Assembly: GCF_003008695.1 (NCBI RefSeq) | Contig: NZ_PXZT01000003.1 | Location: 3,439 to 67,438, forward strand | Length of the DNA stretch: 64,000 nucleotides | From: Trichococcus alkaliphilus | GTDB lineage: Bacteria; Bacillota; Bacilli; Lactobacillales; Aerococcaceae | Direction of reading: 5' to 3' | In this document: piece by piece, positions 1 through 64,000 of the stretch | Layout of the letters: the number at the start of each line of letters is the position of its first letter | Position numbering within the stretch: the stretch's first letter is position 1 | Notes under the pieces: model-generated | Told to the model about the DNA's origin: nothing | Database searches by the model: none | The model's input: only the letters and a program-made list of their open reading frames with translations | Position numbers and translations under genes: made by a program

Positions 1-850
1 CTTCGCTTTTATTACCACTTGGAGCTGTAAAATAGGCATAAGCATACTCGATCCCACTCTTGTCATCGGTTATTTCCGCTGTTACTGTAACCGAATCACC
101 AGGCAGCATGGCTCCCTGTTCCACACTTACATGCAATACTTCAGGAGCCTCTGTGTCAGAATTTGCATCCCCAACTATGATGCTTGTGCTAGTATTTTCA
201 GTAATTGTTGCCAGATCACTTTCATACAGAACTCTACTATTGTTCTCATTGTCTCTTACGAAAATATAGTCGAGATTCCAAGTTCCGCTTTCTTCATATT
301 CACTGATAATGAATTCCCCTTCAAAGGTGTTCCCACTGATGCGCTTTAAAGTTACAACTTCGCTTTTATTACCACTTGGAGCTGTAAAATAGGCATAAGC
401 ATACTCGACCCCACTCTTTTCGTCAGCTATTTCCGCCGTGACAGTAACCGAATCGCCAGGCAGCATGATGCCCTGTTCCACACTTACATGCAATACTTCA
501 GGAGCCTCTGTGTCAGAATTTGCATCCCCAACTATGATGCTTGTGCTAGTATTTTCAGTAATTGTTGCCAGATCACTTTCATACAGAACTCTACTATTGT
601 TCTCATTGTCTCTTACGAAAATATAGTCGAGATTCCAAGTTCCGCTTTCTTCATATTCGCTGATAATGAATTCCCCTTCAAAGGTGTTCCCACTGATGCG
701 CTTTAAAGTTACAACTTCGCTTTTATTACCACTTGGAGCTGTAAAATAGGCATAAGCATACTCGACCCCACTCTTTTCGTCAGCTATTTCCGCCGTGACA
801 GTAACCGAATCGCCAGGCAGCATGATGCCCTGTTCCACACTTACATGCAA
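1..850 (-). repeat. 357-bp tandem coding repeats in the surface protein
   Basis: The same sequence restarts at 1, 358 and 715, an exact 357-bp (119-codon) period. The copies at 1-357 and 358-714 are almost identical: about 124-357 and 481-714 differ by one base that I could see. The divergent first part of copy 2 matches copy 3. Copy 3 loses similarity after about 850. This pattern indicates recent unequal crossing-over or gene conversion in a modular surface protein. Confidence 0.9.
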
Positions 851-2200
851 CACCTCGGGAGCTTCCGTATCAGATTTCAATTCTATGTTACCGGCTTTCG
901 TCCCCACAGTAATAATCTCTTCAACAGGTGAAGTCGTATTTCGGCTCGTTTCTGCGCGCTTCATTTCTATACCATTGGCATATGTCACTTCATAGGTAAC
1001 CGTGTCATAGCCCTCTGTCCCTGCTTGCACAATCTGAGTTTCGCCTATCGGGATGGTGTTGTCTTCTTGAGTGATCGTTTCGAATGCCACTATATTTTCG
1101 GTAGCTGTCTCAACCTTCGTTTCGACTACTTTCGTTCCTATCGCCACGATTTCATTTACTGGCGCTATCGTGATTTCTGTATTGCTGAGTTCGCGGTTCG
1201 TTTCCACTCCATCCGTAAGGGTTACATTATAGGTGTTTGTTTTGGAACCATCCACACCCGGTTGGATCACTTTCGTCTCACCAACCAACAAACTCGCGTC
1301 TTCTTGGGTTGCTGTTTCATAAGGAATAGCTTCGGTGCTTTGTTCGGTTTTCGTCGTTACTATCGGCATCTCTTTCGTTCCGACGGCGATGACTTGATTA
1401 ATTGGTTCTGTCGTGATTTCAGTATTACTTAATTTACGTTTTTTTTCTATTCCCTTTATGAAGGTTACGGTATAAGTGTTAGTCTTCAAACCATCCACAC
1501 CGACTTGTGTGACTATCTTTTCGCCTATGTTCAATGTTGCATCCTCTACATAAACGGTCTCAAAGGGAGTTGTCACGGCTTCTTTAATTGTGGTTTTTTT
1601 CACCGCTGCTACTTCAGAGTTACTAGCCACGGGATGCTTTGTTGGTGATTCGTTCACTACAGGTTTCGCGATAATTACTTCAGTACCCTTATTCACAATT
1701 TTCTCTTTGTCGTTTTCTTTTTCGTCCCGAGATTCATTCTCGTATTTATAAGGTGCCACTTTTTCATAAGAGTTTAGTGGATCTACGGATACTCTATTTT
1801 TAACAGCAACTCGGTACCCTGACACAATCCCACCTAAAGTACTCCCCGAATAAATCAAATCCGGATTAGAAACATTGTTCATCAGTGCCAGTTGAGAAAT
1901 AGGTATGCCCGTCGCTTGGCTGATTCCCCATAACGTGTCACCCCATTGAATTTCGTAGTCTTCACGATGGGAGTCTTGTTGCTGATCAATTTCGGCCTCT
2001 ATTTCATCTACGTTATAGGCTACCCAACTGTCAGTCAAATCTGCTCGCCCTGAACGAGCATTTTCAACAGTGCTTGTAGTTTCTGACGCAACAGTGGTGG
2101 CTTCTGCAGCAGTTATCCCTATTCCTGATCCTACCATCGCCAAAGCGGATAAACCAACAGCTATCCATTGCGATTTAACCTTGCGCATAATTTTTCTCAT
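1..2200 (-). CDS. LysM and G5 domain repeat surface protein (3' end outside window)
   Basis: Reading the minus strand from 2200 gives an open frame that runs off the window edge. The ATG at 2198-2200 follows a GAGGAG ribosome binding site. The product opens with a basic, hydrophobic export signal (MRKIMRKVKSQWIAVGLSAL) ending near an AEA site. A LysM segment follows at about residues 83-115 (EIQWGDTLWGISQATGIPIS), predicting peptidoglycan binding. A charged linker leads to three G5-type domains ending in VIAVGTK-like motifs (about 900-1580 on the DNA). Nearly identical 119-residue Ig-like repeats beginning DTEAPEVLHVSVEQG come next. This is a secreted cell-wall protein, perhaps an adhesin or a hydrolase whose catalytic part lies beyond the window. 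No anchor is visible because the C-terminus is missing. Confidence 0.85.
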   Translation of the reverse strand, partial: MRKIMRKVKSQWIAVGLSALAMVGSGIGITAAEATTVASETTSTVENARSGRADLTDSWVAYNVDEIEAEIDQQQDSHREDYEIQWGDTLWGISQATGIPISQLALMNNVSNPDLIYSGSTLGGIVSGYRVAVKNRVSVDPLNSYEKVAPYKYENESRDEKENDKEKIVNKGTEVIIAKPVVNESPTKHPVASNSEVAAVKKTTIKEAVTTPFETVYVEDATLNIGEKIVTQVGVDGLKTNTYTVTFIKGIEKKRKLSNTEITTEPINQVIAVGTKEMPIVTTKTEQSTEAIPYETATQEDASLLVGETKVIQPGVDGSKTNTYNVTLTDGVETNRELSNTEITIAPVNEIVAIGTKVVETKVETATENIVAFETITQEDNTIPIGETQIVQAGTEGYDTVTYEVTYANGIEMKRAETSRNTTSPVEEIITVGTKAGNIELKSDTEAPEVLHVSVEQGIMLPGDSVTVTAEIADEKSGVEYAYAYFTAPSGNKSEVVTLKRISGNTFEGEFIISEYEESGTWNLDYIFVRDNENNSRVLYESDLATITENTSTSIIVGDANSDTEAPEVLHVSVEQGIMLPGDSVTVTAEIADEKSGVEYAYAYFTAPSGNKSEVVTLKRISGNTFEGEFIISEYEESGTWNLDYIFVRDNENNSRVLYESDLATITENTSTSIIVGDANSDTEAPEVLHVSVEQGAMLPGDSVTVTAEITDDKSGIEYAYAYFTAPSGNKSE

Positions 2201-2720
2201 AAGACGTCTCCTCATATTTTCGATTAGTACATTGCAAAGAAAAATGATGTCCCAACCGAATTTTATTATTGTAATTTTTTTTGGGCTAATTACGTGATAG
2301 GAAAAAATTATTCCCTTTACTCATCGTTGCTGACTCGCTAGTTTTTCCAGTTTTTTTTTTAATTTTAACGTTATCTGCGTTTATTATATCACTGAATATT
2401 TCCTATTCAATATGCACCATGTGAATATTCGTTCGAATCCTCAAATGATTTTGATAAGTTCATTTGCAATCTTCAATAACTATATTTGCGATGCTATCCA
2501 ATAGATCAGCAACGTCGACAAGCAGCATGTTAAACGGTCAATGACTCAAATAAATCACCGTTTGAACTTACCAACATTTACTTCGAATTGAATCGTTTTC
2601 TGTCATGGACACAGCCGCTCGGAGCCTACGCTGATGGCAGATGACCGAACGAAATTATCGGATTTTTTCAGTTTCCCTGGAGCTGATTTTTCCCTACTTA
2701 TCAGAATTATGTAGACTACA

Positions 2721-2769
2721 AAACCAGGCGGCCGCCTCATCCATTGTCGGAGAGGCGGCTGCCTGGTTC
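2721..2769 (-). terminator. Rho-independent terminator
   Basis: ACCAGGCGGCCGCCTC (2723-2738) pairs with GAGGCGGCTGCCTGGT (2752-2767) with one mismatch. Read on the minus strand, the stem is followed by a short T run, so it probably ends transcription from the DUF1538 gene about 230 bp upstream. Confidence 0.6.
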
Positions 2770-2845
2770 TTTATATTTTCTTGTCCAAGGAAGTTGGTTT
2801 AGCGATTTTTGTTTGCTGTTTATGATTATCTGAACCAATGACGGG

Positions 2846-3000
2846 TTATTCCCAACCATCCTCTTGATCCACCACTTCAGCCTCTTCCTCGATTTGAACA
2901 TTCCGCACTTCTTCATCAGAATATATTTTCTAGATTCTTGAGTGGTAATCTCTGTTCGACAATTTGATCTGTGAGTTTCTCATCCAAATTATATCTCCAT
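2846..3000 (-). pseudogene. Short frameshifted coding remnant
   Basis: Just after the DUF1538 stop, the minus strand reads about 28 sensible codons (IEWRYNLDEKLTDQ...NLENIF) and hits a stop. A shift of one base continues with an acidic tail (SDEEVRNVQIEEEAEVVDQE, then DGWE and stop at 2846-2848). Composition and hydrophilic pattern look coding, but there is no start codon or ribosome binding site. I do not recognise the family. It may be the tail of a gene lost by deletion. Confidence 0.25.
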
Positions 3001-3001
3001 T

Positions 3002-4477
3002 CTATTCATTGTCAGTATTTTTTTTAGTTCCGTCACTTTCGTTTTTGCCGGTTTTCCGTTTGAACAGAATCCCTAGCACCTGCACGGCGATGAGCGGGGT
3101 TATTGCCGCAAGCGCGATCATACCGAGGCTTTCGGCCAAGAGGTTCTCCCTTCCCATGGCTTCGCCGGCTCCTTGTATGAAGGACAGGATGAATGTCGCC
3201 GTCATCGGTCCGGAAGCGACGCCTCCGGAATCGAAGGCGATGCTGACGAAAAGCGTCGGGGCGAAATAGGTAAGCGAAAGTGCCAGCAGGTAGCCGGGCA
3301 GCAGATAGTGCCATAGCTGGATGTCGGGAAAGACGATCCCAAGCATCACGAGCGCCACCGCCAAACCGATCACCACGGAAAGAACCGCCAGCACGACCTT
3401 TCTTTTCAAAAAACCATCGGTAAGTTCCTCGATTTGGTGCGACAGGATGTGGACGGTTGGTTCAGCCAGCACATTGACGAATCCCAACGCGAAGCCGATG
3501 ACGATCAGATAAATTTTTTCGTCCAACGAGGCGATGCCGTATCCGACAGCTTTCCCGACTTCCATAAACCCGGCGTTGGCACCGAGCATGAACATAAATA
3601 ATCCTGCATATGTCAGCATCAAACCGAATAAAATCCCCTTTTCATCCTGTTTCGACATGTCGAAAGAAATCCACTGGATCAGCAGAAAAATCAAAAAGAT
3701 CGGCAACAGCACCACCATTACTTCCTTCGCAGTGATTGGCAGCTGTCCAATGAAGGGGGTAAGGACACCTTTTTCTAGGTTGCCAGCTGCCGTTTGGACC
3801 GCTGTGTCTGCACCGCTGCTTCCAAAAAGATCCATGACCATCACCGAAATGAGTGGGCCGATCGAAACGACACCGATTAAGCCGAAACCGCCTTTGCTGG
3901 AATCTTCGTTTTCCTTCTTCACCTGCGAGTTGCCCAACGCAATCGCCAGAATGAAGGGAATCGCCATGACTCCAGTCGTAGCGTTAGTGGCGTCGAATGC
4001 CAACAGGAAGACGGCGGCGTATAGCAGTGCCAGCATTTTGTAGAGCGAAAGGTTGTGGGAGATTCGGACCAGCCCCAACGAAAGCAACATGGCCGTTCCG
4101 AACGTTCCGGCGAATATGATTCCCCACTTGATCAGCACTCCTGATGTGAGCCAATCAAGCTGTTCTACTAGGAGATGCAGATCGGGTTCTGCGATGGTGA
4201 TGATAAAACCAAGGGCCAATCCTGCACCGGCCAAAAATGAGAGGTCGTCAGGTTTGGAAACCGTTGCCCCCATGGCGTTGCCGATGCGGCTGACGCTCAT
4301 GTTTGCCCCGTACAGAAAAATGGAAAGGCCGAAAACGATCAGCACAGCGCCGATCAGGAAACGGATGAGCTGCAAGTCGGCAAGCGGCGTCAAAGTGACG
4401 TGCAGCAACAGGACGATGACAGTGATGGGTAGGACCGCATACAGCACTTCCATAGCCTTTGACAGCAGCAGCTTCAT
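3002..4477 (-). CDS. DUF1538 family polytopic membrane protein
   Basis: The 491-residue product starts at MKLLLSKAMEV, preceded by GGAGGGGG; a longer frame upstream has no better signal. It has many membrane segments arranged as two related halves. The signature AEPDLHLLVEQ in the first half corresponds to AEPTVHILSHQ in the second, and FDATNATTGVMAIPFILA to FDSGGVASGPMTATFILS. Such duplicated halves suggest a transporter fold with two-fold pseudo-symmetry. The family is uncharacterised (DUF1538). A clear paralogue lies at 49877-51364, coupled to a double PII-like protein, which this copy lacks. Substrate unknown. Polar C-terminal tail. Confidence 0.85.
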   Translation of the reverse strand: MKLLLSKAMEVLYAVLPITVIVLLLHVTLTPLADLQLIRFLIGAVLIVFGLSIFLYGANMSVSRIGNAMGATVSKPDDLSFLAGAGLALGFIITIAEPDLHLLVEQLDWLTSGVLIKWGIIFAGTFGTAMLLSLGLVRISHNLSLYKMLALLYAAVFLLAFDATNATTGVMAIPFILAIALGNSQVKKENEDSSKGGFGLIGVVSIGPLISVMVMDLFGSSGADTAVQTAAGNLEKGVLTPFIGQLPITAKEVMVVLLPIFLIFLLIQWISFDMSKQDEKGILFGLMLTYAGLFMFMLGANAGFMEVGKAVGYGIASLDEKIYLIVIGFALGFVNVLAEPTVHILSHQIEELTDGFLKRKVVLAVLSVVIGLAVALVMLGIVFPDIQLWHYLLPGYLLALSLTYFAPTLFVSIAFDSGGVASGPMTATFILSFIQGAGEAMGRENLLAESLGMIALAAITPLIAVQVLGILFKRKTGKNESDGTKKNTDNE

Positions 4478-4544
4478 CGGATTCACCCCCTCCAAAGGTT
4501 CCTTGAACAACGGCTGGTTTTTGTAAACAGCATTCCTATCATCA

Positions 4545-4589
4545 AAACCCGCTGAAAGGACAAAAGCTTGCCGTCGGTTCAGCGGGTTT
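4545..4589 (-). terminator. Terminator after the nitroreductase-like gene
   Basis: AAACCCGCTGA (4545-4555) pairs with TCAGCGGGTTT (4579-4589). On the minus strand the stem runs into TTTTGAT, and it lies about 60 bp after the stop of the gene ending at 4649. Confidence 0.65.
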
Positions 4590-4648
4590 ATTTTGCATGT
4601 GTCTTGTTTTAGTTTCGGAAAAGCGTGGGATTTCGCCTTCACACAGGC

Positions 4649-5947
4649 CTATTCCTTATGATTTTGCGAATGCCATTTCTCCATATGTTCCGCATGCGTC
4701 TTCAGATAGGCGCCGGGGTTGTAGAACTTGTCGTAGAATTCCAGATCAAGGTGGTGCGCCTGCAGGAAGGTCACGATTGCCATCGTCGGGACGGTGGCGG
4801 GAAATTTGCCGAATGTGTCGAAGATGTATTGCGCCTGCAAAGCGACGCAAGCGATGAAGTCTTCATCGTGCACCTTCGCAGCGGAACGGACCTTTTTCGA
4901 ATCTTTCCAAGGCCCTGGCGTATCCGGGTGGAACGGTCCGCCTGGCCCGAATTTGCGCTTCACGACCGCTTCGACCGCTGCCCGCATATCCGGATAATGC
5001 GGTGGGCAGAAGCCCTCCATGACGCCTTCCAGACCGGTGCCATTCGGAACGGACCAATCCTCGCGGGTATCGAAACGGAAGCCCAATCCGGGAACAGCCG
5101 GATCGCCGCTCGCGCCGAGGATGCTGAAAGGATTGATGCCGTCGTACATCCAGCCGCCCAAGCCCATCGCCTGCAACATCAAGGCTCCGGCATAACAACT
5201 GGCGGAAAGCTCGGCGGTGGCTTCGGTGAGCATCAGCTGCTCGGCGAATGCCAATGGGTAGACATTTTGCGGATCGATGATGTGACTGAACTCTTCGATG
5301 CCCGGGATGCTGCGCTTATTGATGTCATCGTAGAGGACAAAGCGGTTCTGAACCAAATAACAGAGTCCGAGGATGAGGTGCAGCGAGACGTCGGCCACAG
5401 GGATGACAAGGAGTGTCCCGGGTTGATTAGCCACCCATGTATTATGCGGCTCGACATGCGGCATTTCCGCCGGCACTTTCAGGCGCCCGTCCTGCAGTTG
5501 GGTGACATGCGCCTTCATGTCCGCCACCATTTCTTCGAAATTCAGCTCCCCGTCCTTTCCCCTTTCCGCAAAAGCCGGCTCATCACGGTTGTCCAGCACA
5601 TAGACGCCTTCATCATCTGTGAAAAAGATCTTGCTCGTATGGAAACCGGCTGACGATGGGAAAGTGCGTCCGCTGGCGGCACCTGCGTAATTGGACAGCT
5701 GCGGAGCGTATTCCTTGGCGCGGTAGTGCATGTGATGCCAGCTCGTGTTACCACCGCAGGCAGCCACGACCAGCATTTTTTCCAATTCACTCAATGGTTC
5801 CGGTTCGAAACGGGATTTGTAGGCAAAGACGCCGTCCGGTATCTCTGCACCCCTGAAGAAGCGGCGGGAACGTCTTCCCAACAGGGCATCGACGAGGCTG
5901 AACGCCATCATGTCTTTGTACCCTGGCGGGGGATTTTGTTTAGCCAT
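4649..5947 (-). CDS. Nitroreductase-fold-like protein of unknown function
   Basis: The 432-residue product starts at MAKQNPPPGYKD, behind AAGGAAG; an upstream TTG start is possible but weaker. Residues 20-80 (DALLGRRSRRFFRG, then a PLSELEKMLVVAACGGNTSW stretch) resemble the N-terminal flavin-binding arm of nitroreductases (RRSxRxF followed by an LL.AA helix). A later segment, EATAELSASCYAGALMLQAM, resembles the nitroreductase helix that precedes the GLGG turn, and LGGWMYDG follows it. The protein is about twice the usual nitroreductase length and has no signal peptide or membrane segment. It lies 80 bp after the alpha/beta hydrolase gene and is probably co-transcribed. FMN binding is inference; the substrate is unknown. 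Confidence 0.55.
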   Translation of the reverse strand: MAKQNPPPGYKDMMAFSLVDALLGRRSRRFFRGAEIPDGVFAYKSRFEPEPLSELEKMLVVAACGGNTSWHHMHYRAKEYAPQLSNYAGAASGRTFPSSAGFHTSKIFFTDDEGVYVLDNRDEPAFAERGKDGELNFEEMVADMKAHVTQLQDGRLKVPAEMPHVEPHNTWVANQPGTLLVIPVADVSLHLILGLCYLVQNRFVLYDDINKRSIPGIEEFSHIIDPQNVYPLAFAEQLMLTEATAELSASCYAGALMLQAMGLGGWMYDGINPFSILGASGDPAVPGLGFRFDTREDWSVPNGTGLEGVMEGFCPPHYPDMRAAVEAVVKRKFGPGGPFHPDTPGPWKDSKKVRSAAKVHDEDFIACVALQAQYIFDTFGKFPATVPTMAIVTFLQAHHLDLEFYDKFYNPGAYLKTHAEHMEKWHSQNHKE

Positions 5948-6027
5948 AACAAAGAACTTCCTTTCTTGATTGTTCAAAAAAGAGAAACTACGGTTGGCTC
6001 GTTTTGGATAGTTCGCTTTTGGACTGA

Positions 6028-6816
6028 TTAAATCTTTCCGTTAATAAGGAAATCAACAATATCCCGTGCGATCAGGGTGGGTTCTTCCCAATAGAGCATG
6101 TGGCCCGACCCGGGATGCGTGATAAGCTTGGACCCTTTGATTGCTTCAGCGAGCGCGAGTTGGTCCTCATTCGTGATGATGGGATCCCGATCGCCCCAGA
6201 CGATGAGCGTGGGTGTCTGGATTTTGGCAAGCTCGCCGGGAAAAGTTTCTTCGAACAGTCCGTTGCTAGTTTCCAGCCATACGCGCGCGGGCGCCTTCAG
6301 GTTTTCGGCTACCATGCTAGCCAAGGCTTCGGCAGGCGTCGGGCGGGAGAGGACACTCTCCGCAAAGCTTTTCACGAAATCGGGATCGAGCGGATCTTTC
6401 AGCACCGCAAACGGATTCGGCCGCCCTATCAGCGTGGCAGGTGAACCCAATAGGACCAGACCCGCCGTCCGTTCCGGATGCATTGCGGCGAAGCTGCGGG
6501 CTGTGAAACCGCCGCTTGAAGCCCCTACGATGACTGCCTTCGGGATTTGCATAGCATCCATGAACAGCAGAAGATTCTGTACGAAATCACGAGTGCGGTA
6601 ACCGGTCGTTGGCCTGTCCGAATCGCCGTGTCCCCGTTGGCTCAAGGCGTAAGCATGGACGCTATCCGAAAGTTGCGCAAGCAGCGGCTCGAAAATGCAC
6701 CAAGAATCTGCGATCCCGGGCAACAGGATGAGTGGCGTGCCGTAATCTGTACCCTGTTCGGCGTAGCTCAGGCGCAACCCGTTCGCCAGTTCGGCACTTT
6801 TTGCGATAAGTTCCAT
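6028..6816 (-). CDS. Alpha/beta hydrolase
   Basis: This 262-residue cytosolic protein has the complete alpha/beta-hydrolase pattern: oxyanion-region motif LLPGIADSW, nucleophile elbow GASSG with Ser100, acid within VWGDRDPI and the catalytic His in GSGHMLYWEEP. RGHGDSDRP is typical of esterase, haloperoxidase and meta-cleavage hydrolase relatives. An AAAGGA site precedes the ATG. It is the first gene of a probable two-gene unit with the nitroreductase-like protein, suggesting joint action on a small ester or aromatic compound. The substrate cannot be named from sequence. Confidence 0.85.
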   Translation of the reverse strand: MELIAKSAELANGLRLSYAEQGTDYGTPLILLPGIADSWCIFEPLLAQLSDSVHAYALSQRGHGDSDRPTTGYRTRDFVQNLLLFMDAMQIPKAVIVGASSGGFTARSFAAMHPERTAGLVLLGSPATLIGRPNPFAVLKDPLDPDFVKSFAESVLSRPTPAEALASMVAENLKAPARVWLETSNGLFEETFPGELAKIQTPTLIVWGDRDPIITNEDQLALAEAIKGSKLITHPGSGHMLYWEEPTLIARDIVDFLINGKI

Positions 6817-6884
6817 CGGGCACGTCCTTTCATTAAGATTGTTTTTTTAGCGTGCGCTAAGTTGCTGAAGTAGGTACACTTTTC

Positions 6885-8108
6885 TCATTCATTTTGGCTG
6901 ACGATAATTTTTATGGTCGCTTTTCGGTTACCCAAGATGTCCTCAGACAGACCGATGATTTCCCCTTCTAATTCGAAGGAACCCGGTTTGTCCAATTTGC
7001 TGAGGATGGCGGGCGTCAGCTCTTCCCACTTGACCCATTGCTGCGTATCCGTGCCGTCGTTGTAGCGGAGCGTGACGTAGGATGGGGAACCGACGAGTTG
7101 GCCGTGGTCGATGTCATATTGGCCGGCCTCCATTGTGAAGGCCGCTTCATCCTGGGAGACTATTTTCAGTTTGTCGACTTGTTCGAAGTCTTCCGGCACT
7201 TTTTTCCAGACTTTCAGGTAGTCGATCTGGAACACCTTCGGATATGGCGCGGCCGGGTCAAACGGACCCACCCACCAATTCTCGCGCCCCTCATAGGCCG
7301 AAAGAATGGAAATCATCGGATAGACGACCTCGGCTTGGAACGTCCCGATTTCTTCGTCATCGAAATAAAAGACGAAGCCTTCCGGAGTCCATTCGAAAGT
7401 ATAAATATGAAAGTCCGCGCTCAGATCGGTATCACCCACGTCATGGACGAAATGCTGTTCCCGCGCTGCCGGATCCCGGTGCGCGTAAAGCGAAGCCGTG
7501 ACGACATTGCCGAAATTGAGGGCATTCTCGAAGACATCCACTTCCACATCCTGTTCCGGTGTGTCCTGGATCCCGACGAGCCACCAGGCGCACATGTTGC
7601 CGAGGCTGCTCATCATTTTTGCCCGGATTTCAAAGACGCCGTACTGCGAGATGAAGCCCATGAACGGCTCGATGTCATTGCGTACCTCCAGACCAGCCTT
7701 GAATTCGTGGAGCCCGGTCCGGTTGCCGGTCATCACGCTGGATGTGCGGACGGTTCCGTCGAACTCGGGATTCCACGGCTGCGTATCCTCGTTGATAATG
7801 AGATTCAGATTGCCGTTCGCCACCTCGTAGACGGCACGCGCGGCATCCATGTCCGGCGTCCAGGAAGCCAGATACTGGTCGTTCCAGATGGCAGGATCGA
7901 GCGGACTTTCGTCAAATTTCTCGTCGAAGATCAGCCGATAATCGCCGTTGTAGACCGGCATCGTGTATGCTTCATCCCCGATCGTCACCCACCGACTCAG
8001 ACGGGATTCCAAAACAGCAGTTAAAGATGAAAAACCCGCCTGGCGGAAACCGAAAAAGATTGCCGCAGCGCAAATACAGCCGATCAGTACTTTCGTTGTT
8101 TTTTTCAC
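6885..8108 (-). CDS. Secreted glycoside hydrolase family 16 protein
   Basis: The 407-residue product starts with GTG and an N-terminal signal or anchor (MKKTTKVLIGCICAAAIFFG). The GH16 catalytic domain spans about residues 55-310. It carries the signature EVDVFEN, giving catalytic Glu189, Asp191 and Glu194 in the E-x-D-x-x-E spacing, and aromatic subsite motifs such as MCAWWLVG. Residues about 315-405 form a small bacterial Ig-like domain (YVTLRYNDGT, WVKWEELTPA, LDKPGSFELEGEI). GH16 members hydrolyse beta-1,3 or mixed beta-glucans or galactans, so extracellular polysaccharide degradation is likely. The exact polymer is not determinable. A triple-hairpin array lies just upstream. Confidence 0.85.
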   Translation of the reverse strand: MKKTTKVLIGCICAAAIFFGFRQAGFSSLTAVLESRLSRWVTIGDEAYTMPVYNGDYRLIFDEKFDESPLDPAIWNDQYLASWTPDMDAARAVYEVANGNLNLIINEDTQPWNPEFDGTVRTSSVMTGNRTGLHEFKAGLEVRNDIEPFMGFISQYGVFEIRAKMMSSLGNMCAWWLVGIQDTPEQDVEVDVFENALNFGNVVTASLYAHRDPAAREQHFVHDVGDTDLSADFHIYTFEWTPEGFVFYFDDEEIGTFQAEVVYPMISILSAYEGRENWWVGPFDPAAPYPKVFQIDYLKVWKKVPEDFEQVDKLKIVSQDEAAFTMEAGQYDIDHGQLVGSPSYVTLRYNDGTDTQQWVKWEELTPAILSKLDKPGSFELEGEIIGLSEDILGNRKATIKIIVSQNE

Positions 8109-8164
8109 AGTGGACCATCTTCTCTCGTGGGATTTGCTTGCGATGTTTGGATAATTGGGACTGA

Positions 8165-8315
8165 CCGGAGTTGGAGTCAGTTTTCGCCTCCGGCGAGGCT
8201 TTGCTCATCGGAGTTGGTGCCTGTTTTGGATGGCTCAACTCCGGCGAAGCATTGTTCGTCGGAGCTGAGCGGCCATTGCTTGGCCGTCCTCCCGTGAAGA
8301 GACTTCTCGCCGGAG
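8165..8315. repeat. CTCCGG triple-hairpin array A
   Basis: Three short palindromes sit at 8188-8213, 8239-8264 and 8289-8315, at a pitch of 51 and 50 bp. Each has the form CTCC-x(16-17)-CGGAG with internal pairing, for example CTCCGGCGAAGC paired against GTTCGTCGGAG. A half unit CCGGAG lies at 8165-8170. The 24-25 bp between hairpins differ in sequence but are partly self-complementary. The array lies between the lipoprotein gene and the GH16 gene. The same element occurs at 39230, 43966 and 63867. Confidence 0.85.
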
Positions 8316-8341
8316 GACGGCTTCAGCGGCCGCATGCTTTC

Positions 8342-9064
8342 TTATGGCAGCCATTCGTAGTCTTCGGGCAGTTCGATGAGCTCGGGTGCAGCTTTGTCAC
8401 TCACTTCGATCACATCAAGGTTGAACTCATTTTCCCCGGAGGTCGAGCGGATTCGTTTCAGGACATTGCCCTCGAAATAATAAAACATCCGGTCGCCATT
8501 TGCGGCGTAGTATTCTTCATAGATGAGGCCTTGGTCCTCCCAGCTGCCCACATACGTGTTGCCGATATCCCTGAACGGCGGCGCTTCGATGATGCCGTCT
8601 TCGTCCGCTTCTTCAGAAGGATCCGCACTTTCATTCTGCGCAATCGTCAAGTTCAGGTGATCAATCTGATAGGTCTGACCGTCCAAAGTGAGGTATGTCG
8701 TGTCTGTGTTCTCCCCGCTTATCCGGATGGCTTTATCCGCGCCGTCAATGGCGACTGTCATCGACCGTTCCTCCAGCTGATTCCCTGTGAACTCGCGGAA
8801 ATGGTACTGCGCCACATACTGTCTGCTCGCAAAAATAGCGAAATAAGGATCTGCCAAATGGGTGCTGGCTACGCTTGTGTCGGCTTCTGCAGATGATTCG
8901 CTGTCGCTTCCGGCAGTTGACTCGATTGGTTCACTTTGGCTGCTTGCAGCGATACTGGTTAATTCGTCCGATGCAGTTCCCCCGTCTACCAGTCCGCAGG
9001 CGGTGGAAAATACAGCGATTGCCGTCAGCATACCTACTCCTACTAAAGTAATTTTTCTTTTCAT
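8342..9064 (-). CDS. Putative lipoprotein of unknown function
   Basis: The 240-residue protein has a lipoprotein signal peptide ending in the lipobox STAC, with Cys23 as the predicted lipidated residue. A Ser/Thr/Glu-rich linker to about residue 65 is followed by a globular, mostly beta-strand part (YHFREFTGNQLEERSMTVAI, KAIRISGENTDTTYLTLDGQ). A strong AAAGGAGG site precedes the ATG. The repeated strand pattern resembles LolA-like or other outer-face substrate-binding lipoproteins, but I do not recognise the family. Confidence 0.75.
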   Translation of the reverse strand: MKRKITLVGVGMLTAIAVFSTACGLVDGGTASDELTSIAASSQSEPIESTAGSDSESSAEADTSVASTHLADPYFAIFASRQYVAQYHFREFTGNQLEERSMTVAIDGADKAIRISGENTDTTYLTLDGQTYQIDHLNLTIAQNESADPSEEADEDGIIEAPPFRDIGNTYVGSWEDQGLIYEEYYAANGDRMFYYFEGNVLKRIRSTSGENEFNLDVIEVSDKAAPELIELPEDYEWLP

Positions 9065-9348
9065 TTATAAAACCTCCTTTAAGCAAGGCACAAGGTTCTA
9101 ACTATTGTTCTGGCTTATATTTCCTTGTGTCCATTATACCCCGGAATAATTGTCGCCACTATGAAAAGCACTCCGTAATCATTTAGATAAAAAGTTGGCG
9201 AATGCGGGTGTCCGAATCATGTCGTATCATTTGCATCTGCCGCTCCATTGGGCGCACAATAGAAATGAAGGAACGAATTGTTTTGTGCGTGCCTGCAGCA
9301 ACTATCTTATCCCTTTTCGTATGCCCTCAAGCAAAGGTGGTGGAAACA

Positions 9349-10122
9349 ATGATGTATGTGATTGTCTGCTTTGTGGCCCTTGGCGCATCTTTTTTGACCC
9401 TTTTCTCCGGATTCGGGCTGAGCACGCTGCTGATGCCGGCATTCGCGCTGTTTTTCCCGTTGGAAGCAGCTATAGCCATGACGGCGGTCGTCCATCTGGC
9501 GAACAATGTCTTCAAGTTGGTGCTTGTGGGACGGAAAGCCGATAAGGAGGTACTGCTGAAATTCGCCTTGCCTGGCATCGTTGCGGCTTTCGTGGGCGCG
9601 TGGCTGCTGACCTATTTTTCGGAATTGCCGCCAATCGCAAGCTACGCAATCGGTCAGAGGGATTTCCAGATTACGGTGGTCAAGGTCGTCATCGGGCTGC
9701 TGATGATCGGTTTTGCCCTGATTGAGTTGCACCCGCGCTTCGAAAAGATGGCGTTCGCTGAGAAATGGTTGCCGCTGGGGGGCGCCATCAGCGGCTTCTT
9801 CGGCGGCCTGTCCGGTCATCAAGGTGCCCTCCGCTCCGCCTTTCTCAGCAAAGCGGGCCTCGAGAAGGAAGCCTTCATTGCGACCGGCGTTGCCGCTGCC
9901 TTCTTGATCGACCTTACCCGGCTTTCCGTTTATGCAAACCACCTGGGCACCATCGGCACGGATGCCGACTGGGCGTTGGTTGTAGCTGCAATAGTCGCCG
10001 CTTTTGCGGGCGCCTTCGTCGGCTCACGGCTTCTGCAAAAAGTTACCTTGCGGGTGGTGCAAATCATCGTGGGCGTTATGCTTGCCTTGGTTGGTGTTTT
10101 GCTCGCTGTCGGACTGATCTGA
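9349..10122 (+). CDS. TauE/SafE-type (TSUP) membrane permease
   Basis: This 257-residue protein has about eight membrane segments and the TSUP layout: two similar halves, each starting with a glycine-rich loop (GFGLSTLLMPAFALFFP in the first, GAISGFFGGLSGHQGALR in the second). The start MMYVIV follows AAGGTGG; the open frame extends 49 codons further upstream without a site. Family members export sulfite, sulfoacetate or other small anions. A link with the taurine-type operon 6 kb away is tempting, but it is on the opposite strand and separate, so the cargo remains unknown. The AEC carrier gene follows 34 bp downstream, probably in the same transcript. Confidence 0.85.
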   Translation: MMYVIVCFVALGASFLTLFSGFGLSTLLMPAFALFFPLEAAIAMTAVVHLANNVFKLVLVGRKADKEVLLKFALPGIVAAFVGAWLLTYFSELPPIASYAIGQRDFQITVVKVVIGLLMIGFALIELHPRFEKMAFAEKWLPLGGAISGFFGGLSGHQGALRSAFLSKAGLEKEAFIATGVAAAFLIDLTRLSVYANHLGTIGTDADWALVVAAIVAAFAGAFVGSRLLQKVTLRVVQIIVGVMLALVGVLLAVGLI

Positions 10123-10156
10123 AGGCACTATTGGTTTATGAAGGAGGTAATGTTTC

Positions 10157-11113
10157 ATGAACGACATCATAACCATCGCCTTGAAGGCATTTCCCGTCAT
10201 CGCGCTTATAACGACAGGGGTTGTTCTGGAAAAGACCGCATTCATCAGCGCCGATGCCGTCAGAGGCATGAAAAAGCTGATTTTGAATCTGGCGCTGCCT
10301 TGTCTTTTGTTCCTGATTTTGTTGGATGCCGATCTGCAAGCGGACTATCTCTGGGGCTCCGTCGCTGTCTTCCTCACCTCCCTGTTGGCTTTATCGATGG
10401 GATTTTTGTTCAAGAAAATGTGGAAATCTTCCAATGCGTTCTTCCCGGCGGTCTATTCCAGCTTCGTCACCGGCATCATCGGCTATCCGCTCTTCATCTC
10501 CACTTTCGGCGCCGAGCATCTGTATAGATTGGCCATCCTCGATATCGGCAATCTAATATTCATCTTCATCGTGCTCTCTACTTTTTTGGATAAAGTCGGC
10601 TGCAACCAAACCGGCAGAAAAAGGATGAGCCTGAAGGATCAGGTCAAACATATCGTCAAATCCCCCTTCCTGATAACCACGATTTTAGGAATCCTAGCCT
10701 CTATGCTTGGAGGGCGGACGTTTTTACACACGAACCCTGCGACCTCCGCATTGGTGGCTACTGCGGGAATGCTCGCAGAAATCACCTTGCCGCTTATTCT
10801 GCTGGTGATTGGCTACGAACTCCACTTCGATTTGAAACAGCTCTTGGTTCCGCTCCCGGCAGTATTGCTGAGGATCGGAATGATGCTCTTGTTGGCCTAT
10901 CTGCTGAACACTTTCGTCATCGACAAGCTGCTTGGCTTGGACCAGATGTTCCAGATGGCCGTCTACACGATGTTCATCTGTCCGCCCTCCTTCATTATTC
11001 CTGTATTCATCGAAGGCGATTGCCCCGACAAGAGCTTCATCATGAATTTCCTCTCGCTGAACGTCATCCTCTCCATCGTGACTTTTATTATTCTGATGAC
11101 GGTGCTGCTTTGA
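10157..11113 (+). CDS. AEC (auxin efflux carrier) family transporter
   Basis: The 318-residue protein has about ten membrane segments, with the AEC features of a conserved N-terminal LPCLLFL segment (LILNLALPCLLFL), a central charged cytosolic loop (about residues 145-165) and a C-terminal half resembling the first. An AGGAGG site lies just before the ATG. Bacterial AEC carriers move malate, malonate or other organic acids. It follows the TSUP gene closely, so the pair could export anions together. A second AEC carrier lies at 39456-40367. Confidence 0.85.
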   Translation: MNDIITIALKAFPVIALITTGVVLEKTAFISADAVRGMKKLILNLALPCLLFLILLDADLQADYLWGSVAVFLTSLLALSMGFLFKKMWKSSNAFFPAVYSSFVTGIIGYPLFISTFGAEHLYRLAILDIGNLIFIFIVLSTFLDKVGCNQTGRKRMSLKDQVKHIVKSPFLITTILGILASMLGGRTFLHTNPATSALVATAGMLAEITLPLILLVIGYELHFDLKQLLVPLPAVLLRIGMMLLLAYLLNTFVIDKLLGLDQMFQMAVYTMFICPPSFIIPVFIEGDCPDKSFIMNFLSLNVILSIVTFIILMTVLL

Positions 11114-11136
11114 GGGTCTGAACGGGCGGGAGTTTC

Positions 11137-11265
11137 CCAGCCAAACAGACTTTGGCGGTTTATTTCGGGCCGCACGATACTGATTTAGCCCGCCAAATCA
11201 GTTTTGGCGGGGAATTTTGAACTGTGCACGACAAAGAAACCCCGCCGAAACCGGTTTCGGCGGGG
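11137..11265. repeat. CCCGCC triple-hairpin array; the last hairpin is also a strong terminator
   Basis: Three hairpins lie at 11137-11158 (CCAGCCAAA/TTTGGCGG), 11189-11211 (CCCGCCAAA/TTTGGCGGG) and 11240-11265 (CCCCGCCGAAA/TTTCGGCGGGG). Start-to-start distances are 52 and 51 bp, the same pitch as the CTCCGG arrays but with unrelated stems. Both gaps contain GCACGAY. The third hairpin is flanked by AAA and TTTT and can terminate the AEC gene from the left and the aldolase gene from the right. Confidence 0.8.
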
Positions 11266-11284
11266 TTTTCCTTGTTTCATTCTG

Positions 11285-11965
11285 CTATAATTTATGGATT
11301 TCTTTGTCGACGCCATGGATAGCGACCCAATCATCATTGAAATCATCCACGGCTTTTTGGATAGCGGGCATGCCGAGGGATGCTGCCAGTACATCGGTGC
11401 CTACCGTCACAGCTTGGGCGCCGCACATTAAAGCTTTGTTCACCTGGCCAATGTTTTTGAAGCTGGCGCCCAGGATTTTGGTAGGGTAATTGCCAGCCGC
11501 AATCATTTGCGCAAAACCGCTGATGACTTGGCATGGGTCGATGTTCATGTTTTCCATGCGGTTAAAGTACGGTGCGATGTAATCGGCACCCGCTTCGATT
11601 GCATAGTAGCCTTGGATTTCGGTGTAGATAGCTGTCGCGGTGATGTTCACGCCTTCCGCCTTCAAGGCTTTCATCGCTTTCAGCCCTTCCATGTTCACCG
11701 GAATTTTTACGTAGACCTGATCATCGATTTCCGCAAGGATCCGGTGCGCGTCTTTGATCATCCCTTCAGCATCCATAGCGACGACTTGGACGTGCAAGCT
11801 GCGCTCCTTGCCAATAAAGGCACGGATCTGTCTCAAGTGGTCAAAGAATGCCACATCCCCTTCCTTCTTCAGGATGGAAGGGTTTGAAGTCACGCCGCAT
11901 AAGGGTAGGGATTCCATCATTTTTGTGATTTCGACGATGTTTGCCGTATCGATCATAAATTCCAT
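11285..11965 (-). CDS. fsa: Fructose-6-phosphate aldolase-like (transaldolase family)
   Basis: At 226 residues this is the short, FSA/TalC type of transaldolase fold. The Schiff-base lysine is Lys87 in VYVKIPVN; TSNPSILKK near residue 27 and the phosphate-site region VGTDVLAASLG are present. In E. coli, FSA paralogues are encoded next to the glycyl radical enzymes YbiW and PflD, the same arrangement as here (21 bp after the glycyl radical enzyme). Known activities include reversible aldol cleavage of fructose-6-phosphate and, in published work on these clusters as I recall it, of 1-deoxyfructose-6-phosphate to hydroxyacetone plus glyceraldehyde-3-phosphate. The latter fits this operon best. 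Co-transcribed with the upstream gene. Confidence 0.85.
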   Translation of the reverse strand: MEFMIDTANIVEITKMMESLPLCGVTSNPSILKKEGDVAFFDHLRQIRAFIGKERSLHVQVVAMDAEGMIKDAHRILAEIDDQVYVKIPVNMEGLKAMKALKAEGVNITATAIYTEIQGYYAIEAGADYIAPYFNRMENMNIDPCQVISGFAQMIAAGNYPTKILGASFKNIGQVNKALMCGAQAVTVGTDVLAASLGMPAIQKAVDDFNDDWVAIHGVDKEIHKL

Positions 11966-11986
11966 TCGTTCAGTCTCCTTTTCCGA

Positions 11987-14431
11987 TTAAAATGTGTGTT
12001 CGGTTCTTTCGATGATGTCATCCTGCGTCGCCTTAGACAAAACCGTGAAGAAGGCGGAATAACCAGCCACACGAACGATCAAATCCCGGTGATTTTCGGG
12101 ATGGGCTTGGGCATCCAATAACGTTTCCTTCGAAACGACGTTGTACTGGACATGGAAACCGTCCAGCTTGTTGAAGAAAGTCCGGATCAAGGCGATCAGT
12201 TTCATGGAATCCTCCGGTTTTGCCAAGACTTGCGGCGAAACTTTTTGGTTCAGCAATACGCCGCCGGTTATCTCACGGGTCGGCAGTTTTGCGACTGTTT
12301 TGAATACGGATGTCGGTCCATTCTTATCCATATTATGCGAAGGCGAACACCCTTCTGCCAACGGGGTACCGGCGTTGCGGCCATCCGGCGTCGCCATCGT
12401 GCCTTTCCCTTGGCCGACGTTGGCCGAGATGGAGGAGGTGCCGGCATAACGCAATCCGCCGATAGGGCCTTTGCCGTAGCGGTTGTTCGGATATTTTTTC
12501 ACTTCATTGATGTAGGCGTTATAGGCATCGACGACCAGGCAGTCGACGTAATCGTCATCATTTCCGTACTTCGGCGCTTCCAGCAACAGGCGTTGGATTT
12601 CCAGGCCCTTTTCGCCGGCGAAATTGTTCATCAAGGCATCCCACAGTTCTTGGGCGGTCATCTTTTTGTCTTCGAACACAAGCTTTTTGATGGCAGCCAG
12701 CGAGTCCGCCAAGTTGGCGATGCCCACTTGCAGTCCGCTGATGAAATCGTAGACGGCGCCGCCTTCCTTCAATGTTTTGCCGCGGCCGATGCAGTCTTCG
12801 CAGAGCGCGGAAAGCAGGATATCCCCAGCCTGTTGCTCCAATACCGTATCAATTGCGTTTTCGATGATGACGCTGTGGCGGGTGATGGCTCGGATCGTTT
12901 TGTGCCAAGCGCGCGTCAAATCATCGTAGCTCTGCATTTCCGTGAAGTAGCCGGAGCCTTCCACCAACTGCTGTCCGGAAGCAGGATCGATGCCGTTATT
13001 CATCGCAATCAATAGTGTTTTCGGGAAGTTGATGAAGCTCATGCCGGTGCAGCGGTAACCCCATTTGCCCGGAACGGCGACTTCCACACAACCGATGGCC
13101 GAATAGTTGTAGGCATCCTCTTCCGCGATGCCGCGTTCGATGAAGGAAGGGATGATGATTTCATCGTTGTTGAAGGCTGGCATGCCGAAGCCTTGCTTCA
13201 CGACTTCGATGCACTCCTGCATGAATTTGTTGTCGAGCCCACGGTGATAGCGGACAGTCAAGTTCGGTTGGGTCAGATGGCATTGCGCCACCGATTTCAG
13301 GATCATGTAGGACATCTTGTTCACGGCGTCCTTCTTGTCGACCGTCTGCCCGCCGATTGTTACGTTTTGATAAAGCGGTGAACCGGCGGAGTATTGCGTG
13401 TGCGACCAGCTTCTGATTTTGTTGATCGTCAGCGTTTTGATCCACAGATTGTTCAGCAATTCGATTGCGGCGTCTTCGGTCAGGATGCCTTTTTCCACGT
13501 CGCGGTCAAAATAAGGCTGCATATATTGGTCCATGCGTCCGTACGAAAGCGAATGGCCGTTGGATTCGATCTGCAGGACGAGGTGGACAAGCCAGATGCT
13601 CTGGATGGCTTCCTTGAATGTATCTGCCGGTGCGTATGGGACTTTGTTCAAGATCCGCGCCATTTCCAACAATTCCGCCGCGCGTTCCGGAGCGGCTTCC
13701 TGGGCTTTTTCTTCCGCCAAGTCGGCATAGCGCTTGGCAAAGTTTTTCGTGGACTCCGTTACGATCAGGATGCTTTGATAGAAATGGTATTTCTTTTGGT
13801 CTTCCGCTTTCGTCAAATCCAGCTTCGCCAACGCCGCACGCACGCGCGCTTCGTATTCTTTCAGCCCGAAACGGAGGAGATCGCCGTACTGCACCGCCAC
13901 ATGGGCATCTCCGGAAGTGATATTGCCCTCCGCTTTGATGATGCCGAGATCATAGAACAGTCTGCTTTCTGGCGGAATGGCGGCCAGACCCATTTCCTTG
14001 ATCGTGTTGTGTTCCCAATAAGGGGCGATTGCGCGGAGCTGTTCTTTCGTTTCTTCCGTAATGTAAAAAGCATCGCCGTCGCGTTTGTCGAATTCGTCCA
14101 ATTCCTTGACGACCCAATCCATTGCGTATTCAGGGAAAATCGGGGCCGAACGGTTCGCAGAAGCTTGGTTGCCCGCAATCATCGTTTCGTCTTCGATGTA
14201 GATGGTCATGTTTTCCAAAATATTCTTCAGCATGTGGGCCCGTTTGATCGGCATCGGTTTGTCCTGGTGCGCTTTGTAGCTTTCGGTTGTATAGATGGCT
14301 CTTTCCGCATCCACAAAAGGCTTGCTTTCCAAGACGCTTTCGCGGTAGGCGTTCATTCGGTCAGAGAGGGATCCAAAATAGTTTGCTTGTTTTTTAACGA
14401 TCGGCGTTGCTGCGGTTGTTGCTTGCATCAT
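11987..14431 (-). CDS. ybiW: YbiW-like glycyl radical enzyme (probable carbohydrate-phosphate lyase)
   Basis: The 814-residue enzyme has the thiyl-radical loop AIGCVEVAVPG, with Cys448 and proton-relay Glu450, and the C-terminal glycyl loop RVAGYSAFF with Gly790. It lacks the CysCys pair of pyruvate formate-lyase. Segments such as IIKAEGNITSGDAH and GKWGYRCTGMSFINF match E. coli YbiW nearly residue for residue from memory. YbiW/PflD enzymes are reported to act on 1,5-anhydroglucitol-6-phosphate, forming 1-deoxyfructose-6-phosphate for the FSA aldolase. Strictly anaerobic function, requiring the activase at 15602. GGGGAG precedes the ATG. A promoter with overlapping operators lies upstream. 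Substrate by analogy, not proof. Confidence 0.9.
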   Translation of the reverse strand: MMQATTAATPIVKKQANYFGSLSDRMNAYRESVLESKPFVDAERAIYTTESYKAHQDKPMPIKRAHMLKNILENMTIYIEDETMIAGNQASANRSAPIFPEYAMDWVVKELDEFDKRDGDAFYITEETKEQLRAIAPYWEHNTIKEMGLAAIPPESRLFYDLGIIKAEGNITSGDAHVAVQYGDLLRFGLKEYEARVRAALAKLDLTKAEDQKKYHFYQSILIVTESTKNFAKRYADLAEEKAQEAAPERAAELLEMARILNKVPYAPADTFKEAIQSIWLVHLVLQIESNGHSLSYGRMDQYMQPYFDRDVEKGILTEDAAIELLNNLWIKTLTINKIRSWSHTQYSAGSPLYQNVTIGGQTVDKKDAVNKMSYMILKSVAQCHLTQPNLTVRYHRGLDNKFMQECIEVVKQGFGMPAFNNDEIIIPSFIERGIAEEDAYNYSAIGCVEVAVPGKWGYRCTGMSFINFPKTLLIAMNNGIDPASGQQLVEGSGYFTEMQSYDDLTRAWHKTIRAITRHSVIIENAIDTVLEQQAGDILLSALCEDCIGRGKTLKEGGAVYDFISGLQVGIANLADSLAAIKKLVFEDKKMTAQELWDALMNNFAGEKGLEIQRLLLEAPKYGNDDDYVDCLVVDAYNAYINEVKKYPNNRYGKGPIGGLRYAGTSSISANVGQGKGTMATPDGRNAGTPLAEGCSPSHNMDKNGPTSVFKTVAKLPTREITGGVLLNQKVSPQVLAKPEDSMKLIALIRTFFNKLDGFHVQYNVVSKETLLDAQAHPENHRDLIVRVAGYSAFFTVLSKATQDDIIERTEHTF

Positions 14432-14450
14432 GCTGACTCCCCTTTTCTAT

Positions 14451-14517
14451 TGTTTCGTTCGAAACTAATAACACTTGCTTTCGAAATCATAATACCACCA
14501 CCAGAAATGACTGTCAA
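14451..14517 (-). promoter_or_regulatory. Promoter and operators of the glycyl radical enzyme operon
   Basis: On the minus strand TTGACA (14512-14517) is 17 bp from TATTAT (14489-14494), a near-consensus sigma-A promoter. Just downstream lie CTTTCGAAA (14478-14486) and TGTTTCGTTCGAAAC (14451-14465). The second shares 14 bases with the site at 15473. Both sit at or after the predicted transcription start, so binding should repress. Confidence 0.7.
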
Positions 14518-14576
14518 TCGATTTTGTGCGCAATGTATTAAAAATGTAAACCCCTTCATGAATGTGAAAACAGCTC

Positions 14577-14622
14577 AAAAAGAAGCCGGACAGAATCTTG
14601 TGTGATTCCGTCCGGCTTCTTC
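14577..14622 (-). terminator. Terminator of the DeoR gene
   Basis: AGAAGCCGGAC plus GAATC pairs with GATTC plus GTCCGGCTTCT around a six-base loop, with a single-base bulge in each arm. On the minus strand it ends in a T run just after the stop at 14632. Confidence 0.75.
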
Positions 14623-14631
14623 TGTAAATTC

Positions 14632-15396
14632 TTATTTTGTTGTAACAACTGTGACTTCTTTCGTTTCCAGGTAACGTTGCGTATCCTCATTAAGGCCGCC
14701 GTCAGTGTAGATGGTGTCGACTTCGTTGATATCCAGTGTTTTGATGAGCCCCCTCTCGCCAAATTTAGTGGAATCGGTCAGCACGATGACTCGTTTGGCG
14801 ACCGTCGCCATCGTCTGGACGACTTCCGAACGCAGCATGTCGCTGTTGGAAAAACCGAATACGCGATCGAAGCCGTCGATGCCGATGAACGCTTTGTCCA
14901 CGAAGAAATTCTGGATGTTCTTCTTTGCAAGCGGACCGACTGTCACCTGCGCATCCTGCTGGTAGTTCCCGCCTAACAGGACAATCTGGCAATTCATCTC
15001 ATTGCTGACATAATGAGCGATGAAACTCGAATTCGTGATGATCGTGATGTCCTTCTTCGTCTTCGAAATTATTTCCGCAAGGATGGCGCAGCTCGACCCC
15101 GATTCGATCATGATCGTTTCGCCGTTGGAGACTTCTTTTGCCGCCAGTTTTGCGATCTGCACTTTTTTGTCGTAGTTGAGCGCCAAGCGATAATTCAGAT
15201 CGTCTTGGCTGTTCAGCACTGCAAAACCGTGCTCGCGATGGAGAAGCCCGCGCTTTTCCAAGGCATCCAAATCTTTCCGGATGGTTACTTTCGAAACTTT
15301 GAGCCTTTCGGCAAGATCATTTACTTCTATCTTCTTTAATTCGCTGACCAAGGCCAGGATTTCTTCTCTTCTACCTGTCATTATTCGTTGCTCCAT
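14632..15396 (-). CDS. DeoR family transcriptional regulator
   Basis: The 254-residue protein has an N-terminal DeoR helix-turn-helix (LAERLKVSKVTIRKDLDALEKRG) and a C-terminal sugar-phosphate-sensing domain with IMIESGSSCAILAE, ITIITNSSFIA, VLLGGNYQQDAQVTVG and VDKAFIGIDGFD. DeoR proteins usually repress sugar catabolic genes until a phosphorylated sugar binds. The gene lies between the glycyl radical enzyme operon and the divergent activase. Matching TTTCGTTCGAAA sites occur before both, so it probably controls the whole regulon. The start may be the first ATG or the ATG five codons later. Confidence 0.88.
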   Translation of the reverse strand: MEQRIMTGRREEILALVSELKKIEVNDLAERLKVSKVTIRKDLDALEKRGLLHREHGFAVLNSQDDLNYRLALNYDKKVQIAKLAAKEVSNGETIMIESGSSCAILAEIISKTKKDITIITNSSFIAHYVSNEMNCQIVLLGGNYQQDAQVTVGPLAKKNIQNFFVDKAFIGIDGFDRVFGFSNSDMLRSEVVQTMATVAKRVIVLTDSTKFGERGLIKTLDINEVDTIYTDGGLNEDTQRYLETKEVTVVTTK

Positions 15397-15427
15397 TCCT
15401 TGACTGACCGTTTCTTCTTATGGAACC

Positions 15428-15456
15428 ATTCTATCATTTCATGCAACTGAATACAA
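15428..15456 (-). promoter_or_regulatory. Probable promoter of the DeoR gene
   Basis: On the minus strand TTGTAT (15451-15456) and TAGAAT (15428-15433) are 17 bp apart and lie about 30-60 bp before the gene start. The shared operator at 15473-15487 is just upstream of the -35 box. Confidence 0.5.
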
Positions 15457-15472
15457 TTTCCCGCGCTCGTTC

Positions 15473-15508
15473 TGTTTCGTTCGAAATTAATTTCAATTCA
15501 TTTGAAAC
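15473..15508. promoter_or_regulatory. Shared DeoR operator candidate
   Basis: TGTTTCGTTCGAAAT (15473-15487) repeats the 14-base core found before the glycyl radical enzyme gene. A related degenerate dyad (ATTTCAATTCATTTGAAAC) follows to 15508. The pair sits between the divergent DeoR and activase promoters. Confidence 0.6.
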
Positions 15509-15515
15509 AATCCCG

Positions 15516-15543
15516 TTGACTTGCGAATGTCATGTGATAAACT
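15516..15543 (+). promoter_or_regulatory. Probable promoter of the activase gene
   Basis: TTGACT (15516-15521) and TAAACT (15538-15543) are 16 bp apart, about 60 bp before the ATG at 15602 and directly downstream of the operator candidates. Confidence 0.55.
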
Positions 15544-15601
15544 AAGCGTAAAGAAACGCAAGAACGTTTTTCTAAAAATCAGCGATAAGGAGAAAATAAA
15601 C

Positions 15602-16408
15602 ATGAATTATCCAAAAAAAGTGACCGTCCCCAGCTCTCCGCAAACCGCCTGCATCTTCAATATCCAGAAGTTCAGCATCCATGACGGTCCCGGCATCCGC
15701 ACGGTCGTCTTCTTCAAAGGTTGTCCGCTGCGCTGTACTTGGTGCGCCAATCCCGAATCGCAAAACGCCTTCCCCGAACAGATGTGGGACAAGACGAAAC
15801 AGGAGTACGTGACGCAAGGGAAGGACATGACCGTGGATGAAGTGTTGACGGAAGTCATGAAGGATCTACCTTTCTATGAAGAATCCGGCGGTGGCGTCAC
15901 CCTTTCCGGCGGCGAAGTCCTCTATCAGGCCACTTTTGCGAAGAAGTTGCTGGCTGAGCTGAAACAACAAAACGTCCATACGGCCATCGAGACGACTGCC
16001 TGGACTAACCCGTTGCTGTTCCAAGATTTCATTAAAGATGTGGACTACCTGATGATCGACCTGAAGCATTACGACAGCGCCGCGCATCGCGAGGGGACCA
16101 AAGTCAAAAACGAAATCATCCTTGAAAACTTGCGCATCGCAAAAGCTGCCGGCAAAGAGGTGCTGATCCGCATACCAATCATCCCGGACTACAACGACAG
16201 CCTCGAAGATGCCCAACACTTCAGCCAGCTGATCGCATCCATCGGACTGACCGACGTCAACCTGCTGCCCTTCCACCAGTTCGGCGAAAATAAATACGAG
16301 TTGTTGGAGCGCGAATATGCCTTCACGGGCGTGAGGCAGTACCAGGCGGAAGACTTGGAGGATTACCGCCAAATCTTTTTGGGTAAAGGCTTGAATTGCT
16401 ATTTTTGA
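15602..16408 (+). CDS. Glycyl radical enzyme activating enzyme (radical SAM)
   Basis: The product is 268 residues when started at MNYPKK behind AAGGAG; the open frame runs 27 codons further upstream without a site. The radical-SAM cluster motif is CPLRCTWC (CxxxCxxC) near residue 43, preceded by IHDGPGIRTVVFFKGC, the hallmark of this family. GGGVTLSGGEVL supplies the SAM-binding GGE region. There is no extra ferredoxin-like cysteine-rich insert after the first cluster, so it is the compact, PFL-activase-like type. It should install the glycyl radical at Gly790 of the enzyme at 11987-14431. It is encoded divergently from its target but shares the operator. Confidence 0.9.
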   Translation: MNYPKKVTVPSSPQTACIFNIQKFSIHDGPGIRTVVFFKGCPLRCTWCANPESQNAFPEQMWDKTKQEYVTQGKDMTVDEVLTEVMKDLPFYEESGGGVTLSGGEVLYQATFAKKLLAELKQQNVHTAIETTAWTNPLLFQDFIKDVDYLMIDLKHYDSAAHREGTKVKNEIILENLRIAKAAGKEVLIRIPIIPDYNDSLEDAQHFSQLIASIGLTDVNLLPFHQFGENKYELLEREYAFTGVRQYQAEDLEDYRQIFLGKGLNCYF

Positions 16409-16498
16409 TGATTTTCGGCTACCTTGTAATGTTACCGTTTACCATTTCATCCCTAATGAACCGAAGAATCCTTCGTCGATTTCAATCTGATTCAAAAA

Positions 16499-16549
16499 CA
16501 AGAGTCCAACTAGCGAATGGTGTTACTGCATTCGCTAGTTGGACTCTTG
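16499..16549 (-). terminator. Terminator of the taurine-type operon
   Basis: CAAGAGTCCAACTAGCGAATG (21 bp) is perfectly repeated in inverted form around a nine-base loop. On the minus strand it is followed by TTTTTG and lies just after the alcohol dehydrogenase stop at 16575. The activase gene ends 90 bp away on the other side. Confidence 0.85.
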
Positions 16550-16574
16550 TTGCGTTAAAGAAAAAAGCAGCCAA

Positions 16575-17732
16575 TTACGGCTGCTCCACATACATATCTT
16601 TTTTGGTCAACGTCCCGAACAGATCATAAAGGATATCATCCGTGATCTTCACGGGATTGTTATCGAGGTTCGGATGATGGGAAAGCTGGACCAATTCATC
16701 GATTTGGGCATCGGACAGATCCAGTTCCACCAGATCCGTCCGCAAGCCGATCTGTTTTTTCAGCGCTGAGATTGCACCCGCCATCTCAGCTGCATCGGTG
16801 AAGCCGAGCGCTTTGGCGAAGGCGGTCACGCGACCGTCCGTCTCCAGCTGAGCGTTCACCTGGGCGAAGTAATCAATCGTCAACCCGCAGGCTTCTCCGT
16901 GCGGGATGCCATAGAGATTCGTCAGCGGATAGGAGACTGCGTGCGAAGATGTCGTCTTCGGCAGCGCGAAGGCCAGGCCGGCGATGACGGAGGCTTCGGC
17001 CATCTTTTCGCGCGCTGTGGCATCTGTCGGGTTTGCGTAAGCGATCGGCAGGTGCTCGAACACCAATTTGGCGGCATGGATCGCCAGCGCGTCGCAGATC
17101 GGCTGATGGTTCAAGCTCCAGTAGCCCTCGATCGCTTGGCAAAGGACATCGATCCCGGAGCAGGCGGTCACGGTCGGTGGACAAGTGTAGGTCAATTCCG
17201 GATCGACGACGGCGTAGGCCGGGAAGAAGTTCGGTGAAAAGATCGGCGCTTTTTTCCCGGTTGCATGGTCGGAAAGGACCGAGACGCTCGTGACTTCGCT
17301 GCCGGTTCCAGAAGTCGTCGGCACTGCGATCAAAGGCAGGAATGTTTCCGGCAAAGCTTTGCCGGTGCCGTGGTAGAGCCTGATTGACTCGTCCACCGTG
17401 GCGATTGTTGCAGCGGCTTTGGCGAGGTCCATCACGCTTCCGCCGCCCAATGCGACAACAAACTTGGAACTATTCGCGCGCATCAGCTCGGCGCAGGCAT
17501 CGACTTCGGTCACCTCTGGATTTGGCGAAACGTCGCTGTAGACGGCCGTCAACAGGCCGTCTGCTTCCGCGATGACTTTGTCGGCCAAGCCGGATTTGCG
17601 GAAAGAACGCGAACAGATCAGGATGCCGTCTGTTTCCCCGTGTTCCGCGATGACCTCCTTCAAGGCGGTAATTTTCCCGTTTCCGAAGATGATTTTCACT
17701 GGTTGTTGATAATTCCAATCCATTCCATGCAC
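16575..17732 (-). CDS. Iron-dependent alcohol dehydrogenase, probable sulfoacetaldehyde reductase
   Basis: The 385-residue protein is a group III (iron-type) alcohol dehydrogenase: NAD site VVALGGGSVMDLAKA, SGTGSEVT, and the metal region with Asp in CSGIDVLCQAIEGYWS and His in TTSSHAVSYPL and GIPHGEACG. Relatives reduce phosphonoacetaldehyde, sulfoacetaldehyde and other two-carbon aldehydes. As the last gene of an operon with a taurine-type transporter and an omega-aminotransferase, it would reduce sulfoacetaldehyde to isethionate and regenerate NAD. That role is inferred from context. A hairpin separates it from tauB, so its expression may be tuned separately. Confidence 0.8.
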   Translation of the reverse strand: MHGMDWNYQQPVKIIFGNGKITALKEVIAEHGETDGILICSRSFRKSGLADKVIAEADGLLTAVYSDVSPNPEVTEVDACAELMRANSSKFVVALGGGSVMDLAKAAATIATVDESIRLYHGTGKALPETFLPLIAVPTTSGTGSEVTSVSVLSDHATGKKAPIFSPNFFPAYAVVDPELTYTCPPTVTACSGIDVLCQAIEGYWSLNHQPICDALAIHAAKLVFEHLPIAYANPTDATAREKMAEASVIAGLAFALPKTTSSHAVSYPLTNLYGIPHGEACGLTIDYFAQVNAQLETDGRVTAFAKALGFTDAAEMAGAISALKKQIGLRTDLVELDLSDAQIDELVQLSHHPNLDNNPVKITDDILYDLFGTLTKKDMYVEQP

Positions 17733-17765
17733 CCTTTCTGAAGTAAATTGTTCTCTATTAAACAG

Positions 17766-17806
17766 TAATCCGAAAGGCGCGCCGTCTAGGTCTGCCCTTC
17801 GGATTA
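17766..17806 (-). terminator. Hairpin inside the taurine-type operon (partial terminator)
   Basis: AATCCGAA and TTCGGATT, with further GG/CC pairing, form a stem in the 90-bp gap between tauB and the alcohol dehydrogenase. The following T run on the minus strand is weak (ACTGTTT), so partial termination or mRNA protection is more likely than a full stop. Confidence 0.45.
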
Positions 17807-17822
17807 TTTTTCATTTATTATA

Positions 17823-18635
17823 TCACACAGCCAACTCTTCTTTTTGGTTGATGACGTTCAGGATCGATTCGCGCATCGTCATGTATTGCTTGGAGTAGCG
17901 GGCGCTTTCGCTGTTGGCGCCGTCCATGTCGTAGGTGAAGTCGGTGTCGAGCACCTTCACGATGCGGCCGGGGCGGCTGGACATGACGATGACTTTCGTC
18001 GCCAGCGATAACGCCTCGTCCACGTCATGGGTGATGAAGAAGACGGTGCTTTGGTTCTTCATCCAGATGCGGCGGATCAGCGCCTGCATCTTGTCGCGGG
18101 TCAGTGCGTCAAGCGCGCCGAACGGTTCGTCCATCAGGATCATGCCCGGTTCGTTGACGAGCACTTTGGCCAAGGAAGCGCGTTGCTTCATCCCGCCGGA
18201 AAGCTCATAAGGCTTGCGGTTGGCGAAGTCCGTAAGTCCGACGATTTCCAGGTATTCCTCCGTGATCGCTTCGCGTTCCTTTTCCGGAATGTTGCGCATG
18301 CGCAATCCGAAATTGACGTTTTCTTTGATCGTCAGCCACGGATAGAGCGGCGGCGACTGGAAGACGACCCCACGCTGCCAATCCGGGCCTTCGATCGGTT
18401 TGCCGTTCATCAAGGCTTGGCCGTCAGTCGGTTGCATGAAGCCCGAGATGATGTTCAAGAGCGTGCTCTTGCCGCAGCCAGATGGTCCCATTACGCAGAT
18501 GAACTCACCTTCTTGGATGTCGAGATTGACTTGGGCCAAGGCCGTCACTGTCCCGATTTCGCTGTTGTAGACCAGTTCGACATCCTCCAGTTTTACCACT
18601 GTCTTTCCGTTGATTCCGTCATAAGCTCTCTGCAT
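17823..18635 (-). CDS. tauB: Taurine/sulfonate ABC transporter ATP-binding protein
   Basis: The 270-residue ATPase has Walker A GPSGCGKST, Q-loop VVFQSPPLYPW, signature LSGGMKQRASLAKVL, Walker B MILMDEPFGALD and switch His in FFITHDVDEAL. The ALDALTRDKMQ stretch and overall length match the nitrate/sulfonate/taurine (SsuB/TauB) subfamily. It would energise the permease encoded at 19718. It starts 11 bp after the binding-protein gene ends, so it belongs to the same transcript. Substrate assignment rests on the whole operon. Confidence 0.88.
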   Translation of the reverse strand: MQRAYDGINGKTVVKLEDVELVYNSEIGTVTALAQVNLDIQEGEFICVMGPSGCGKSTLLNIISGFMQPTDGQALMNGKPIEGPDWQRGVVFQSPPLYPWLTIKENVNFGLRMRNIPEKEREAITEEYLEIVGLTDFANRKPYELSGGMKQRASLAKVLVNEPGMILMDEPFGALDALTRDKMQALIRRIWMKNQSTVFFITHDVDEALSLATKVIVMSSRPGRIVKVLDTDFTYDMDGANSESARYSKQYMTMRESILNVINQKEELAV

Positions 18636-18646
18636 AGCGGTTCCCC

Positions 18647-19705
18647 CTATTCTTTCGAATCCAAGTAAGCTTGGTTGTATGTTGTGTTGATGCCTTCAGC
18701 AAACTCTTCTTCGCTCGGCGATGCGGTGATGTTGCCTTGATCCAGGTAGAATTGGCCCATATCATACATTGTAGCGGCCATTGCGCCGACTGCATCGGAA
18801 GTTCCCAGGTTGGCTGCATCCAATTGTTCCTCTGCGGAAATCCAGTTTTGGCCTTCCATTTGGAGCTTAGCGGATTCTTCAGTGATGTTCAATTGCTCAG
18901 CGATGATGGAGATGGCTTGATCCGGATCTTCTCTGTAAAGCGTTACGGCTTTATCGACGGCAGCGATGTATTTCGCGACGATTTCCGGATAAGCTGCACC
19001 AAATTCGCTGTGGACGATTTCGACGTTGGCTGTCATATAACCCATTTCAGCTACGTCTCCGCTGTGAAGGACGATGGTGCCTTCAGTCAGCAATTCGCTG
19101 AGGGTAGGCTCCCAGATGTAGGCGGCATCGATGTCGCCACGTTGCCATGCCGCAAAAATATCGGACGGTTGCAAGTCAATCAGTACGAAATCAGTCTCTT
19201 CAAAACCGCTGGCCGTGATGGCGCGCAGCAGGCTGTAGTGGGCGGTACTGGCGAAAGGAACGCCGATGTTCTTGCCCTTCAGGTCTTCCAAGGAGGTAGC
19301 GTTCAGCTCGTTCTTGGCAACCAAGGATTCCACGGACCCTAGCGTTTCATGGATCCAGATCATTTCGATCGGGATTCCCGATGCGATCCCCAATACGGCC
19401 GAGCCCGAACCGGTCAAGCCGAAGTCGACGGCGCCGGAAACCATGGCCTGGTTGATCGCTTTTCCACTTTCGAATTGGACTATTTCGATTGGCACACCCA
19501 TTTCATCCTCAAAATAGCCTTCCGCTTTCGCGATGCCTTCGTCGTTCGGCATTTCCAAAGTCGCGATGATGACTTTGTCAGGCAGGTCGCCATCCGCTGA
19601 TGCGGTGGAAGAATCGGTCGCGCTGTCTGCGCCTCCGCACGCCGCGAACAAAAGAGCTGAACAAGATAAGAACAGTAGTTTAGAGAACATGTGGTTTTTT
19701 TTCAT
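18647..19705 (-). CDS. tauA: Taurine/aliphatic sulfonate-binding lipoprotein
   Basis: This 352-residue lipoprotein has a signal peptide with lipobox FAAC and a Ser/Asp/Ala-rich linker. The rest is an SsuA/TauA (NMT1-like) periplasmic-binding fold: FESGKAINQAMVSGAVDFGL, LKGKNIGVPFASTAHYSLL, DLQPSDIFAAWQRGDIDAAY and WEPTLSEL. The WEP motif is typical of TauA-type proteins. It should capture the substrate outside the membrane and deliver it to TauC. Taurine is favoured because the operon also encodes an aminotransferase and an aldehyde reductase. Other amino-sulfonates or small amines cannot be excluded. Confidence 0.85.
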   Translation of the reverse strand: MKKNHMFSKLLFLSCSALLFAACGGADSATDSSTASADGDLPDKVIIATLEMPNDEGIAKAEGYFEDEMGVPIEIVQFESGKAINQAMVSGAVDFGLTGSGSAVLGIASGIPIEMIWIHETLGSVESLVAKNELNATSLEDLKGKNIGVPFASTAHYSLLRAITASGFEETDFVLIDLQPSDIFAAWQRGDIDAAYIWEPTLSELLTEGTIVLHSGDVAEMGYMTANVEIVHSEFGAAYPEIVAKYIAAVDKAVTLYREDPDQAISIIAEQLNITEESAKLQMEGQNWISAEEQLDAANLGTSDAVGAMAATMYDMGQFYLDQGNITASPSEEEFAEGINTTYNQAYLDSKE

Positions 19706-19717
19706 AAAAGCCTCCGA

Positions 19718-20566
19718 TTATTTTCCTGCCCAAGGGACAAATTTATTTTGTACGATGACGATGATTTTATCCAAAAGAATGCCGGTGATGCCCATGATGA
19801 TGATGCCGACGAAGACGATGTCGCTGCGCAGATAGTTGCTGGCATCAAGGACCAGCCAACCGATCCCGGTCATGGCCGCAACCATTTCCGCCGAAACGAG
19901 GGTCGTATAGGCGACGCTGAGTGCGGTGCGCAGGCTCGTCAGTATATCCGGCAAGCAAGATGGTAGGATGACATGGAAGAATACTTGGGTCTGGCTGGCG
20001 CCGACCGTTTTTGCGCTGTTGATGAAGTCTGTGTTGACTTTCGCAACGGCTGAGACGCAGCTGACATAGATCGGTGCGAAGGCTGCCAGGAACAATAAGG
20101 CGACTTTCGAAGCATCCGCAATACCGAGCCCCATGACCAACAAAGTGTAGTAAGCCAATGGCGGCAGCGGGCGATAGAAGTTGATGATCGGATCCAAGGC
20201 CGCTTTGATTTTCGTGTTGTAGCCGCTGAGCAGGCCCAGCGGAATCGCGACGATGATCGCCAATCCGAAGGCACTGAGCAGGCGCCATAAGCTGGTGCCG
20301 ATGTGCTGCAGCAAGGAATAGCCTTTATAGCCGTTGAAGAGGATCTCCACGAAGGCCGTCCAAACCGCCAATGGGCTTGGCAACAGCATCGGGCTGACCA
20401 GCCCCAGCGCGGTAACGACATACCAGAGCACCATGATCGCTGCGACGGTGCCGACGGTGATCATTTTTTCCGGCTGGATCCTCTTTCGTCTTTTCTTAAC
20501 CGCGATCGCGGACGTGCTTTGCTCGGGAATCAGTGCATCGCTTGTGAGCGTATCTGCTTTCTTCAT
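19718..20566 (-). CDS. tauC: Taurine/sulfonate ABC transporter permease
   Basis: The 282-residue protein starts at MKKADT behind AAGGAGG; a longer reading has no site. After a basic cytosolic N-terminus come about six membrane segments of the BPD_transp_1 type. The EAA-like loop reads FINSAKTVGASQTQVFFHVILPSCLPDI, and FYRPLPPLAYYTLLVMGLG is characteristic of TauC/SsuC. It forms the channel with TauB and receives substrate from TauA, whose gene begins 12 bp downstream. Confidence 0.87.
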   Translation of the reverse strand: MKKADTLTSDALIPEQSTSAIAVKKRRKRIQPEKMITVGTVAAIMVLWYVVTALGLVSPMLLPSPLAVWTAFVEILFNGYKGYSLLQHIGTSLWRLLSAFGLAIIVAIPLGLLSGYNTKIKAALDPIINFYRPLPPLAYYTLLVMGLGIADASKVALLFLAAFAPIYVSCVSAVAKVNTDFINSAKTVGASQTQVFFHVILPSCLPDILTSLRTALSVAYTTLVSAEMVAAMTGIGWLVLDASNYLRSDIVFVGIIIMGITGILLDKIIVIVQNKFVPWAGK

Positions 20567-20604
20567 AAAATTGTCCTCCTTGGTCTCTTTTCGCCTAACC
20601 TGTT

Positions 20605-20922
20605 TCATGCGCGGCGTACCTGATATTCGCGGGCGATCGTTTGCACGAAAATCTTGCCGTCCCCCGCTTGGCCGGTGCTGTTGACCGCAAGCAGGATGCC
20701 GATCACGTTTTCCACATGTTCATCCTCCGTCACGATCGTAAACATCCGTTTCGGCATCAGCACGCTGTGTCCGACTGCTTCGCGGAAGTCTCTGCCTATC
20801 AGCGGATTCTTGCCGCGTCCGAAGACTTTTCGGCAAGTGAAGCCCGGAAAGCCGCCTGCAGCCAGTTTTTGTTTCGTTTCCGTCACCTTGTTCAGGCGAA
20901 TGATCGCTGTCACTTCCTTCAT
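20605..20922 (-). CDS. Small PII-like nitrogen regulatory protein (first paralogue)
   Basis: The 105-residue protein keeps the PII frame: MKEVTAIIRLNKVTETKQKL as the first strand and helix, T-loop region KVFGRGKNP...REAVGHSV, and the C-terminal B/C-loop motif TGQAGDGKIFVQTIAREYQVR. The T-loop is shorter and unlike GlnB, without the uridylylated tyrosine context. It resembles NifI- or GlnK-like paralogues found in anaerobes. PII proteins bind ATP/ADP and 2-oxoglutarate and gate transporters or enzymes. Located 38 bp before tauC and 27 bp after its own paralogue. Confidence 0.82.
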   Translation of the reverse strand: MKEVTAIIRLNKVTETKQKLAAGGFPGFTCRKVFGRGKNPLIGRDFREAVGHSVLMPKRMFTIVTEDEHVENVIGILLAVNSTGQAGDGKIFVQTIAREYQVRRA

Positions 20923-20949
20923 ACAATTCCCACCTTTACAGTCCTTCTA

Positions 20950-21279
20950 TTACAGTCCTTCTGCGCCGCTACTGATCGTATAGGCATTTTCGATTGCGTG
21001 CACGAATATTCGGCCGTCGCCGTAATTCCCCAAATCGCTTGTGCGCGCTTGGGTGGTGATGACGTCGACGATTTCTTTTTCATGGGCTGCTTCGGCCACC
21101 AGGAACAGCAATTCCTTCGGCAGTTCGTCGTAGAAGACATCGCCGATGTGGATGCCTGCCTGTTTCCCTCTCCCGTACACGTCCATCCGTGTCACGGCGG
21201 TGTGCCCCTTTTCAGCGAGTTTCGCTAAAATCTGTTCGGTCTTCTCCGGCCTCACAATGGCCTCAATTTTCACTAGCAT
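20950..21279 (-). CDS. Small PII-like nitrogen regulatory protein (second paralogue)
   Basis: Started at MLVKIEAIVRPEK (GGTGGAG just upstream), the product is 109 residues. The PII core is clear: KIEAIVRPEKTEQILAKLAE, the DVYGRGKQAG turn into a short T-loop, PKELLFLVAEAAHEKEIVDV and the nucleotide motif GNYGDGRIFVHAIENAYTI. It differs from the first paralogue at many positions, so the two may form a heteromer or sense different states, as NifI1/NifI2 do. Its position between the aminotransferase and transporter genes points to nitrogen-status control of taurine-type amine use. Confidence 0.82.
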   Translation of the reverse strand: MLVKIEAIVRPEKTEQILAKLAEKGHTAVTRMDVYGRGKQAGIHIGDVFYDELPKELLFLVAEAAHEKEIVDVITTQARTSDLGNYGDGRIFVHAIENAYTISSGAEGL

Positions 21280-21372
21280 GCGCTCCACCCCTTTAGGCTG
21301 TTTTCTTCATTAAATAGTAGATTTTTTGAAAGATATTTTTTGAAATGTGGTGCGGCCGGGACCCGGCGCATT

Positions 21373-22737
21373 TTACAAATAGGTCGCATCGACAAGCGTC
21401 AGCACTTCATCTAGGATCGGCAGTACTTCAGCCAACTCTGCTTCGGTGATCGTAAGCGGTGGGCAGACGCTGATCGTCGTTTCGCGTCCGAAAGTCGAGA
21501 AGCCTCGATCCTTCAGTTCCTTGTAGATGGCCGGCATGATCCGGTTCGGCGTGTTGAAAGGCACAAGCGGTTCGCGCGTTTCCTTGTCGAGTACCAGTTC
21601 CACTCCGCAGAAGAGGCCGTAAGTGCGGACATCTCCGACGCAAGGGTGTTTGGCTTTCATCTCTTCCAGGTAATCCTTCAGTATTGCGCCGAATTTTTCG
21701 ACGTTGGCGGCGATTTTTTCATCCTCGTAGACTTCCAAAGTCGCCAAGCCGGCTGCGCAAGCCAATGTGTGGCCGCTGTAAGTCAAGCCGCATTGGAGTT
21801 GGTTTTCAGTGAAGTATTCGCTGATCCACTCGGAGACGATCACGCCTCCCAGCGGCACATAGCCTGATGTCACCCCTTTAGCGAAGGTGATCATGTCTGG
21901 GGTGAATCCGTATTGTTGGAAAGCGAAAGCTGTTCCGGTCCGGTAGAAGCCGGCCATGACTTCATCGAGGATCATCACGATGCCGTAGCTGTTGCAGAGG
22001 TTGCGCACCCCTTCCAGATACCCTTTTGGATAAGCGATGATGCCGTTCGCGCCGATGACCGTTTCCAACAGGATGGCCGCCACATTGTACGGGCCTTCGT
22101 ATTGGATCTGTTCCCCCAGTTTCTTCAGGTAGAAGGCCGTCAATGCCTCTTCGGTTTCAAATGGAAGGTTGTCGCGGTAAGGAGACGGATTGGAGAATTT
22201 CACAAAGCCGTTCGCGCCGCCGATCTCAGCCGCAAACCTGCGGGAATCCCCGGAAGCATTCGAAGCAGCAAGCGTTGCGCCGTGGTAGCTGTGGTAGCCG
22301 CTGAAGACTTTCGTGCGCCCCGTCGCGATCCGTGCCATCTTGATTGCGTTCTCGTTCGCATCAGCTCCGGCATTCGTGAAGAACACGCGCGCCATATCCC
22401 CGCCGGCCAGCTCGACCAGTTTCTTCGCCAACAAGGACTTCACATCGGTCGCATAACTCGGTGCCATGAAGCACATCTTTGCAGCTTGATCCTGGATCGC
22501 ATTCACGACTTTCGGATGCTGATGACCGATGTTCGCGTTCACCAACAGGGAGGACATATCCACTTGACGGTTGCCATCATAGTCCCAGAAATAAATGCCT
22601 TCCGCCTTTTTGACTGCCATGGCAGCTTGGCCCTGCTTCGACCAGGCCCGCATCACGTACTGTTGATCCATCGCTATTACTTCTTCTCCGGTTAAAGTTG
22701 TTGCTTCCGTTGTATTCCATGTTGCGTTCACTGTCAT
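21373..22737 (-). CDS. Class III aminotransferase, probable taurine aminotransferase
   Basis: The 454-residue PLP enzyme is a class III omega-aminotransferase. Motifs in order: INVNANIGHQHPKV-like substrate loop, FFTNAGADANENAIKMAR, YHSYHGATLAASNASGD, ILDEVMAGFYRTG with cofactor Asp258, FAKGVTSGYVPLGG with Schiff-base Lys287, and YSGHTLACAAGLATLE. GGGAGG precedes the ATG. It is first in the operon. Closest known roles in this context are taurine:2-oxoglutarate (Toa) or taurine:pyruvate aminotransferase, giving sulfoacetaldehyde plus glutamate or alanine. Which acceptor is used is not visible. It probably provides nitrogen from taurine, since no sulfite-releasing enzyme is encoded in the operon. 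Confidence 0.83.
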   Translation of the reverse strand: MTVNATWNTTEATTLTGEEVIAMDQQYVMRAWSKQGQAAMAVKKAEGIYFWDYDGNRQVDMSSLLVNANIGHQHPKVVNAIQDQAAKMCFMAPSYATDVKSLLAKKLVELAGGDMARVFFTNAGADANENAIKMARIATGRTKVFSGYHSYHGATLAASNASGDSRRFAAEIGGANGFVKFSNPSPYRDNLPFETEEALTAFYLKKLGEQIQYEGPYNVAAILLETVIGANGIIAYPKGYLEGVRNLCNSYGIVMILDEVMAGFYRTGTAFAFQQYGFTPDMITFAKGVTSGYVPLGGVIVSEWISEYFTENQLQCGLTYSGHTLACAAGLATLEVYEDEKIAANVEKFGAILKDYLEEMKAKHPCVGDVRTYGLFCGVELVLDKETREPLVPFNTPNRIMPAIYKELKDRGFSTFGRETTISVCPPLTITEAELAEVLPILDEVLTLVDATYL

Positions 22738-22787
22738 GCTGTTCCCTCCCGATGAAATTTCTTTTAATCAATTTCTAATATGTCCCC

Positions 22788-22823
22788 ATAATAGTGTGAT
22801 TTTTACTTTCGGTAAACTGAAAG
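22788..22823 (-). promoter_or_regulatory. Promoter and dyad upstream of the taurine-type operon
   Basis: On the minus strand TTTACC (22811-22816) is 17 bp from TATTAT (22788-22793), about 50 bp before the aminotransferase start. The dyad CTTTC-N8-GAAAG (22806-22823) overlaps the -35 box and may be an operator. No dedicated regulator gene is adjacent. Confidence 0.55.
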
Positions 22824-23369
22824 CTCTAATTTGATGATAGCATTTATGACATTTCTGCTTTCATCACAAAAATATTCCGCTTACAACGGGGTATATTTGC
22901 TGCCCTTTGTCAGTTATGTAAGGTTTTTCTGAAAAGAAACTGACTTTCGTGGCCGAATAATTGTGAGGGCTTTCAGGTTTGCTGTGGGTGGAATGAGGCA
23001 AAATAACTATCGATATATTTAAGCGCCATTACAGAAAGCGACGCCAGTTTCCAGGAATGCGCGTTAGCTTTACTGACATACTTTGATTGTGGAAGAGTTT
23101 TTTTGAGGTTATCAAGAAGAAACATGTGAGGTAATCTGCCGTTGATAGGGTCAGGTTTGGGAGAATATTCGGAAGTTTACCTAATAAATAAAAGACAAAG
23201 TGTTCAGAAGAACTCAAAAAAGCGAAAGACTCCCAGCTGGAGGATGCTGGCTGTCTTCGCTTCTATTCGGGATTAATGCAATTCAGTACGGCACTAATTT
23301 GACCAGTACGTATAAAACACGTATAATTAATTATATAGAAGAACACAGTCATATAAAGGGGGACCCATC
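22824..23369. other. Intergenic stretch without a recognisable gene
   Basis: Short open frames here (for example 23029-23217 on the minus strand) have no ribosome binding site and no recognisable motif. The right part holds a hairpin at 23219-23263 whose surroundings resemble the end of the fic gene. An AT-rich promoter area (GTATAATTAATTATAT around 23320) leads into hicB. Confidence 0.5.
23219..23263 (+). terminator. Orphan terminator resembling the fic terminator
   Basis: AGCGAAAGAC (23221-23230) pairs with GTCTTCGCT (23253-23261), with an inner CAGC/GCTG helix. It follows AAGACAAAGTGTTCAGAAGAA, which closely matches the segment AAGACAAAATGTTCAAAAAA after fic. No intact gene precedes it. 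Confidence 0.5.
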
Positions 23370-23774
23370 ATGATCGAAGACAAAGTATACATCTATCCCA
23401 TCTACATCACTGTCGATTTGGCCGAGGAATATCCTTATTTCGTCGAGATACCGGATGTGGATGGTTACACACAAGGAAAAGACTTAGCAGAAGCTATCAC
23501 GATGGCCAGGGATTATATCGGTTTTGCAGTAATCGATAAACTGGAGCAAAACGAGCCTCTGCCCTTGCCAGATCAAATCACCTATCAACAAAACAATACT
23601 CAAATCAAAACGCTTGTGGATATCAACTTCAAAAAATATAAAGCACAACGTGACAACAAAGTAGTGAAAAAAACACTCACGATCCCAAATTATTTGAATG
23701 AACTTGGCATCGAAAAAGGCATCAACTTCTCGTTGACACTGACGGAGGCTTTAAAGGAAAAGTTGGGCGTCTGA
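23370..23774 (+). CDS. hicB: HicB-like antitoxin-type protein, no HicA seen
   Basis: The 134-residue protein combines a HicB_lk fold (YPIYITVDLAEEYPYFVEIPDVDGYTQGKDLAEAITMARDYIG) with a C-terminal ribbon-helix-helix-like segment (KKTLTIPNYLNELGIEKGINFSLTLTEALKEKL), the two-part design of HicB antitoxins. AAGGGGG precedes the ATG. HicB normally binds the small RNase HicA, encoded next to it, but I find no HicA-like frame (double-stranded-RNA-binding fold with GSHH motif) in 22.8-25 kb. It may be an orphan regulator. The fic gene follows 79 bp downstream. Confidence 0.8.
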   Translation: MIEDKVYIYPIYITVDLAEEYPYFVEIPDVDGYTQGKDLAEAITMARDYIGFAVIDKLEQNEPLPLPDQITYQQNNTQIKTLVDINFKKYKAQRDNKVVKKTLTIPNYLNELGIEKGINFSLTLTEALKEKLGV

Positions 23775-23853
23775 TGCAGCGGCATTATTGAATAAATAGT
23801 TGTATAATCATTAGGAAGCAAGTTACTTTTCCATTTGAAATGAGGTTTTAGTT

Positions 23854-24669
23854 ATGGACTATTCAGAAGGCAAATTACCACCCAGCTATGATGTCGCGGA
23901 AAATGAGCTGCCTTACCAAATAAAATTGGCGTTATGGCAGACGGCATTCGGTCTGCAAAAAGTCGATGGCCTCAGCCCATCCAAGTACATGGTTGAGCTG
24001 GCCTACGAAAATATAGAAGGAAAAAAAGGATACGATGCCATTTATCGCGAAATTTCGGATTATCACCGGGAAGCACATGTGGATGCAAACACGGTCGAGG
24101 CGGATATCGTTTCACTCCGGATTGCGGAATTGTTGGCTGAAGATTGTTTCCTGCTCTCCCCTTCCACGCTGTTGGGCATCCATAGGCATTTGTTCACAGA
24201 TGTTTTCCCGGAAGAAATTCCTGTGGGCAAGTTCCGGACTGTGAATATCACAAAGAAAGAGCCTGTGCTAAATGGGGAGACGGTCCAATATAGTTCGCAT
24301 TTCATGATTCAGGATTCTTTGGCGTACGATTTTGAAAAAGAACAGAATTTCTCTTACAGTAACCTGACTAACGAGCAAAAAGCGCTGCACGCGATGGCAT
24401 TTTTGGCGGACATCTGGCAAGCCCATCCTTTCAGAGAAGGAAATACCCGGACGGTCGCTGTTTTCGGTATCCAATATTTGAGGAAATTAGGGTTCCACAT
24501 CGACAATTCACTCTTCAGCGAGCATGCCGCCTACTTCAGGAACGCCCTCGTGCTCTATCATTACCATGGCGAGAAACAGGATAAACAGTTTTTGAAAATG
24601 TTTTTCGAAAATCTGCTGTTGGGCAAAAAGAACGTGCTATCGGATGAAGAAATGCACATGAAAGAATAA
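23854..24669 (+). CDS. Fic family protein (probable AMP transferase)
   Basis: The 271-residue protein contains the Fic active-site motif AHPFREGNTRT with catalytic His191. The substrate-clamping flap lies near VGKFRTVNITKKEP. Fic enzymes transfer AMP or other nucleotide parts to target proteins and can act as toxins. An N-terminal helix region (SKYMVELAYENIEGKKGYDA) looks like the VbhA-type inhibitory segment fused to some Fic proteins, though I cannot confirm the inhibitory (S/T)xxxE(G/N) residues. A hydrophilic C-terminus ends EEMHMKE. Terminator at 24692-24741. Confidence 0.85.
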   Translation: MDYSEGKLPPSYDVAENELPYQIKLALWQTAFGLQKVDGLSPSKYMVELAYENIEGKKGYDAIYREISDYHREAHVDANTVEADIVSLRIAELLAEDCFLLSPSTLLGIHRHLFTDVFPEEIPVGKFRTVNITKKEPVLNGETVQYSSHFMIQDSLAYDFEKEQNFSYSNLTNEQKALHAMAFLADIWQAHPFREGNTRTVAVFGIQYLRKLGFHIDNSLFSEHAAYFRNALVLYHYHGEKQDKQFLKMFFENLLLGKKNVLSDEEMHMKE

Positions 24670-24691
24670 GACAAAATGTTCAAAAAAATAC

Positions 24692-24741
24692 AAAAAAGCA
24701 AAGACGATCAGCATGCGGATGCTGGTGGCCTTCGCTTTTTT
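24692..24741 (+). terminator. Terminator of fic
   Basis: AAAAAAGC-AAAG and CTTCGCTTTTTT enclose an inner AGCATGCGGATGCT stem, followed by a T run. It lies 22 bp after the fic stop codon. Confidence 0.75.
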
Positions 24742-24816
24742 TCGTGAAGTAAACGAATTCCATGCGGTTAACCGGTTTCCACTTCTCACCATTGTGCCTT
24801 GAACATTTAGATCGAA

Positions 24817-24953
24817 GGTTGTCCGATAACGTCGAAGAATCGGACAACCTAAGTTGGTTCGGTTCGAAGGTTGTCCGATAACGCTGATGAATTGGACAAC
24901 CGGAGCATGTTCGGTTCGAGGGTTGTCCGATAACACTGAAGAATCGGACAACC
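24817..24953. repeat. GGTTGTCCGAT triple-hairpin array
   Basis: Three near-identical 33-bp palindromes occupy 24817-24849, 24869-24901 and 24921-24953, an exact 52-bp pitch. Each is GGTTGTCCGAT, an 11-base loop (AACGCTGAAGA type), then ATCGGACAACC. The two 19-bp spacers share TTCGGTTCGA. The array lies between the fic terminator and the betaine-binding protein terminator and overlaps no convincing gene. Confidence 0.9.
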
Positions 24954-24978
24954 CAGGCTACTTTTACCAAAAAAGCAA

Positions 24979-25009
24979 GAGCTGCTGCCTCGGAATGAGG
25001 CAGCAGCTC
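24979..25009 (-). terminator. Terminator of the OpuA-type operon
   Basis: GAGCTGCTGCCTC and GAGGCAGCAGCTC form a perfect 13-bp stem with a five-base loop. On the minus strand it is followed by TTGCTTTTTTGG, 22 bp after the stop of the binding-protein gene. Confidence 0.85.
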
Positions 25010-25031
25010 CTGCTAGTGTTCAATATTCTGT

Positions 25032-25940
25032 TTATTTGGCTACGCCGGCAGTCCATTCTGCGACTAGATCCGGATTAGCTTCGACGAACGCTGCAGCAGC
25101 GTCTTCGGCTGATTCGCCTTCATAGATTTGGAGCATCAAGGCTTCGACATCTTCGATGGTCCAATGGAATTGATCCAATACTTGGTAAGCTTCAGGCATG
25201 TCGGTTTCGAGTCCTTCACGTGCCATCGTGTGGATCGTTTCTTCGCTGCCGAAAGTTCCCTTGGGATCATCCAGGTATTTCAGGTCATAGGCCGAGAACA
25301 TCCAATGCGGGTTCCAGGCTGTTATGACGATGTCTTCTTCATTTTCGATTGCTTGTTCGAGTGTGACGGTCATTGCGCCGGATGAGGACGTTTCGATTGC
25401 CCAATCACTCAGATTCGAGTAATCCGTGATGGCACGCTCAGCAGCTGCCACGATACCTGCACCTGGCTCGATTCCGGTGATGGATTTGCCGGATTGATCG
25501 GTCAAATCTTCGATGGAGTCGACATCCATATACGCAGGAACGGCCAGACCGATCTTCGCGCCTTCAAGGTTTCCGCCTAGGTCGACCATCTTATCGCCGT
25601 ATTCTTCCAATTGTGCGCCGTGCGTTCCGGGCAGCCAAGCGCTCAACATGGCATCCGCTTCGCCTGTGGAAACGGCTTCCCACATGATTGCGTTATCCAA
25701 TGGTGTCAAAGTCACATCGTAACCGAGGTCTTCCAGAACTTTTGCGACAACGTGGTTTGTGGCCACTGCGTCATCCCATTCGACGTAAGCCAGTTCAATT
25801 TCCTGGCCTTTGCCGACCGTGTCTTCCATGGATGCTGTATCTTCTGTCGCACCGCATCCAGCGGCGATCAGTGTGACACCTAAGCCCAATCCGGCAGTAA
25901 GTCCGAGGCGTTTCCAGTTACGTTTTGTTGTTTTTATCAT
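25032..25940 (-). CDS. opuAC: Glycine betaine/choline-type ABC substrate-binding lipoprotein
   Basis: Started at MIKTTKRN behind GGAGAG, the product is 302 residues. A basic signal peptide ends in lipobox AAGC. The mature part is an OpuAC/ProX-like fold with aromatic cage residues: IELAYVEWDDAVATNHVV, MLSAWLPGTHG, ITGIEPGAGIV and VITAWNPHWMFSAYDLKYL. Trp residues in these motifs hold quaternary ammonium groups. It should deliver betaine or related osmoprotectants to the OpuAB permease. Last gene of a three-gene operon, 58 bp after the permease. Confidence 0.9.
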   Translation of the reverse strand: MIKTTKRNWKRLGLTAGLGLGVTLIAAGCGATEDTASMEDTVGKGQEIELAYVEWDDAVATNHVVAKVLEDLGYDVTLTPLDNAIMWEAVSTGEADAMLSAWLPGTHGAQLEEYGDKMVDLGGNLEGAKIGLAVPAYMDVDSIEDLTDQSGKSITGIEPGAGIVAAAERAITDYSNLSDWAIETSSSGAMTVTLEQAIENEEDIVITAWNPHWMFSAYDLKYLDDPKGTFGSEETIHTMAREGLETDMPEAYQVLDQFHWTIEDVEALMLQIYEGESAEDAAAAFVEANPDLVAEWTAGVAK

Positions 25941-25998
25941 AGGTATGTTTCTCTCCTTTTTATTTGGCAATTAGGAATATGTGAGTCTTTATGTAGCT

Positions 25999-26853
25999 TT
26001 ATGATGCGCTCTTTTTGCTGAATTTTTGGGTCAGACGGTCGATGATGATGGCAAGCACAACCAAAGCCAACCCGGATACGAAACCGGAACCGATTTTGGC
26101 GCGCTGCAAAGCGGAAAGGACATTACGGCCCAATCCAGGGGCACCGATCATCGAAGCGATGACGACCATCGACAAGGACAGCATAACGGTCTGGTTGATG
26201 CCGGCCATAATCGTGGATTTCGCCAACGGCAACTCGACTTTGAATAACCTTTGCGCGCCGGTGCTGCCGAATGATTCGGCTGCTTCAACCAGTTCGGTGG
26301 AAACTTGTCTGATCCCCAGATTCGTGAAGCGGACGGTCGGCGGGATTGCGAAAATAAGTGACGCAAGCACCCCCGGAACCATGCCGATCCCGAAGAAAGC
26401 AACGGCTGGAATCAGATAAACAAAGGCTGGCATCGTCTGCATGAAATCCAAGACCGGATTGATGATGCTGTTCGCAAGTTTGTTTTTCGCCATCAGGATA
26501 CCAAAAGGCACACCGATCAGTACGGACAGCAAGCTCGAAAACAGGACCAGCGTCAAGGTGAACATCAAGTCTTCCCAGAGTCCTTGGTTATGGATGAACC
26601 AGAGTCCGACGACGGAAAAGATGGCCAGGCCGAATTTTTTCCCTGAGGCAAAGAATGCCAACAGAGCGACTAATACAATCAGGATGACTGCCGGTATGGC
26701 CGTCAATGTTGAAGTCATCAGATCAATCAAAGTCTGCGAAGACTCTTTGATCGGATCGAACAAAAAGCTGAACGTGTCTGCGGTCTTATCCGTGACGTAT
26801 TCAGTGAACTCGGCAACCGGCAATTCAGGAATGAAGTTTAATAGATTATCCAT
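25999..26853 (-). CDS. opuAB: Glycine betaine ABC transporter permease
   Basis: This 284-residue membrane protein carries about six transmembrane segments and the BPD_transp_1 signature ([29 protein letters not shown]). The [24 protein letters not shown]-like segment ([20 protein letters not shown]) is highly typical of ProW/OpuAB. An N-terminal amphipathic extension ([16 protein letters not shown]) is also characteristic. Its start overlaps the end of the ATPase gene by eight bases, implying translational coupling. Confidence 0.9.
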
Positions 26854-28048
26854 TTACGGACACCTCGCTTTCTCCTGCCAAAGCGGCTATGACAGCGCCT
26901 CTGACAAGTACTCCCACCAATCTGTCGTTTTCGATGACAGCGACCGGCGAGCTTGAATCATGGATGATCGGGAAAATATCGCTCAAAGTAGTATCTTTGG
27001 AGACAGTCGGGATATCTTCTCTAAGGATGCCATCCACTCTAGTAGTGTTGGCTTTCAACGCTTTCGTAGCGTCCTCGGCAGTGATGTACCCTTTCAGTCT
27101 GCGGTGATTGTCCACCACAAGGATTGTTGAAATCCCTTCTTGGCGTAATAATTCCAATGCGAAGAGCGGGCCATGTTTTTCGATATTCATGACGATCGGA
27201 CGCTTCATGATGTGTTCGGCCGTCAGTACTTTCGAACGGTCGACGTCCTCCACGAATTTTTCGACATAGCGCGTTGCCGGATTGGTCAATATTTCCTCCG
27301 GCGTACCGATTTGGACCAATTCCCCGTCCTTCAGCAGCGCAATCCGGTCCCCGATGCGCAAAGCTTCGTTCAGATCATGGGTGATGAAGATGATGGTTTT
27401 TTTGACGTTTGCCTGCAGATCCAACAGTTCATCCTGCATCTCACGACGGATCAATGGATCCAAAGCCGAGAAGGCTTCGTCCATCAACAGGATTTCCGGG
27501 TCATTCGCCAGTGCACGGGCCAAACCGACCCGTTGCTGCATCCCGCCGGATAATTGGTTCGGATACTGATGACTGTAATCGCCAAGACCGGAATTCTCCA
27601 AAGCCTGTTGCGCTCGTTCCTTGCGCTCGGCTTTTGCGACGCCTTGCACTTCCAGTCCGTATTCGGTGTTCTCCAAAATCGTGCGATGCGGGAATAAGCC
27701 GAAGTTCTGGAAAACCATACTCATTTTTTCTCGGCGCACTTGGCGCAATTCCTTCTTGTCCATGATCGATAAGTTCTCTCCGTCGATCAGGATGTTGCCC
27801 TTCGTCGGTTCGATCAAACGGTTGAACATCCGCACAAGTGTCGACTTCCCGCTTCCGGAAAGACCCATGATGACGAAGATTTCACCTTCTTCTATGGAAA
27901 GACTGACGTTGTTTACCCCTACTGTCGCCCCAGTGGCGCGCAGGATGTCTTGCTTGCTCTTCTTTTGTTCAAGAAGTTCCAGAGCCTTCTCTGATTTTTT
28001 CCCAAAAATTTTCGTTACGTTCTCTATTTTTATTTTCGGCAAGTTCAT
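26846..28048 (-). CDS. opuAA: Glycine betaine ABC transporter ATP-binding protein with CBS domains
   Basis: The 400-residue protein starts at [11 protein letters not shown] after GAGGAG. The ATPase domain has Walker [11 protein letters not shown]-loop FQNFGLFPH, signature [15 protein letters not shown], Walker [13 protein letters not shown] and His in [10 protein letters not shown]. Two C-terminal CBS domains (about residues 275-395; [49 protein letters not shown]) are expected to sense ionic strength or nucleotide ligands and gate uptake under osmotic stress, as in OpuA. First gene of the operon. Confidence 0.92.
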
Positions 28049-28534
28049 TGCTCCTCTCAAATTTTCGATGCTGTATGTGTGGATTCTTTTTAATAGTGGA
28101 GATCAAATCCCCGAATCCGATTATGGGCCTCTGCAATGTACAAATATAGTGTTACATTTTCATTTATTCCAAAAAAATAAATTGAAGATAATTTTGTTAC
28201 ATCACAAAGCTACAACCACTATTATCCAGTTATGGCGCGGATATGCAAATCAAAAATGAATTATTTGTGAATTTTTCGCGAAAAAGGATGCGGTTACACA
28301 CGCTTCCTAAAGGTAACCGTGAAGAATCCGATTTTTTTTTAAAACAGTTGTTTGCAGAATCAGAATGTTGCTATTTCGTACTTTCAATATAAATGCAATC
28401 CCGTGCTGATGGCTTCCATTTTGCACACGTAAAAAAGGATCCCTGTCTCTTTAAAGAGCAGGAATCCTTTTTTAATCAGTTATTTTTTCAGGTGATACTT
28501 TTCGCATCAGCTGAAAGCCAGGCTTCATATAGGA
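28049..28534. other. Intergenic region between opuA and the alpha-glucoside operon
   Basis: AT-rich stretch of about 480 bp. It should contain the osmotically controlled opuA promoter, but I cannot pick boxes with confidence. A short dyad CGGTTAC...GTAACCG lies near 28290-28317, followed by a T run at 28330. The terminator of the GH4 gene is at 28431-28473. No gene is seen. Confidence 0.5.
28431..28473 (-). terminator. Terminator of the alpha-glucoside operon
   Basis: AAAAAAGGAT-CCTG-TCTTT pairs with AAAGA-CAGG-ATCCTTTTTT, with single mismatches, over nearly its whole length, giving T runs in both directions. It is 60 bp after the GH4 gene stop. Confidence 0.75.
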
Positions 28535-29890
<1,356 letters not shown>

Positions 29891-31480
29891 TTATTCTTCT
29901 ACAATTTCTCTATTTAATACTGTATCAACGGCTCTACGAATACTGTTCACCTGCAAACCATATACGACTTGAACATTTTGGCCTTTCTTGATGATGCCAC
30001 TTGCCCCTGTCTCATTCTTCAAGATCCCTTCGTTCACTTTTTCAGGATCGGTTAAAGTAAGTCTTAAGCGCGAGTAGCAGTTCGTGACCGTCTCGATATT
30101 CGCTTCGCCACCGAGGGCAGCAACAATCGTATGCGCCATTCCCAACTCATTTGCGGGTGCTCCTGCTTTAGCGCTCTTCTCTTGATAATCTTTTTTCGAA
30201 TACAAACGTGTTTCTAATCCCAACTCTTCTCTACCGATCGTTTTGTAATTAAACATCGTGATCAAAAAGCGGAACAGGAAGTAATACACTACAAAGAAGA
30301 ATAAGCCGACGACAATATACATGGGCCACGCTGTTCGTTCTGTTCCCAGCGGCACATTATATAACAAGAAGTCTATTAATCCGTTTGGCCCTATTGCCCG
30401 CACGTTCAGAACATTCAGCAAGACCATACTCAATCCACTTAAACCAGCATGGACAACAAATAATAAGGGAGCGACAAACATAAAGGAAAATTCGATTGGT
30501 TCTGTTACACCAGCAATCAAAGAAGTCGCTGCTGCAGGAATCAGAATGGCACGCGCTTTCGCTTTATTTTCCGGCTTGGCTGTATGGTACATCGCTAGGC
30601 AAGCACCAATCAGACCGAACATTTTAGAGATACCGCGTGCATCCCAGATGACACTCGGTGCTAATAATCCGCCATCCGGATTTGCAATTTCAGCAAAGTA
30701 GATGTTCCGTGCCCCTTCAAAAATTTCGCCTCCGACCTCGGCGATGCCGCCCAGTTCCGTGTATAAGAACGGTGTGTACACTAAGTGATGCAGTCCGGTC
30801 GGGATAAGCAAACGTTCCAACGAACCATATAGGAAGACACCGAAGTTACCGCTTTGATTGATCAAGGTTCCTAAACTGCTGATGCCTCCTTGGAAGAACG
30901 GCCAGATGTAAGTGAACAAAATACCCAAGGACACAAGGATAGGAATCAACACGATGAAGACAAACCGCGTGCCGCCATAAATTTGGAAAGCATTGTTGAA
31001 TTCTTTGTTGGCATAGCGATTATGAACAATCGCGGTAAGCACTCCTAGGAAGATGCCCAGAAAAACACCCATATCCAAGACTTGGACACCTAAGACCATC
31101 GTCTGTCCGGTCCCCTGCAGATCGCCTTCTACAAGGATGCCTTGCAGACCCATGAAACGATTCATTGCATTAATGAAGACAAGATAACCGAGCAGCGCGA
31201 TAAATCCTGCTTCTGATTTTTTCTTGTTGGCTAATCCAACAGCCAAGCCGACGCAGAAGACGACGCCCAAGTTCACTAAAATCGAAACGAGTGATCCGGA
31301 TAGGATTGTTCCGAATCCGGTTGTAATCGGGTTATTCAAAAATGGCAAAACCTCCAACAGACGCGCATTGGTAAATAGATTTCCTATCGCGATTAAAATG
31401 CCCGCTATCGGTAAAATTAAAACGGGAATAAACATCGCTTTGGAAAATTTCTGCATGGTATCCATGACTCTCTCTTTCAT
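29891..31480 (-). CDS. PTS alpha-glucoside/maltose transporter, EIICB
   Basis: The 529-residue protein has an N-terminal EIIC membrane domain of the glucose superfamily (MQKFSKAMFIPVLILPIAG, SGSLVSILVNLGVVFCVG, LIPTGLHHLVYTPF, AGVTEPIEFSFMF). A C-terminal EIIB domain carries the phosphorylated Cys in NCYSRLRLTL. No EIIA domain is attached, so phosphate must come from a separate EIIA(Glc). Sequence style matches MalP/GlvC/AglA carriers. It brings in and phosphorylates the sugar that the GH4 enzyme, 30 bp downstream, hydrolyses. Strong GGAGGG site. Confidence 0.9.
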   Translation of the reverse strand: MKERVMDTMQKFSKAMFIPVLILPIAGILIAIGNLFTNARLLEVLPFLNNPITTGFGTILSGSLVSILVNLGVVFCVGLAVGLANKKKSEAGFIALLGYLVFINAMNRFMGLQGILVEGDLQGTGQTMVLGVQVLDMGVFLGIFLGVLTAIVHNRYANKEFNNAFQIYGGTRFVFIVLIPILVSLGILFTYIWPFFQGGISSLGTLINQSGNFGVFLYGSLERLLIPTGLHHLVYTPFLYTELGGIAEVGGEIFEGARNIYFAEIANPDGGLLAPSVIWDARGISKMFGLIGACLAMYHTAKPENKAKARAILIPAAATSLIAGVTEPIEFSFMFVAPLLFVVHAGLSGLSMVLLNVLNVRAIGPNGLIDFLLYNVPLGTERTAWPMYIVVGLFFFVVYYFLFRFLITMFNYKTIGREELGLETRLYSKKDYQEKSAKAGAPANELGMAHTIVAALGGEANIETVTNCYSRLRLTLTDPEKVNEGILKNETGASGIIKKGQNVQVVYGLQVNSIRRAVDTVLNREIVEE

Positions 31481-31562
31481 TTGTTTCCCTCCAATATGAT
31501 TTCTTTAATATGACTACAGTGTAGCGGGAACCGACCGGAAATAAAAGGCTTTCATAACGTTA

Positions 31563-31596
31563 AAAAACGTGTTCCGCAAAGACGAAACACGTTTCA
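31563..31596 (-). terminator. Terminator of the RpiR gene
   Basis: AACGTGTTCC and its near complement GAAACACGTTT form a stem that ends in TTTTTT on the minus strand, about 35 bp after the regulator stop codon. The PTS gene therefore probably has its own promoter in 31481-31560. Confidence 0.7.
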
Positions 31597-31630
31597 CTTA
31601 CTATTCTGTTTGCTACTGCTGTCATGCTTT

Positions 31631-32416
31631 CTATGCTTTTTCTTCTTCTGCTGGCTCTTCAACTTCATTGATTTCTTTCAGGTAACGGCTCAATAGGTAC
31701 TCCACAAGCAGCAATGTAAATGGAAAGAATGTATTGGGCAACAGATTCCTGTCATCGAGCTTGTGTTGATCGGTAACCTTAAAATTCAGATCACTACATT
31801 CACCTAACCGATTGGGCGTTTCCTTCGTGAAAGCTACAGTAAAAATGCCAGCATTTTTCGCTTTCAGCGCCTTATCTATGACACTTTGCGTCTCTCCTGA
31901 TTTGGAAATGGCTACAAATGCCCCGATGTTTTTCAGATTATTCTCCAACACACCAATAGAATCCAATGTGGTGGCAAGGATGACTGGTTTCCCCAACAGC
32001 AACAGTTTTTTATAGAAATATTCTGCTGCAATCGCCGAGAAACCGGCAGCATAGATGAAAATGAATTTCCCGTCCAAACTCAATACTTTTCCGATGAAAT
32101 CGTCCATGTCCTCTATTGAATTATGTTGCAGCACGAGCGCATGATCCAGTTGAAAAAATTCATCTTCCGAGCTTCCTACAGGCACTGTTTCGGCATTCAC
32201 AAGCGGTAATAAGTGATAATAGAGATCAATGAAACCTTTGTATCCCAGCTTTTTCGACAAGCGAATAATAGTTGCCGGTGAAGTATAATTTTCTTTAGCA
32301 ATCTGGCGGACACCCATCTGTAGGACTGTATCCATGTTGTTGATGATGTATGTCAACAGTTTTTGATCAGATTCGCTTAATTCCTTACCTTGAACTAACT
32401 TGGCAATATCTACCAC
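31631..32416 (-). CDS. RpiR family transcriptional regulator
   Basis: The 260-residue protein has an RpiR-type N-terminal helix-turn-helix (LQMGVRQIAKENYTSPATIIRLSKKLGYKGF) and a C-terminal SIS sugar-phosphate-binding domain (GKFIFIYAAGFSAIAAEYFYKK, FVAISKSGETQSVIDKALKAK). It is probably the GlvR-like regulator of the adjacent alpha-glucoside PTS and GH4 genes, sensing the imported sugar phosphate. The start is taken as GTG at 32416, with AGGGGTGG eight bases upstream; a GTG four codons earlier is possible. Acidic C-terminal tail (EEPAEEEKA). Confidence 0.87.
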   Translation of the reverse strand: MVDIAKLVQGKELSESDQKLLTYIINNMDTVLQMGVRQIAKENYTSPATIIRLSKKLGYKGFIDLYYHLLPLVNAETVPVGSSEDEFFQLDHALVLQHNSIEDMDDFIGKVLSLDGKFIFIYAAGFSAIAAEYFYKKLLLLGKPVILATTLDSIGVLENNLKNIGAFVAISKSGETQSVIDKALKAKNAGIFTVAFTKETPNRLGECSDLNFKVTDQHKLDDRNLLPNTFFPFTLLLVEYLLSRYLKEINEVEEPAEEEKA

Positions 32417-32573
32417 GCACGGATCCACCCCTAAAGTTTTTGTCCTCTCTAGTATAACGAAAATCAGCCTGTCTATGCATATTTATTCAAAATATTTGTT
32501 GAAATAAGAGAGCTGTTCCATTCGGGCAACGCGCCGGGAATGTTTCCATCGTCCTACGCGCTCAACGCAAAAA

Positions 32574-32619
32574 ACGCACCACCCTTACTCTGCTAACAGA
32601 GCTAATGGGTGGTGCGTTC
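32574..32619 (-). terminator. Terminator of the sucrose operon
   Basis: AACGCACCACCC pairs with GGGTGGTGCGTT, with an inner CTCTG/CAGAG helix. On the minus strand it runs into a TTTTTT tract 20 bp after the scrB stop. Confidence 0.85.
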
Positions 32620-32639
32620 AACTATGATATCTTGCTTCT

Positions 32640-34130
32640 TTAGGCCAATTCCCAAAGTTCGAGGCTGTAATCGATTGCGTTGCCTGCCGCTAGCGACAGA
32701 CCGGTTTCTCCCGCTTGCGGGAATACGCGGGAGGTGAAGGTGCCTTCGCCGTCGTTGACGAAGATTTCGATTGAGCTGGTGTCGACGAAAATCTGCAGTT
32801 TCACTGCATCCATCTGTTCGACCGTCAGCGTGCGGGTCGTGCCGAACTCTTCTGCGAACGGGATGCCGCATTGGCTACGGTCGATCGTGATTTTCTTGAC
32901 GGATGGATCCAAGGTGATGCGGAAACGTTTATCATTGGCCGCATCTTCGCAGAGATCCAAAGTAACCGGCGCGTGGTCAGCTGACGTCGGGAATGCTACA
33001 TCCAGCTGGAGCTCGTAGCAGTTGCCACCGTTGCGCTCGATCGTCTTTTCGCCAAACAACAAGCTTGATTCAGACACGGACTTCTCATTGCGCAAGGACA
33101 CCAATTCGCGGACCGGTTGCTGGATCAGTTTTCCTTCTTTGATGGACAGTTCGCGCGGCAACGTCAGGCAGTGCGCCCAGTCTTCGCTGTCGGTCGGATA
33201 CGCCACATCCGGCAAGCCCATCCAAGCCGTCAAGATGCGGCGGCCATCCGGGCTTTCGGCGGTCTGGGTGGCATAGAAATCGAACCCGGAATCCAGTTCC
33301 TGGAAGCCTTCATGCTCCAATTTCAGCTCATCCATCTGGAAGTCATCAGAGATGACATAGCCCGTCTGGAAAATATTGTGGTAACGGTCGCCTTCCGGCT
33401 CCAGTCCTTGCGGTGAAAACAGCAGCACCGTTTTGCCGTCGATCTCGAACAGATCCGGGCATTCCCACATGAAGCCGAAGTCCGGCAAGCCGGCATCGAC
33501 TTCGCCCATCAATTCCCATTCCAAGGCATCCTTGGAACGGTACATCAGGATTGTGCCGGTTTCGTCGGTGCGTTGGGCACCAATGACGGTGTAATAGGTG
33601 CCCTGCTGCTCCCAGACTTTGGGATCGCGGACATGGTCGGTGTAGCCTTCCGGTTTACCGGCGATAGCAGGCGGCAGGAATTTCGTGAAGCTGCCGTCCG
33701 CCTCCATGCGGGCAACAATTTGGTTCGGCACCCTTTCCCATTCTTCCGTGCGGACATTACCGGTGTACATGATGTGCAGCTGGCCGCCCTTGACGAAGCC
33801 GCTGCCGGAATAGACGCCGTGGCTGTCGTACGGGGTGTCAGGCAACAGCGCGACGCCCTCTTCCTCCCATTGCACGAGGTCGGTCGAAGTCAGGTGGTAC
33901 CAATGCTTCAAACCGTGGACCGCGCCCATCGGAAACCATTGATAGAAGAGATGCCATTTGCCGTCGAAATAGGTGAAGCCGTTCGGATCGTTCAAAAGGC
34001 CTGTGTTCGGTTGGATGTGGTAGTTTTGGCGGAAGGGTGACTGCGCCACCCTTTTCGCCAATTCTTCCAGATAGTTGTCGGAATAATCCGAGGTTTGTTT
34101 ATAGCGCTCCTCGCGCGTCCATACTTTCAT
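32640..34130 (-). CDS. scrB: Sucrose-6-phosphate hydrolase (GH32)
   Basis: The 496-residue enzyme shows the GH32 triad motifs: LLNDPNG with nucleophile Asp48, HVRDPKVW with Asp169, and MWECPDLF with acid/base Glu223. The five-blade propeller (to about residue 340) is followed by a C-terminal beta-sandwich domain (VDTSSIEIFVNDGEGTFTSR). It has no signal peptide, so it acts inside the cell on sucrose-6-phosphate made by the EIIBC protein encoded upstream, releasing glucose-6-phosphate and fructose. AAAGGAA precedes the ATG. The gene is 77 bp downstream of scrA. Confidence 0.93.
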   Translation of the reverse strand: MKVWTREERYKQTSDYSDNYLEELAKRVAQSPFRQNYHIQPNTGLLNDPNGFTYFDGKWHLFYQWFPMGAVHGLKHWYHLTSTDLVQWEEEGVALLPDTPYDSHGVYSGSGFVKGGQLHIMYTGNVRTEEWERVPNQIVARMEADGSFTKFLPPAIAGKPEGYTDHVRDPKVWEQQGTYYTVIGAQRTDETGTILMYRSKDALEWELMGEVDAGLPDFGFMWECPDLFEIDGKTVLLFSPQGLEPEGDRYHNIFQTGYVISDDFQMDELKLEHEGFQELDSGFDFYATQTAESPDGRRILTAWMGLPDVAYPTDSEDWAHCLTLPRELSIKEGKLIQQPVRELVSLRNEKSVSESSLLFGEKTIERNGGNCYELQLDVAFPTSADHAPVTLDLCEDAANDKRFRITLDPSVKKITIDRSQCGIPFAEEFGTTRTLTVEQMDAVKLQIFVDTSSIEIFVNDGEGTFTSRVFPQAGETGLSLAAGNAIDYSLELWELA

Positions 34131-34207
34131 CGTTTATTCCTTTCCTAGTCAAATTAGTCCTATGCCTAGTAGTCCAAGCCTGCCTCTCGGAAATTAGATC
34201 GATTGGA

Positions 34208-35686
34208 TCACAGTGTTTCCTTATTCAGAGCTGAAGGAACCTGTTCCGCATTTCTTTTTTTCGCTTCGTCTTTTGTCCAGTCGCGTTTGCTTAAGACGTA
34301 GGTCATGGATACTGTCGTGAGTGTCGCGATCAGCATGCCCAAGACGTAGATCCACAAGTCTTCTTGTTTGATCGAGATGACGCCCGGCAGGCCAGCTGCG
34401 CCCATTGCGATCGCTTTAACCTTGAAGAAGGAGATGAACGCGCTGCTGACGCCGGAACCGATCATCGCTGCGTAGAACGGGTAGCGGTATTTCAGGTTGA
34501 TACCGAACATCGCAGGCTCAGTGATCCCCAAGTAAGCGGAGATTGCGGAAGCGGAAGCCAAGCTTTTCGCTTTTTGTTCCTTGATAATGAAGAACATCGC
34601 CAATGCGGCAGCTCCTTGAGCCACGTTTGACATAGCGGCGATCGGGAAGATGAACGTACCGCCTGTTTTGGCGATATCAGCCAACAATTGCGTTTCGACA
34701 GCGATGAAGCTGTGGTGCATACCGGTAACGACCAGTGGAGCGTAGAAGAAACCGATGATGGCTCCGCCGATGGCACCTGTCGTGTCATACAACCATACAA
34801 GGCTGTTTGTCATCACGTCGCCGAGTGTACGCGTCAGAGGTCCTACCAATGTGAAAGTCAGGAAGCCAGTGCTAATTATAGCGAACAGCGGTGTGACCAG
34901 GTTATCCAATGATGTGTGCACGCGTTTGTGCAAGAACGTTTCGATTTTCGCCAAGATGTAAGATGCAAACAAGATCGGCAGTACTGTTCCTTGGTAACCG
35001 ACTTTAGCGATTTCGAATCCGAAGATATCCCAGAAAGGCACTTCGCCTGCAGCCAAGACTGCTGGATAGTTGTAGGCATTGACAAGATCCGGGTGGACCA
35101 TCAACATCCCCAAAACAGCTCCCAAGTATGGGTTACCGCCGAATTTCTGCGTTGCGCTGAAACCGATCAGGACTGGAAGGAAGACATATGCCGCGTTGGA
35201 GAATGTGTTGATCATCGCTGCAAAACCTTCGATGGCCGGATAAGCTTCAATCAGCGATTTTCCGGTAACAAACAAATCCTGTGCCGTGAATACGTTGTTC
35301 AATCCCATCATCAAACCACAAGCTACGATGGCCGGAATGATCGGTACGAAGATATCCGAAAGCAATTTGACGCCTTGTTGGATCGGATTCAATTTTTGCG
35401 TGCCGGCTGTTTTGACTTCCTCTTTGCTCATGGCGTCGATGCCGGCCATCTTGATGAATTCCTTGTAGACTTCATTTACGATTCCGGAACCCAAGATAAT
35501 CTGGTATTGGCCAGCCGTGGAGAACGTCCCTTTGACTTCGTCACGTGCGTCCAATCCCGCTTGATCGACTTTGCTTTCATCCCTCAAAACCAAGCGGAGT
35601 CGTGTCGCACAGTGCGTCGCCGCCTGTACATTGTCTTTCCCGCCGATATCCGTCAACAATTCTTCTGCAATCTTTTTGTAATCCAT
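34208..35686 (-). CDS. scrA: PTS sucrose transporter, EIIBC
   Basis: Started at MDYKKIAEELL after GAGGGAG, the product is 492 residues. The N-terminal EIIB domain carries the phosphorylation Cys in AATHCATRLRLVL. The EIIC domain follows from about residue 100 (IFVPIIPAIVACGLMMG, VTGMHHSFIAVETQL, LGITEPAMFGINLKYRYPF), typical of sucrose/trehalose carriers. There is no fused EIIA. It imports sucrose as sucrose-6-phosphate for ScrB. Two AACCGGTT palindromes in its leader suggest LacI-type (ScrR) repression. Confidence 0.92.
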   Translation of the reverse strand: MDYKKIAEELLTDIGGKDNVQAATHCATRLRLVLRDESKVDQAGLDARDEVKGTFSTAGQYQIILGSGIVNEVYKEFIKMAGIDAMSKEEVKTAGTQKLNPIQQGVKLLSDIFVPIIPAIVACGLMMGLNNVFTAQDLFVTGKSLIEAYPAIEGFAAMINTFSNAAYVFLPVLIGFSATQKFGGNPYLGAVLGMLMVHPDLVNAYNYPAVLAAGEVPFWDIFGFEIAKVGYQGTVLPILFASYILAKIETFLHKRVHTSLDNLVTPLFAIISTGFLTFTLVGPLTRTLGDVMTNSLVWLYDTTGAIGGAIIGFFYAPLVVTGMHHSFIAVETQLLADIAKTGGTFIFPIAAMSNVAQGAAALAMFFIIKEQKAKSLASASAISAYLGITEPAMFGINLKYRYPFYAAMIGSGVSSAFISFFKVKAIAMGAAGLPGVISIKQEDLWIYVLGMLIATLTTVSMTYVLSKRDWTKDEAKKRNAEQVPSALNKETL

Positions 35687-35759
35687 TTTTTCTCCCTCTT
35701 TCCTTTTGTCTGTTGTGCCTAAGAATAAGTGCAATAAAAACTTTGTTTCATCTCATTTC

Positions 35760-35825
35760 GGAACCGGTTCCTTTCTGGCTCAAAATGATAAGGAGCAGGT
35801 TTTCTGTATTGGTGAAACCGGTTCC
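35760..35825 (-). promoter_or_regulatory. Two LacI-type operators before the sucrose operon
   Basis: GGAACCGGTTCC (35760-35771, perfect palindrome) and GAAACCGGTTCC (35814-35825) lie 54 bp apart, centre to centre, upstream of scrA. The AACCGGTT core with central CG fits LacI/ScrR family binding. Paired sites on the same helix side would allow cooperative binding or looping. Confidence 0.7.
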
Positions 35826-36157
35826 TCTTGATATGAATAGTAAACCCTTTCAAAGATAAAGTCAAGCGTTTTCTAAAAAAATATTTTAGTCTTCAAAAAA
35901 AGGGGGAACAAAATGCACAAGCGTCCCGGATGACAGGGTACTTGTGCGTTCTGGGATTGCGATGATGGTTTATGGCCTGGTATTGCCTGATAAAAATTAC
36001 CGGTAAGGGGGGAACTCACCAAGAAATTCGCCCCCCTGACTGTTATTTTCCGGAGAGGTCCCCTCATTGGGATATCCAACCCATTCTGAACGTACTACCG
36101 TGTGTGGAATGTATCTTTATTTCTTAGCAAACCAGTTCCATCCTCGTGCGCTAATTA
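35826..36157. other. Intergenic region between scrA and the LRR lipoprotein gene
   Basis: No gene seen. It holds a hairpin GCACAAG...CTTGTGC at 35915-35947 and a second, GGGGGGAA...TTCGCCCCCC, at 36007-36036. Either could end transcription of the LRR gene, though T runs are poor. Confidence 0.5.
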
Positions 36158-37507
36158 TTAGTACCAAGCGATGTCGCAACCTGGTAGTGCGCTCTGCAGC
36201 GTTTCTTGTTGTTCAGCGCTGATGCCCGCATTGCTGATATGCAGTTTCCCCAACTTGGCCAAGCCAGTCAAAGGTGCGATATCGCTGATTGGATTCCCCT
36301 TCACATCAAGGTACCATAACTCTGCGAAATTCGCCAAAGCGGTGGTATCGGCGATCTGATTTTCGGCCAGATTCAAGTGCCTGATTTTGATGAGACTGGC
36401 CAAACTTTCGATGGTGCTGATCCGATTCTGAGCCAAATCGAGGTAGACCAATTCCGTCAGATTTGCCAAGGCGAAGTCATCGTTCACTTGCGCTCCGCTG
36501 ATTTCGAGATGCGTCAGCCTAGTCAAATCAGCCAAACTGCTGATATCCTCGACCGGTGTGTCGTTCAGATCCAACCGCGTCAGCTGCGTCAGGTTGGCCA
36601 ATGGTGTAAGGTCGCTTATGTGGGTACCGCTAAGGTCGAGCGTCAACAAGTTTCCAAGTTCCGCCAACCCGCTGCCATCACTGATCTCCGTGCCGCTCAA
36701 GTCCAGTGTCATCAATTGCGACAAGCTTGCAACGGCGTTGGCATCACTGATGGGCGTGTTCTCCAGTTCCAGGATGGTCAACTGCGTCAACCCGGATACG
36801 GCTGTAATATCAGTGACTTGCGTGTTGCCAAGGTTCAGGTAGCGCAACTGCATCAATTCCGCTAAAACAGCGATATCTTGGGCCTTTGTATTGCGCAGAT
36901 TCAGCGACTGGAGTCCGTCCATGCCAGCCAAAGGACGGATATCGTCGATGGCAGTGTCGTTCAGGTAGAGCGTCATCAACTGTGTCAATTTCGCCAACGG
37001 TTTGATGTCTTCCAAATTGTTGTTGTTGAGGTACAGTGTTTTGAGCTTGGTCAGATTTTCCAATGCTGCAACATCCTCTACACGGGAATGGCTGATATCC
37101 AAATATTCCAATTGCGTCAACCCGGCCAAGGCGCTGATGTCACTGACTTCTGTTTGGTTCAGGTGGAGTATCCGCAGATTCGTGAAGTGTTCGATCCCGT
37201 CGATCGCGCTTATGTCTTTATTACCCAAATAGAGGGCATCGACCGCTTCGACATCGCTTGCCGCAAGTTCGCCTTCTTCTTTCCCGATCAGCTTGCGCAC
37301 ATAAAGCTCCATGTCTTCATCTGCGAAAGCCAGAGTCGTGACGCTATTCAAAGATTCGTTGCCAGACCCTTTTCCCACCTCACTGACGGCTTGGGCGGAG
37401 CTCTCTTGGCTAGTAATTTCCCCATCCGAGTCCGAAATCGTTGTGTTGGCGCAGCCCACGAACATGACTAGGGCGAAGATGGATAATATCCTTATTCTTT
37501 TTTTCAT
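36158..37507 (-). CDS. Leucine-rich repeat lipoprotein (internalin-like)
   Basis: The 449-residue protein has a lipoprotein signal peptide with lipobox MFVGC and a Ser/Glu linker. A short cap (MELYVRKLIGKEEGELAASD) is like that before internalin repeats. Fifteen complete 22-residue leucine-rich repeats follow, of the form LxxLxLxxTxIxDIxxLAxLTQ, and a partial last unit (LHISNAGISAEQQETLQSAL). It should form a curved solenoid outside the membrane for protein or glycan binding. It has no LPXTG anchor and is held by lipid instead. The partner is unknown; it is a single-gene unit. Confidence 0.9.
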   Translation of the reverse strand: MKKRIRILSIFALVMFVGCANTTISDSDGEITSQESSAQAVSEVGKGSGNESLNSVTTLAFADEDMELYVRKLIGKEEGELAASDVEAVDALYLGNKDISAIDGIEHFTNLRILHLNQTEVSDISALAGLTQLEYLDISHSRVEDVAALENLTKLKTLYLNNNNLEDIKPLAKLTQLMTLYLNDTAIDDIRPLAGMDGLQSLNLRNTKAQDIAVLAELMQLRYLNLGNTQVTDITAVSGLTQLTILELENTPISDANAVASLSQLMTLDLSGTEISDGSGLAELGNLLTLDLSGTHISDLTPLANLTQLTRLDLNDTPVEDISSLADLTRLTHLEISGAQVNDDFALANLTELVYLDLAQNRISTIESLASLIKIRHLNLAENQIADTTALANFAELWYLDVKGNPISDIAPLTGLAKLGKLHISNAGISAEQQETLQSALPGCDIAWY

Positions 37508-37722
37508 AAAAACAGCCTCCTTAGGAAAATTGCGGGAGCTGACGACGGGATCCGTTCCAATAGGGATCCTCAGACGATAATTGCTGAATCAGATTGCATT
37601 GATCCGAAAATGATCTGCCACACTCCCATTATAAGACTCCTCTGCTTTAAGCGCTAACATTACGGGCTAATTCCCGCAGTTAATCCCTCAAATGCTTACG
37701 TCACAGCCCTTTCCATTCAGAA

Positions 37723-37771
37723 AAAACAGCTCGCATTTTAGAGAGTAAATCCCCGGAATGCAAGCTGTTTT
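37723..37771 (-). terminator. Terminator of the OFA-type MFS gene
   Basis: AAAACAGCT-GCATT pairs with AATGC-AGCTGTTTT, with single-base bulges. It lies 12 bp after the stop at 37783, and the minus strand continues into a TTTTTT tract. Confidence 0.65.
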
Positions 37772-37782
37772 CAATGAATTAT

Positions 37783-39018
37783 CTACTGGACAGTTTCCGC
37801 AGCAAGCTTAGCTGCGATTTTTCTTTTCGCGTAGACGAGACTCAAGCCCAGTCCGATCAGGACTACAGCAATCGCGACATAAAAGGCTTTCGTGAAGTCT
37901 CCATTATTGGCCGCTGCCAATGATGCAGTCACTTTCGGTGCAACGAAGGCGGCGCTCGAAAAGCCGATGAAGACGATGCCGTAGTTGACGCCCTGGTTCG
38001 CCGGACCGAAGTTATCCATGACCAATCCCGGGAAGACGCCCATCACGCCGCCGAAGCAGAGTCCCAAGGTGACGATTCCGACAACAAAAGCCCACACTTG
38101 GTCAACGCTTACAAGCAGGATGAAGGCAAAAATGATTGCGCTGTAGATGATGATGACCGCGCGGATCTGACCGATGCGATCGGAGACTGCGCCCCAGAAT
38201 ACCCGACCGGACGTGTTGCTCAAGGAATAGAGGCTGACATAAGCGGCTGCGGCCGATGCCGACAAACCGAACATGGATTGACCGATCAGCGATGCATTCG
38301 ACGCAATCATCAGGCCGGAAAAGGCGCCCATCGCGAACATCAGGATCAGCAGGTAGAATGCCGGGGTCGCCAGCATTTCCTTCCAGTTTTTGTTTGCGGT
38401 TATTGCTTTTGCTGGAACTTTTTCGGAGGCCGCAACGGTTTGCGGAACGATCTGCTTAGGTGCCGAGCGGATGAACAGACTGAAAAAGAAACCGACCAGC
38501 GCATACGCCAAGCCCATGCGCCAGAAAGCTTGACTCACGCCGTAGCGTTCGATCAGCGTATTCGCGATTGGTGCCGCGATGATTGCCGCTCCGCCCATGC
38601 CACCCGTGATCAGACCGGAAGCCAAGCCTTTTTTATCCGGGAAAAAGCGGATCGTGTTGCTGAGGCAAGCGGAATAAGCAAAGTTCTGCGCAAATCCGCC
38701 GAAGATGCCGTAGATCAGATACAACTGAAAAATGCTCGTCGCTTGCCCCGTGAAAGCAAAGCTGATACCGAAAAGCACGACGCCGATGCGGGCAATCCAT
38801 TTTGCCCAGCCGCGGTCCGTAAAATAGCCGCCGAAGATCATCGGGATCGGCCCCACCGCGGAATTGATCGCGAACGCCATCATGATGTTCGGCACCGCCC
38901 ATCCCCGCAACTCCGCCAACGGTCCCGCGAAAACACTGAACGTGTAGACGATACCGGTGCACAACAAGATTCCCATCGAGCTGATCAGGACCACCCAACG
39001 ATTTGTTTCTTTTTTCAT
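37783..39018 (-). CDS. MFS transporter, oxalate/formate antiporter (OFA) type
   Basis: The 411-residue protein has 12 predicted membrane segments. OFA family features are visible: an opening RWVVLISSMGILLCTGIVYT segment with FSVFAGPLAELRGW, GGYFTDRGWAKW in the loop between TM2 and TM3, and YGIFGGFAQNFAYSACLSN. Family members exchange oxalate, formate or other small carboxylates, or take up monocarboxylates. The substrate is not predictable here and no decarboxylase is adjacent. A central loop (PKQIVPQTVAASEKVPAKAI) joins the two halves. Confidence 0.82.
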   Translation of the reverse strand: MKKETNRWVVLISSMGILLCTGIVYTFSVFAGPLAELRGWAVPNIMMAFAINSAVGPIPMIFGGYFTDRGWAKWIARIGVVLFGISFAFTGQATSIFQLYLIYGIFGGFAQNFAYSACLSNTIRFFPDKKGLASGLITGGMGGAAIIAAPIANTLIERYGVSQAFWRMGLAYALVGFFFSLFIRSAPKQIVPQTVAASEKVPAKAITANKNWKEMLATPAFYLLILMFAMGAFSGLMIASNASLIGQSMFGLSASAAAAYVSLYSLSNTSGRVFWGAVSDRIGQIRAVIIIYSAIIFAFILLVSVDQVWAFVVGIVTLGLCFGGVMGVFPGLVMDNFGPANQGVNYGIVFIGFSSAAFVAPKVTASLAAANNGDFTKAFYVAIAVVLIGLGLSLVYAKRKIAAKLAAETVQ

Positions 39019-39229
39019 TACTTTTCCCCCTTTTCCTAGTTCTTTTGTATTTTCAAGGATAGCGGTGCTGATGCAGCGTCGCTATCCCAATATTTGCTGA
39101 TGCCTTTCATTCGTGAAGGTTGTTCCAGTATGCCATGGAATCCGGTTATAGGGTAACACTTAAATGATATATACAGATATAGGTTGATGCTATATGTTTA
39201 TGCTTCTTTTCTCCAGGTGTGAAGGCTGT

Positions 39230-39387
39230 CCGGAGCTGAGCGCTATACGTGGCGCCCTGCTCCGGTGATGGGCCGCTCACCGGAGGACGACGGTAAATCG
39301 CGGGATCCAACTCCGACGAGCACCTCCTCATCGGAGGAAAGGACTCCTTAGTGGGCCGAACTCCGGCGTAGCCTACGTTCGCCGGAG
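39230..39387. repeat. CTCCGG triple-hairpin array B
   Basis: Hairpins at 39260-39285, 39311-39336 and 39361-39387 repeat at 51 and 50 bp, with a half unit CCGGAG at 39230-39235. Stems are CTCCGGTGA/TCACCGGAG, CTCCGACGAG/CTCATCGGAG and CTCCGGCG/CGCCGGAG. G-to-A changes on one arm are matched on the other as G-T or compensating pairs. Same element as arrays at 8165, 43966 and 63867. Confidence 0.85.
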
Positions 39388-39404
39388 GAAAAGTTTCCTA
39401 CCAC

Positions 39405-39438
39405 AAAAAAACCACCTGCGTGATAACCGGGTGGTTTG
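39405..39438 (-). terminator. Terminator of the second AEC carrier gene
   Basis: AACCACC pairs with GGTGGTT around ATAACCG-type inner bases. The minus strand continues as TTTTTTTGTGG. It is 18 bp after the stop codon at 39456. Confidence 0.8.
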
Positions 39439-39455
39439 ATTCATTCTATAATTTT

Positions 39456-40367
39456 TTACCCCATGACCGCCAAAACGAGCGGCAGCGCGAAGATTCCGAT
39501 CAGGATGGAGACGGAATTCATGAAGGCGGATGTTTCGACGTCCCCGCCCGCTTCGTCGGTGAATCCGGTCGCCATCGATGCGATCGGCGAAAAGAACAGC
39601 ATGCAGAGGATCGTCTTCACGACCAATGATACCGGCAGGAAGAGCACGGTCAGGATGGAGAAGATCAGCGAAAAGCCGTAGCGGATGGCCAAGTATTTGA
39701 AGGCCAGCTTGAAGCGGTGCGCATCCAAGCCCAATTCCAAACCGATTCCGATCATCAGCATCGCCAGGAATGTATTGGCGCCGCCCACCGTGGACGTAAA
39801 GGTGATGACTGCATCCGGCAATTGCAATCCGAAGAGACGCATCAACAAAAGAATCAAGTATGTATCGAACAGCGGCGAAAGGAACATGAGCTTGAGGAAG
39901 CCACCTAAGGTCGTTTTTTGTTTCTCATTCGCCACCGAACGGGACCAGCCATAACCGATTCCGGCCGCTCCGAAGGAATTGCCGACATCGAAAAGGGATG
40001 CAAAAATGATCGACTGCGGGCCCATCAATCCGGCGATATATGGCATCGCAAAGGCCCCTACGTTGTAGCTGCCGAGGTTGATGATTCCGAAAGCCTGCGC
40101 TATGCCGCCTTTCCTCTGATTTACCAGATAGCCGGTGATTTGCAGGACCAAGTTAGCGATGAGGCCGATTGCGGTCAAAAATAGCAGGTTGTAAGTGATG
40201 TCGAACGTGTTGAAACTGGTGATCAGTGCGCAGGGCAACGTGATCCGCAAAACAATTTTTGAAAATTTCGGGAAATCTTCTGCGCTTACCCATCCGATTC
40301 GTTTGATGACGTAACCGATCACGATGATCAATATCAATGATGCGGCTTTTGCTGCTATTTCACCCAT
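39456..40367 (-). CDS. AEC (auxin efflux carrier) family transporter
   Basis: The 303-residue membrane protein has about ten segments, the AEC N-terminal motif IVLRITLPCALITSFNTFD, a charged central loop (SRSVANEKQKTTLGG) and the glycine-rich GSYNVGAFAMPYIAG near mid-protein. AEC carriers export or exchange organic acids. It is related in design to the protein at 10157-11113 but clearly diverged from it. GGGGG precedes the ATG. A single-gene unit with its own terminator. Confidence 0.85.
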   Translation of the reverse strand: MGEIAAKAASLILIIVIGYVIKRIGWVSAEDFPKFSKIVLRITLPCALITSFNTFDITYNLLFLTAIGLIANLVLQITGYLVNQRKGGIAQAFGIINLGSYNVGAFAMPYIAGLMGPQSIIFASLFDVGNSFGAAGIGYGWSRSVANEKQKTTLGGFLKLMFLSPLFDTYLILLLMRLFGLQLPDAVITFTSTVGGANTFLAMLMIGIGLELGLDAHRFKLAFKYLAIRYGFSLIFSILTVLFLPVSLVVKTILCMLFFSPIASMATGFTDEAGGDVETSAFMNSVSILIGIFALPLVLAVMG

Positions 40368-40471
40368 TACGTTCCCCCTGCTCGCGTTTTTCCTTCAATT
40401 ATAACAAAAAAAGTTCCGTTGCATCCGTTTCTTCCGCATTTTGTAATCGCATTACGGAACTTTTCAAAATC

Positions 40472-40518
40472 AAAAAAGTTCCGCCTGCCCCACTGGAATG
40501 GGTTTGGACGGAACTTTG
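40472..40518 (-). terminator. Terminator of the carbonic anhydrase gene
   Basis: AAAGTTCCG and CGGAACTTT form a perfect outer stem with a large, partly paired loop. On the minus strand it ends in TTTTTTGATTTTG, 12 bp after the stop codon. Confidence 0.75.
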
Positions 40519-40529
40519 AAGAAGGTTTG

Positions 40530-41372
40530 CTATTCTTCGTATTTCAAAACAGAACGCTCGCCCAATGGTTGGACCTCTCTGTTGTTGCCTTGATAATATT
40601 CGTTGAAGGCCGCAATCTGTTCCGCGGAGACTTCCACAGGGTTCGCCATCACGTACCACTCGACATTTTCGGTCAGCGGCGGTGTCGTCAAGGATCCTAG
40701 GTAATGGTAGTAGCTTTTGTTCGCTGGAAGCAGTTCGGCAACGTTCAGGCTAAGTCCGCTCGCAATAGTAGCTTCTTCATTCGCCTTCACATCATCCAGA
40801 ATCGCTTGGAAGGCAGCGTTCTCTGTTCCTTCTTTAAAGAAAACCGCGATGACCGCCAAACGCCCATCCTGTGCTTTGTGGACAAAATGCAGTTCGATCG
40901 GGAAACTTTCTCCATCCACTGTATGCTCGCTCGGGGAATGCAGATGGAATTGCGCCAGTTCAAAACTGCGTCCGGCAATCGTCGCTTGGCCGCCGTCTTC
41001 TATTTCAATGCTGTGCCCGTTATCGATCACATCAATGATCTCTTCCGCATAGTCCAGTGTCAGCGAGCCGTCTGTGCTCATTGCTTCGGCTGCACTCGTT
41101 TCGATATTGATCGGGGATTGCATCTCACCGGATTCGAAGTCCCATTCATCCTGGTTCTCGTAATCCAAATGTTCCTCAGAGGCTGCTTCGGTTGTTTCTT
41201 CAGTTGTTTCTTCAGTTGCTTCTTGTGCTACCCCTTCGGAAGTCTGTTCCGTCGTCGCCTGCACGCTGCTGTCCGCTTCCGCCGCTTCTTCTTGGTTGCA
41301 GCCGCTCAGACCCAATAAGGCGAATGCACCCAGCACTGCCAAATATTTTTTTAATCCCTTTGCATCATTCAT
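40530..41372 (-). CDS. Alpha-type carbonic anhydrase lipoprotein
   Basis: The 280-residue protein has a lipoprotein signal peptide with lipobox LSGC (Cys25) and a Glu/Thr-rich linker (ATEETTEETTEAASEE). The alpha-carbonic-anhydrase domain follows: QSPINIET, QFHLHSPSEH with zinc ligands His143 and His145, ELHFVH with His162, and the Thr gate YLGSLTTPPLTE. It hydrates CO2 on the outer face of the membrane, which may aid pH control or bicarbonate supply. Bacterial alpha-class enzymes are less common than beta/gamma ones. The linker keeps it away from the membrane. Confidence 0.93.
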   Translation of the reverse strand: MNDAKGLKKYLAVLGAFALLGLSGCNQEEAAEADSSVQATTEQTSEGVAQEATEETTEETTEAASEEHLDYENQDEWDFESGEMQSPINIETSAAEAMSTDGSLTLDYAEEIIDVIDNGHSIEIEDGGQATIAGRSFELAQFHLHSPSEHTVDGESFPIELHFVHKAQDGRLAVIAVFFKEGTENAAFQAILDDVKANEEATIASGLSLNVAELLPANKSYYHYLGSLTTPPLTENVEWYVMANPVEVSAEQIAAFNEYYQGNNREVQPLGERSVLKYEE

Positions 41373-41537
41373 TTTTCTGATCTTCCTCCTTCAAACAATA
41401 TCCACTTATTATATAATAATCCGCAATTAAATTATCGAATCAATCTCGAAAAACAATAAATCAACAGAGAACCCCTTTCGTTCCCTGAATTCAAAAGGAT
41501 ATTGCGATGAGAGGACTGGCGGGGCTATCCTGTCCCA

Positions 41538-42572
41538 TCAGTCATCGCGCAAGACCACCTCGTAACCGAGTTCTCCGAGCATACGCATATCCTGTTCGAT
41601 CGTGATGCCGTCCGTCGTCAGCATATCGCCGGAAATGGCCGCATTGGCGCCGGAAAGGAAGCACTGTCTGCCTTTATCCGCAAGCAGCCCCCTTCCGCCG
41701 GCCACGCGGATATAAGCATCCGGAGCCAGCATCCGAAAAATCGCGATGATGCGGCTCATCTCGTCATCGCCGACGACTTCGTTTTCCTCGAACGGCGTGC
41801 CAGGGATGGGATTCAGCAGGTTGACCGGTATCGAACGGATACCCATTTCGCGCAGGTCGATGACCATATCAATGCGGTCCTCCATCGTTTCGCCAAGGCC
41901 GATGATGCCGCCGCTGCAGACAGTCAGACCTGCCTTTTGCGCAGCGCGGATGGCGGCGATTTTGTCGTCGTAAGTATGGGTCGTGCAGACATTCGGGAAG
42001 TTCCTTCGCGAAGTTTCCAGATTGTTATGGACGCGCGTCAAACCCGCCTGCTTCAGTTTGGCGAATTCCGTTTCCTCCAGAAGCCCGAACGAGCCGCAGA
42101 GCGCGATGTCCGATTCCTTTTGGACGGCTTCCAGACTTTCGCAGACCTTGTCCACTTCCTTGCTGGACAAGGCTCTGCCCGAGGTAACGATGGAATACCG
42201 CAGTACGCCGCGCTCTTCGTTATATTTCGCCTGCTCGACGATCGTTTCCGATCCGATGAGAGAATAGGCATCCACTTTCGTGCGGTAATAGCGGGATTGG
42301 GCGCAGAACTTGCAGTTTTCCGAGCATTTTCCGCTTTTGCCGTTGATGATCGTGCAGACGTCGAACACATTTCCACAGAAATGCTCGCGAACCTCGTTGG
42401 CGGCTGCGCAAAGCTCTTCGAGCGGCATCTCTATCAATGCCATAGCTTCCGATTTGGTGAGGCGTCCGCCGGCATATAGCTTGTTTTTGATTGCTTCCAT
42501 TGTGCTCAGTCTTCTGCTGGCCCGCTCTTCATTTTTTACGGATAATACAGATTCTTTTTCGCTCATCATCAT
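41538..42572 (-). CDS. bioB: Biotin synthase
   Basis: The 344-residue radical SAM enzyme has CSENCKFCAQS (Cys83, Cys87, Cys90) for the 4Fe-4S cluster, YSIVTSGR, VHNNLETSRRNFPNV, and NLLNPIPGTP. It inserts sulfur into dethiobiotin to make biotin. The other biotin synthesis genes are not nearby, so it may serve dethiobiotin salvage. Three consecutive ATG codons follow GGAG; the second or third has better spacing. The leader contains TTGACA on the minus strand near 42630-42640 within an AGGTTAAAAACTAT-type partial dyad, possibly a repressor site. Confidence 0.93.
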   Translation of the reverse strand: MMMSEKESVLSVKNEERASRRLSTMEAIKNKLYAGGRLTKSEAMALIEMPLEELCAAANEVREHFCGNVFDVCTIINGKSGKCSENCKFCAQSRYYRTKVDAYSLIGSETIVEQAKYNEERGVLRYSIVTSGRALSSKEVDKVCESLEAVQKESDIALCGSFGLLEETEFAKLKQAGLTRVHNNLETSRRNFPNVCTTHTYDDKIAAIRAAQKAGLTVCSGGIIGLGETMEDRIDMVIDLREMGIRSIPVNLLNPIPGTPFEENEVVGDDEMSRIIAIFRMLAPDAYIRVAGGRGLLADKGRQCFLSGANAAISGDMLTTDGITIEQDMRMLGELGYEVVLRDD

Positions 42573-42752
42573 TCTCCATTCATTTGGTTATAGTCATTGA
42601 ATCAATGATGGCATAGGTTAAAAACTATGTCAACCACATCAATATATTGGGTAACAATGAAAACGATGGAGAAAACTTGCGCCTCTGACGATTCGGGTGA
42701 TTTTGAAGCGGTTGCATGGGTTTGCACTTTTTCTGTTTTTAGCGGACGAACC

Positions 42753-42792
42753 AAAAAAAAGACCCATAAGCAAAATTTGCTTACGGACCTTT
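42753..42792 (-). terminator. Terminator of the LacI-type regulator gene
   Basis: GACCCATAAGCAAA pairs with TTTGCTTACGGACC with limited mismatches, and the minus strand continues in TTTTTTTT. It follows the regulator stop codon at 42830. Confidence 0.8.
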
Positions 42793-42829
42793 AATTGTTG
42801 AAATCTGTTGCTAGTCGTATAGGCTGAGG

Positions 42830-43810
42830 CTATTCTTTTCTCATTGTTGATTCCCGGATCAACAGCTCGTTATCCAGCGTTTGGATCTGGGCGACTTCTT
42901 TTTTCAAAATCAATTCCATCAGGATTTTCGCCGCCAATTCGCCGGATTCCATGAACGGATAATGGACCGTTGTGATGCGCGGATAGACCGCCTCGGTGAT
43001 TTCATAACCACCAAAGCCCGCCAAGGAAAACTGATTTGGGATTTCCAGCTGCAACTCATGAGCCGCGCGCATGATCCCGATCGCGATGTTGTCGGTCGCG
43101 CCGATCACGAAAGTCGCTTTTGATTGCGGCAGGATTTCCAGTGCCTTTTCGTAGGCGTCCTTCATGGCAAAGCTCGTTTTGACGAAGGTATAGTCGATAT
43201 CGTGGCCTTCGAAAGCCTGCTCGATGCCGTTGCGTCGGGTCACCCCGACCGCCGTATCGGATTCGTCGACCCCGAAGACAAGAATGTTCCTGTGCCCGTT
43301 CGCCACCGCGTAGGCTCCGACCGAATGGCCCGCCTTCTCGTCATCATGGATGATGCAGTGGAAATCGGGATGCGATTGCCCGACGATGACGACGGGAACA
43401 TCAGCATCTTCGAACGCCTTCACATGAGCCGGCGTTATAGCCGCCGCGAAGAAGACGATGCCGTCGACGCGCTGCTTCGCCAAGGTGGAGATGGCTTCGA
43501 TTTCGCGCTCGCGGCTCTGATCCGCATTCGTGATCAACAATTGGTTTTTGGAAAGGCGAAGACTATTCTCCAAGCCCCGCAACGCTTCATTCGTCGCAAA
43601 GGAATTCAGACGCGGAATGATCGTCCCTACCATATGCGTGCGCTTCGCTTTCAGGCTTTGGGCAAATTTATTCGGTTTATAGTCGTTCTCGGCAACGATC
43701 TCATCCAGCTTCGCCTTTGTTTTTTCGCTGACCGCTCCGCCGTTCAGATAGCGGGAAACGGTGCTCTTCGCCACACCGGCCATTTTGGCGATGTCATTGA
43801 TGGTGACCAT
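42830..43810 (-). CDS. LacI family transcriptional regulator
   Basis: Started at MVTINDIAKMAG (AGGGGTG upstream), the product is 326 residues. The helix-turn-helix and hinge read VAKSTVSRYLNGGAVSEKTKAKLDEIV and FAQSLKAKRTHMVG. The periplasmic-binding-like effector domain follows with IGATDNIAIGIMRAAHELQLEIP and SLAGFGGYEITEAVYPRITTV. It is not beside sugar genes here. The sucrose operon 7 kb away carries AACCGGTT operators and lacks an adjacent LacI regulator, so this protein is a plausible ScrR, but that is inference. Confidence 0.87.
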   Translation of the reverse strand: MVTINDIAKMAGVAKSTVSRYLNGGAVSEKTKAKLDEIVAENDYKPNKFAQSLKAKRTHMVGTIIPRLNSFATNEALRGLENSLRLSKNQLLITNADQSREREIEAISTLAKQRVDGIVFFAAAITPAHVKAFEDADVPVVIVGQSHPDFHCIIHDDEKAGHSVGAYAVANGHRNILVFGVDESDTAVGVTRRNGIEQAFEGHDIDYTFVKTSFAMKDAYEKALEILPQSKATFVIGATDNIAIGIMRAAHELQLEIPNQFSLAGFGGYEITEAVYPRITTVHYPFMESGELAAKILMELILKKEVAQIQTLDNELLIRESTMRKE

Positions 43811-44234
43811 GGATAGCATGCACCCCTTTCTTGTGCTGCATAGCGGACTTCGTTCCGTATCCGTATACATATTCGTTCTCTGTCTTTGATTATACAGGTG
43901 CGAGGGGTCCGCCGCAACGGACCCGGGAAGGAAATCTGCCTGTTGGGACTAGTGAACGAGCGACTGGCCGGAGTGCCGGCCCGCATTTTGAGTGTCTGCT
44001 CCGACGAGGGGTTGCGCCATCGGAGGAGAGATCCGCTATTACCGGGCTCCTCCGGCGGCGGCAGCCTCGCCGGAGCTGGGCGCATTTCGCAGTGCTGTCC
44101 TCCGGCGACCGCCGCCTAGGCCGGAGTTCCGGCACACATTCCAGTCGAACAAAAAAATCCGCACACCACCGCGGACAGCCCCCGCGCATGCAGTTTGGGG
44201 CGATCCTACCGGCAGAATGCGAAAAGGAATTCAG
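43811..44234. other. Intergenic region between DEAD-box and LacI genes
   Basis: No gene seen. It contains GGGTCCG/CGGACCC at 43908-43927 (short hairpin) and the CTCCGG triple-hairpin array at 43966-44126. Open frames crossing it have no ribosome binding sites and arise from the GC-rich palindromes. Confidence 0.6.
43966..44126. repeat. CTCCGG triple-hairpin array C
   Basis: Hairpins at 43999-44025, 44050-44075 and 44100-44126 repeat at 51 and 50 bp. A half unit GCCGGAG ends at 43973, 25 bp before the first hairpin. Stems are CTCCGACGA/CATCGGAG, CTCCGGCG/CGCCGGAG and CTCCGGCG-type/GGCCGGAG. Spacers include GCGCATTTCG and CCCGCATTTTG, resembling the spacers CCCGCATTCCG of array D. Confidence 0.85.
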
Positions 44235-45560
44235 TTATTCAGATGGCTTTTGTTCTGTTGGCTTGCGGCGCGCGCCTTTGTTTTTCAGCGTCTTGGTGCG
44301 GACTTTTTTCTTTTTGATTTTCTTGGCTGGCGCTTGTGGGGACGCCTCTTCCTCTTTCAAGGCAGCTTTTTTCTGGATTTTGGCTGCTTTGGCTGCGGCC
44401 GGTTTCTGCGCATCGCGGATGGCGTCACGTGATTCACGGCTCGGCAGTTCGTTGACGAGCTCACCGCCGTAGATGAAGAATTCTTTCACTTCATCCGGAT
44501 GCGGCGCGAAGCGTTTGATATCGCGACTGTTGCGGTCATTCACGAGTGACAGCACGACCCCTTTTTTGCCCATCCGGCCCGTACGTCCGGAGCGGTGCAA
44601 GTAGGTTTCCTTCGAAAGCGGCAGATCGTAATGGATGACGTAAGGCAGATCCAGGATGTCGATCCCGCGGGCGGAAACATCCGTCGTCAGAAGGAACGTC
44701 GCGTTGCCTTTGCGGAATTCATCCATGGCGCTCTTACGCTGCGCCTTGCCGTAGTCGCTGTGCAGCATGCGGACATTGATGCCCTCGAACTGCAGTTTTC
44801 CCGCCAAATAATCAAGTTCCTGCGTAGAATTCACGAAAACGAGCGCCTGCATGCCTTCCAAGTTGCCCAACCGGCGCAGCATTTCCGCACGTTTCCGCGT
44901 CGGTGCCTCGATGAAACCATGGACAGTCTGATCCATGAACTGGCCTTCCTTGGTCGTGTCGAACCAAAGCGGCTCTGTGTTGAACCATTTCTGGATATCC
45001 TTGAGGTTTTCGCTGTTCGTAGCCGAAAAGAAACCCATCTGGCGGGCACCCGGCATTTTTTTGATTAATTCGCGCAAGGCACTCAGATGCTCTTCCTGCA
45101 TCAAGTAGTCGGCTTCATCCAAGATGACCGTCTTGATGTTGTGCAGTCTGAGTTTTTTCTGGTTGGCCAATTCCAATAATCGTCCCGGTGTTCCGACCAC
45201 GATTTCCGGCTTTTCCTTCAGCTTGTCGATCTGACGGCCCACGTTCGCGCCACCGATGATCACTTGCGCGGTCAGGTCTTTAAGGGAACCCCATTCCGCC
45301 AAAACGTGCCCTACTTGGTGTGCCAATTCCTGCGAAGGCACGAGCACCAACAATTGCAATTCCTTGTTGGCATCCGTTTTTTGCAGCAACGGGATGGCAT
45401 AAGCCAAGGTTTTGCCGGTACCGGTCGGCGATAGGCCAACGACATCTTTGCCTTCCATCAACGGCTTGAAGACATTTTCTTGGATCGGCGTCGGCAGCTG
45501 AAAACTCATCTCGTTCCAGTATTTCTCGAATGGCATTGCCATTTCTTCCATCATCATCAT
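44235..45560 (-). CDS. DEAD-box RNA helicase
   Basis: The 441-residue protein starts in an ATG run at MMMMEEMAMPFEKYW behind GAGG. The core motifs are Q-motif FQLPTPIQ, Walker A SPTGTGKT, GG/TPGRLLEL, DEAD in VILDEADYL, SAT in FFSATNSEN, motif IV LVFVNST, motif V TTDVSARGIDI and motif VI HRSGRTGRMG. It unwinds RNA duplexes, for example in ribosome assembly or mRNA turnover. After about residue 385 a Lys/Ala-rich basic tail (KAAKIQKKAALKEEE, KKIKKKKVRTKTLK) probably binds RNA. It is a single gene. Confidence 0.93.
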   Translation of the reverse strand: MMMMEEMAMPFEKYWNEMSFQLPTPIQENVFKPLMEGKDVVGLSPTGTGKTLAYAIPLLQKTDANKELQLLVLVPSQELAHQVGHVLAEWGSLKDLTAQVIIGGANVGRQIDKLKEKPEIVVGTPGRLLELANQKKLRLHNIKTVILDEADYLMQEEHLSALRELIKKMPGARQMGFFSATNSENLKDIQKWFNTEPLWFDTTKEGQFMDQTVHGFIEAPTRKRAEMLRRLGNLEGMQALVFVNSTQELDYLAGKLQFEGINVRMLHSDYGKAQRKSAMDEFRKGNATFLLTTDVSARGIDILDLPYVIHYDLPLSKETYLHRSGRTGRMGKKGVVLSLVNDRNSRDIKRFAPHPDEVKEFFIYGGELVNELPSRESRDAIRDAQKPAAAKAAKIQKKAALKEEEASPQAPAKKIKKKKVRTKTLKNKGARRKPTEQKPSE

Positions 45561-45635
45561 TTGTTTCCTCATTTCTTATAGTGCAGCCTGTTATTAAGCT
45601 GCGGTGCATGCCTCGCGCGGAAGCATCCGGCTGAC

Positions 45636-46643
45636 CTACGCCTCATCTAAATCCGCTGGATAAACGATGCCCGCTTTTTTGCGCAAAGCTTCCATTGTCC
45701 GGTTGACGTCTCGGCTGATCTGCGTCCAACGTTCATAGTCTTCTATAGTATCAGGATTTCCCGGATCATTCAAGACACCCGCGAATGCACGGACCTCGTC
45801 ATCCATGAAATGCCCGGACGCTTTTTCGGCCAATTGATAACGTTCCTCGGTCTCGCCGTCCACCAGTTCGACGGATTGGATCAAATTGACACCATCGAGA
45901 ATCAACGTATTTTTGCCGCTGTAGATTTCCGAATCAGCGAAGGAATTATAGATTTTCGAAGTATGCAGGCTGACTGTAAAATACGGATATGTCAGCAGCA
46001 TCGTGCCGGCTCCATCAACGCCCGTCTGGATTTTCTTGGCGGCATAATCGACTTCCTCGGGCACACCGAACCAAGCGATGGCAGCATACAGCAAGTACAC
46101 GCCCAAATCGGAGAGCGCCCCGCCGGAAAATTCCAGCGAGAAGATGTTCGGTTCCTCGCCGGCCAAGACTTGGTCATAGCGGGAGGAGTATTTGGCATAA
46201 GTGAAGCTGGCGCCGTCGATTTCGCCCAATTTGGCGATCTCGTTCTTGACGAGCGCGAAGTTCGGTTCATGCAGGTGGCGGGCGGCTTCAAACAGGAAAA
46301 CATTGTTGGCTTTCGCTGCGGCGAAGGCTGCCTCCCATTCTTTCGTGTTCGAGAAGATCGGCTTCTCGACGATGAGATGCTTGCCGTTCGCGATGGCCGA
46401 CATGGCCTGCTCGAAATGGAGACTGTTCGGCGATGCGATGTAGATGGCATCCACTTCCTCCAAGGCTGTGAATTTGTCCAGCTCGGTGACGAACAGATCC
46501 GCGCCGTAGCCCTCGCCGAAACTCTGGGCGTTGAACTGGGTGCGGCTGTAGACCGCTTTTATTTCGAATTGTCCGGATGCTTTTGCCGCTGTGGCGAATT
46601 CATGCGCGATGCTGCTCGTTCCGATGATGCCTAATCTGATCAT
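45636..46643 (-). CDS. Gfo/Idh/MocA family oxidoreductase
   Basis: The 335-residue protein has an N-terminal NAD(P)-binding fold (IRLGIIGTSSIAHEF) and the family motif GKHLIVEKPIFSN, where EKP contributes the catalytic lysine. A C-terminal alpha/beta substrate domain follows (SLEFSGGALSDLGVYLLYAAIAWFG). Members oxidise or reduce sugars, inositols or other polyols. The GGALSDLGVYLL motif is common in members near sugar metabolism, but there is no operon partner to indicate a substrate. It lies 75 bp upstream of the helicase gene and could be read with it. Confidence 0.87.
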   Translation of the reverse strand: MIRLGIIGTSSIAHEFATAAKASGQFEIKAVYSRTQFNAQSFGEGYGADLFVTELDKFTALEEVDAIYIASPNSLHFEQAMSAIANGKHLIVEKPIFSNTKEWEAAFAAAKANNVFLFEAARHLHEPNFALVKNEIAKLGEIDGASFTYAKYSSRYDQVLAGEEPNIFSLEFSGGALSDLGVYLLYAAIAWFGVPEEVDYAAKKIQTGVDGAGTMLLTYPYFTVSLHTSKIYNSFADSEIYSGKNTLILDGVNLIQSVELVDGETEERYQLAEKASGHFMDDEVRAFAGVLNDPGNPDTIEDYERWTQISRDVNRTMEALRKKAGIVYPADLDEA

Positions 46644-46812
46644 GGTTTTATCCCCTCACTCATTGTTGTCTTTTGAACATTCTATCCCCATTCTACACTA
46701 ATCGGGGGTGGAATGCTTAGCGATACCATTTTTTTGAGATGTAAAATGAATGATTTTTGTAGGCGTAATTGGGACTGACGCCCGGTTAAAGCATCCCCTT
46801 CGCAACAGAAGC

Positions 46813-46842
46813 AAAAAAGCATCCCTGTGAGAATGGGATGCT
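46813..46842 (-). terminator. Terminator of the DNA glycosylase gene
   Basis: AGCATCCC and GGGATGCT form a stem with an eight-base loop (TGTGAGAAT region). On the minus strand it ends in TTTTTTGC, 11 bp after the stop codon. Confidence 0.85.
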
Positions 46843-46853
46843 GGCATTATTCA

Positions 46854-47555
46854 TTATAGGATTTGCTTTTCCGCCCGTTTCAGCTCTTGGCGCTGCTTTT
46901 GGCGTTTCTTCTTTTCGGCTTCCGACAGCGGCGCATAGTCCTTCAGATCCGGCAGGCCGCCGACGGACACTTCCCACAGATAAAGGCTCGCGATCGAACC
47001 ATATGGCGCGTAGCGCCGTTTGTATTTCTGGAACAGCTGCTTCGTGATTTTGCGGTGATGGTACACCATCCGCAGTCCGCGATGGATGGCGAGGTCGTCC
47101 CAGCTCAGCACGTCCTGACGGCCCATCGAAAAGATCAGCAGCATCTCGGCAGTCCATTTGCCGATGCCGCGCAGCTGCGACAGTTCGGCGATGACCGCTT
47201 CGTCGCTCAAGCCCTTCAGCGCCTCCAGATCGCATTCGCCTGAAAGGACTTTTTCGGCCGCTTCACGGATATAGGTCGCTTTGCGGGTCGACAAACCGCA
47301 TTGTTGGATTTCTTCGACGCTCACTCGGCAAAGATTTTCTGGCGTGATCGCTCCGAAAGCGGTGAGCATCCTTTTCCAGACGGTCTCCTGGGCCTTCATC
47401 GAAATCTGCTGACCGACGATATTGTTGATGAGCGCCGAAAAGAGATCCGCATCGATTGGCCGTTCAATCGTCCCAATCCGGTCGATGATGTCCGCCAAAA
47501 TCGGATCCTTTGCCTTCAGATAGCGGATTGCTTCTTCGTCATAATAAAAATTCAT
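46854..47555 (-). CDS. DNA-3-methyladenine glycosylase, AlkA-like (HhH-GPD)
   Basis: Started at MNFYYDEEAI behind AAGGATGG, the product is 233 residues. It holds the helix-hairpin-helix and catalytic region LSQLRGIGKWTAEMLLIFSMGRQDVLSWDDLAIHRGL in pieces: the hairpin LRGIGKWTA and the catalytic Asp in WDDLAIHRG. QISMKAQETVWKRM belongs to the same fold. It removes alkylated bases such as 3-methyladenine from DNA. It lacks the long N-terminal domain of E. coli AlkA. The C-terminus is basic (EKKKRQKQRQELKRAEKQ), probably aiding DNA contact. Confidence 0.9.
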   Translation of the reverse strand: MNFYYDEEAIRYLKAKDPILADIIDRIGTIERPIDADLFSALINNIVGQQISMKAQETVWKRMLTAFGAITPENLCRVSVEEIQQCGLSTRKATYIREAAEKVLSGECDLEALKGLSDEAVIAELSQLRGIGKWTAEMLLIFSMGRQDVLSWDDLAIHRGLRMVYHHRKITKQLFQKYKRRYAPYGSIASLYLWEVSVGGLPDLKDYAPLSEAEKKKRQKQRQELKRAEKQIL

Positions 47556-47658
47556 CCTATCCATCCTTATTCTGAGTATTTACTGCTATTGTAACATTTT
47601 TCAGACATTCGCATAGAAATGGGACCTCTAGTTTTCATGAATACATGATCAAAACCTA

Positions 47659-47690
47659 AAAAAAGCCGGAGACTTGAAAGTCCCCAGCTC
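47659..47690 (-). terminator. Terminator of the aldo/keto reductase gene
   Basis: GCCGGAGACTT and GAAAGTCCCCAGC pair with mismatches. The minus strand continues as TTTTTTTAGG, 13 bp after the stop codon. Confidence 0.7.
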
Positions 47691-47702
47691 TATCATTTTT
47701 CA

Positions 47703-48617
47703 TTAAACTGTCTTGTGCGTATCAGAAGTTTTATGCGTTCTAAGAGCCTTATTCGTATCGAATCCGATGCGTTTACCCAAGTTGTGGTCTTGGTGGCCTC
47801 TTTCGAAATTAGTGGGCTTTTGGATACGCGTGATCATTTCCATTTCCTGATCAGTCAGGGTGAAGTCGAAGAGGTCCAGATTCTCTTTCATGCGATCGGC
47901 ATCCTTCGTTTTCGGAATCGGAATGAGGTCACGTTGCACACACCATTTCAATACAACCTGCACCGGCGTCTTGCCATATTTTTCGCCGATCTTGATGACT
48001 TTGCTTTCCGAGATGACCCGGCCTTTTGCCAATGGGCTGTAAGCCATGGTCACGATATTGTTGTCGTAGCAGAAGTCATCGACTACTTCCATATTGTTGT
48101 AAGGGTTGATTTCGAGTTGGTTTACTGCTGGTTTGATCCGGCAATTTTCCATCAACTGCGTCAGATCGCCGCGCATGAAGTTGGAAACACCGATACTGCG
48201 GACAATGCCGGAGTCTGTGGCATCTTCCAATGCTTTCCACGTTTCTGCGTTGACATCGTCGCTTTCGCTAGGCGAATGGATCAGGAACAGGTCGATGTAT
48301 TTCAGTCCGAGACGGTCATAGCTGGCTCGAATAGCGTCCGTTGCTTTCTCAAAACCCATGTCGTCTTTCCAGATTTTTGTGACGACGAAAATGTCATCTC
48401 TGGAAATGCCGCCATTGATTGCTTTTTGGATACCGCGGCCTACGCCGGCTTCATTTCCATACATGCTGGCTGTGTCGATTAGGCGGTACCCGCGCATGAT
48501 GGCCATGAAGACCAATTCTTCCGCTTCATCATCGCTCACATTCCAAGTGCCGTATCCGATACCGGGGATTGTAAAACCATCATTCAAAGGCATTCTGTCC
48601 ATTAAGCTCTTCACCAT
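47703..48617 (-). CDS. Aldo/keto reductase
   Basis: The 304-residue NADPH-dependent enzyme is a TIM-barrel aldo/keto reductase: catalytic Asp and Tyr in LIDTASMYGNEAGVG, Lys in VVTKIWKDD, His in LFLIHSPSE, and cofactor motif LIPIPKTKDADRMKENLDLF. It reduces small aldehydes, ketones or keto-sugars, similar to YtbE/2,5-diketo-gluconate reductase types. The start follows AAGGAG with slightly long spacing; upstream GTG is too close to the site. The extended C-terminal tail after residue 275 (NTNKALRTHKTSDTHKTV-like) is basic and repetitive. Single-gene unit. Confidence 0.9.
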   Translation of the reverse strand: MVKSLMDRMPLNDGFTIPGIGYGTWNVSDDEAEELVFMAIMRGYRLIDTASMYGNEAGVGRGIQKAINGGISRDDIFVVTKIWKDDMGFEKATDAIRASYDRLGLKYIDLFLIHSPSESDDVNAETWKALEDATDSGIVRSIGVSNFMRGDLTQLMENCRIKPAVNQLEINPYNNMEVVDDFCYDNNIVTMAYSPLAKGRVISESKVIKIGEKYGKTPVQVVLKWCVQRDLIPIPKTKDADRMKENLDLFDFTLTDQEMEMITRIQKPTNFERGHQDHNLGKRIGFDTNKALRTHKTSDTHKTV

Positions 48618-48755
48618 GATAACCCACACTCCTTCTACTTATTACCTTAAGTGTAACGCAATTCAGTCAGAAATACAAAAATTATTAATGCGCTTACATA
48701 ACAAACTGGAGGGAAAGCTCTTCCCTCGCCGTCTAAGCTTAATCAGAGCACGCGC

Positions 48756-49631
48756 CTACAGTGGTTTGGAAACCGAGCCGCTCGTCAAGGTCACGATGAC
48801 CATTTCCGGTCGGTTGTTGATGCGGAACGGAAAGGACGCTCCACCGATACCGCGGCTGACGACCAGTTTCTTTTCCTGATCTGTCGGCAAGAGATAGACC
48901 CCTTCGGTATGCTGCGGCATCCGTCCTTGGCCTGGAGCGTAAAGGCCGCCCAGTCTAGGGATGCGGATTTGACCGCCGTGCGCATGGCCGGCAAACGTGA
49001 TGTCAGCTGATTTCTCCGGATTGATATGGTACTTCAGGAAATGTTCAGGACGATGCGCCAGCAAAAGGCGCGTCTGGCCTTGCCAATCTTTGCGGAGCTT
49101 GATTTTTTTCAGGAAATCCTTCGTAATTTTCTGGATGGCTGCGCCTTTGTCGCTCAGACCCATTATGACGACAGGCTTTCTGCCTTTCGCCAGGACGCTC
49201 ATTGCTTCATCGTCCAGAAATCGGATCCCTGTTTTCTTGTACAGATCCAACGCAATGTGGAACATCGGAGAGTGGCGGTCATGGTTCCCCGTTATGGCAT
49301 AGGTCGGCGCGATCGCCGCTAATTTCCGGAACAGCGTTTCTGCCACCGAGGGGTCAAAAGGATGATCCCCTTGAATCTGGTCGCCGGTCAGAAAGATGAA
49401 GTCCGGTTCCGCTTCCTTGGTCATGTCGATCAGCTTGTTCAGATCGATTTTCTCTTTGGGCAGATGAAGATCGGAAAGCTGGACGATCTTCATCCCTTCG
49501 TTTTCCGGCGCAAGGTTCTTGACCGGAATCGTGTACTCGGTCTTCTGGATCCACGTGTTTTGGAGATGCAGATAGGCCGCCGCGCCCGCCAAAACGGCAG
49601 TTTTCAGCAAGCTTTTGTTTTTTATGTTCAT
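48756..49631 (-). CDS. Metallophosphoesterase, YkuE-like, membrane-anchored
   Basis: The 291-residue protein has an N-terminal hydrophobic segment (LLKTAVLAGAAAYLHL) and a calcineurin-like phosphoesterase domain with metal motifs IVQLSDLHLP, FLTGDQIQG, TGNHDRHS, LLAHRPEHF and FAGHAHGGQIRIP. It is the YkuE/YaeI type, reported to act on lipid- or nucleotide-linked phosphoesters at the cell surface. The IPRLGGLYAPGQG loop is typical of this subgroup. Start taken at the MNIKNK ATG after AAGGATG. Upstream lies about 245 bp of gene-free DNA before the divergent DUF1538 gene. Confidence 0.9.
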   Translation of the reverse strand: MNIKNKSLLKTAVLAGAAAYLHLQNTWIQKTEYTIPVKNLAPENEGMKIVQLSDLHLPKEKIDLNKLIDMTKEAEPDFIFLTGDQIQGDHPFDPSVAETLFRKLAAIAPTYAITGNHDRHSPMFHIALDLYKKTGIRFLDDEAMSVLAKGRKPVVIMGLSDKGAAIQKITKDFLKKIKLRKDWQGQTRLLLAHRPEHFLKYHINPEKSADITFAGHAHGGQIRIPRLGGLYAPGQGRMPQHTEGVYLLPTDQEKKLVVSRGIGGASFPFRINNRPEMVIVTLTSGSVSKPL

Positions 49632-49876
49632 ATTTATCATCCTTCATGAAACCCTATTGTTTCCTTTATTCTAATGCTTTGGAGCGCTTCCGTCAAAGCA
49701 AAACGGTTGGCTCTAGTGACTATCGGATCCGGGCGAATTTCCTGAAAGCATCGGAAAATTGCCCAATGTCCTTCGAAAGGGTGCGTTTTACTTCCTATTT
49801 AATAGTTGGCATGTTATGTTTAATGTATGGATATTACTCTTCAACATTATAACATCACTGTGAAAGGAATGAATCT

Positions 49877-51364
49877 ATGCGTATCTTTACAGAAAAATTA
49901 AGGGAAGTCCTGCAGTCGGTGTTGCCGATCACGTTGCTTGTCGTCCTTCTCCACTTCACATTGACGCCGCTCGAAACGATTGATCTGCAGAGGTTCCTGT
50001 TCGGGGCGTTTTTGATCACCATCGGCTTATCCATCTTCCTTTTCGGCGTGGATCTCGGCATCACGCCGATCGGGAAATTTCTCGGGAGAGGCTTGGCCCG
50101 CAGCAACAGCATGAAATACGTGCTCGGGATGGGGCTTGTGCTCGGCTTTTTCATCTCGATCGCGGAACCCGATCTGCATATTTTGGCGACTCAGGTTTCC
50201 GAGGTCACGAACGGCATGTATCCGAAAAATTTGCTCCTGGTCGTCGTTTCCGTCGGCATCGCCGTGATGCTGACTATTGGCCTATTCCGGATCGTTTACC
50301 GCTATCCGCTGAACAAAGCCTTCACGTTCCTCTACCTCACCATCTTCGGGTTGGCCTACTTCAGCACCAACGACCTGTTCGCCATCGCTTTCGACGCTTC
50401 GGGATCGACGACCGGCGCTTTGACTGTGCCCTTCATGTTGGCTCTGGCAGTCGGGGTCGCATCCCTGAACCGACGAACGCAATCAGCTGAAGAGGACAGC
50501 TTCGGGCTGGTGGGGATCGCCTCAGCCGGCGCCATTCTAGCCTTATTGATCCTGGGTTTGTTCGTCCGTTCCGATGAACCGCTTTCGGGCTCGATGCCTG
50601 CCAGCGCGGCTGCGGAGACCGACTGGCTTGCGCCTTTCCTGCACGAGTTGCCGAAAATCGCGGGTGAAATCCTGTTGGCAGTTTCGCCGATATTGATCAT
50701 CTTCGTGCTCACCCATGCCTTCTTTACGGATGAAAAACTCTCGAAGCGTACTTTCCGCCGTATTTTCTTGGGGATGTCTTATCTGTTTGTCGGGTTGGTG
50801 CTTTTCCTAACCGGCGTGAATGCCGGATTCATGGAAGTCGGACGCAAACTCGGCATGCTGATTGCCGGGATGGACAGCTCGATTCCGGTCCTGGTAGTCG
50901 GTTTTGTACTGGGGGTATTGGTCATTTTGGCGGAACCTGCGGTATATGTATTGACGCATCAAATAGAAGATGTTACAACTGGATATGTTAAGCGCGGTAT
51001 TGTGCTGGGATTCCTGTCCATCGGAGTCGGGCTCGCCGTCCTCTTGTCGGTCGTGCGTGTGCTCATCCCTTGGCTGCAACTGTGGCACTATCTCGTCCCC
51101 GGCTATCTGGTTATCATCGCCCTCTCCTACAAAGTCCCGAAGCTGTTCGTCGGTATAGCCTTTGATGCGGGCGGCGTGGCTTCAGGGCCGATGACGGCCA
51201 CTTTCATCCTGGCGTTCATCCAAGGTGTCGCGGAAATCACGCCGGACGCCAACGTGCTTTTGGAAGGCTTCGGGATGATTGCGATGGTGGCGATGATGCC
51301 GATCATCTCGCTGCAATTGTTAGGCGCCATCTATCAGCGCAACAGTGTAAAGGAGGGTCTTTGA
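49877..51364 (+). CDS. DUF1538 family membrane protein, coupled to a PII-like protein
   Basis: The 495-residue polytopic protein is a paralogue of the one at 3002-4477. Both share VLPIT, LQRFLFGA-like, IAEPDLHIL and LLPGYL-type blocks. It again shows two related halves: AEPDLHILATQVSEVTNG with AEPAVYVLTHQIEDVTTG, and FDASGSTTGALTVPFMLALA with FDAGGVASGPMTATFILAF. The stop is followed at once by the TTG start of the PII-like gene, with AAGGAGGG inside its own last codons, so the two are translated together. This pairing suggests PII-type gating of a transporter of unknown substrate. Confidence 0.87.
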   Translation: MRIFTEKLREVLQSVLPITLLVVLLHFTLTPLETIDLQRFLFGAFLITIGLSIFLFGVDLGITPIGKFLGRGLARSNSMKYVLGMGLVLGFFISIAEPDLHILATQVSEVTNGMYPKNLLLVVVSVGIAVMLTIGLFRIVYRYPLNKAFTFLYLTIFGLAYFSTNDLFAIAFDASGSTTGALTVPFMLALAVGVASLNRRTQSAEEDSFGLVGIASAGAILALLILGLFVRSDEPLSGSMPASAAAETDWLAPFLHELPKIAGEILLAVSPILIIFVLTHAFFTDEKLSKRTFRRIFLGMSYLFVGLVLFLTGVNAGFMEVGRKLGMLIAGMDSSIPVLVVGFVLGVLVILAEPAVYVLTHQIEDVTTGYVKRGIVLGFLSIGVGLAVLLSVVRVLIPWLQLWHYLVPGYLVIIALSYKVPKLFVGIAFDAGGVASGPMTATFILAFIQGVAEITPDANVLLEGFGMIAMVAMMPIISLQLLGAIYQRNSVKEGL

Positions 51365-52030
51365 TTGACCAAACAAGTTGAAAACACACGATTCTACGAC
51401 GTCATTTTTGTCGTCGTCAACATCGGCAAAGCAAGCCGGGTGCTTGAGGAAGCGAAGAAATGCGGCATCACCGGCGGGACCATTATGCATGGTTCCGGCA
51501 CGGTTTCCAGCGCTTTATTGCGCACGATCGGTTTTTATGAAGTAAAAAAAGAGATCCTCTTTATGGTCTGCGCGCGCGAAAAAACGCAGCCTGCCATCGA
51601 ACACATCAGCTCGCTCTTCCATTTCGAGTTACCGAATCGCGGCATCCTCTTCACGAGTCCGCTTTCGCACTTGCTGGGCACGCACGGTGAACGTCTGCAT
51701 CTGGACGAAAAGGATGCCCATCCAGATTCCGGTCACGAAGTCTTTTTCACGCTCGTTGCCGCCGGATTGGGTGACGAAGTCGTCGAAGCGGCTGCTGCGG
51801 CAGGCGCACGCGGTGGCACCCTCTTCCACGGGACCGGGGCCTTCGCAGAAAAATGCCGGAAAGTGTTCGGGATCGAAGTGGATGCCGGCAAAGACATCAT
51901 CATGAACCTAGTCACATCCGATGTCGCTCCCGCGGTGGAAACCGCCATCGTCGAGCGGATGCAACTGGATGTGCCGGGTAATGGCATCCTGTTCAGTTTC
52001 GATGCCGAAAATTTGCGTGGCGTGCGTTAA
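51365..52030 (+). CDS. Fused double PII-like domain protein
   Basis: The 221-residue protein contains two tandem PII-like units. Unit 1 (about residues 10-110) reads FYDVIFVVVNIGKASRVLEE, CGITGGTIMHGSG and PNRGILFTSPLSHLLG. Unit 2 (about 120-220) reads EVFFTLVAAGLGDEVVEAA, AGARGGTLFHGTG and PGNGILFSFDAENLRG. The GGT(I/L)xHG(S/T)G loop and the GILF strand recur at equivalent positions. The start is TTG, seven bases after GGAGGG, immediately after the DUF1538 stop. It is probably a cytosolic sensor that binds the DUF1538 membrane partner. Ligand unknown. Confidence 0.82.
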   Translation: MTKQVENTRFYDVIFVVVNIGKASRVLEEAKKCGITGGTIMHGSGTVSSALLRTIGFYEVKKEILFMVCAREKTQPAIEHISSLFHFELPNRGILFTSPLSHLLGTHGERLHLDEKDAHPDSGHEVFFTLVAAGLGDEVVEAAAAAGARGGTLFHGTGAFAEKCRKVFGIEVDAGKDIIMNLVTSDVAPAVETAIVERMQLDVPGNGILFSFDAENLRGVR

Positions 52031-52060
52031 GGGAAATACTATTTGATAGACAAACTTAAT

Positions 52061-52097
52061 AAACCTGGATTGGTGTTTGACACCGATCCGGGTTTTT
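52061..52097 (+). terminator. Terminator after the double PII-like gene
   Basis: AAACCTGGATTGGTG pairs with CACCGATCCGGGTTT (G-T pairs allowed) around a TTTGA loop, followed by TTTTTT. It lies 30 bp after the stop codon. Confidence 0.85.
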
Positions 52098-52397
52098 TGC
52101 ATACTTGAGGAGCGATATTGTCCAATGTTCCTCTTTTTATTTTCAGTAACTTTCATTGCATATTGCGGGGGCTGTTCCCCATTTCACAAACTGTTTTGCG
52201 AACTGTACCAACATCCCGACCGAATGTTCGGAACCACGCAACAAGATATGTTCATTTTGTTCAATCTTTCCGATGAAAATGATTTATAACAGCATCTAAA
52301 ACTGTATTATTTTTATAGATAAAACGGTTGCTTTCGGCCCAAATACGTGCTATCTTAAGTCTAGTTCTTATTCGAGGAAAAAGGAGAGGTTTCACGG
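52098..52397. other. Intergenic region before the amino-acid ABC genes
   Basis: No gene seen in this 300-bp stretch. A promoter candidate for the downstream pair is TTGCTT (52328-52333), 17 bp, TATCTT (52351-52356). AAAGGAGAGG lies just before the ATG. Confidence 0.5.
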
Positions 52398-53288
52398 ATG
52401 GTAAAGAAAAAGAGAGTTTTATTTGGCGGTTTGACAGCATTATTAGGTTTGACTTTGGCGGCCTGCGGGAGCGGCGAAACAGCCGACAGCAGCGCTATTG
52501 ATACAGCGGTGTTAACTGATTCAGCAACAGCATGGGACAAGATCGAGGAAGCCGGCGTTTTGAAGGCAGCCACTTCCGGGACGCTTTACCCTAATTCTTA
52601 TCACGACAAGGAAACTGACGAATTGACTGGTTACGAAGTGGAGATCCTTCGTGAAATCGCTGAGCGCATCGGCGTGGAAGTGGAATTCACAGAAATGGGC
52701 GTAGACGGCATGCTTACTTCCGTCAACAGCGGCGCAGTGGATGTTGCAGCATTCGGAATCGACCGCAATGGCGAAAATGCCGACAAATACAATTACACTA
52801 CCCCTTACAAATATTCATTCGGTGCCATGGTCGTCCGTGAATCCGATAATTCCGGCATCGAAACGCTGGAAGATTTGAAAGGCAAAATCGCTGCCGGTGC
52901 GGCAACGACAACTTACATGAAAGTTGCGCGTTACTTCGGCGCAGAAGAAAAAATCTACGACAACGCGACAAACGATATGTATCTTTCGGACGTAGCGAAC
53001 GGACGGACCGACGTTATCCTGAACGACTATTACGCACAAAAATTGGCGACTGCGGCTTTGCCTGATATCCCGGTAAAAGTGCATGACATTTTCTACAACC
53101 CATCCGAAACTAATTTCTCCATCAAAAAAGGCAATGACGAATTGACCGATAAGTTCAACACAGCTTTGGATGAAATGCGTGCTGACGGTACTTTAGCGGA
53201 ATTGTCGAAACAGTTCTATGACGGTGCGGATGTGACTGTCCAGATCGAATATGATTTCCCTGTGATCGACGTAAGCAACGTAGATTAG
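52398..53288 (+). CDS. Amino-acid ABC transporter substrate-binding lipoprotein
   Basis: The 296-residue lipoprotein has lipobox LAAC and an SBP_bac_3 (family 3) fold: GVLKAATSGTLYPNSYHD, LTGYEVEILREIAERIGVEV, EMGVDGMLTSVNSGAVDVAA and LEDLKGKIAAGAATTTYMKVA. Family 3 proteins bind polar amino acids, cystine or similar ligands. The permease gene follows 41 bp downstream. No ATPase gene accompanies the pair, so it must borrow one from elsewhere. Ligand is not predictable from the motifs. Confidence 0.88.
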   Translation: MVKKKRVLFGGLTALLGLTLAACGSGETADSSAIDTAVLTDSATAWDKIEEAGVLKAATSGTLYPNSYHDKETDELTGYEVEILREIAERIGVEVEFTEMGVDGMLTSVNSGAVDVAAFGIDRNGENADKYNYTTPYKYSFGAMVVRESDNSGIETLEDLKGKIAAGAATTTYMKVARYFGAEEKIYDNATNDMYLSDVANGRTDVILNDYYAQKLATAALPDIPVKVHDIFYNPSETNFSIKKGNDELTDKFNTALDEMRADGTLAELSKQFYDGADVTVQIEYDFPVIDVSNVD

Positions 53289-53329
53289 ACACATAGAATA
53301 AATACGTAGAACAGAAAGGTGGGCAAGAC

Positions 53330-54010
53330 ATGTCAGGCATCCAGTGGCAGTATATCTTTAATCCGGAATTGGCTCTCTACAGCCTTCCGTACGTCCTGAA
53401 AGGGATGGGCTATACGCTTGGAATCGCGTTGACCAGCATGGTGAATGGTACGCTGCTTGGCTTTGTTCTTGCGATGCTGCAACTGGCCAAGTTGAAACCA
53501 CTTCGCTGGCTGGCGCGGCTCTACATCTCCTTCATGAGGGGAACCCCTACTTTGGTCATTTTGTTCCTGCTCTACTTCGGCTTTCCGTTCATCGGCATCC
53601 AATTCACAGCCGTCACGGCAGCCATCATCGGCTTCAGCATGAGCTCGGCCGCCTACAGTGCGGAAATCATCCGATCATCATTGAATTCCGTCAATCACGG
53701 ACAATGGGAAGCGGCTTATGCGCTGGGGCTGAAATGGTCGTTCATCATGCGTAAAGTCATCGTGCCGCAAGCCCTGCGGATCGCCATCCCGCCGATGAGC
53801 AACGTGCTGCTGGACCTGATCAAAGGGTCATCTTTGGCGGCAATGATCACCGTTCCGGAAATGTTCCAGAACGCCAAGATAGTCGGCGGCCGCGAGTTCG
53901 ACTACATGACCATGTACATCCTGGTCGCGCTCATCTACTGGGCGGTCTGCAGCGTCTTTGCTGCTTTCCAGACACGCATCGAGAAGAAATTGTCTTTGTA
54001 TGTGGAATGA
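53330..54010 (+). CDS. Amino-acid ABC transporter permease
   Basis: The 226-residue permease has about five membrane segments and the HisMQ family motifs: LYISFMRGTPTLVILFLLYFG (in part YISFMRGTPTLV), YSAEIIRSSLNSVNHGQWEAA, ALGLKWSFIMRKVIVPQALR and PPMSNVLLDLIKGSSLAAMI. GGTGGG lies upstream of the ATG. It works with the binding protein encoded before it. A strong terminator follows directly, confirming that no ATPase gene belongs to this transcript. Confidence 0.9.
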   Translation: MSGIQWQYIFNPELALYSLPYVLKGMGYTLGIALTSMVNGTLLGFVLAMLQLAKLKPLRWLARLYISFMRGTPTLVILFLLYFGFPFIGIQFTAVTAAIIGFSMSSAAYSAEIIRSSLNSVNHGQWEAAYALGLKWSFIMRKVIVPQALRIAIPPMSNVLLDLIKGSSLAAMITVPEMFQNAKIVGGREFDYMTMYILVALIYWAVCSVFAAFQTRIEKKLSLYVE

Positions 54011-54011
54011 C

Positions 54012-54050
54012 AAAAGAGGCAACCTCGCTTTTTCGAGGTTGCCTCTTTTT
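54012..54050. terminator. Bidirectional terminator between convergent genes
   Basis: AAAGAGGCAACCTCG (54013-54027) and CGAGGTTGCCTCTTT (54034-54048) form a perfect stem with a six-base loop and T runs on both strands. It ends the permease gene, and its right edge touches the stop of the convergent HTH gene. Confidence 0.9.
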
Positions 54051-54757
54051 CAGTTTAATTCCTTAACTATTTCAGATACTTTTTCCAAACGCTCTATCGT
54101 ATTGGATCTTGAGCGGCTTACTTTTCTCGGTCCGTTTTTTCCGCCTTTGATGCTGACTATAGTTTTCCCTCCAGGACTTCGAATGGTCCCTTCAAATACC
54201 CTTACTTCAGCAGAAGGCCTACAGTTTTCTGCTTTTTTATTGACTTCCAACTCTTTCTTGACCTCTTCAGGCAACGCCATATAGATCAACATTTGTGAAG
54301 AACCCGAAGCAGCAGACTTCCCTTGCTCCCACGACCTGATGGTGGATATGTTCATATTAACAATCTCCGAAAACTCTTTCTGAGTAATCCCTAATACGGT
54401 CCTGAATAATTTATAAAAAATCTTTTTCTCAAATGCTTTGCCGGAATTCAATAGTTTTATCAAGGCTTTCTTATTGCTGGCTTGCTTCTGTTCATCTACT
54501 TTGTTCTTTAAATCATAATAGATGTAAAAAAATTTACCTTCAGCTGATTTTTCGGGTGTCCCAAATAGAAATTCTTTTAATTGCAATTCATCAATCGCGT
54601 AGTCTTTCATCAACTCTTCTCTGGAAACATCCAATGCCGCCATGAAATGTTGCATTTCCAAAGATTGTTTTCCAAAAGGAGCGTCGTACCTGCTCTTCTC
54701 GTCTTTAAAAGGCTTCAACTCAGTATATTGCTCAGAAGTAAGATGTTCCTTACCCAT
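54050..54757 (-). CDS. Helix-turn-helix protein in an AT-rich two-gene module
   Basis: The 235-residue protein (start MGKEHLTSEQY, AAAGGG upstream) has a central XRE/HigA-like helix-turn-helix: FRTVLGITQKEFSEIVNMNISTIRSWEQGKS (about residues 120-150). The N-terminal part is helical and charged. The C-terminal part ends with a basic patch (KGGKNGPRKVSRSRS) and an amphipathic helix. Its ATG overlaps the end of the upstream gene. The HTH resembles HigA/MqsA-type antitoxin regulators that end up second in their operons. I do not recognise the full-length family. Confidence 0.7.
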   Translation of the reverse strand: MGKEHLTSEQYTELKPFKDEKSRYDAPFGKQSLEMQHFMAALDVSREELMKDYAIDELQLKEFLFGTPEKSAEGKFFYIYYDLKNKVDEQKQASNKKALIKLLNSGKAFEKKIFYKLFRTVLGITQKEFSEIVNMNISTIRSWEQGKSAASGSSQMLIYMALPEEVKKELEVNKKAENCRPSAEVRVFEGTIRSPGGKTIVSIKGGKNGPRKVSRSRSNTIERLEKVSEIVKELN

Positions 54758-55376
54758 CAGTATCATCCCTTTCCAGTTGTTCGATCATATCTTGTATCTC
54801 TACGGAACCATCCAGAGCCAATGCCATTATATCCGTCTTATCAACATTTCTTTGTCCAGAGTAGCTCGACGGCGTAAACGAAGAGTTAGAATACGCCTTG
54901 TCAAATACGCCAACAACATATTTATTGTATGAATATGTTTCGCCAATCTCAACCATTTCCTGACCTAGCTGAAAAATGCCCCTTAAGATGATATCAGTCT
55001 CTCCAAAAATCTCTTGCTTAGCTCCCTTTAAACGCGAATTCAAATCCAGACGAAATTCATAGATACGATTTCCTGTTGAGAGATGCTTATTGTTCAACTT
55101 TTGGATGATCCTTAGACTCATCTCCACCTCATGTCCCCTGACTCGAATAGCGATTGACTTATCTTTAGGAACTGTAAAGTTATCCCACCAATCAAAATCA
55201 TAGCCATTAATCTGTTCCAAAACAGCTATAATAAAGTTGTATAGTGCTAGCGATTTGATGTCGTCTTGAGCGTCTAATTCGGCTAAATAGTGATGCAATA
55301 ACTCATCTGACTGAACCTGGTTGCTGTCAATGCTGTACCAGCCATCAACTTCACCGAGTCGGTTTATCCTTACCAT
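54750..55376 (-). CDS. Unknown protein, partner of the HTH gene
   Basis: The 208-residue product (start MVRINRLGEVDGWY) has no recognised domain. It is mixed alpha/beta, acidic, and without signal peptide or membrane segment. Segments include FDWWDNFTVPKDKSIAIRVR and EFRLDLNSRLKGAKQEIFGE. Its end overlaps the start of the HTH gene, so the two are co-translated. Codon use is visibly more AT-rich than in neighbouring genes, suggesting horizontal arrival. A toxin/antitoxin-like or phage-defence-like pair is possible, but nothing in the residues proves it. Confidence 0.6.
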   Translation of the reverse strand: MVRINRLGEVDGWYSIDSNQVQSDELLHHYLAELDAQDDIKSLALYNFIIAVLEQINGYDFDWWDNFTVPKDKSIAIRVRGHEVEMSLRIIQKLNNKHLSTGNRIYEFRLDLNSRLKGAKQEIFGETDIILRGIFQLGQEMVEIGETYSYNKYVVGVFDKAYSNSSFTPSSYSGQRNVDKTDIMALALDGSVEIQDMIEQLERDDTDG

Positions 55377-55548
55377 GATTTCCCACAACTCCTCAGTGCG
55401 TAGTATAGCAGCAACCTCGTAAAACGTAATAATTATTATTACACAATATTATAAGGTACCCATTCTTATTAGTCAATCAAACCGATTTCAGGCTCCGAAC
55501 GATCTGAAATTGAATCTGTTCTCTAAAAAAATGGTCTGCTAAAAGTAA

Positions 55549-55620
55549 AATACGCAAAAAGCAGGCTGTTACGGGCCTGCTTTTTTGCGTATTCTGGAAG
55601 CCGGAGTCGGGGCCGGCTTC
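55549..55620 (-). terminator. Tandem terminators after aconitase
   Basis: Hairpin 1: AATACGCAAAAAGCAGGC and GCCTGCTTTTTTGCGTATT (55549-55593). Hairpin 2: GAAGCCGG and CCGGCTTC (55597-55620). On the minus strand hairpin 2 comes first, then hairpin 1, which has internal T and A tracts so it can stop both directions. They lie 40-110 bp after the aconitase stop. Confidence 0.85.
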
Positions 55621-55661
55621 TTCTATTCATCGATTACTCGGAGTAGCATATTAAGAAAAGC

Positions 55662-58355
55662 TTATTTGATCTTGTTTCTGAGCACCATCGGCAAGATCCC
55701 TTTGTTGCGGTAATAGTCGATTTCGATTTCAGAATCCAGTCTTGCGATAGCTTGGAAGGTTTTTTCCGTTCCGTCCGCAGCTTGCGCTGTCACAGTGATT
55801 ACTTCATTCGGTTTTACCTCATCCGTGATTGCAATCGCGTACTCTTCCAACCCTGTCAATCCCAGCGTCTCCGCATCTTCCCCTTTTAGGAATTCCAACG
55901 GAAGCGCACCCACCATGATCAGGTTGGAGCGGTGGATCCGTTCGAAACTTTTAGCGATTACCGCATCGACGCCCAACAGTCTGGCGCCTTTTGCTGCCCA
56001 GTCGCGGGAAGATCCCATTCCATAATCGTCTCCGGCCAGAATCACCAATCCGGTGCCGTCTTCTTTATATTTCACGCTGGCATCGAAAATCGGCATGATT
56101 TCGTTGGTCGGGATGTATTTGGTGAACCCGCCTTCCAAGCCATCCGCCAAAGCGTTTCTCAAGCGGATATTCGAGAAAGTACCGCGCACCATCACTTCAT
56201 GGTGTCCTCTGCGGCTTCCGTATGAATTGAAGTCTTTCGGTTTCACGCCATGCTCCATCAGATATTTTCCGGCTGGAGACTTCATTGCGATGGCTCCAAC
56301 CGGCGAGATGTGGTCGGTCGTGATGGAATCCTGGAATTTCCCTAAAACGCGCATTCCTTTCAGGCTCGTTATCGGCTCCGTTTCCAATTGGAAGTTTTCG
56401 AAGTATGGTGGATTTGCGATATAGGTTGAATCGCCATCCCAGTCGTAAACCGGTTTATCTGCGGATTCAATTTTGTTCCACAGGTCGTTTGAGTCGAATA
56501 CGGAACGGTACTCTTCTTTGAACATATCCGCCAGCACGGATTCATTCACGACTTTTTGGACTTCTTCGTTACTCGGCAAAATGTCCTTGAAATAGACTGG
56601 CTGTCCTTCTTTATCCGTCCCGATCGGATCGGTAGCCAGATTCACTTTGACATTGCCCGCTAAGGCATAGGCGATGACCAAATGCGGCGCTGCCAGGTAG
56701 CCCGCTTTCACTTCCGCATGGATGCGTCCTTCAAAGTTGCGGTTACCGCTCAATACAGCCGAAAGCAGGATGTTGCCCTCTTTGGCCGCTTCGCTGACTT
56801 CCGGCCTCAGCGGTCCGGAGTTGCCCACGCAGGTCATGCAGCCGTAGCCGATGATATTGAAGCCTAACGCTTCCAGGTAAGGCAATAAGCCCGATTTTTC
56901 GTAATAGCGCGCCGTCACTTTCGATCCCGGCGACATGGATGTTTTGACGTAGCGTTTGACGGAAAGTCCCTTTTCGACTGCATTTTTTGCCAACAACGCG
57001 GCGCTGAGCATCAGGTACGGATTGCTTGTGTTTGTGCAGCTTGTGATGGCCGCGATGGATACCGCTCCGTTTTCCAGCTCTTCTTGATAGCCGTCTTCAT
57101 AGGTGATCGTCACTTTGTTGTCGATATCCTCTGCATCCAACCCATAGCCTTGATTCCCCATCGGCGCTGCATAGGCTTCGGTGAATTTTTGGCTGACATC
57201 GGATAGTTTCACTAAATCCTGCGGTCTTTTTGGACCGGCCAAGCTTGGTTCCACTGTTGAAAGGTCGATTTCGATCAGCTCTGAATACTCCGGTTCGATT
57301 GCATCATTGTAGAAAAGGTTGTTCGCTTTGACATAGGCTTCGATCCTGTCGACTTTCGCATCTTCCCTGCCGGTGAAGCGCAGATAGCCCAATGTTTCGT
57401 CATCAACCGGGAAGAAGCCGCAGGTCGCTCCGTATTCCGGCGCCATGTTGGCAATGACCGATCTGTCGGCGATCGTCAAGTTTTTCAGGCCGTCACCGAA
57501 ATATTCGACGAATTTTCCGACTACTTTTTGCTCACGCAACACTTGGGTCATTTTTAAAGCCAGATCAGTTGCTGTCGCGCCGTTTTGGAGTTTGCCAGTA
57601 AAGCGTACGCCAACGACATCCGGCAGCTGCAGGTAACACGGTTGACCCAACATGCCTGCCTCGGCTTCGATGCCGCCGACGCCCCAACCAAGGACACCCA
57701 AAGCGTTGATCATCGTCGTGTGCGAATCGGTCCCTACCAAAGTATCCGGGTAGAGGATGGTTTCCCCATCGGCTTCGGCTTCCTTGACCACATCAGCCAG
57801 GTATTCCAAGTTCACCTGATGGACAATTCCCGTCGCTGGTGGCACAACACTGAAGGAATCAAACGATTTTTCCGCCCAGCTGAAGAATTCGTAACGCTCG
57901 CGGTTCCGATCGAACTCAATTTCCGCGTTCATTCTGAAGGCATCATTGAATCCGGAGTAATCGACTTGAACGGAATGGTCAATGACCAAATCCACTGGTA
58001 TGTCCGGATTGATGATTGCGGAATCTTTACCCAATTTATCGGTCACATAACGCAATGCTGCCAAGTCCACGATCGCCGCTCCGCCTGTCAAATCCTGCAG
58101 AATGACACGGGATGGTTTGAATGGGATCTCTGTTTTCACTTCGTTTACAGGTTTCCAGTTGGCTAAGGACAGGACGTGTTGTTCAGTGATTACCTTGCCG
58201 TCTTCTTGCCTCAACAAGTTTTCCAGCAAGACACGGATGGAATATGGCAATTTGGCGATCGTCACTTTTTCATTTTCCAATGATTTCAGATCGTAGTACT
58301 TATACTCCTTCCCATTTGTAGTGATGGTTTTAATTGATTTCTGCTTGCTGTTCAT
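55662..58355 (-). CDS. acnA: Aconitate hydratase (AcnA type)
   Basis: The 897-residue enzyme starts at MNSKQKSIK behind GGAGAGG. It is the AcnA/IRP1 type: [38 protein letters not shown], cluster cysteines in [12 protein letters not shown] and [11 protein letters not shown], and the swivel-domain [19 protein letters not shown] and [16 protein letters not shown]. It interconverts citrate, cis-aconitate and isocitrate. Its neighbours are a LysR regulator, a CitMHS carrier and a PrpF-like isomerase, so it probably serves uptake and use of an external tricarboxylate. A full TCA cycle is not shown by this window. Confidence 0.93.
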
Positions 58356-58442
58356 AGTATAGTACCTCTCCAATTTATATATTCTTGTATTTACTTAGTA
58401 TGAGTGTATCCCTATAATAAACATAAATGAAATACATATATT

Positions 58443-58457
58443 TTATGAATATCATAA
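58443..58457. promoter_or_regulatory. Dyad between acnA and the LysR gene
   Basis: TTATGA-ATA-TCATAA is a perfect inverted repeat in the 130-bp divergent region between acnA and the LysR gene. Size and position fit a LysR-type binding site (T-N11-A style). Similar half sites recur before the PrpF-like gene at 62117-62137. Confidence 0.5.
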
Positions 58458-58485
58458 GCACGACTTATAACAAGGGGATGATTCT

Positions 58486-59394
58486 ATGGAAATGAAAGAT
58501 ATCGAATACGTGAAGGCAATCAACGACTGCGGCAGTTTGACAAGGGCAGCTGAGTCTCTTTACATCTCACAGCCCTCATTGAGCATGTACATCAAAAATA
58601 TGCAGGCCCGATTGGGATTCCCAGTCTTCAATCAAATCGGAAAGAAATATGAACTGACTTTCCTTGGTGAACGTTTTTTGGCTGCCGGGATCGAGATTCT
58701 GCGCATGCGCGAAAACTTTTACGATGAAGCTGCCCATATATTGGACAACAAAATCGGCCGTCTGCGCGTTTCCATTCCCTTCATGCGCGGTTCTTACCTG
58801 GCTCCGGATATCTTGCCGAAATTCAATGAAATCTACCCAAATATCGAAGTCGAGTTGCTCGAAGAATCTTCCAAAGTTGTAGAAGAAAAAATCAACAACG
58901 GCGAAGCGGATATCGCAATCATGAACATGCCGCACCACGCTTTGAATCTGGACTATGAAATCATCAAATCGGAAGAAATCCTGTTGGCTGTGCCCTCAGG
59001 ACATCCTTGCATCAATCAAGGGAAGCCTAATCCGAAGAGCAGCTATCCTTCCATTGATCTGCATTTGTTCAAAAAGGATCGATTCATTCTGCATTTCCCA
59101 GATCAGCGCACCGGCCAAATCGCCGAAGCGATTTTTGCGGAACATCATTTCGTTCCCAATAAAGTGACGCATACTCGGAATATCGAGACAGCTGTCAATC
59201 TGACGATGACGGGATATGGCATCTCCTTCTTGAACGAGACCCATATCCGTCACTTGAAATTCGGCAATGCTCCGCGCTTTTTCTCTTTCGAGGGCAAGCC
59301 ACATTATGCGGATATGATTGTGGCTTACCGCAAAGGGCGAAAACTGCCCCCTTACATCAGAACCTTGATTGACCTTTGCCGGGAAGTCGTTTGA
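58486..59394 (+). CDS. LysR family transcriptional regulator
   Basis: The 302-residue protein has the LysR N-terminal winged helix (MKDIEYVKAINDCGSLTRAAESLYISQPSLSMYIKNMQ in pieces) followed by a LysR substrate-binding domain with IGRLRVSIPFMRGSYLAPDIL and EADIAIMNMPHHALN. It is encoded divergently from acnA and convergently with the carrier operon, so it probably activates them in response to a tricarboxylate. Similar regulators (CitR/CcpC-like) respond to citrate. CcpC-type function is an analogy, not demonstrated. Confidence 0.88.
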   Translation: MEMKDIEYVKAINDCGSLTRAAESLYISQPSLSMYIKNMQARLGFPVFNQIGKKYELTFLGERFLAAGIEILRMRENFYDEAAHILDNKIGRLRVSIPFMRGSYLAPDILPKFNEIYPNIEVELLEESSKVVEEKINNGEADIAIMNMPHHALNLDYEIIKSEEILLAVPSGHPCINQGKPNPKSSYPSIDLHLFKKDRFILHFPDQRTGQIAEAIFAEHHFVPNKVTHTRNIETAVNLTMTGYGISFLNETHIRHLKFGNAPRFFSFEGKPHYADMIVAYRKGRKLPPYIRTLIDLCREVV

Positions 59395-59397
59395 TGA

Positions 59398-60774
59398 CTA
59401 ATTAAACAAGAAAGGCAGCGGAATCGCACCAATCAGAATGGCGATGACCGTTTGGATCACAAAGCTTGGAAGACCCCATTTCAGGTATTCTTTTGAGTAA
59501 TCGCCAAAGCTGACTTCTGTTCTGTCAACCAAAACATAAAGGAAGGCCACTAATGGACTTGCAAAACGGATGGCTTGACCCATCATGGAAGCGACACCGA
59601 TTTCAGTTGGTGTTGCCCCGTATTGGTAAGCGATTGGTGCCAATACCGGCAGGATACCGAAGTAGAAGGCGTCATTTGGCAAGAAGAACAAACCAGGTAA
59701 AGAAATCAAAGCCAAGAAGAATGGAATGTAAGCACCCATGTTTTCCGGAATCATGCCAGCCATTTGTTGTGCGATGGCTGCGCTCATGCCGCTGCCGTTC
59801 AGGACACCCATGATGATACCTGCACCATAAACCAAGCTCACCGGCCCTAGTGCTTCTCCACCATTCGCGATCAGACGGGAAGACTGCAGATTCAACTGTC
59901 TGTAGTTGACCAGCAACGCGATAGCTGTACCAAGCACGAAGAGGATACCGCCATTGATGACGTCCATGATCAACATTGTCATGATTGCCGCTGTAAGGAT
60001 AAAGTTGAACCAAATCAATTTAGGGCGTTTCAAATACGCATCTTTTTCGTTGATTTCTTTAATGATGTGTTCCAAGTCGCTGTCATGGATAATGCCGCTG
60101 CCTTTTTCGTAGCCCAGACGAGCGCGCTCTTTTTTACCGTAGTAGTAGCACATATACAATGCTAGGATTGTTGCACCAATCATACCTGGGATAACGGGTA
60201 CGAAGAATTCTTTCGGTGTCAAGTTCAGCACCGGCATCGCACGCGCCATCGGGCCACTCCAAGGGACTAAGTTCATTACCGAGTTGCAGAATCCGATGAT
60301 TACCGCCAAGTAAAGCTGGTTCATCTTCATTTTTTTGAAAAGCGTCAGAACTGCTGTCGTTACGATCAAAACAGTCGTTGTCCCGTCACCATCCAGTGAC
60401 ACGATTAAAGAGATAACACCAGTAGCGACACAAATCTTCATTGGATCGCCTTTTGCCCATTTGATCATCTTCGTAGCCAATGGATCGAATAGACCGACGT
60501 CCAACATAACCGAGAAGTAAAGGATGGCGAACAGCAATAATGTAATCGTTGGGGCTACACCTTTACCGATAAGTTTTCCATCCCCATCAAGTGAGTAATA
60601 CAATCCACCAAAAATCCAGTCAAACACTTCCAAAAGTGGTGTTCCAGATATAAATGCTGCGGCTAAACCAAAAACAACGGGAACTAAAATTAATGCTGCA
60701 AAAGGTGACATTTTCTTGGTTAATAACAAAACCATGAAGGTAACGATCATTCCATAGCCTAACAATGCTAACAT
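59398..60774 (-). CDS. CitMHS family tricarboxylate transporter
   Basis: The 458-residue membrane protein starts at MLALLGYG after AGGAAG. It has about 11-12 membrane segments and CitMHS features: ILYFSVMLDVGLFDPLATKMIKWAKGDP (in part SVMLDVGLFDPL), VSLDGDGTTTVLIVTTAVL, and PWSGPMARAMPVLN. CitMHS carriers take up citrate bound to Mg2+ or Ca2+ with protons. In this operon the cargo may instead be aconitate or a related tricarboxylate. It lies 29 bp downstream of the PrpF-like gene. Its stop nearly touches the convergent LysR gene end (3 bp). Confidence 0.9.
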   Translation of the reverse strand: MLALLGYGMIVTFMVLLLTKKMSPFAALILVPVVFGLAAAFISGTPLLEVFDWIFGGLYYSLDGDGKLIGKGVAPTITLLLFAILYFSVMLDVGLFDPLATKMIKWAKGDPMKICVATGVISLIVSLDGDGTTTVLIVTTAVLTLFKKMKMNQLYLAVIIGFCNSVMNLVPWSGPMARAMPVLNLTPKEFFVPVIPGMIGATILALYMCYYYGKKERARLGYEKGSGIIHDSDLEHIIKEINEKDAYLKRPKLIWFNFILTAAIMTMLIMDVINGGILFVLGTAIALLVNYRQLNLQSSRLIANGGEALGPVSLVYGAGIIMGVLNGSGMSAAIAQQMAGMIPENMGAYIPFFLALISLPGLFFLPNDAFYFGILPVLAPIAYQYGATPTEIGVASMMGQAIRFASPLVAFLYVLVDRTEVSFGDYSKEYLKWGLPSFVIQTVIAILIGAIPLPFLFN

Positions 60775-60803
60775 TTTCACACTTCCTATTCTTTGTGTTA
60801 TTT

Positions 60804-61940
60804 CTATCCTTTATAGAAGACTTTACCGACCATGATTTTTCTCGCGGTCCGGTGACTCGATACGGATTCGATTTTTATCTTTCCATCTTCATTTTTGTAC
60901 TTCATGGCTACCGAAATGAGGCCATCACTGTGTCCAAGCACAAGCTCATTCTTCACATTTTCATTCCCCAGCACTTCATTCGGGATAGTGCCCGGAATCG
61001 CACAGGCGGCTGCTGTACACAACGCCCCTGTCAAAGCGATTGTTTTGTGGGCTTTCTGCATGCTCATCATCCGGATGGAAAGGTCATATTCGGATGCGTT
61101 TATTTCTTTCCCGCTGTCCGTAATGAAATCCTGCGCTGCTGACACGATTGTCATTTTGGGTACTCCTGGCGTCACCGTAGCGGCTGCTTCCCAATTATCG
61201 GCCAAGCCCATTTTGACTGCTGCTTCTCCCCTGATTTTTTCCAACAGCACCAGATTGGCCGGGTCTGCGTCAATCATGGCCGCCGTCTCTGTTCCTGCAA
61301 AACCGATAGCTTCTGCTTTGACATACACCAGCGGGTTTGCTGCATCAACGATCGATACTTCGACATCTCCGTAATCTTCGATTTCCAGCACGTCTTTGGT
61401 TTGTCCTGTCGGCAACAGTTTGCCGGTGAAGGAACCTTCCGGATTCAAAAACTCCAATTCGATCTTCGAGCCCGTTCCTGGAACACCTGAAATACTGAAG
61501 TCGCCTTCATAAGTGATCTCTCCGTTAGGCGTGGGGATATGCTCGTGAATGATTTTCTTTGTGTTTGTATTATATACTCTTACAGTCGTGATTGGGGAGG
61601 TAATATCCACCAGGTTATTTTCAAGAGCGAAGACTCCTACTGCAGATGAAATGTTCCCGCAGTTTCCTGCATAGGAAACAAAAGGTTTATCGATCTGAAC
61701 CTGCGCAAATGTATAGTTGACATCCCAATCTTCGGTTGTTTCTTTTGAAATGATGGCGACTTTACTGGTTGTGGAGACTGCCCCACCCAAACCATCAATT
61801 TGGCGTTGATCAGGGCTGCCCATGATTTTTAATAGGATCTGATCACGTTCCTCTTTGTTTTCCGGTAAATCTTCTTCCATTACGAATGCACCTTTGCTTG
61901 TGCCACCGCGAAAGATGCTGCATTGTAGCTCTCTTAACAT
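60804..61940 (-). CDS. PrpF-like aconitate/methylaconitate isomerase
   Basis: Started at MLRELQCSIFRGGTSKG behind GGAGGG, the product is 378 residues. It has the PrpF (diaminopimelate-epimerase-like) fold: IFRGGTSKGAFV, GLGGAVSTTSKVAII with Lys60, and SYAGNCGNISSAVG with Cys94, the lysine and cysteine expected in the proton-shuttling active site. Family members isomerise 2-methylaconitate or aconitate double bonds, or related unsaturated tricarboxylates. No methylcitrate genes are nearby. Next to a tricarboxylate carrier and aconitase, conversion of trans-aconitate to cis-aconitate is the best guess. Confidence 0.85.
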   Translation of the reverse strand: MLRELQCSIFRGGTSKGAFVMEEDLPENKEERDQILLKIMGSPDQRQIDGLGGAVSTTSKVAIISKETTEDWDVNYTFAQVQIDKPFVSYAGNCGNISSAVGVFALENNLVDITSPITTVRVYNTNTKKIIHEHIPTPNGEITYEGDFSISGVPGTGSKIELEFLNPEGSFTGKLLPTGQTKDVLEIEDYGDVEVSIVDAANPLVYVKAEAIGFAGTETAAMIDADPANLVLLEKIRGEAAVKMGLADNWEAAATVTPGVPKMTIVSAAQDFITDSGKEINASEYDLSIRMMSMQKAHKTIALTGALCTAAACAIPGTIPNEVLGNENVKNELVLGHSDGLISVAMKYKNEDGKIKIESVSSHRTARKIMVGKVFYKG

Positions 61941-62116
61941 ATCGTCCCTCCAAATGTTTGCGTTTTCATATATCCATGGATTTGTATTTATCCAGTTGAA
62001 TCCTTTTAGTAACAAGTTCCTATAGACTGCAGTTCTATTGATTGCTCATTACTCAACTTGATATCTGAAGTATAAATTCTGGTTAACCAAATATCCAATC
62101 AATCATTTTTATCTAA

Positions 62117-62137
62117 ATCATAGGTTTAACTTATGAT
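62117..62137. promoter_or_regulatory. Candidate regulator site before the PrpF-like operon
   Basis: ATCATA, eight bases, TTATGAT form an inverted repeat that reuses the TTATGA/TCATAA half site seen between acnA and the LysR gene. A shared LysR regulator would explain it. Support is from similarity of two sites only. Confidence 0.35.
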
Positions 62138-62242
62138 GATAACGATTACAAACAAACTTCTAATTAGTTAGTCAGAAGTTTATTTTATTTATCCTCAATA
62201 TTTCATTGCTTCATTTGCGTATCGCGTAAGTCTATTCAAATA

Positions 62243-62277
62243 AAAGAGCCCGGAACGTGTTGTCCCGGACTCTTTTT
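62243..62277 (-). terminator. Terminator-like hairpin downstream of ogt
   Basis: AGAGCCCGG pairs with CCGGACTCT (one mismatch) around AACGTGTTGTC, with T runs at both ends. It lies 160 bp after the ogt stop on the minus strand, and it could also face transcripts coming from the other side. Confidence 0.6.
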
Positions 62278-62438
62278 GCATTTCTAATTTGATTTTTCAT
62301 TGTTCGCAACCTGAAGCTGTTTCTTCAGGTACTGTTTCCTCATGATCTTACGAAAGCACATATGTACGTTTATTTTCATCTTATTGAGAATCAGCTGTTT
62401 AATTGAGAATCATTTCTCCCAATCATTCAGAACTCAAC

Positions 62439-62951
62439 TTAGACAGTGGCATTTTCGATTGCAACCTTTGTCTCATGATTCAGCAAATATTCCTTCAAAT
62501 GCAGACCACCAGCATACCCAATCAGTTTCCCGTTCGTGCCGATGACGCGGTGGCAAGGGGTGATGATCGATATCGGGTTGCGGTTGTTTGCCATGCCGAT
62601 TGCGCGGACGCCTTTCGGGTTTTCGACAGCGATGGCTATTTCCTTGTAGCTGCGCGTCTCGCCGTAAGGGATTTGGCGCAAAGCTTCCCACACTTTCAAT
62701 TGGAAAGGCGTACCGGCTGCATCCAAAGGCAGCTCGAACTCCTGACGCTCACCATTGAAATACTCCTGCAGCTGACGCTCCCCTTCCATCAACAACGGCG
62801 TGTCCGCCTCAACCATTTCTCCAGCCGCGATTTCCTTCTCGATCCGCGGATCCAATTCCAATGCAACATGCTCCAGAAACGTGATGCCCTTGCCGTTTTC
62901 AGCCAGCAAGTATTTCCCCAGCGGCGTTTGGATATATTTATATGCTTTCAT
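62439..62951 (-). CDS. ogt: Methylated-DNA--protein-cysteine methyltransferase
   Basis: The 170-residue protein starts at MKAYKYIQTPLG after AAAGGA; upstream codons in frame lack a site. The alkyl-acceptor motif is IITPCHRVIGTNG, preceded by the DNA-binding helix region IPYGETRSYKEIA and NPKGVRAIGMANNRNPI with the arginine finger. It moves methyl groups from O6-methylguanine to its cysteine, once per molecule. The N-terminal domain lacks the Ada zinc part, so it is the Ogt type. It stands alone, not beside the AlkA-like gene at 46.9 kb. Confidence 0.93.
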   Translation of the reverse strand: MKAYKYIQTPLGKYLLAENGKGITFLEHVALELDPRIEKEIAAGEMVEADTPLLMEGERQLQEYFNGERQEFELPLDAAGTPFQLKVWEALRQIPYGETRSYKEIAIAVENPKGVRAIGMANNRNPISIITPCHRVIGTNGKLIGYAGGLHLKEYLLNHETKVAIENATV

Positions 62952-63143
62952 ACTGATCATCAGTCCTTTCTTCGTAATCACAAAATTTCTCTCTTTCATT
63001 ATACACAGCGGTGGCGGCAACAGGAAGCATTCGCACGGTAGCTATGCTATGAATGGTCTTTTGAAATGACTTTACAAACAGAAAAAGTAATATATATTTT
63101 ACATATACGGAAGATATATATTACACGACAAGGAGACTGCCCG

Positions 63144-63368
63144 GTGGAAAATCATGTGAAAAAATTCAGAATAGAGAAAAATCGTTCACAAAAAGAACTT
63201 GCAGACTATGCGGGGATTACAAGGCAAACCTTAAGTCTTATAGAAAAATCCGAGTACAACCCCTCGCTCAAACTCTGTCTTCAACTCTGCTATGCACTCA
63301 ACAAAACATTGGATGACGTTTTTTGGATCGAACAATTGGAAGGAGCAACTGAAAATGAAAAAAATTAA
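63144..63368 (+). CDS. XRE family transcriptional regulator (small)
   Basis: The start is GTG at 63144, eight bases after AAGGAG, giving 74 residues: MENHVKKFRIEKNRSQKELA and so on. The helix-turn-helix is RSQKELADYAGITRQTLSLIEKSEYNPSLKLCLQLCYAL, close to the YozG/XRE small regulators. It overlaps the start of the membrane-protein gene by 14 bases. Such pairs often consist of a regulator and the membrane protein it controls. Confidence 0.87.
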   Translation: MENHVKKFRIEKNRSQKELADYAGITRQTLSLIEKSEYNPSLKLCLQLCYALNKTLDDVFWIEQLEGATENEKN

Positions 63369-63762
63369 AGATGAACGGCTTATCCTGAGGAATCTGATGA
63401 ACATACGCATTGCTTGGATAGTTCAAAACTTAGCGATCCTGATTTTTCTGGTTTATCAAATTATCAAGTCACAAGATACAAGCGGCGTCTTTACATATGG
63501 CAACCCGCTCTGGGCCGTCTTTGCGATAGGTACATACACGCTGGTTGTTCTGTCTGTGAATGTAAGTGGTCCTATGAAGGACAAGGAAAAAATGACCCAC
63601 AAAAAAATTGCTTTCATTAGTTTGGGCGTTTTTCTTATCACGACTATTTTTTTCTATTTTGCTTTCCTGCAAGTCCATCCGATATTGGCTTTGATCAGTG
63701 GGACAGTAGTTGCAATTATTATTTACGGACTGCTTAGATACGCGAATCGCTTCAGAGATTAA
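63355..63762 (+). CDS. Small integral membrane protein
   Basis: The 135-residue protein starts at MKKIKDERLIL, inside the end of the XRE gene, behind GGAG. It has four predicted membrane helices (IRIAWIVQNLAILIFLVYQI, WAVFAIGTYTLVVLSVNV, ISLGVFLITTIFFYFAFL, ILALISGTVVAIIIYGLL) with short charged loops. I do not recognise the family beyond the common pattern of an HTH gene followed by a small membrane protein. No function can be assigned. Confidence 0.75.
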   Translation: MKKIKDERLILRNLMNIRIAWIVQNLAILIFLVYQIIKSQDTSGVFTYGNPLWAVFAIGTYTLVVLSVNVSGPMKDKEKMTHKKIAFISLGVFLITTIFFYFAFLQVHPILALISGTVVAIIIYGLLRYANRFRD

Positions 63763-63808
63763 TAAGCTTTTATTTTGTACCAAATAAATATCCACTAGAA
63801 TGTTTTGT

Positions 63809-63861
63809 CGCACGCAAGCGCGCGGGGGCTGCCCCGCTGAATCGCTTGCGTGCGTTTTTTT
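63809..63861 (+). terminator. Terminator of the XRE/membrane-protein pair
   Basis: CGCACGCAAGCG (63809-63820) and CGCTTGCGTGCG (63843-63854) form a perfect 12-bp stem, followed by TTTTTTT. It lies 47 bp after the stop codon. Confidence 0.9.
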
Positions 63862-63866
63862 GTTTC

Positions 63867-63995
63867 CTCCGGTGAACGCAGGCTTCGCCGGAGTTCGCCC
63901 CGCATTCCGGGTGCTCACCTCCGGGGAGACGGGCTTCCTCGGAGCTGGAGCAATTTTATTTGAGCGCTCCTCCGGCCAGCAGACCCTCGTCGGAG
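63867..63995. repeat. CTCCGG triple-hairpin array D
   Basis: Hairpins at 63867-63893, 63919-63944 and 63970-63995 repeat at 52 and 51 bp, next to the terminator above. Stems are CTCCGGTGAA/TTCGCCGGAG, CTCCGGGGA/TCCTCGGAG and CTCCGGC-type/GTCGGAG. No half unit precedes it; if this copy is inverted relative to arrays A-C, the half unit would lie just past the window end. Confidence 0.8.
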
Positions 63996-64000
63996 CTGAA

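Follow-up and report, generated by a model that had tools for sequence, protein, structure and literature searches.

Four groups of evenly spaced palindromes were found between predicted genes in the stretch of DNA analysed here (the window), which covers 64,000 nucleotides of Trichococcus alkaliphilus (GCF_003008695.1, contig NZ_PXZT01000003.1, positions 3,439 to 67,438). The features, with positions counted from the first letter of the window, are as follows.

8165-8170, minus strand, half palindrome (CCGGAG) at the end of array A
8188-8315, minus strand, array A, palindromes 8188-8213, 8239-8264 and 8289-8315 (covariance model R1, minus strand, E 8.9e-16)
39230-39235, minus strand, half palindrome (CCGGAG) at the end of array B
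39260-39387, minus strand, array B, palindromes 39260-39285, 39311-39336 and 39361-39387 (R1, minus strand, E 1.3e-23)
39405-39437, minus strand, terminator-like hairpin with T-run beside array B, read by eye
43968-43973, no strand assigned, half palindrome (CCGGAG) at the left end of array C
43999-44126, no strand assigned, array C, palindromes 43999-44025, 44050-44075 and 44100-44126; orientation unclear, with weak R1 hits on both strands (E 5.3e-9 and 4.8e-8)
44151-44176, minus strand, terminator-like hairpin with T-run beside array C, read by eye
63810-63861, plus strand, terminator-like hairpin with T-run just before array D, read by eye
63867-63995, plus strand, array D, palindromes 63867-63893, 63919-63944 and 63970-63995 (R1, plus strand, E 2.0e-21); the first of three tandem copies at 181 bp that continue beyond the window

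An earlier note, made from the sequence alone, had described these four arrays as three palindromes each at a 50-52 bp pitch, with a half-arm ahead of the first palindrome of A, B and C, and this observation is confirmed. The start-to-start pitches are 50-52 bp, and CCGGAG lies 17, 24 and 25 bp before the first palindrome of A, B and C, respectively. Three points of the description needed correction. The count, which the note took as fixed, is only mostly so, since 94 of the 148 arrays in the loci examined at that stage, orthologous copies included, have three palindromes by a simple rule. The half-arm recurs as one end of the element, and the compensating stem changes, although they exist, are accompanied by outer base pairs conserved as sequence, which pairing alone does not explain. 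A second dispersed repeat of about 115 bp was seen at 39080-39197 of the window, upstream of an MFS transporter gene; 11 distinct copies of it were found in the loci examined, most of them orthologues of this site and four elsewhere.

In order to determine whether the arrays belong to a wider family, a pattern of one palindrome plus the start of the next, 22-28 bp on, was searched in the window's own genome, where it gave 90 hits on one strand and 100 on the other, against 0 and 1 for the pattern read backwards. The same pattern gave 21 to 364 hits per strand in the 12 other genus members searched and at most one per strand in 47 genomes of other genera, of which 5 had any. An exact scan of a consensus first palindrome over an 84,980-species collection gave 70 stretches, 67 labelled Trichococcus and 3 labelled "Sedimentibacter sp. 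SX930" (loci L082, L100 and L113). The latter are syntenic with Trichococcus loci at 87-93% identity, and we take the label to be wrong. An exact search of the viral collection with the first-palindrome pattern, and a comparison of one array with plasmids, gave no match, and no Rfam family matched the window at its gathering threshold. A covariance-model search of the genome and its relatives had been proposed in the note as a check, with failure to find more than the four copies or a shared model as the outcome that would count against the element. The model we built (R1, 50 copies, 127 positions) hit 13 of 13 genus genomes with 58-150 matches; at most 150 candidates were scored per genome, so that these counts are lower bounds. 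In 148 genomes drawn from the order, searched with stricter filters and 23 scored candidates, 145 had no hit, and the other three were two genus members (the window's own genome and G005) and G037, a genome of another family. The G037 copy (locus L160, 1500-1580) has two clear palindromes, lies about 300 bp downstream of a DDE transposase gene and overlaps a remnant with a glycosyl hydrolase 1 match; we take it as carried over. The family is essentially confined to Trichococcus, and the own genome has 68-73 distinct loci among the scored matches, depending on merging, a count that is likewise a lower bound.

The dispersed element has a direction. Its first palindrome is mostly 27 bp, with the consensus CTCCGGCGAACGGAGGCTTCGCCGGAG, and is followed by a spacer of about 24 bp, a 26 bp palindrome, a spacer of about 24-25 bp and a 26-27 bp palindrome. 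In 79 of 116 oriented copies a left half palindrome, roughly CTCCGGYCAGC, follows 14-35 bp after the third palindrome, most often at 24 (29 of 79). Of 125 near-complete profile matches, 114 span the whole model and all of these are 125-131 bp long. Centre-to-centre spacing averages 50.5 bp, and 194 of 234 intervals are 50-51 bp, although the rule used admits only 48-54 bp; the "about five helical turns" per unit suggested in the note is loose, as 50.5 bp is 4.8 turns at 10.5 bp. Tandem copies repeat at 179-181 bp. A second form has four palindromes at 50, 50, 50 and 38 bp, repeated every 188-189 bp, with up to 16 or 17 palindromes in one run by a permissive rule. In G005, one of the two complete Trichococcus chromosomes examined (the other being G001), about 75 palindromes lie in 29 kb from 2,425,112 (2425112-2453700), and in the own genome quartet clusters lie at 20844-26700 and 57452-66045 of contig C22, where a 12-palindrome run with the same spacings and similar flanking sequence was found at 57452. 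The genes neighbouring these clusters are mixed, among them transposases, NERD, SIR2-like, EAL, GGDEF and sugar-uptake genes. Sites come almost only in groups, with 577 having a neighbour and 13 alone, and 5 for the reversed-letter control, over 3.2 Mb of sequence including overlaps.

With codon-scored gene calls, which replaced a first count on naive ORFs (70 of 125 overlaps), none of the 125 near-complete copies overlaps a predicted gene by more than 40 bp. Of the 110 copies with both neighbours (15 at locus ends were left out), 60 lie between convergent, 47 between tandem and 3 between divergent genes, compared with 104, 395 and 89 for all gaps in the same loci (Fisher P 7e-15 for convergent and 1e-4 for divergent, although orthologous copies are not independent). 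Among tandem cases the first palindrome faces the gene's 3' end in 19 and the third in 28. Where a terminator was found it lay between gene and array more often than beyond the array (57 against 25 of 167 gene ends), and terminators within 100 nt are no commoner than at other gene ends (52 of 167 against 74 of 241).

Arrays at the same site in different species were compared, chosen by one member only. Loci fetched by an exact first-palindrome match (L049-L118) favour well-kept copies, and comparisons share sites and are not independent. In 57 comparisons, from which 5 of 62 with partly deleted arrays had been dropped, stems change at 0.095 per site, spacers at 0.217, loops at 0.233 and flanks at 0.142, while gap rates are 0.0035, 0.0133, 0.0009 and 0.0805, respectively, so that indels between orthologous arrays are rare. 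In 26 comparisons the five outer positions (CTCCG/CGGAG, the feet) show 0.006, 0.006, 0.058, 0.013 and 0.071, positions 6-10 show 0.10-0.25, and the second and third base outside the foot 0.02 and 0.08. Choosing on one member can about halve the rate seen in the feet, so a neutral foot should still show about 0.1. Conserved outer letters with a freer inner stem is what a sequence-specific protein would leave, and the feet are 21 bp apart centre to centre in a 26 bp palindrome, two helical turns.

Pairing leaves a trace too. In counts that, like the alignment, used copies chosen by a pairing rule, paired cells were above shuffles in palindromes 2 (526 of 648 against 501.4 +/- 5.6) and 3 (522 of 654 against 498.7 +/- 5.3) but not in palindrome 1 (331 of 408 against 324.6 +/- 3.8). 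Cells changed on both sides numbered 44 against 20.6 in shuffles (0 of 500 as high), but only 9 pairs were involved against 6.6 (46 of 500 as high). Single changes keep pairing in 68 of 144 cases and double changes in 19 of 36. G-T mismatches outnumber A-C mismatches overall in element orientation (219 to 141 in one count, 115 to 87 in another), a mild lean to one strand, but individual positions disagree and we draw no conclusion from it; consensus spacers after the palindromes have no T-run.

Variation at the copy sites, which the note had asked to be tested between strains, was examined by comparing genus members. Array A has orthologues in G011, G012 and G002 and is missing in G005 and G004; array B has orthologues in G011, G005, G012, G010 and G004; array C is partly or wholly deleted in G011, G005, G012 and G003; and array D is present as one copy only in G005, G011 and G012. 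Presence and absence was also seen at a G012 site (44129). Single loci are therefore dispensable, but no clean empty site was found, only diverged, replaced or deleted versions. In one case (loci L082 and L091) a different small inverted repeat (GAAAGATGAATAAC ... TTATCCATCTTTTTTG) stands where locus L111 has an array (4500-4627), and in another (locus L087, within the site matching L089 3570-3696) an insertion of about 1.5 kb relative to L089, reading like an insertion sequence on the minus strand, lies just beside an array. No target duplication or extra terminal inverted repeat was found in 60 copies, after 19 of 79 had been left out by half-palindrome position or near-duplication; since the copies are old and their ends fuzzy, this does not settle the matter either way.

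The distribution of the arrays over the chromosome was then examined, which could not be seen from the window. The dnaA gene lies at 1,647,278 in G005 and 2,399,220 in G001, and one dif-like site per genome, with one mismatch to the pattern used, lies near the antipodes of dnaA at 177,785 and 715,751. GC skew changes sign across it in G001 and in contig C20 of the own genome. Model hits (76 and 79 loci after merging) leave a gap of 602 kb (20.6%) in G005, from 2,539,509 through zero to 216,669, and of 867 kb (26.1%) in G001, from 479,466 to 1,346,174, and each gap contains dif. If loci fell uniformly, gaps that large have probabilities of about 3e-6 and 6e-9, although the domain was defined after seeing the hits. 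Because a limited number of candidates had been scored, 560 kb inside the gaps and 656 kb outside, the latter chosen by us as steps plus one syntenic block, were sampled with a profile without such a limit, giving 0 and 40 matches; one array called by rule inside the G005 domain (L269) is a poor match that the profile does not find. The gaps are the same domain in both species (90.2% identity where the sampled stretches align), although some low-GC stretches lie in it (0.35 and 0.40). They hold as many intergenic gaps of 80 bp or more with a gene 3' end (37.5 and 40.0 per 100 kb) as outside (35.0 and 38.3), while convergent ones are somewhat rarer inside (3.5 and 4.0 against 7.9 and 5.6). The domain is lopsided about dif, reaching in dif orientation from -563 to +39 kb in G005 and from -630 to +236 kb in G001, and the evidence for it rests on these two complete chromosomes plus one contig: in the own genome the dif contig (227 kb) has one array, 40.7 kb from dif, close to the nearest array of G005 at 38.9 kb. 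Locus density is among the highest near the edges of the domain, where the quartet clusters also lie.

We tentatively favour the view that each palindrome is a binding site for an unidentified sequence-specific, probably dimeric, DNA-binding protein of Trichococcus, although we consider this less likely than not. The protein would recognise the feet CTCCG and CGGAG, 21-22 bp apart centre to centre, plus a base or two outside, and three sites at a 50.5 bp pitch, or four in the quartets, would form one platform placed where it does little harm, at gene 3' ends. About 70 loci in the window's genome are spread over the chromosome, and by analogy with Noc and SlmA sites the platforms would mark the chromosome outside the dif-containing domain for its organisation, segregation or the timing of division. 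The family, its anatomy, its pattern of conservation and the array-free domain are demonstrated by the analysis, whereas that a protein binds, that the arrays act as DNA and what their role may be are inferences; no binding data exist and no binding protein is known or was sought by experiment. The conservation of feet and length after insertion, the occurrence of sites in groups, the array-free domain around dif, where gaps with a gene 3' end are equally common, and the lack of a Noc match over the cut-off speak for this view. The dispensability of single loci, the pairing above shuffles and the compensatory changes, which a plain protein site would not need, a pitch that is not a whole number of helical turns, and the lopsidedness of the free domain, its definition after the hits were seen and its somewhat rarer convergent gaps all speak against it. 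A bolder reading, which we regard as possible but doubtful, is a previously undescribed chromosome-marking code in bacteria with no detectable Noc, in which the platforms organise the nucleoid or time division and the quartet clusters near the edge of the free domain would be its boundary or nucleation centre.

The main rival, only somewhat less likely in our view, is a parasitic or formerly mobile miniature repeat that works like BOX of pneumococci, copied by an unknown transposase, tolerated at gene 3' ends, enlarged by tandem duplication and now mostly fixed, with the dif-region gap arising from insertion bias or the history of spread. The high copy number limited to one genus, tandem copies differing in number between species, presence and absence at some sites, the stray copy near a transposase and the enrichment between convergent genes, which Croucher et al. 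read as a mark of parasitic repeats in pneumococci (PMC3049150), agree with such an origin. It does not explain the conservation of the feet and of length after insertion, nor the absence from a fifth to a quarter of the chromosome with equal targets; moreover, no consistent transposase partner was found, although only the Y1 family was searched. Past mobility is likely but not shown. A link to a REP-associated transposase, which the note had asked to be looked for, is not supported. Y1 genes occur in 12 of 13 genus genomes, but G008 (98% complete) has no Y1 match and yet 218 + 212 pattern hits, and arrays lie within about 1.5 kb of only 2 of 20 Y1 loci looked at, both in the array-rich G002. 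GTAG occurs in 0 of 702 foot windows and CGTC in 46, with about 25 expected. Membership in RAYT-borne REPs was rejected on this evidence, and movement by a RAYT-type transposase is very unlikely even though these are small extragenic palindromes in composite arrays.

An RNA-level element, in which transcribed hairpins end transcription from both sides or protect mRNA 3' ends, is unlikely, although the position at gene 3' ends, the pairing and compensatory counts and the excess of G-T mismatches are in its favour. The lack of a T-run after the stems, the position and ordinary frequency of terminators, the location of more than half of the placed copies between convergent genes and the conservation of the outer letters rather than only the pairing argue against it, and the dif-domain gap has no RNA explanation. 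Independent terminators or a chance grouping, the alternative against which the note had set its fixed count and pitch, are refuted by the shared 127-position model, the 114 whole-model matches of 125-131 bp and the pattern counts against their reversed control. The interpretation offered in the note was therefore partly supported: it was right that this is a repeated intergenic element set apart by count and pitch and right to list a protein-binding array as one option, whereas mRNA-end structure is less favoured and past mobility is likely but not shown.

If the arrays are protein platforms, they would be a genus-specific counterpart of Noc or SlmA sites with a new geometry and a testable case of how chromosome-position codes arise; the array-free domain hints at an unrecognised way of organising the chromosome. 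If they are old parasites, a repeat that keeps its spacing and foot sequence after insertion and stays out of a fifth to a quarter of the chromosome is still unusual. We found no description of the element: the main text of the Trichococcus genome paper (PMC6950789), which has passages on CRISPR, makes no mention of repeats, palindromes, intergenic elements, hairpins or transposition, and searches on Trichococcus, confined to the open literature, listed nothing on it.

Among known systems, the Noc-binding sites of B. subtilis and S. aureus and the SlmA-binding sites of E. coli are likewise palindromic and found in tens of places. About 70 Noc sites and 24-52 SlmA sites are under-represented in the terminus region, and putting arrays of them there delays division (PMC4726725; for Noc also PMC4331003). 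The Trichococcus arrays share this under-representation around the terminus in both complete chromosomes, but Noc and SlmA sites are short single palindromes with known proteins, whereas here 26-27 bp palindromes stand in arrays of three or more; whether a division inhibitor binds them was not assayed. No Noc protein (TIGR04285) exceeded the curated cut-off in any of 13 genus genomes, 12 of which have one weaker, ParB-like match, so another protein would be needed; SlmA was not searched. BOX elements of Streptococcus pneumoniae are modular intergenic repeats of about 100-200 bp with variable unit number, limited to one species group and enriched between convergent genes (PMC3049150). The triplets, tandem copies and quartets described here likewise vary in repeat number, but with one palindrome type at a strict 50.5 bp pitch, no target duplication found in the 60 old, fuzzy-ended copies examined, conserved feet and a dif-domain gap, while BOX has boxA, boxB and boxC modules, with which no sequence comparison was made, and is reported to have terminal inverted repeats and target duplications. 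REP and BIME elements (GTAG- and CGTC-tagged) are also extragenic palindromes, often composite and mostly downstream of genes (PMC3733652), but the Trichococcus element has no GTAG tag, no dedicated RAYT, a fixed pitch and same-direction triplets. Finally, sopC, the centromere of plasmid F, consists of tandem units each with a palindromic protein site at a pitch of a few helical turns, but it is one plasmid locus with many units, as compared with about 70 chromosomal loci, mostly of three sites, in the genome studied here.
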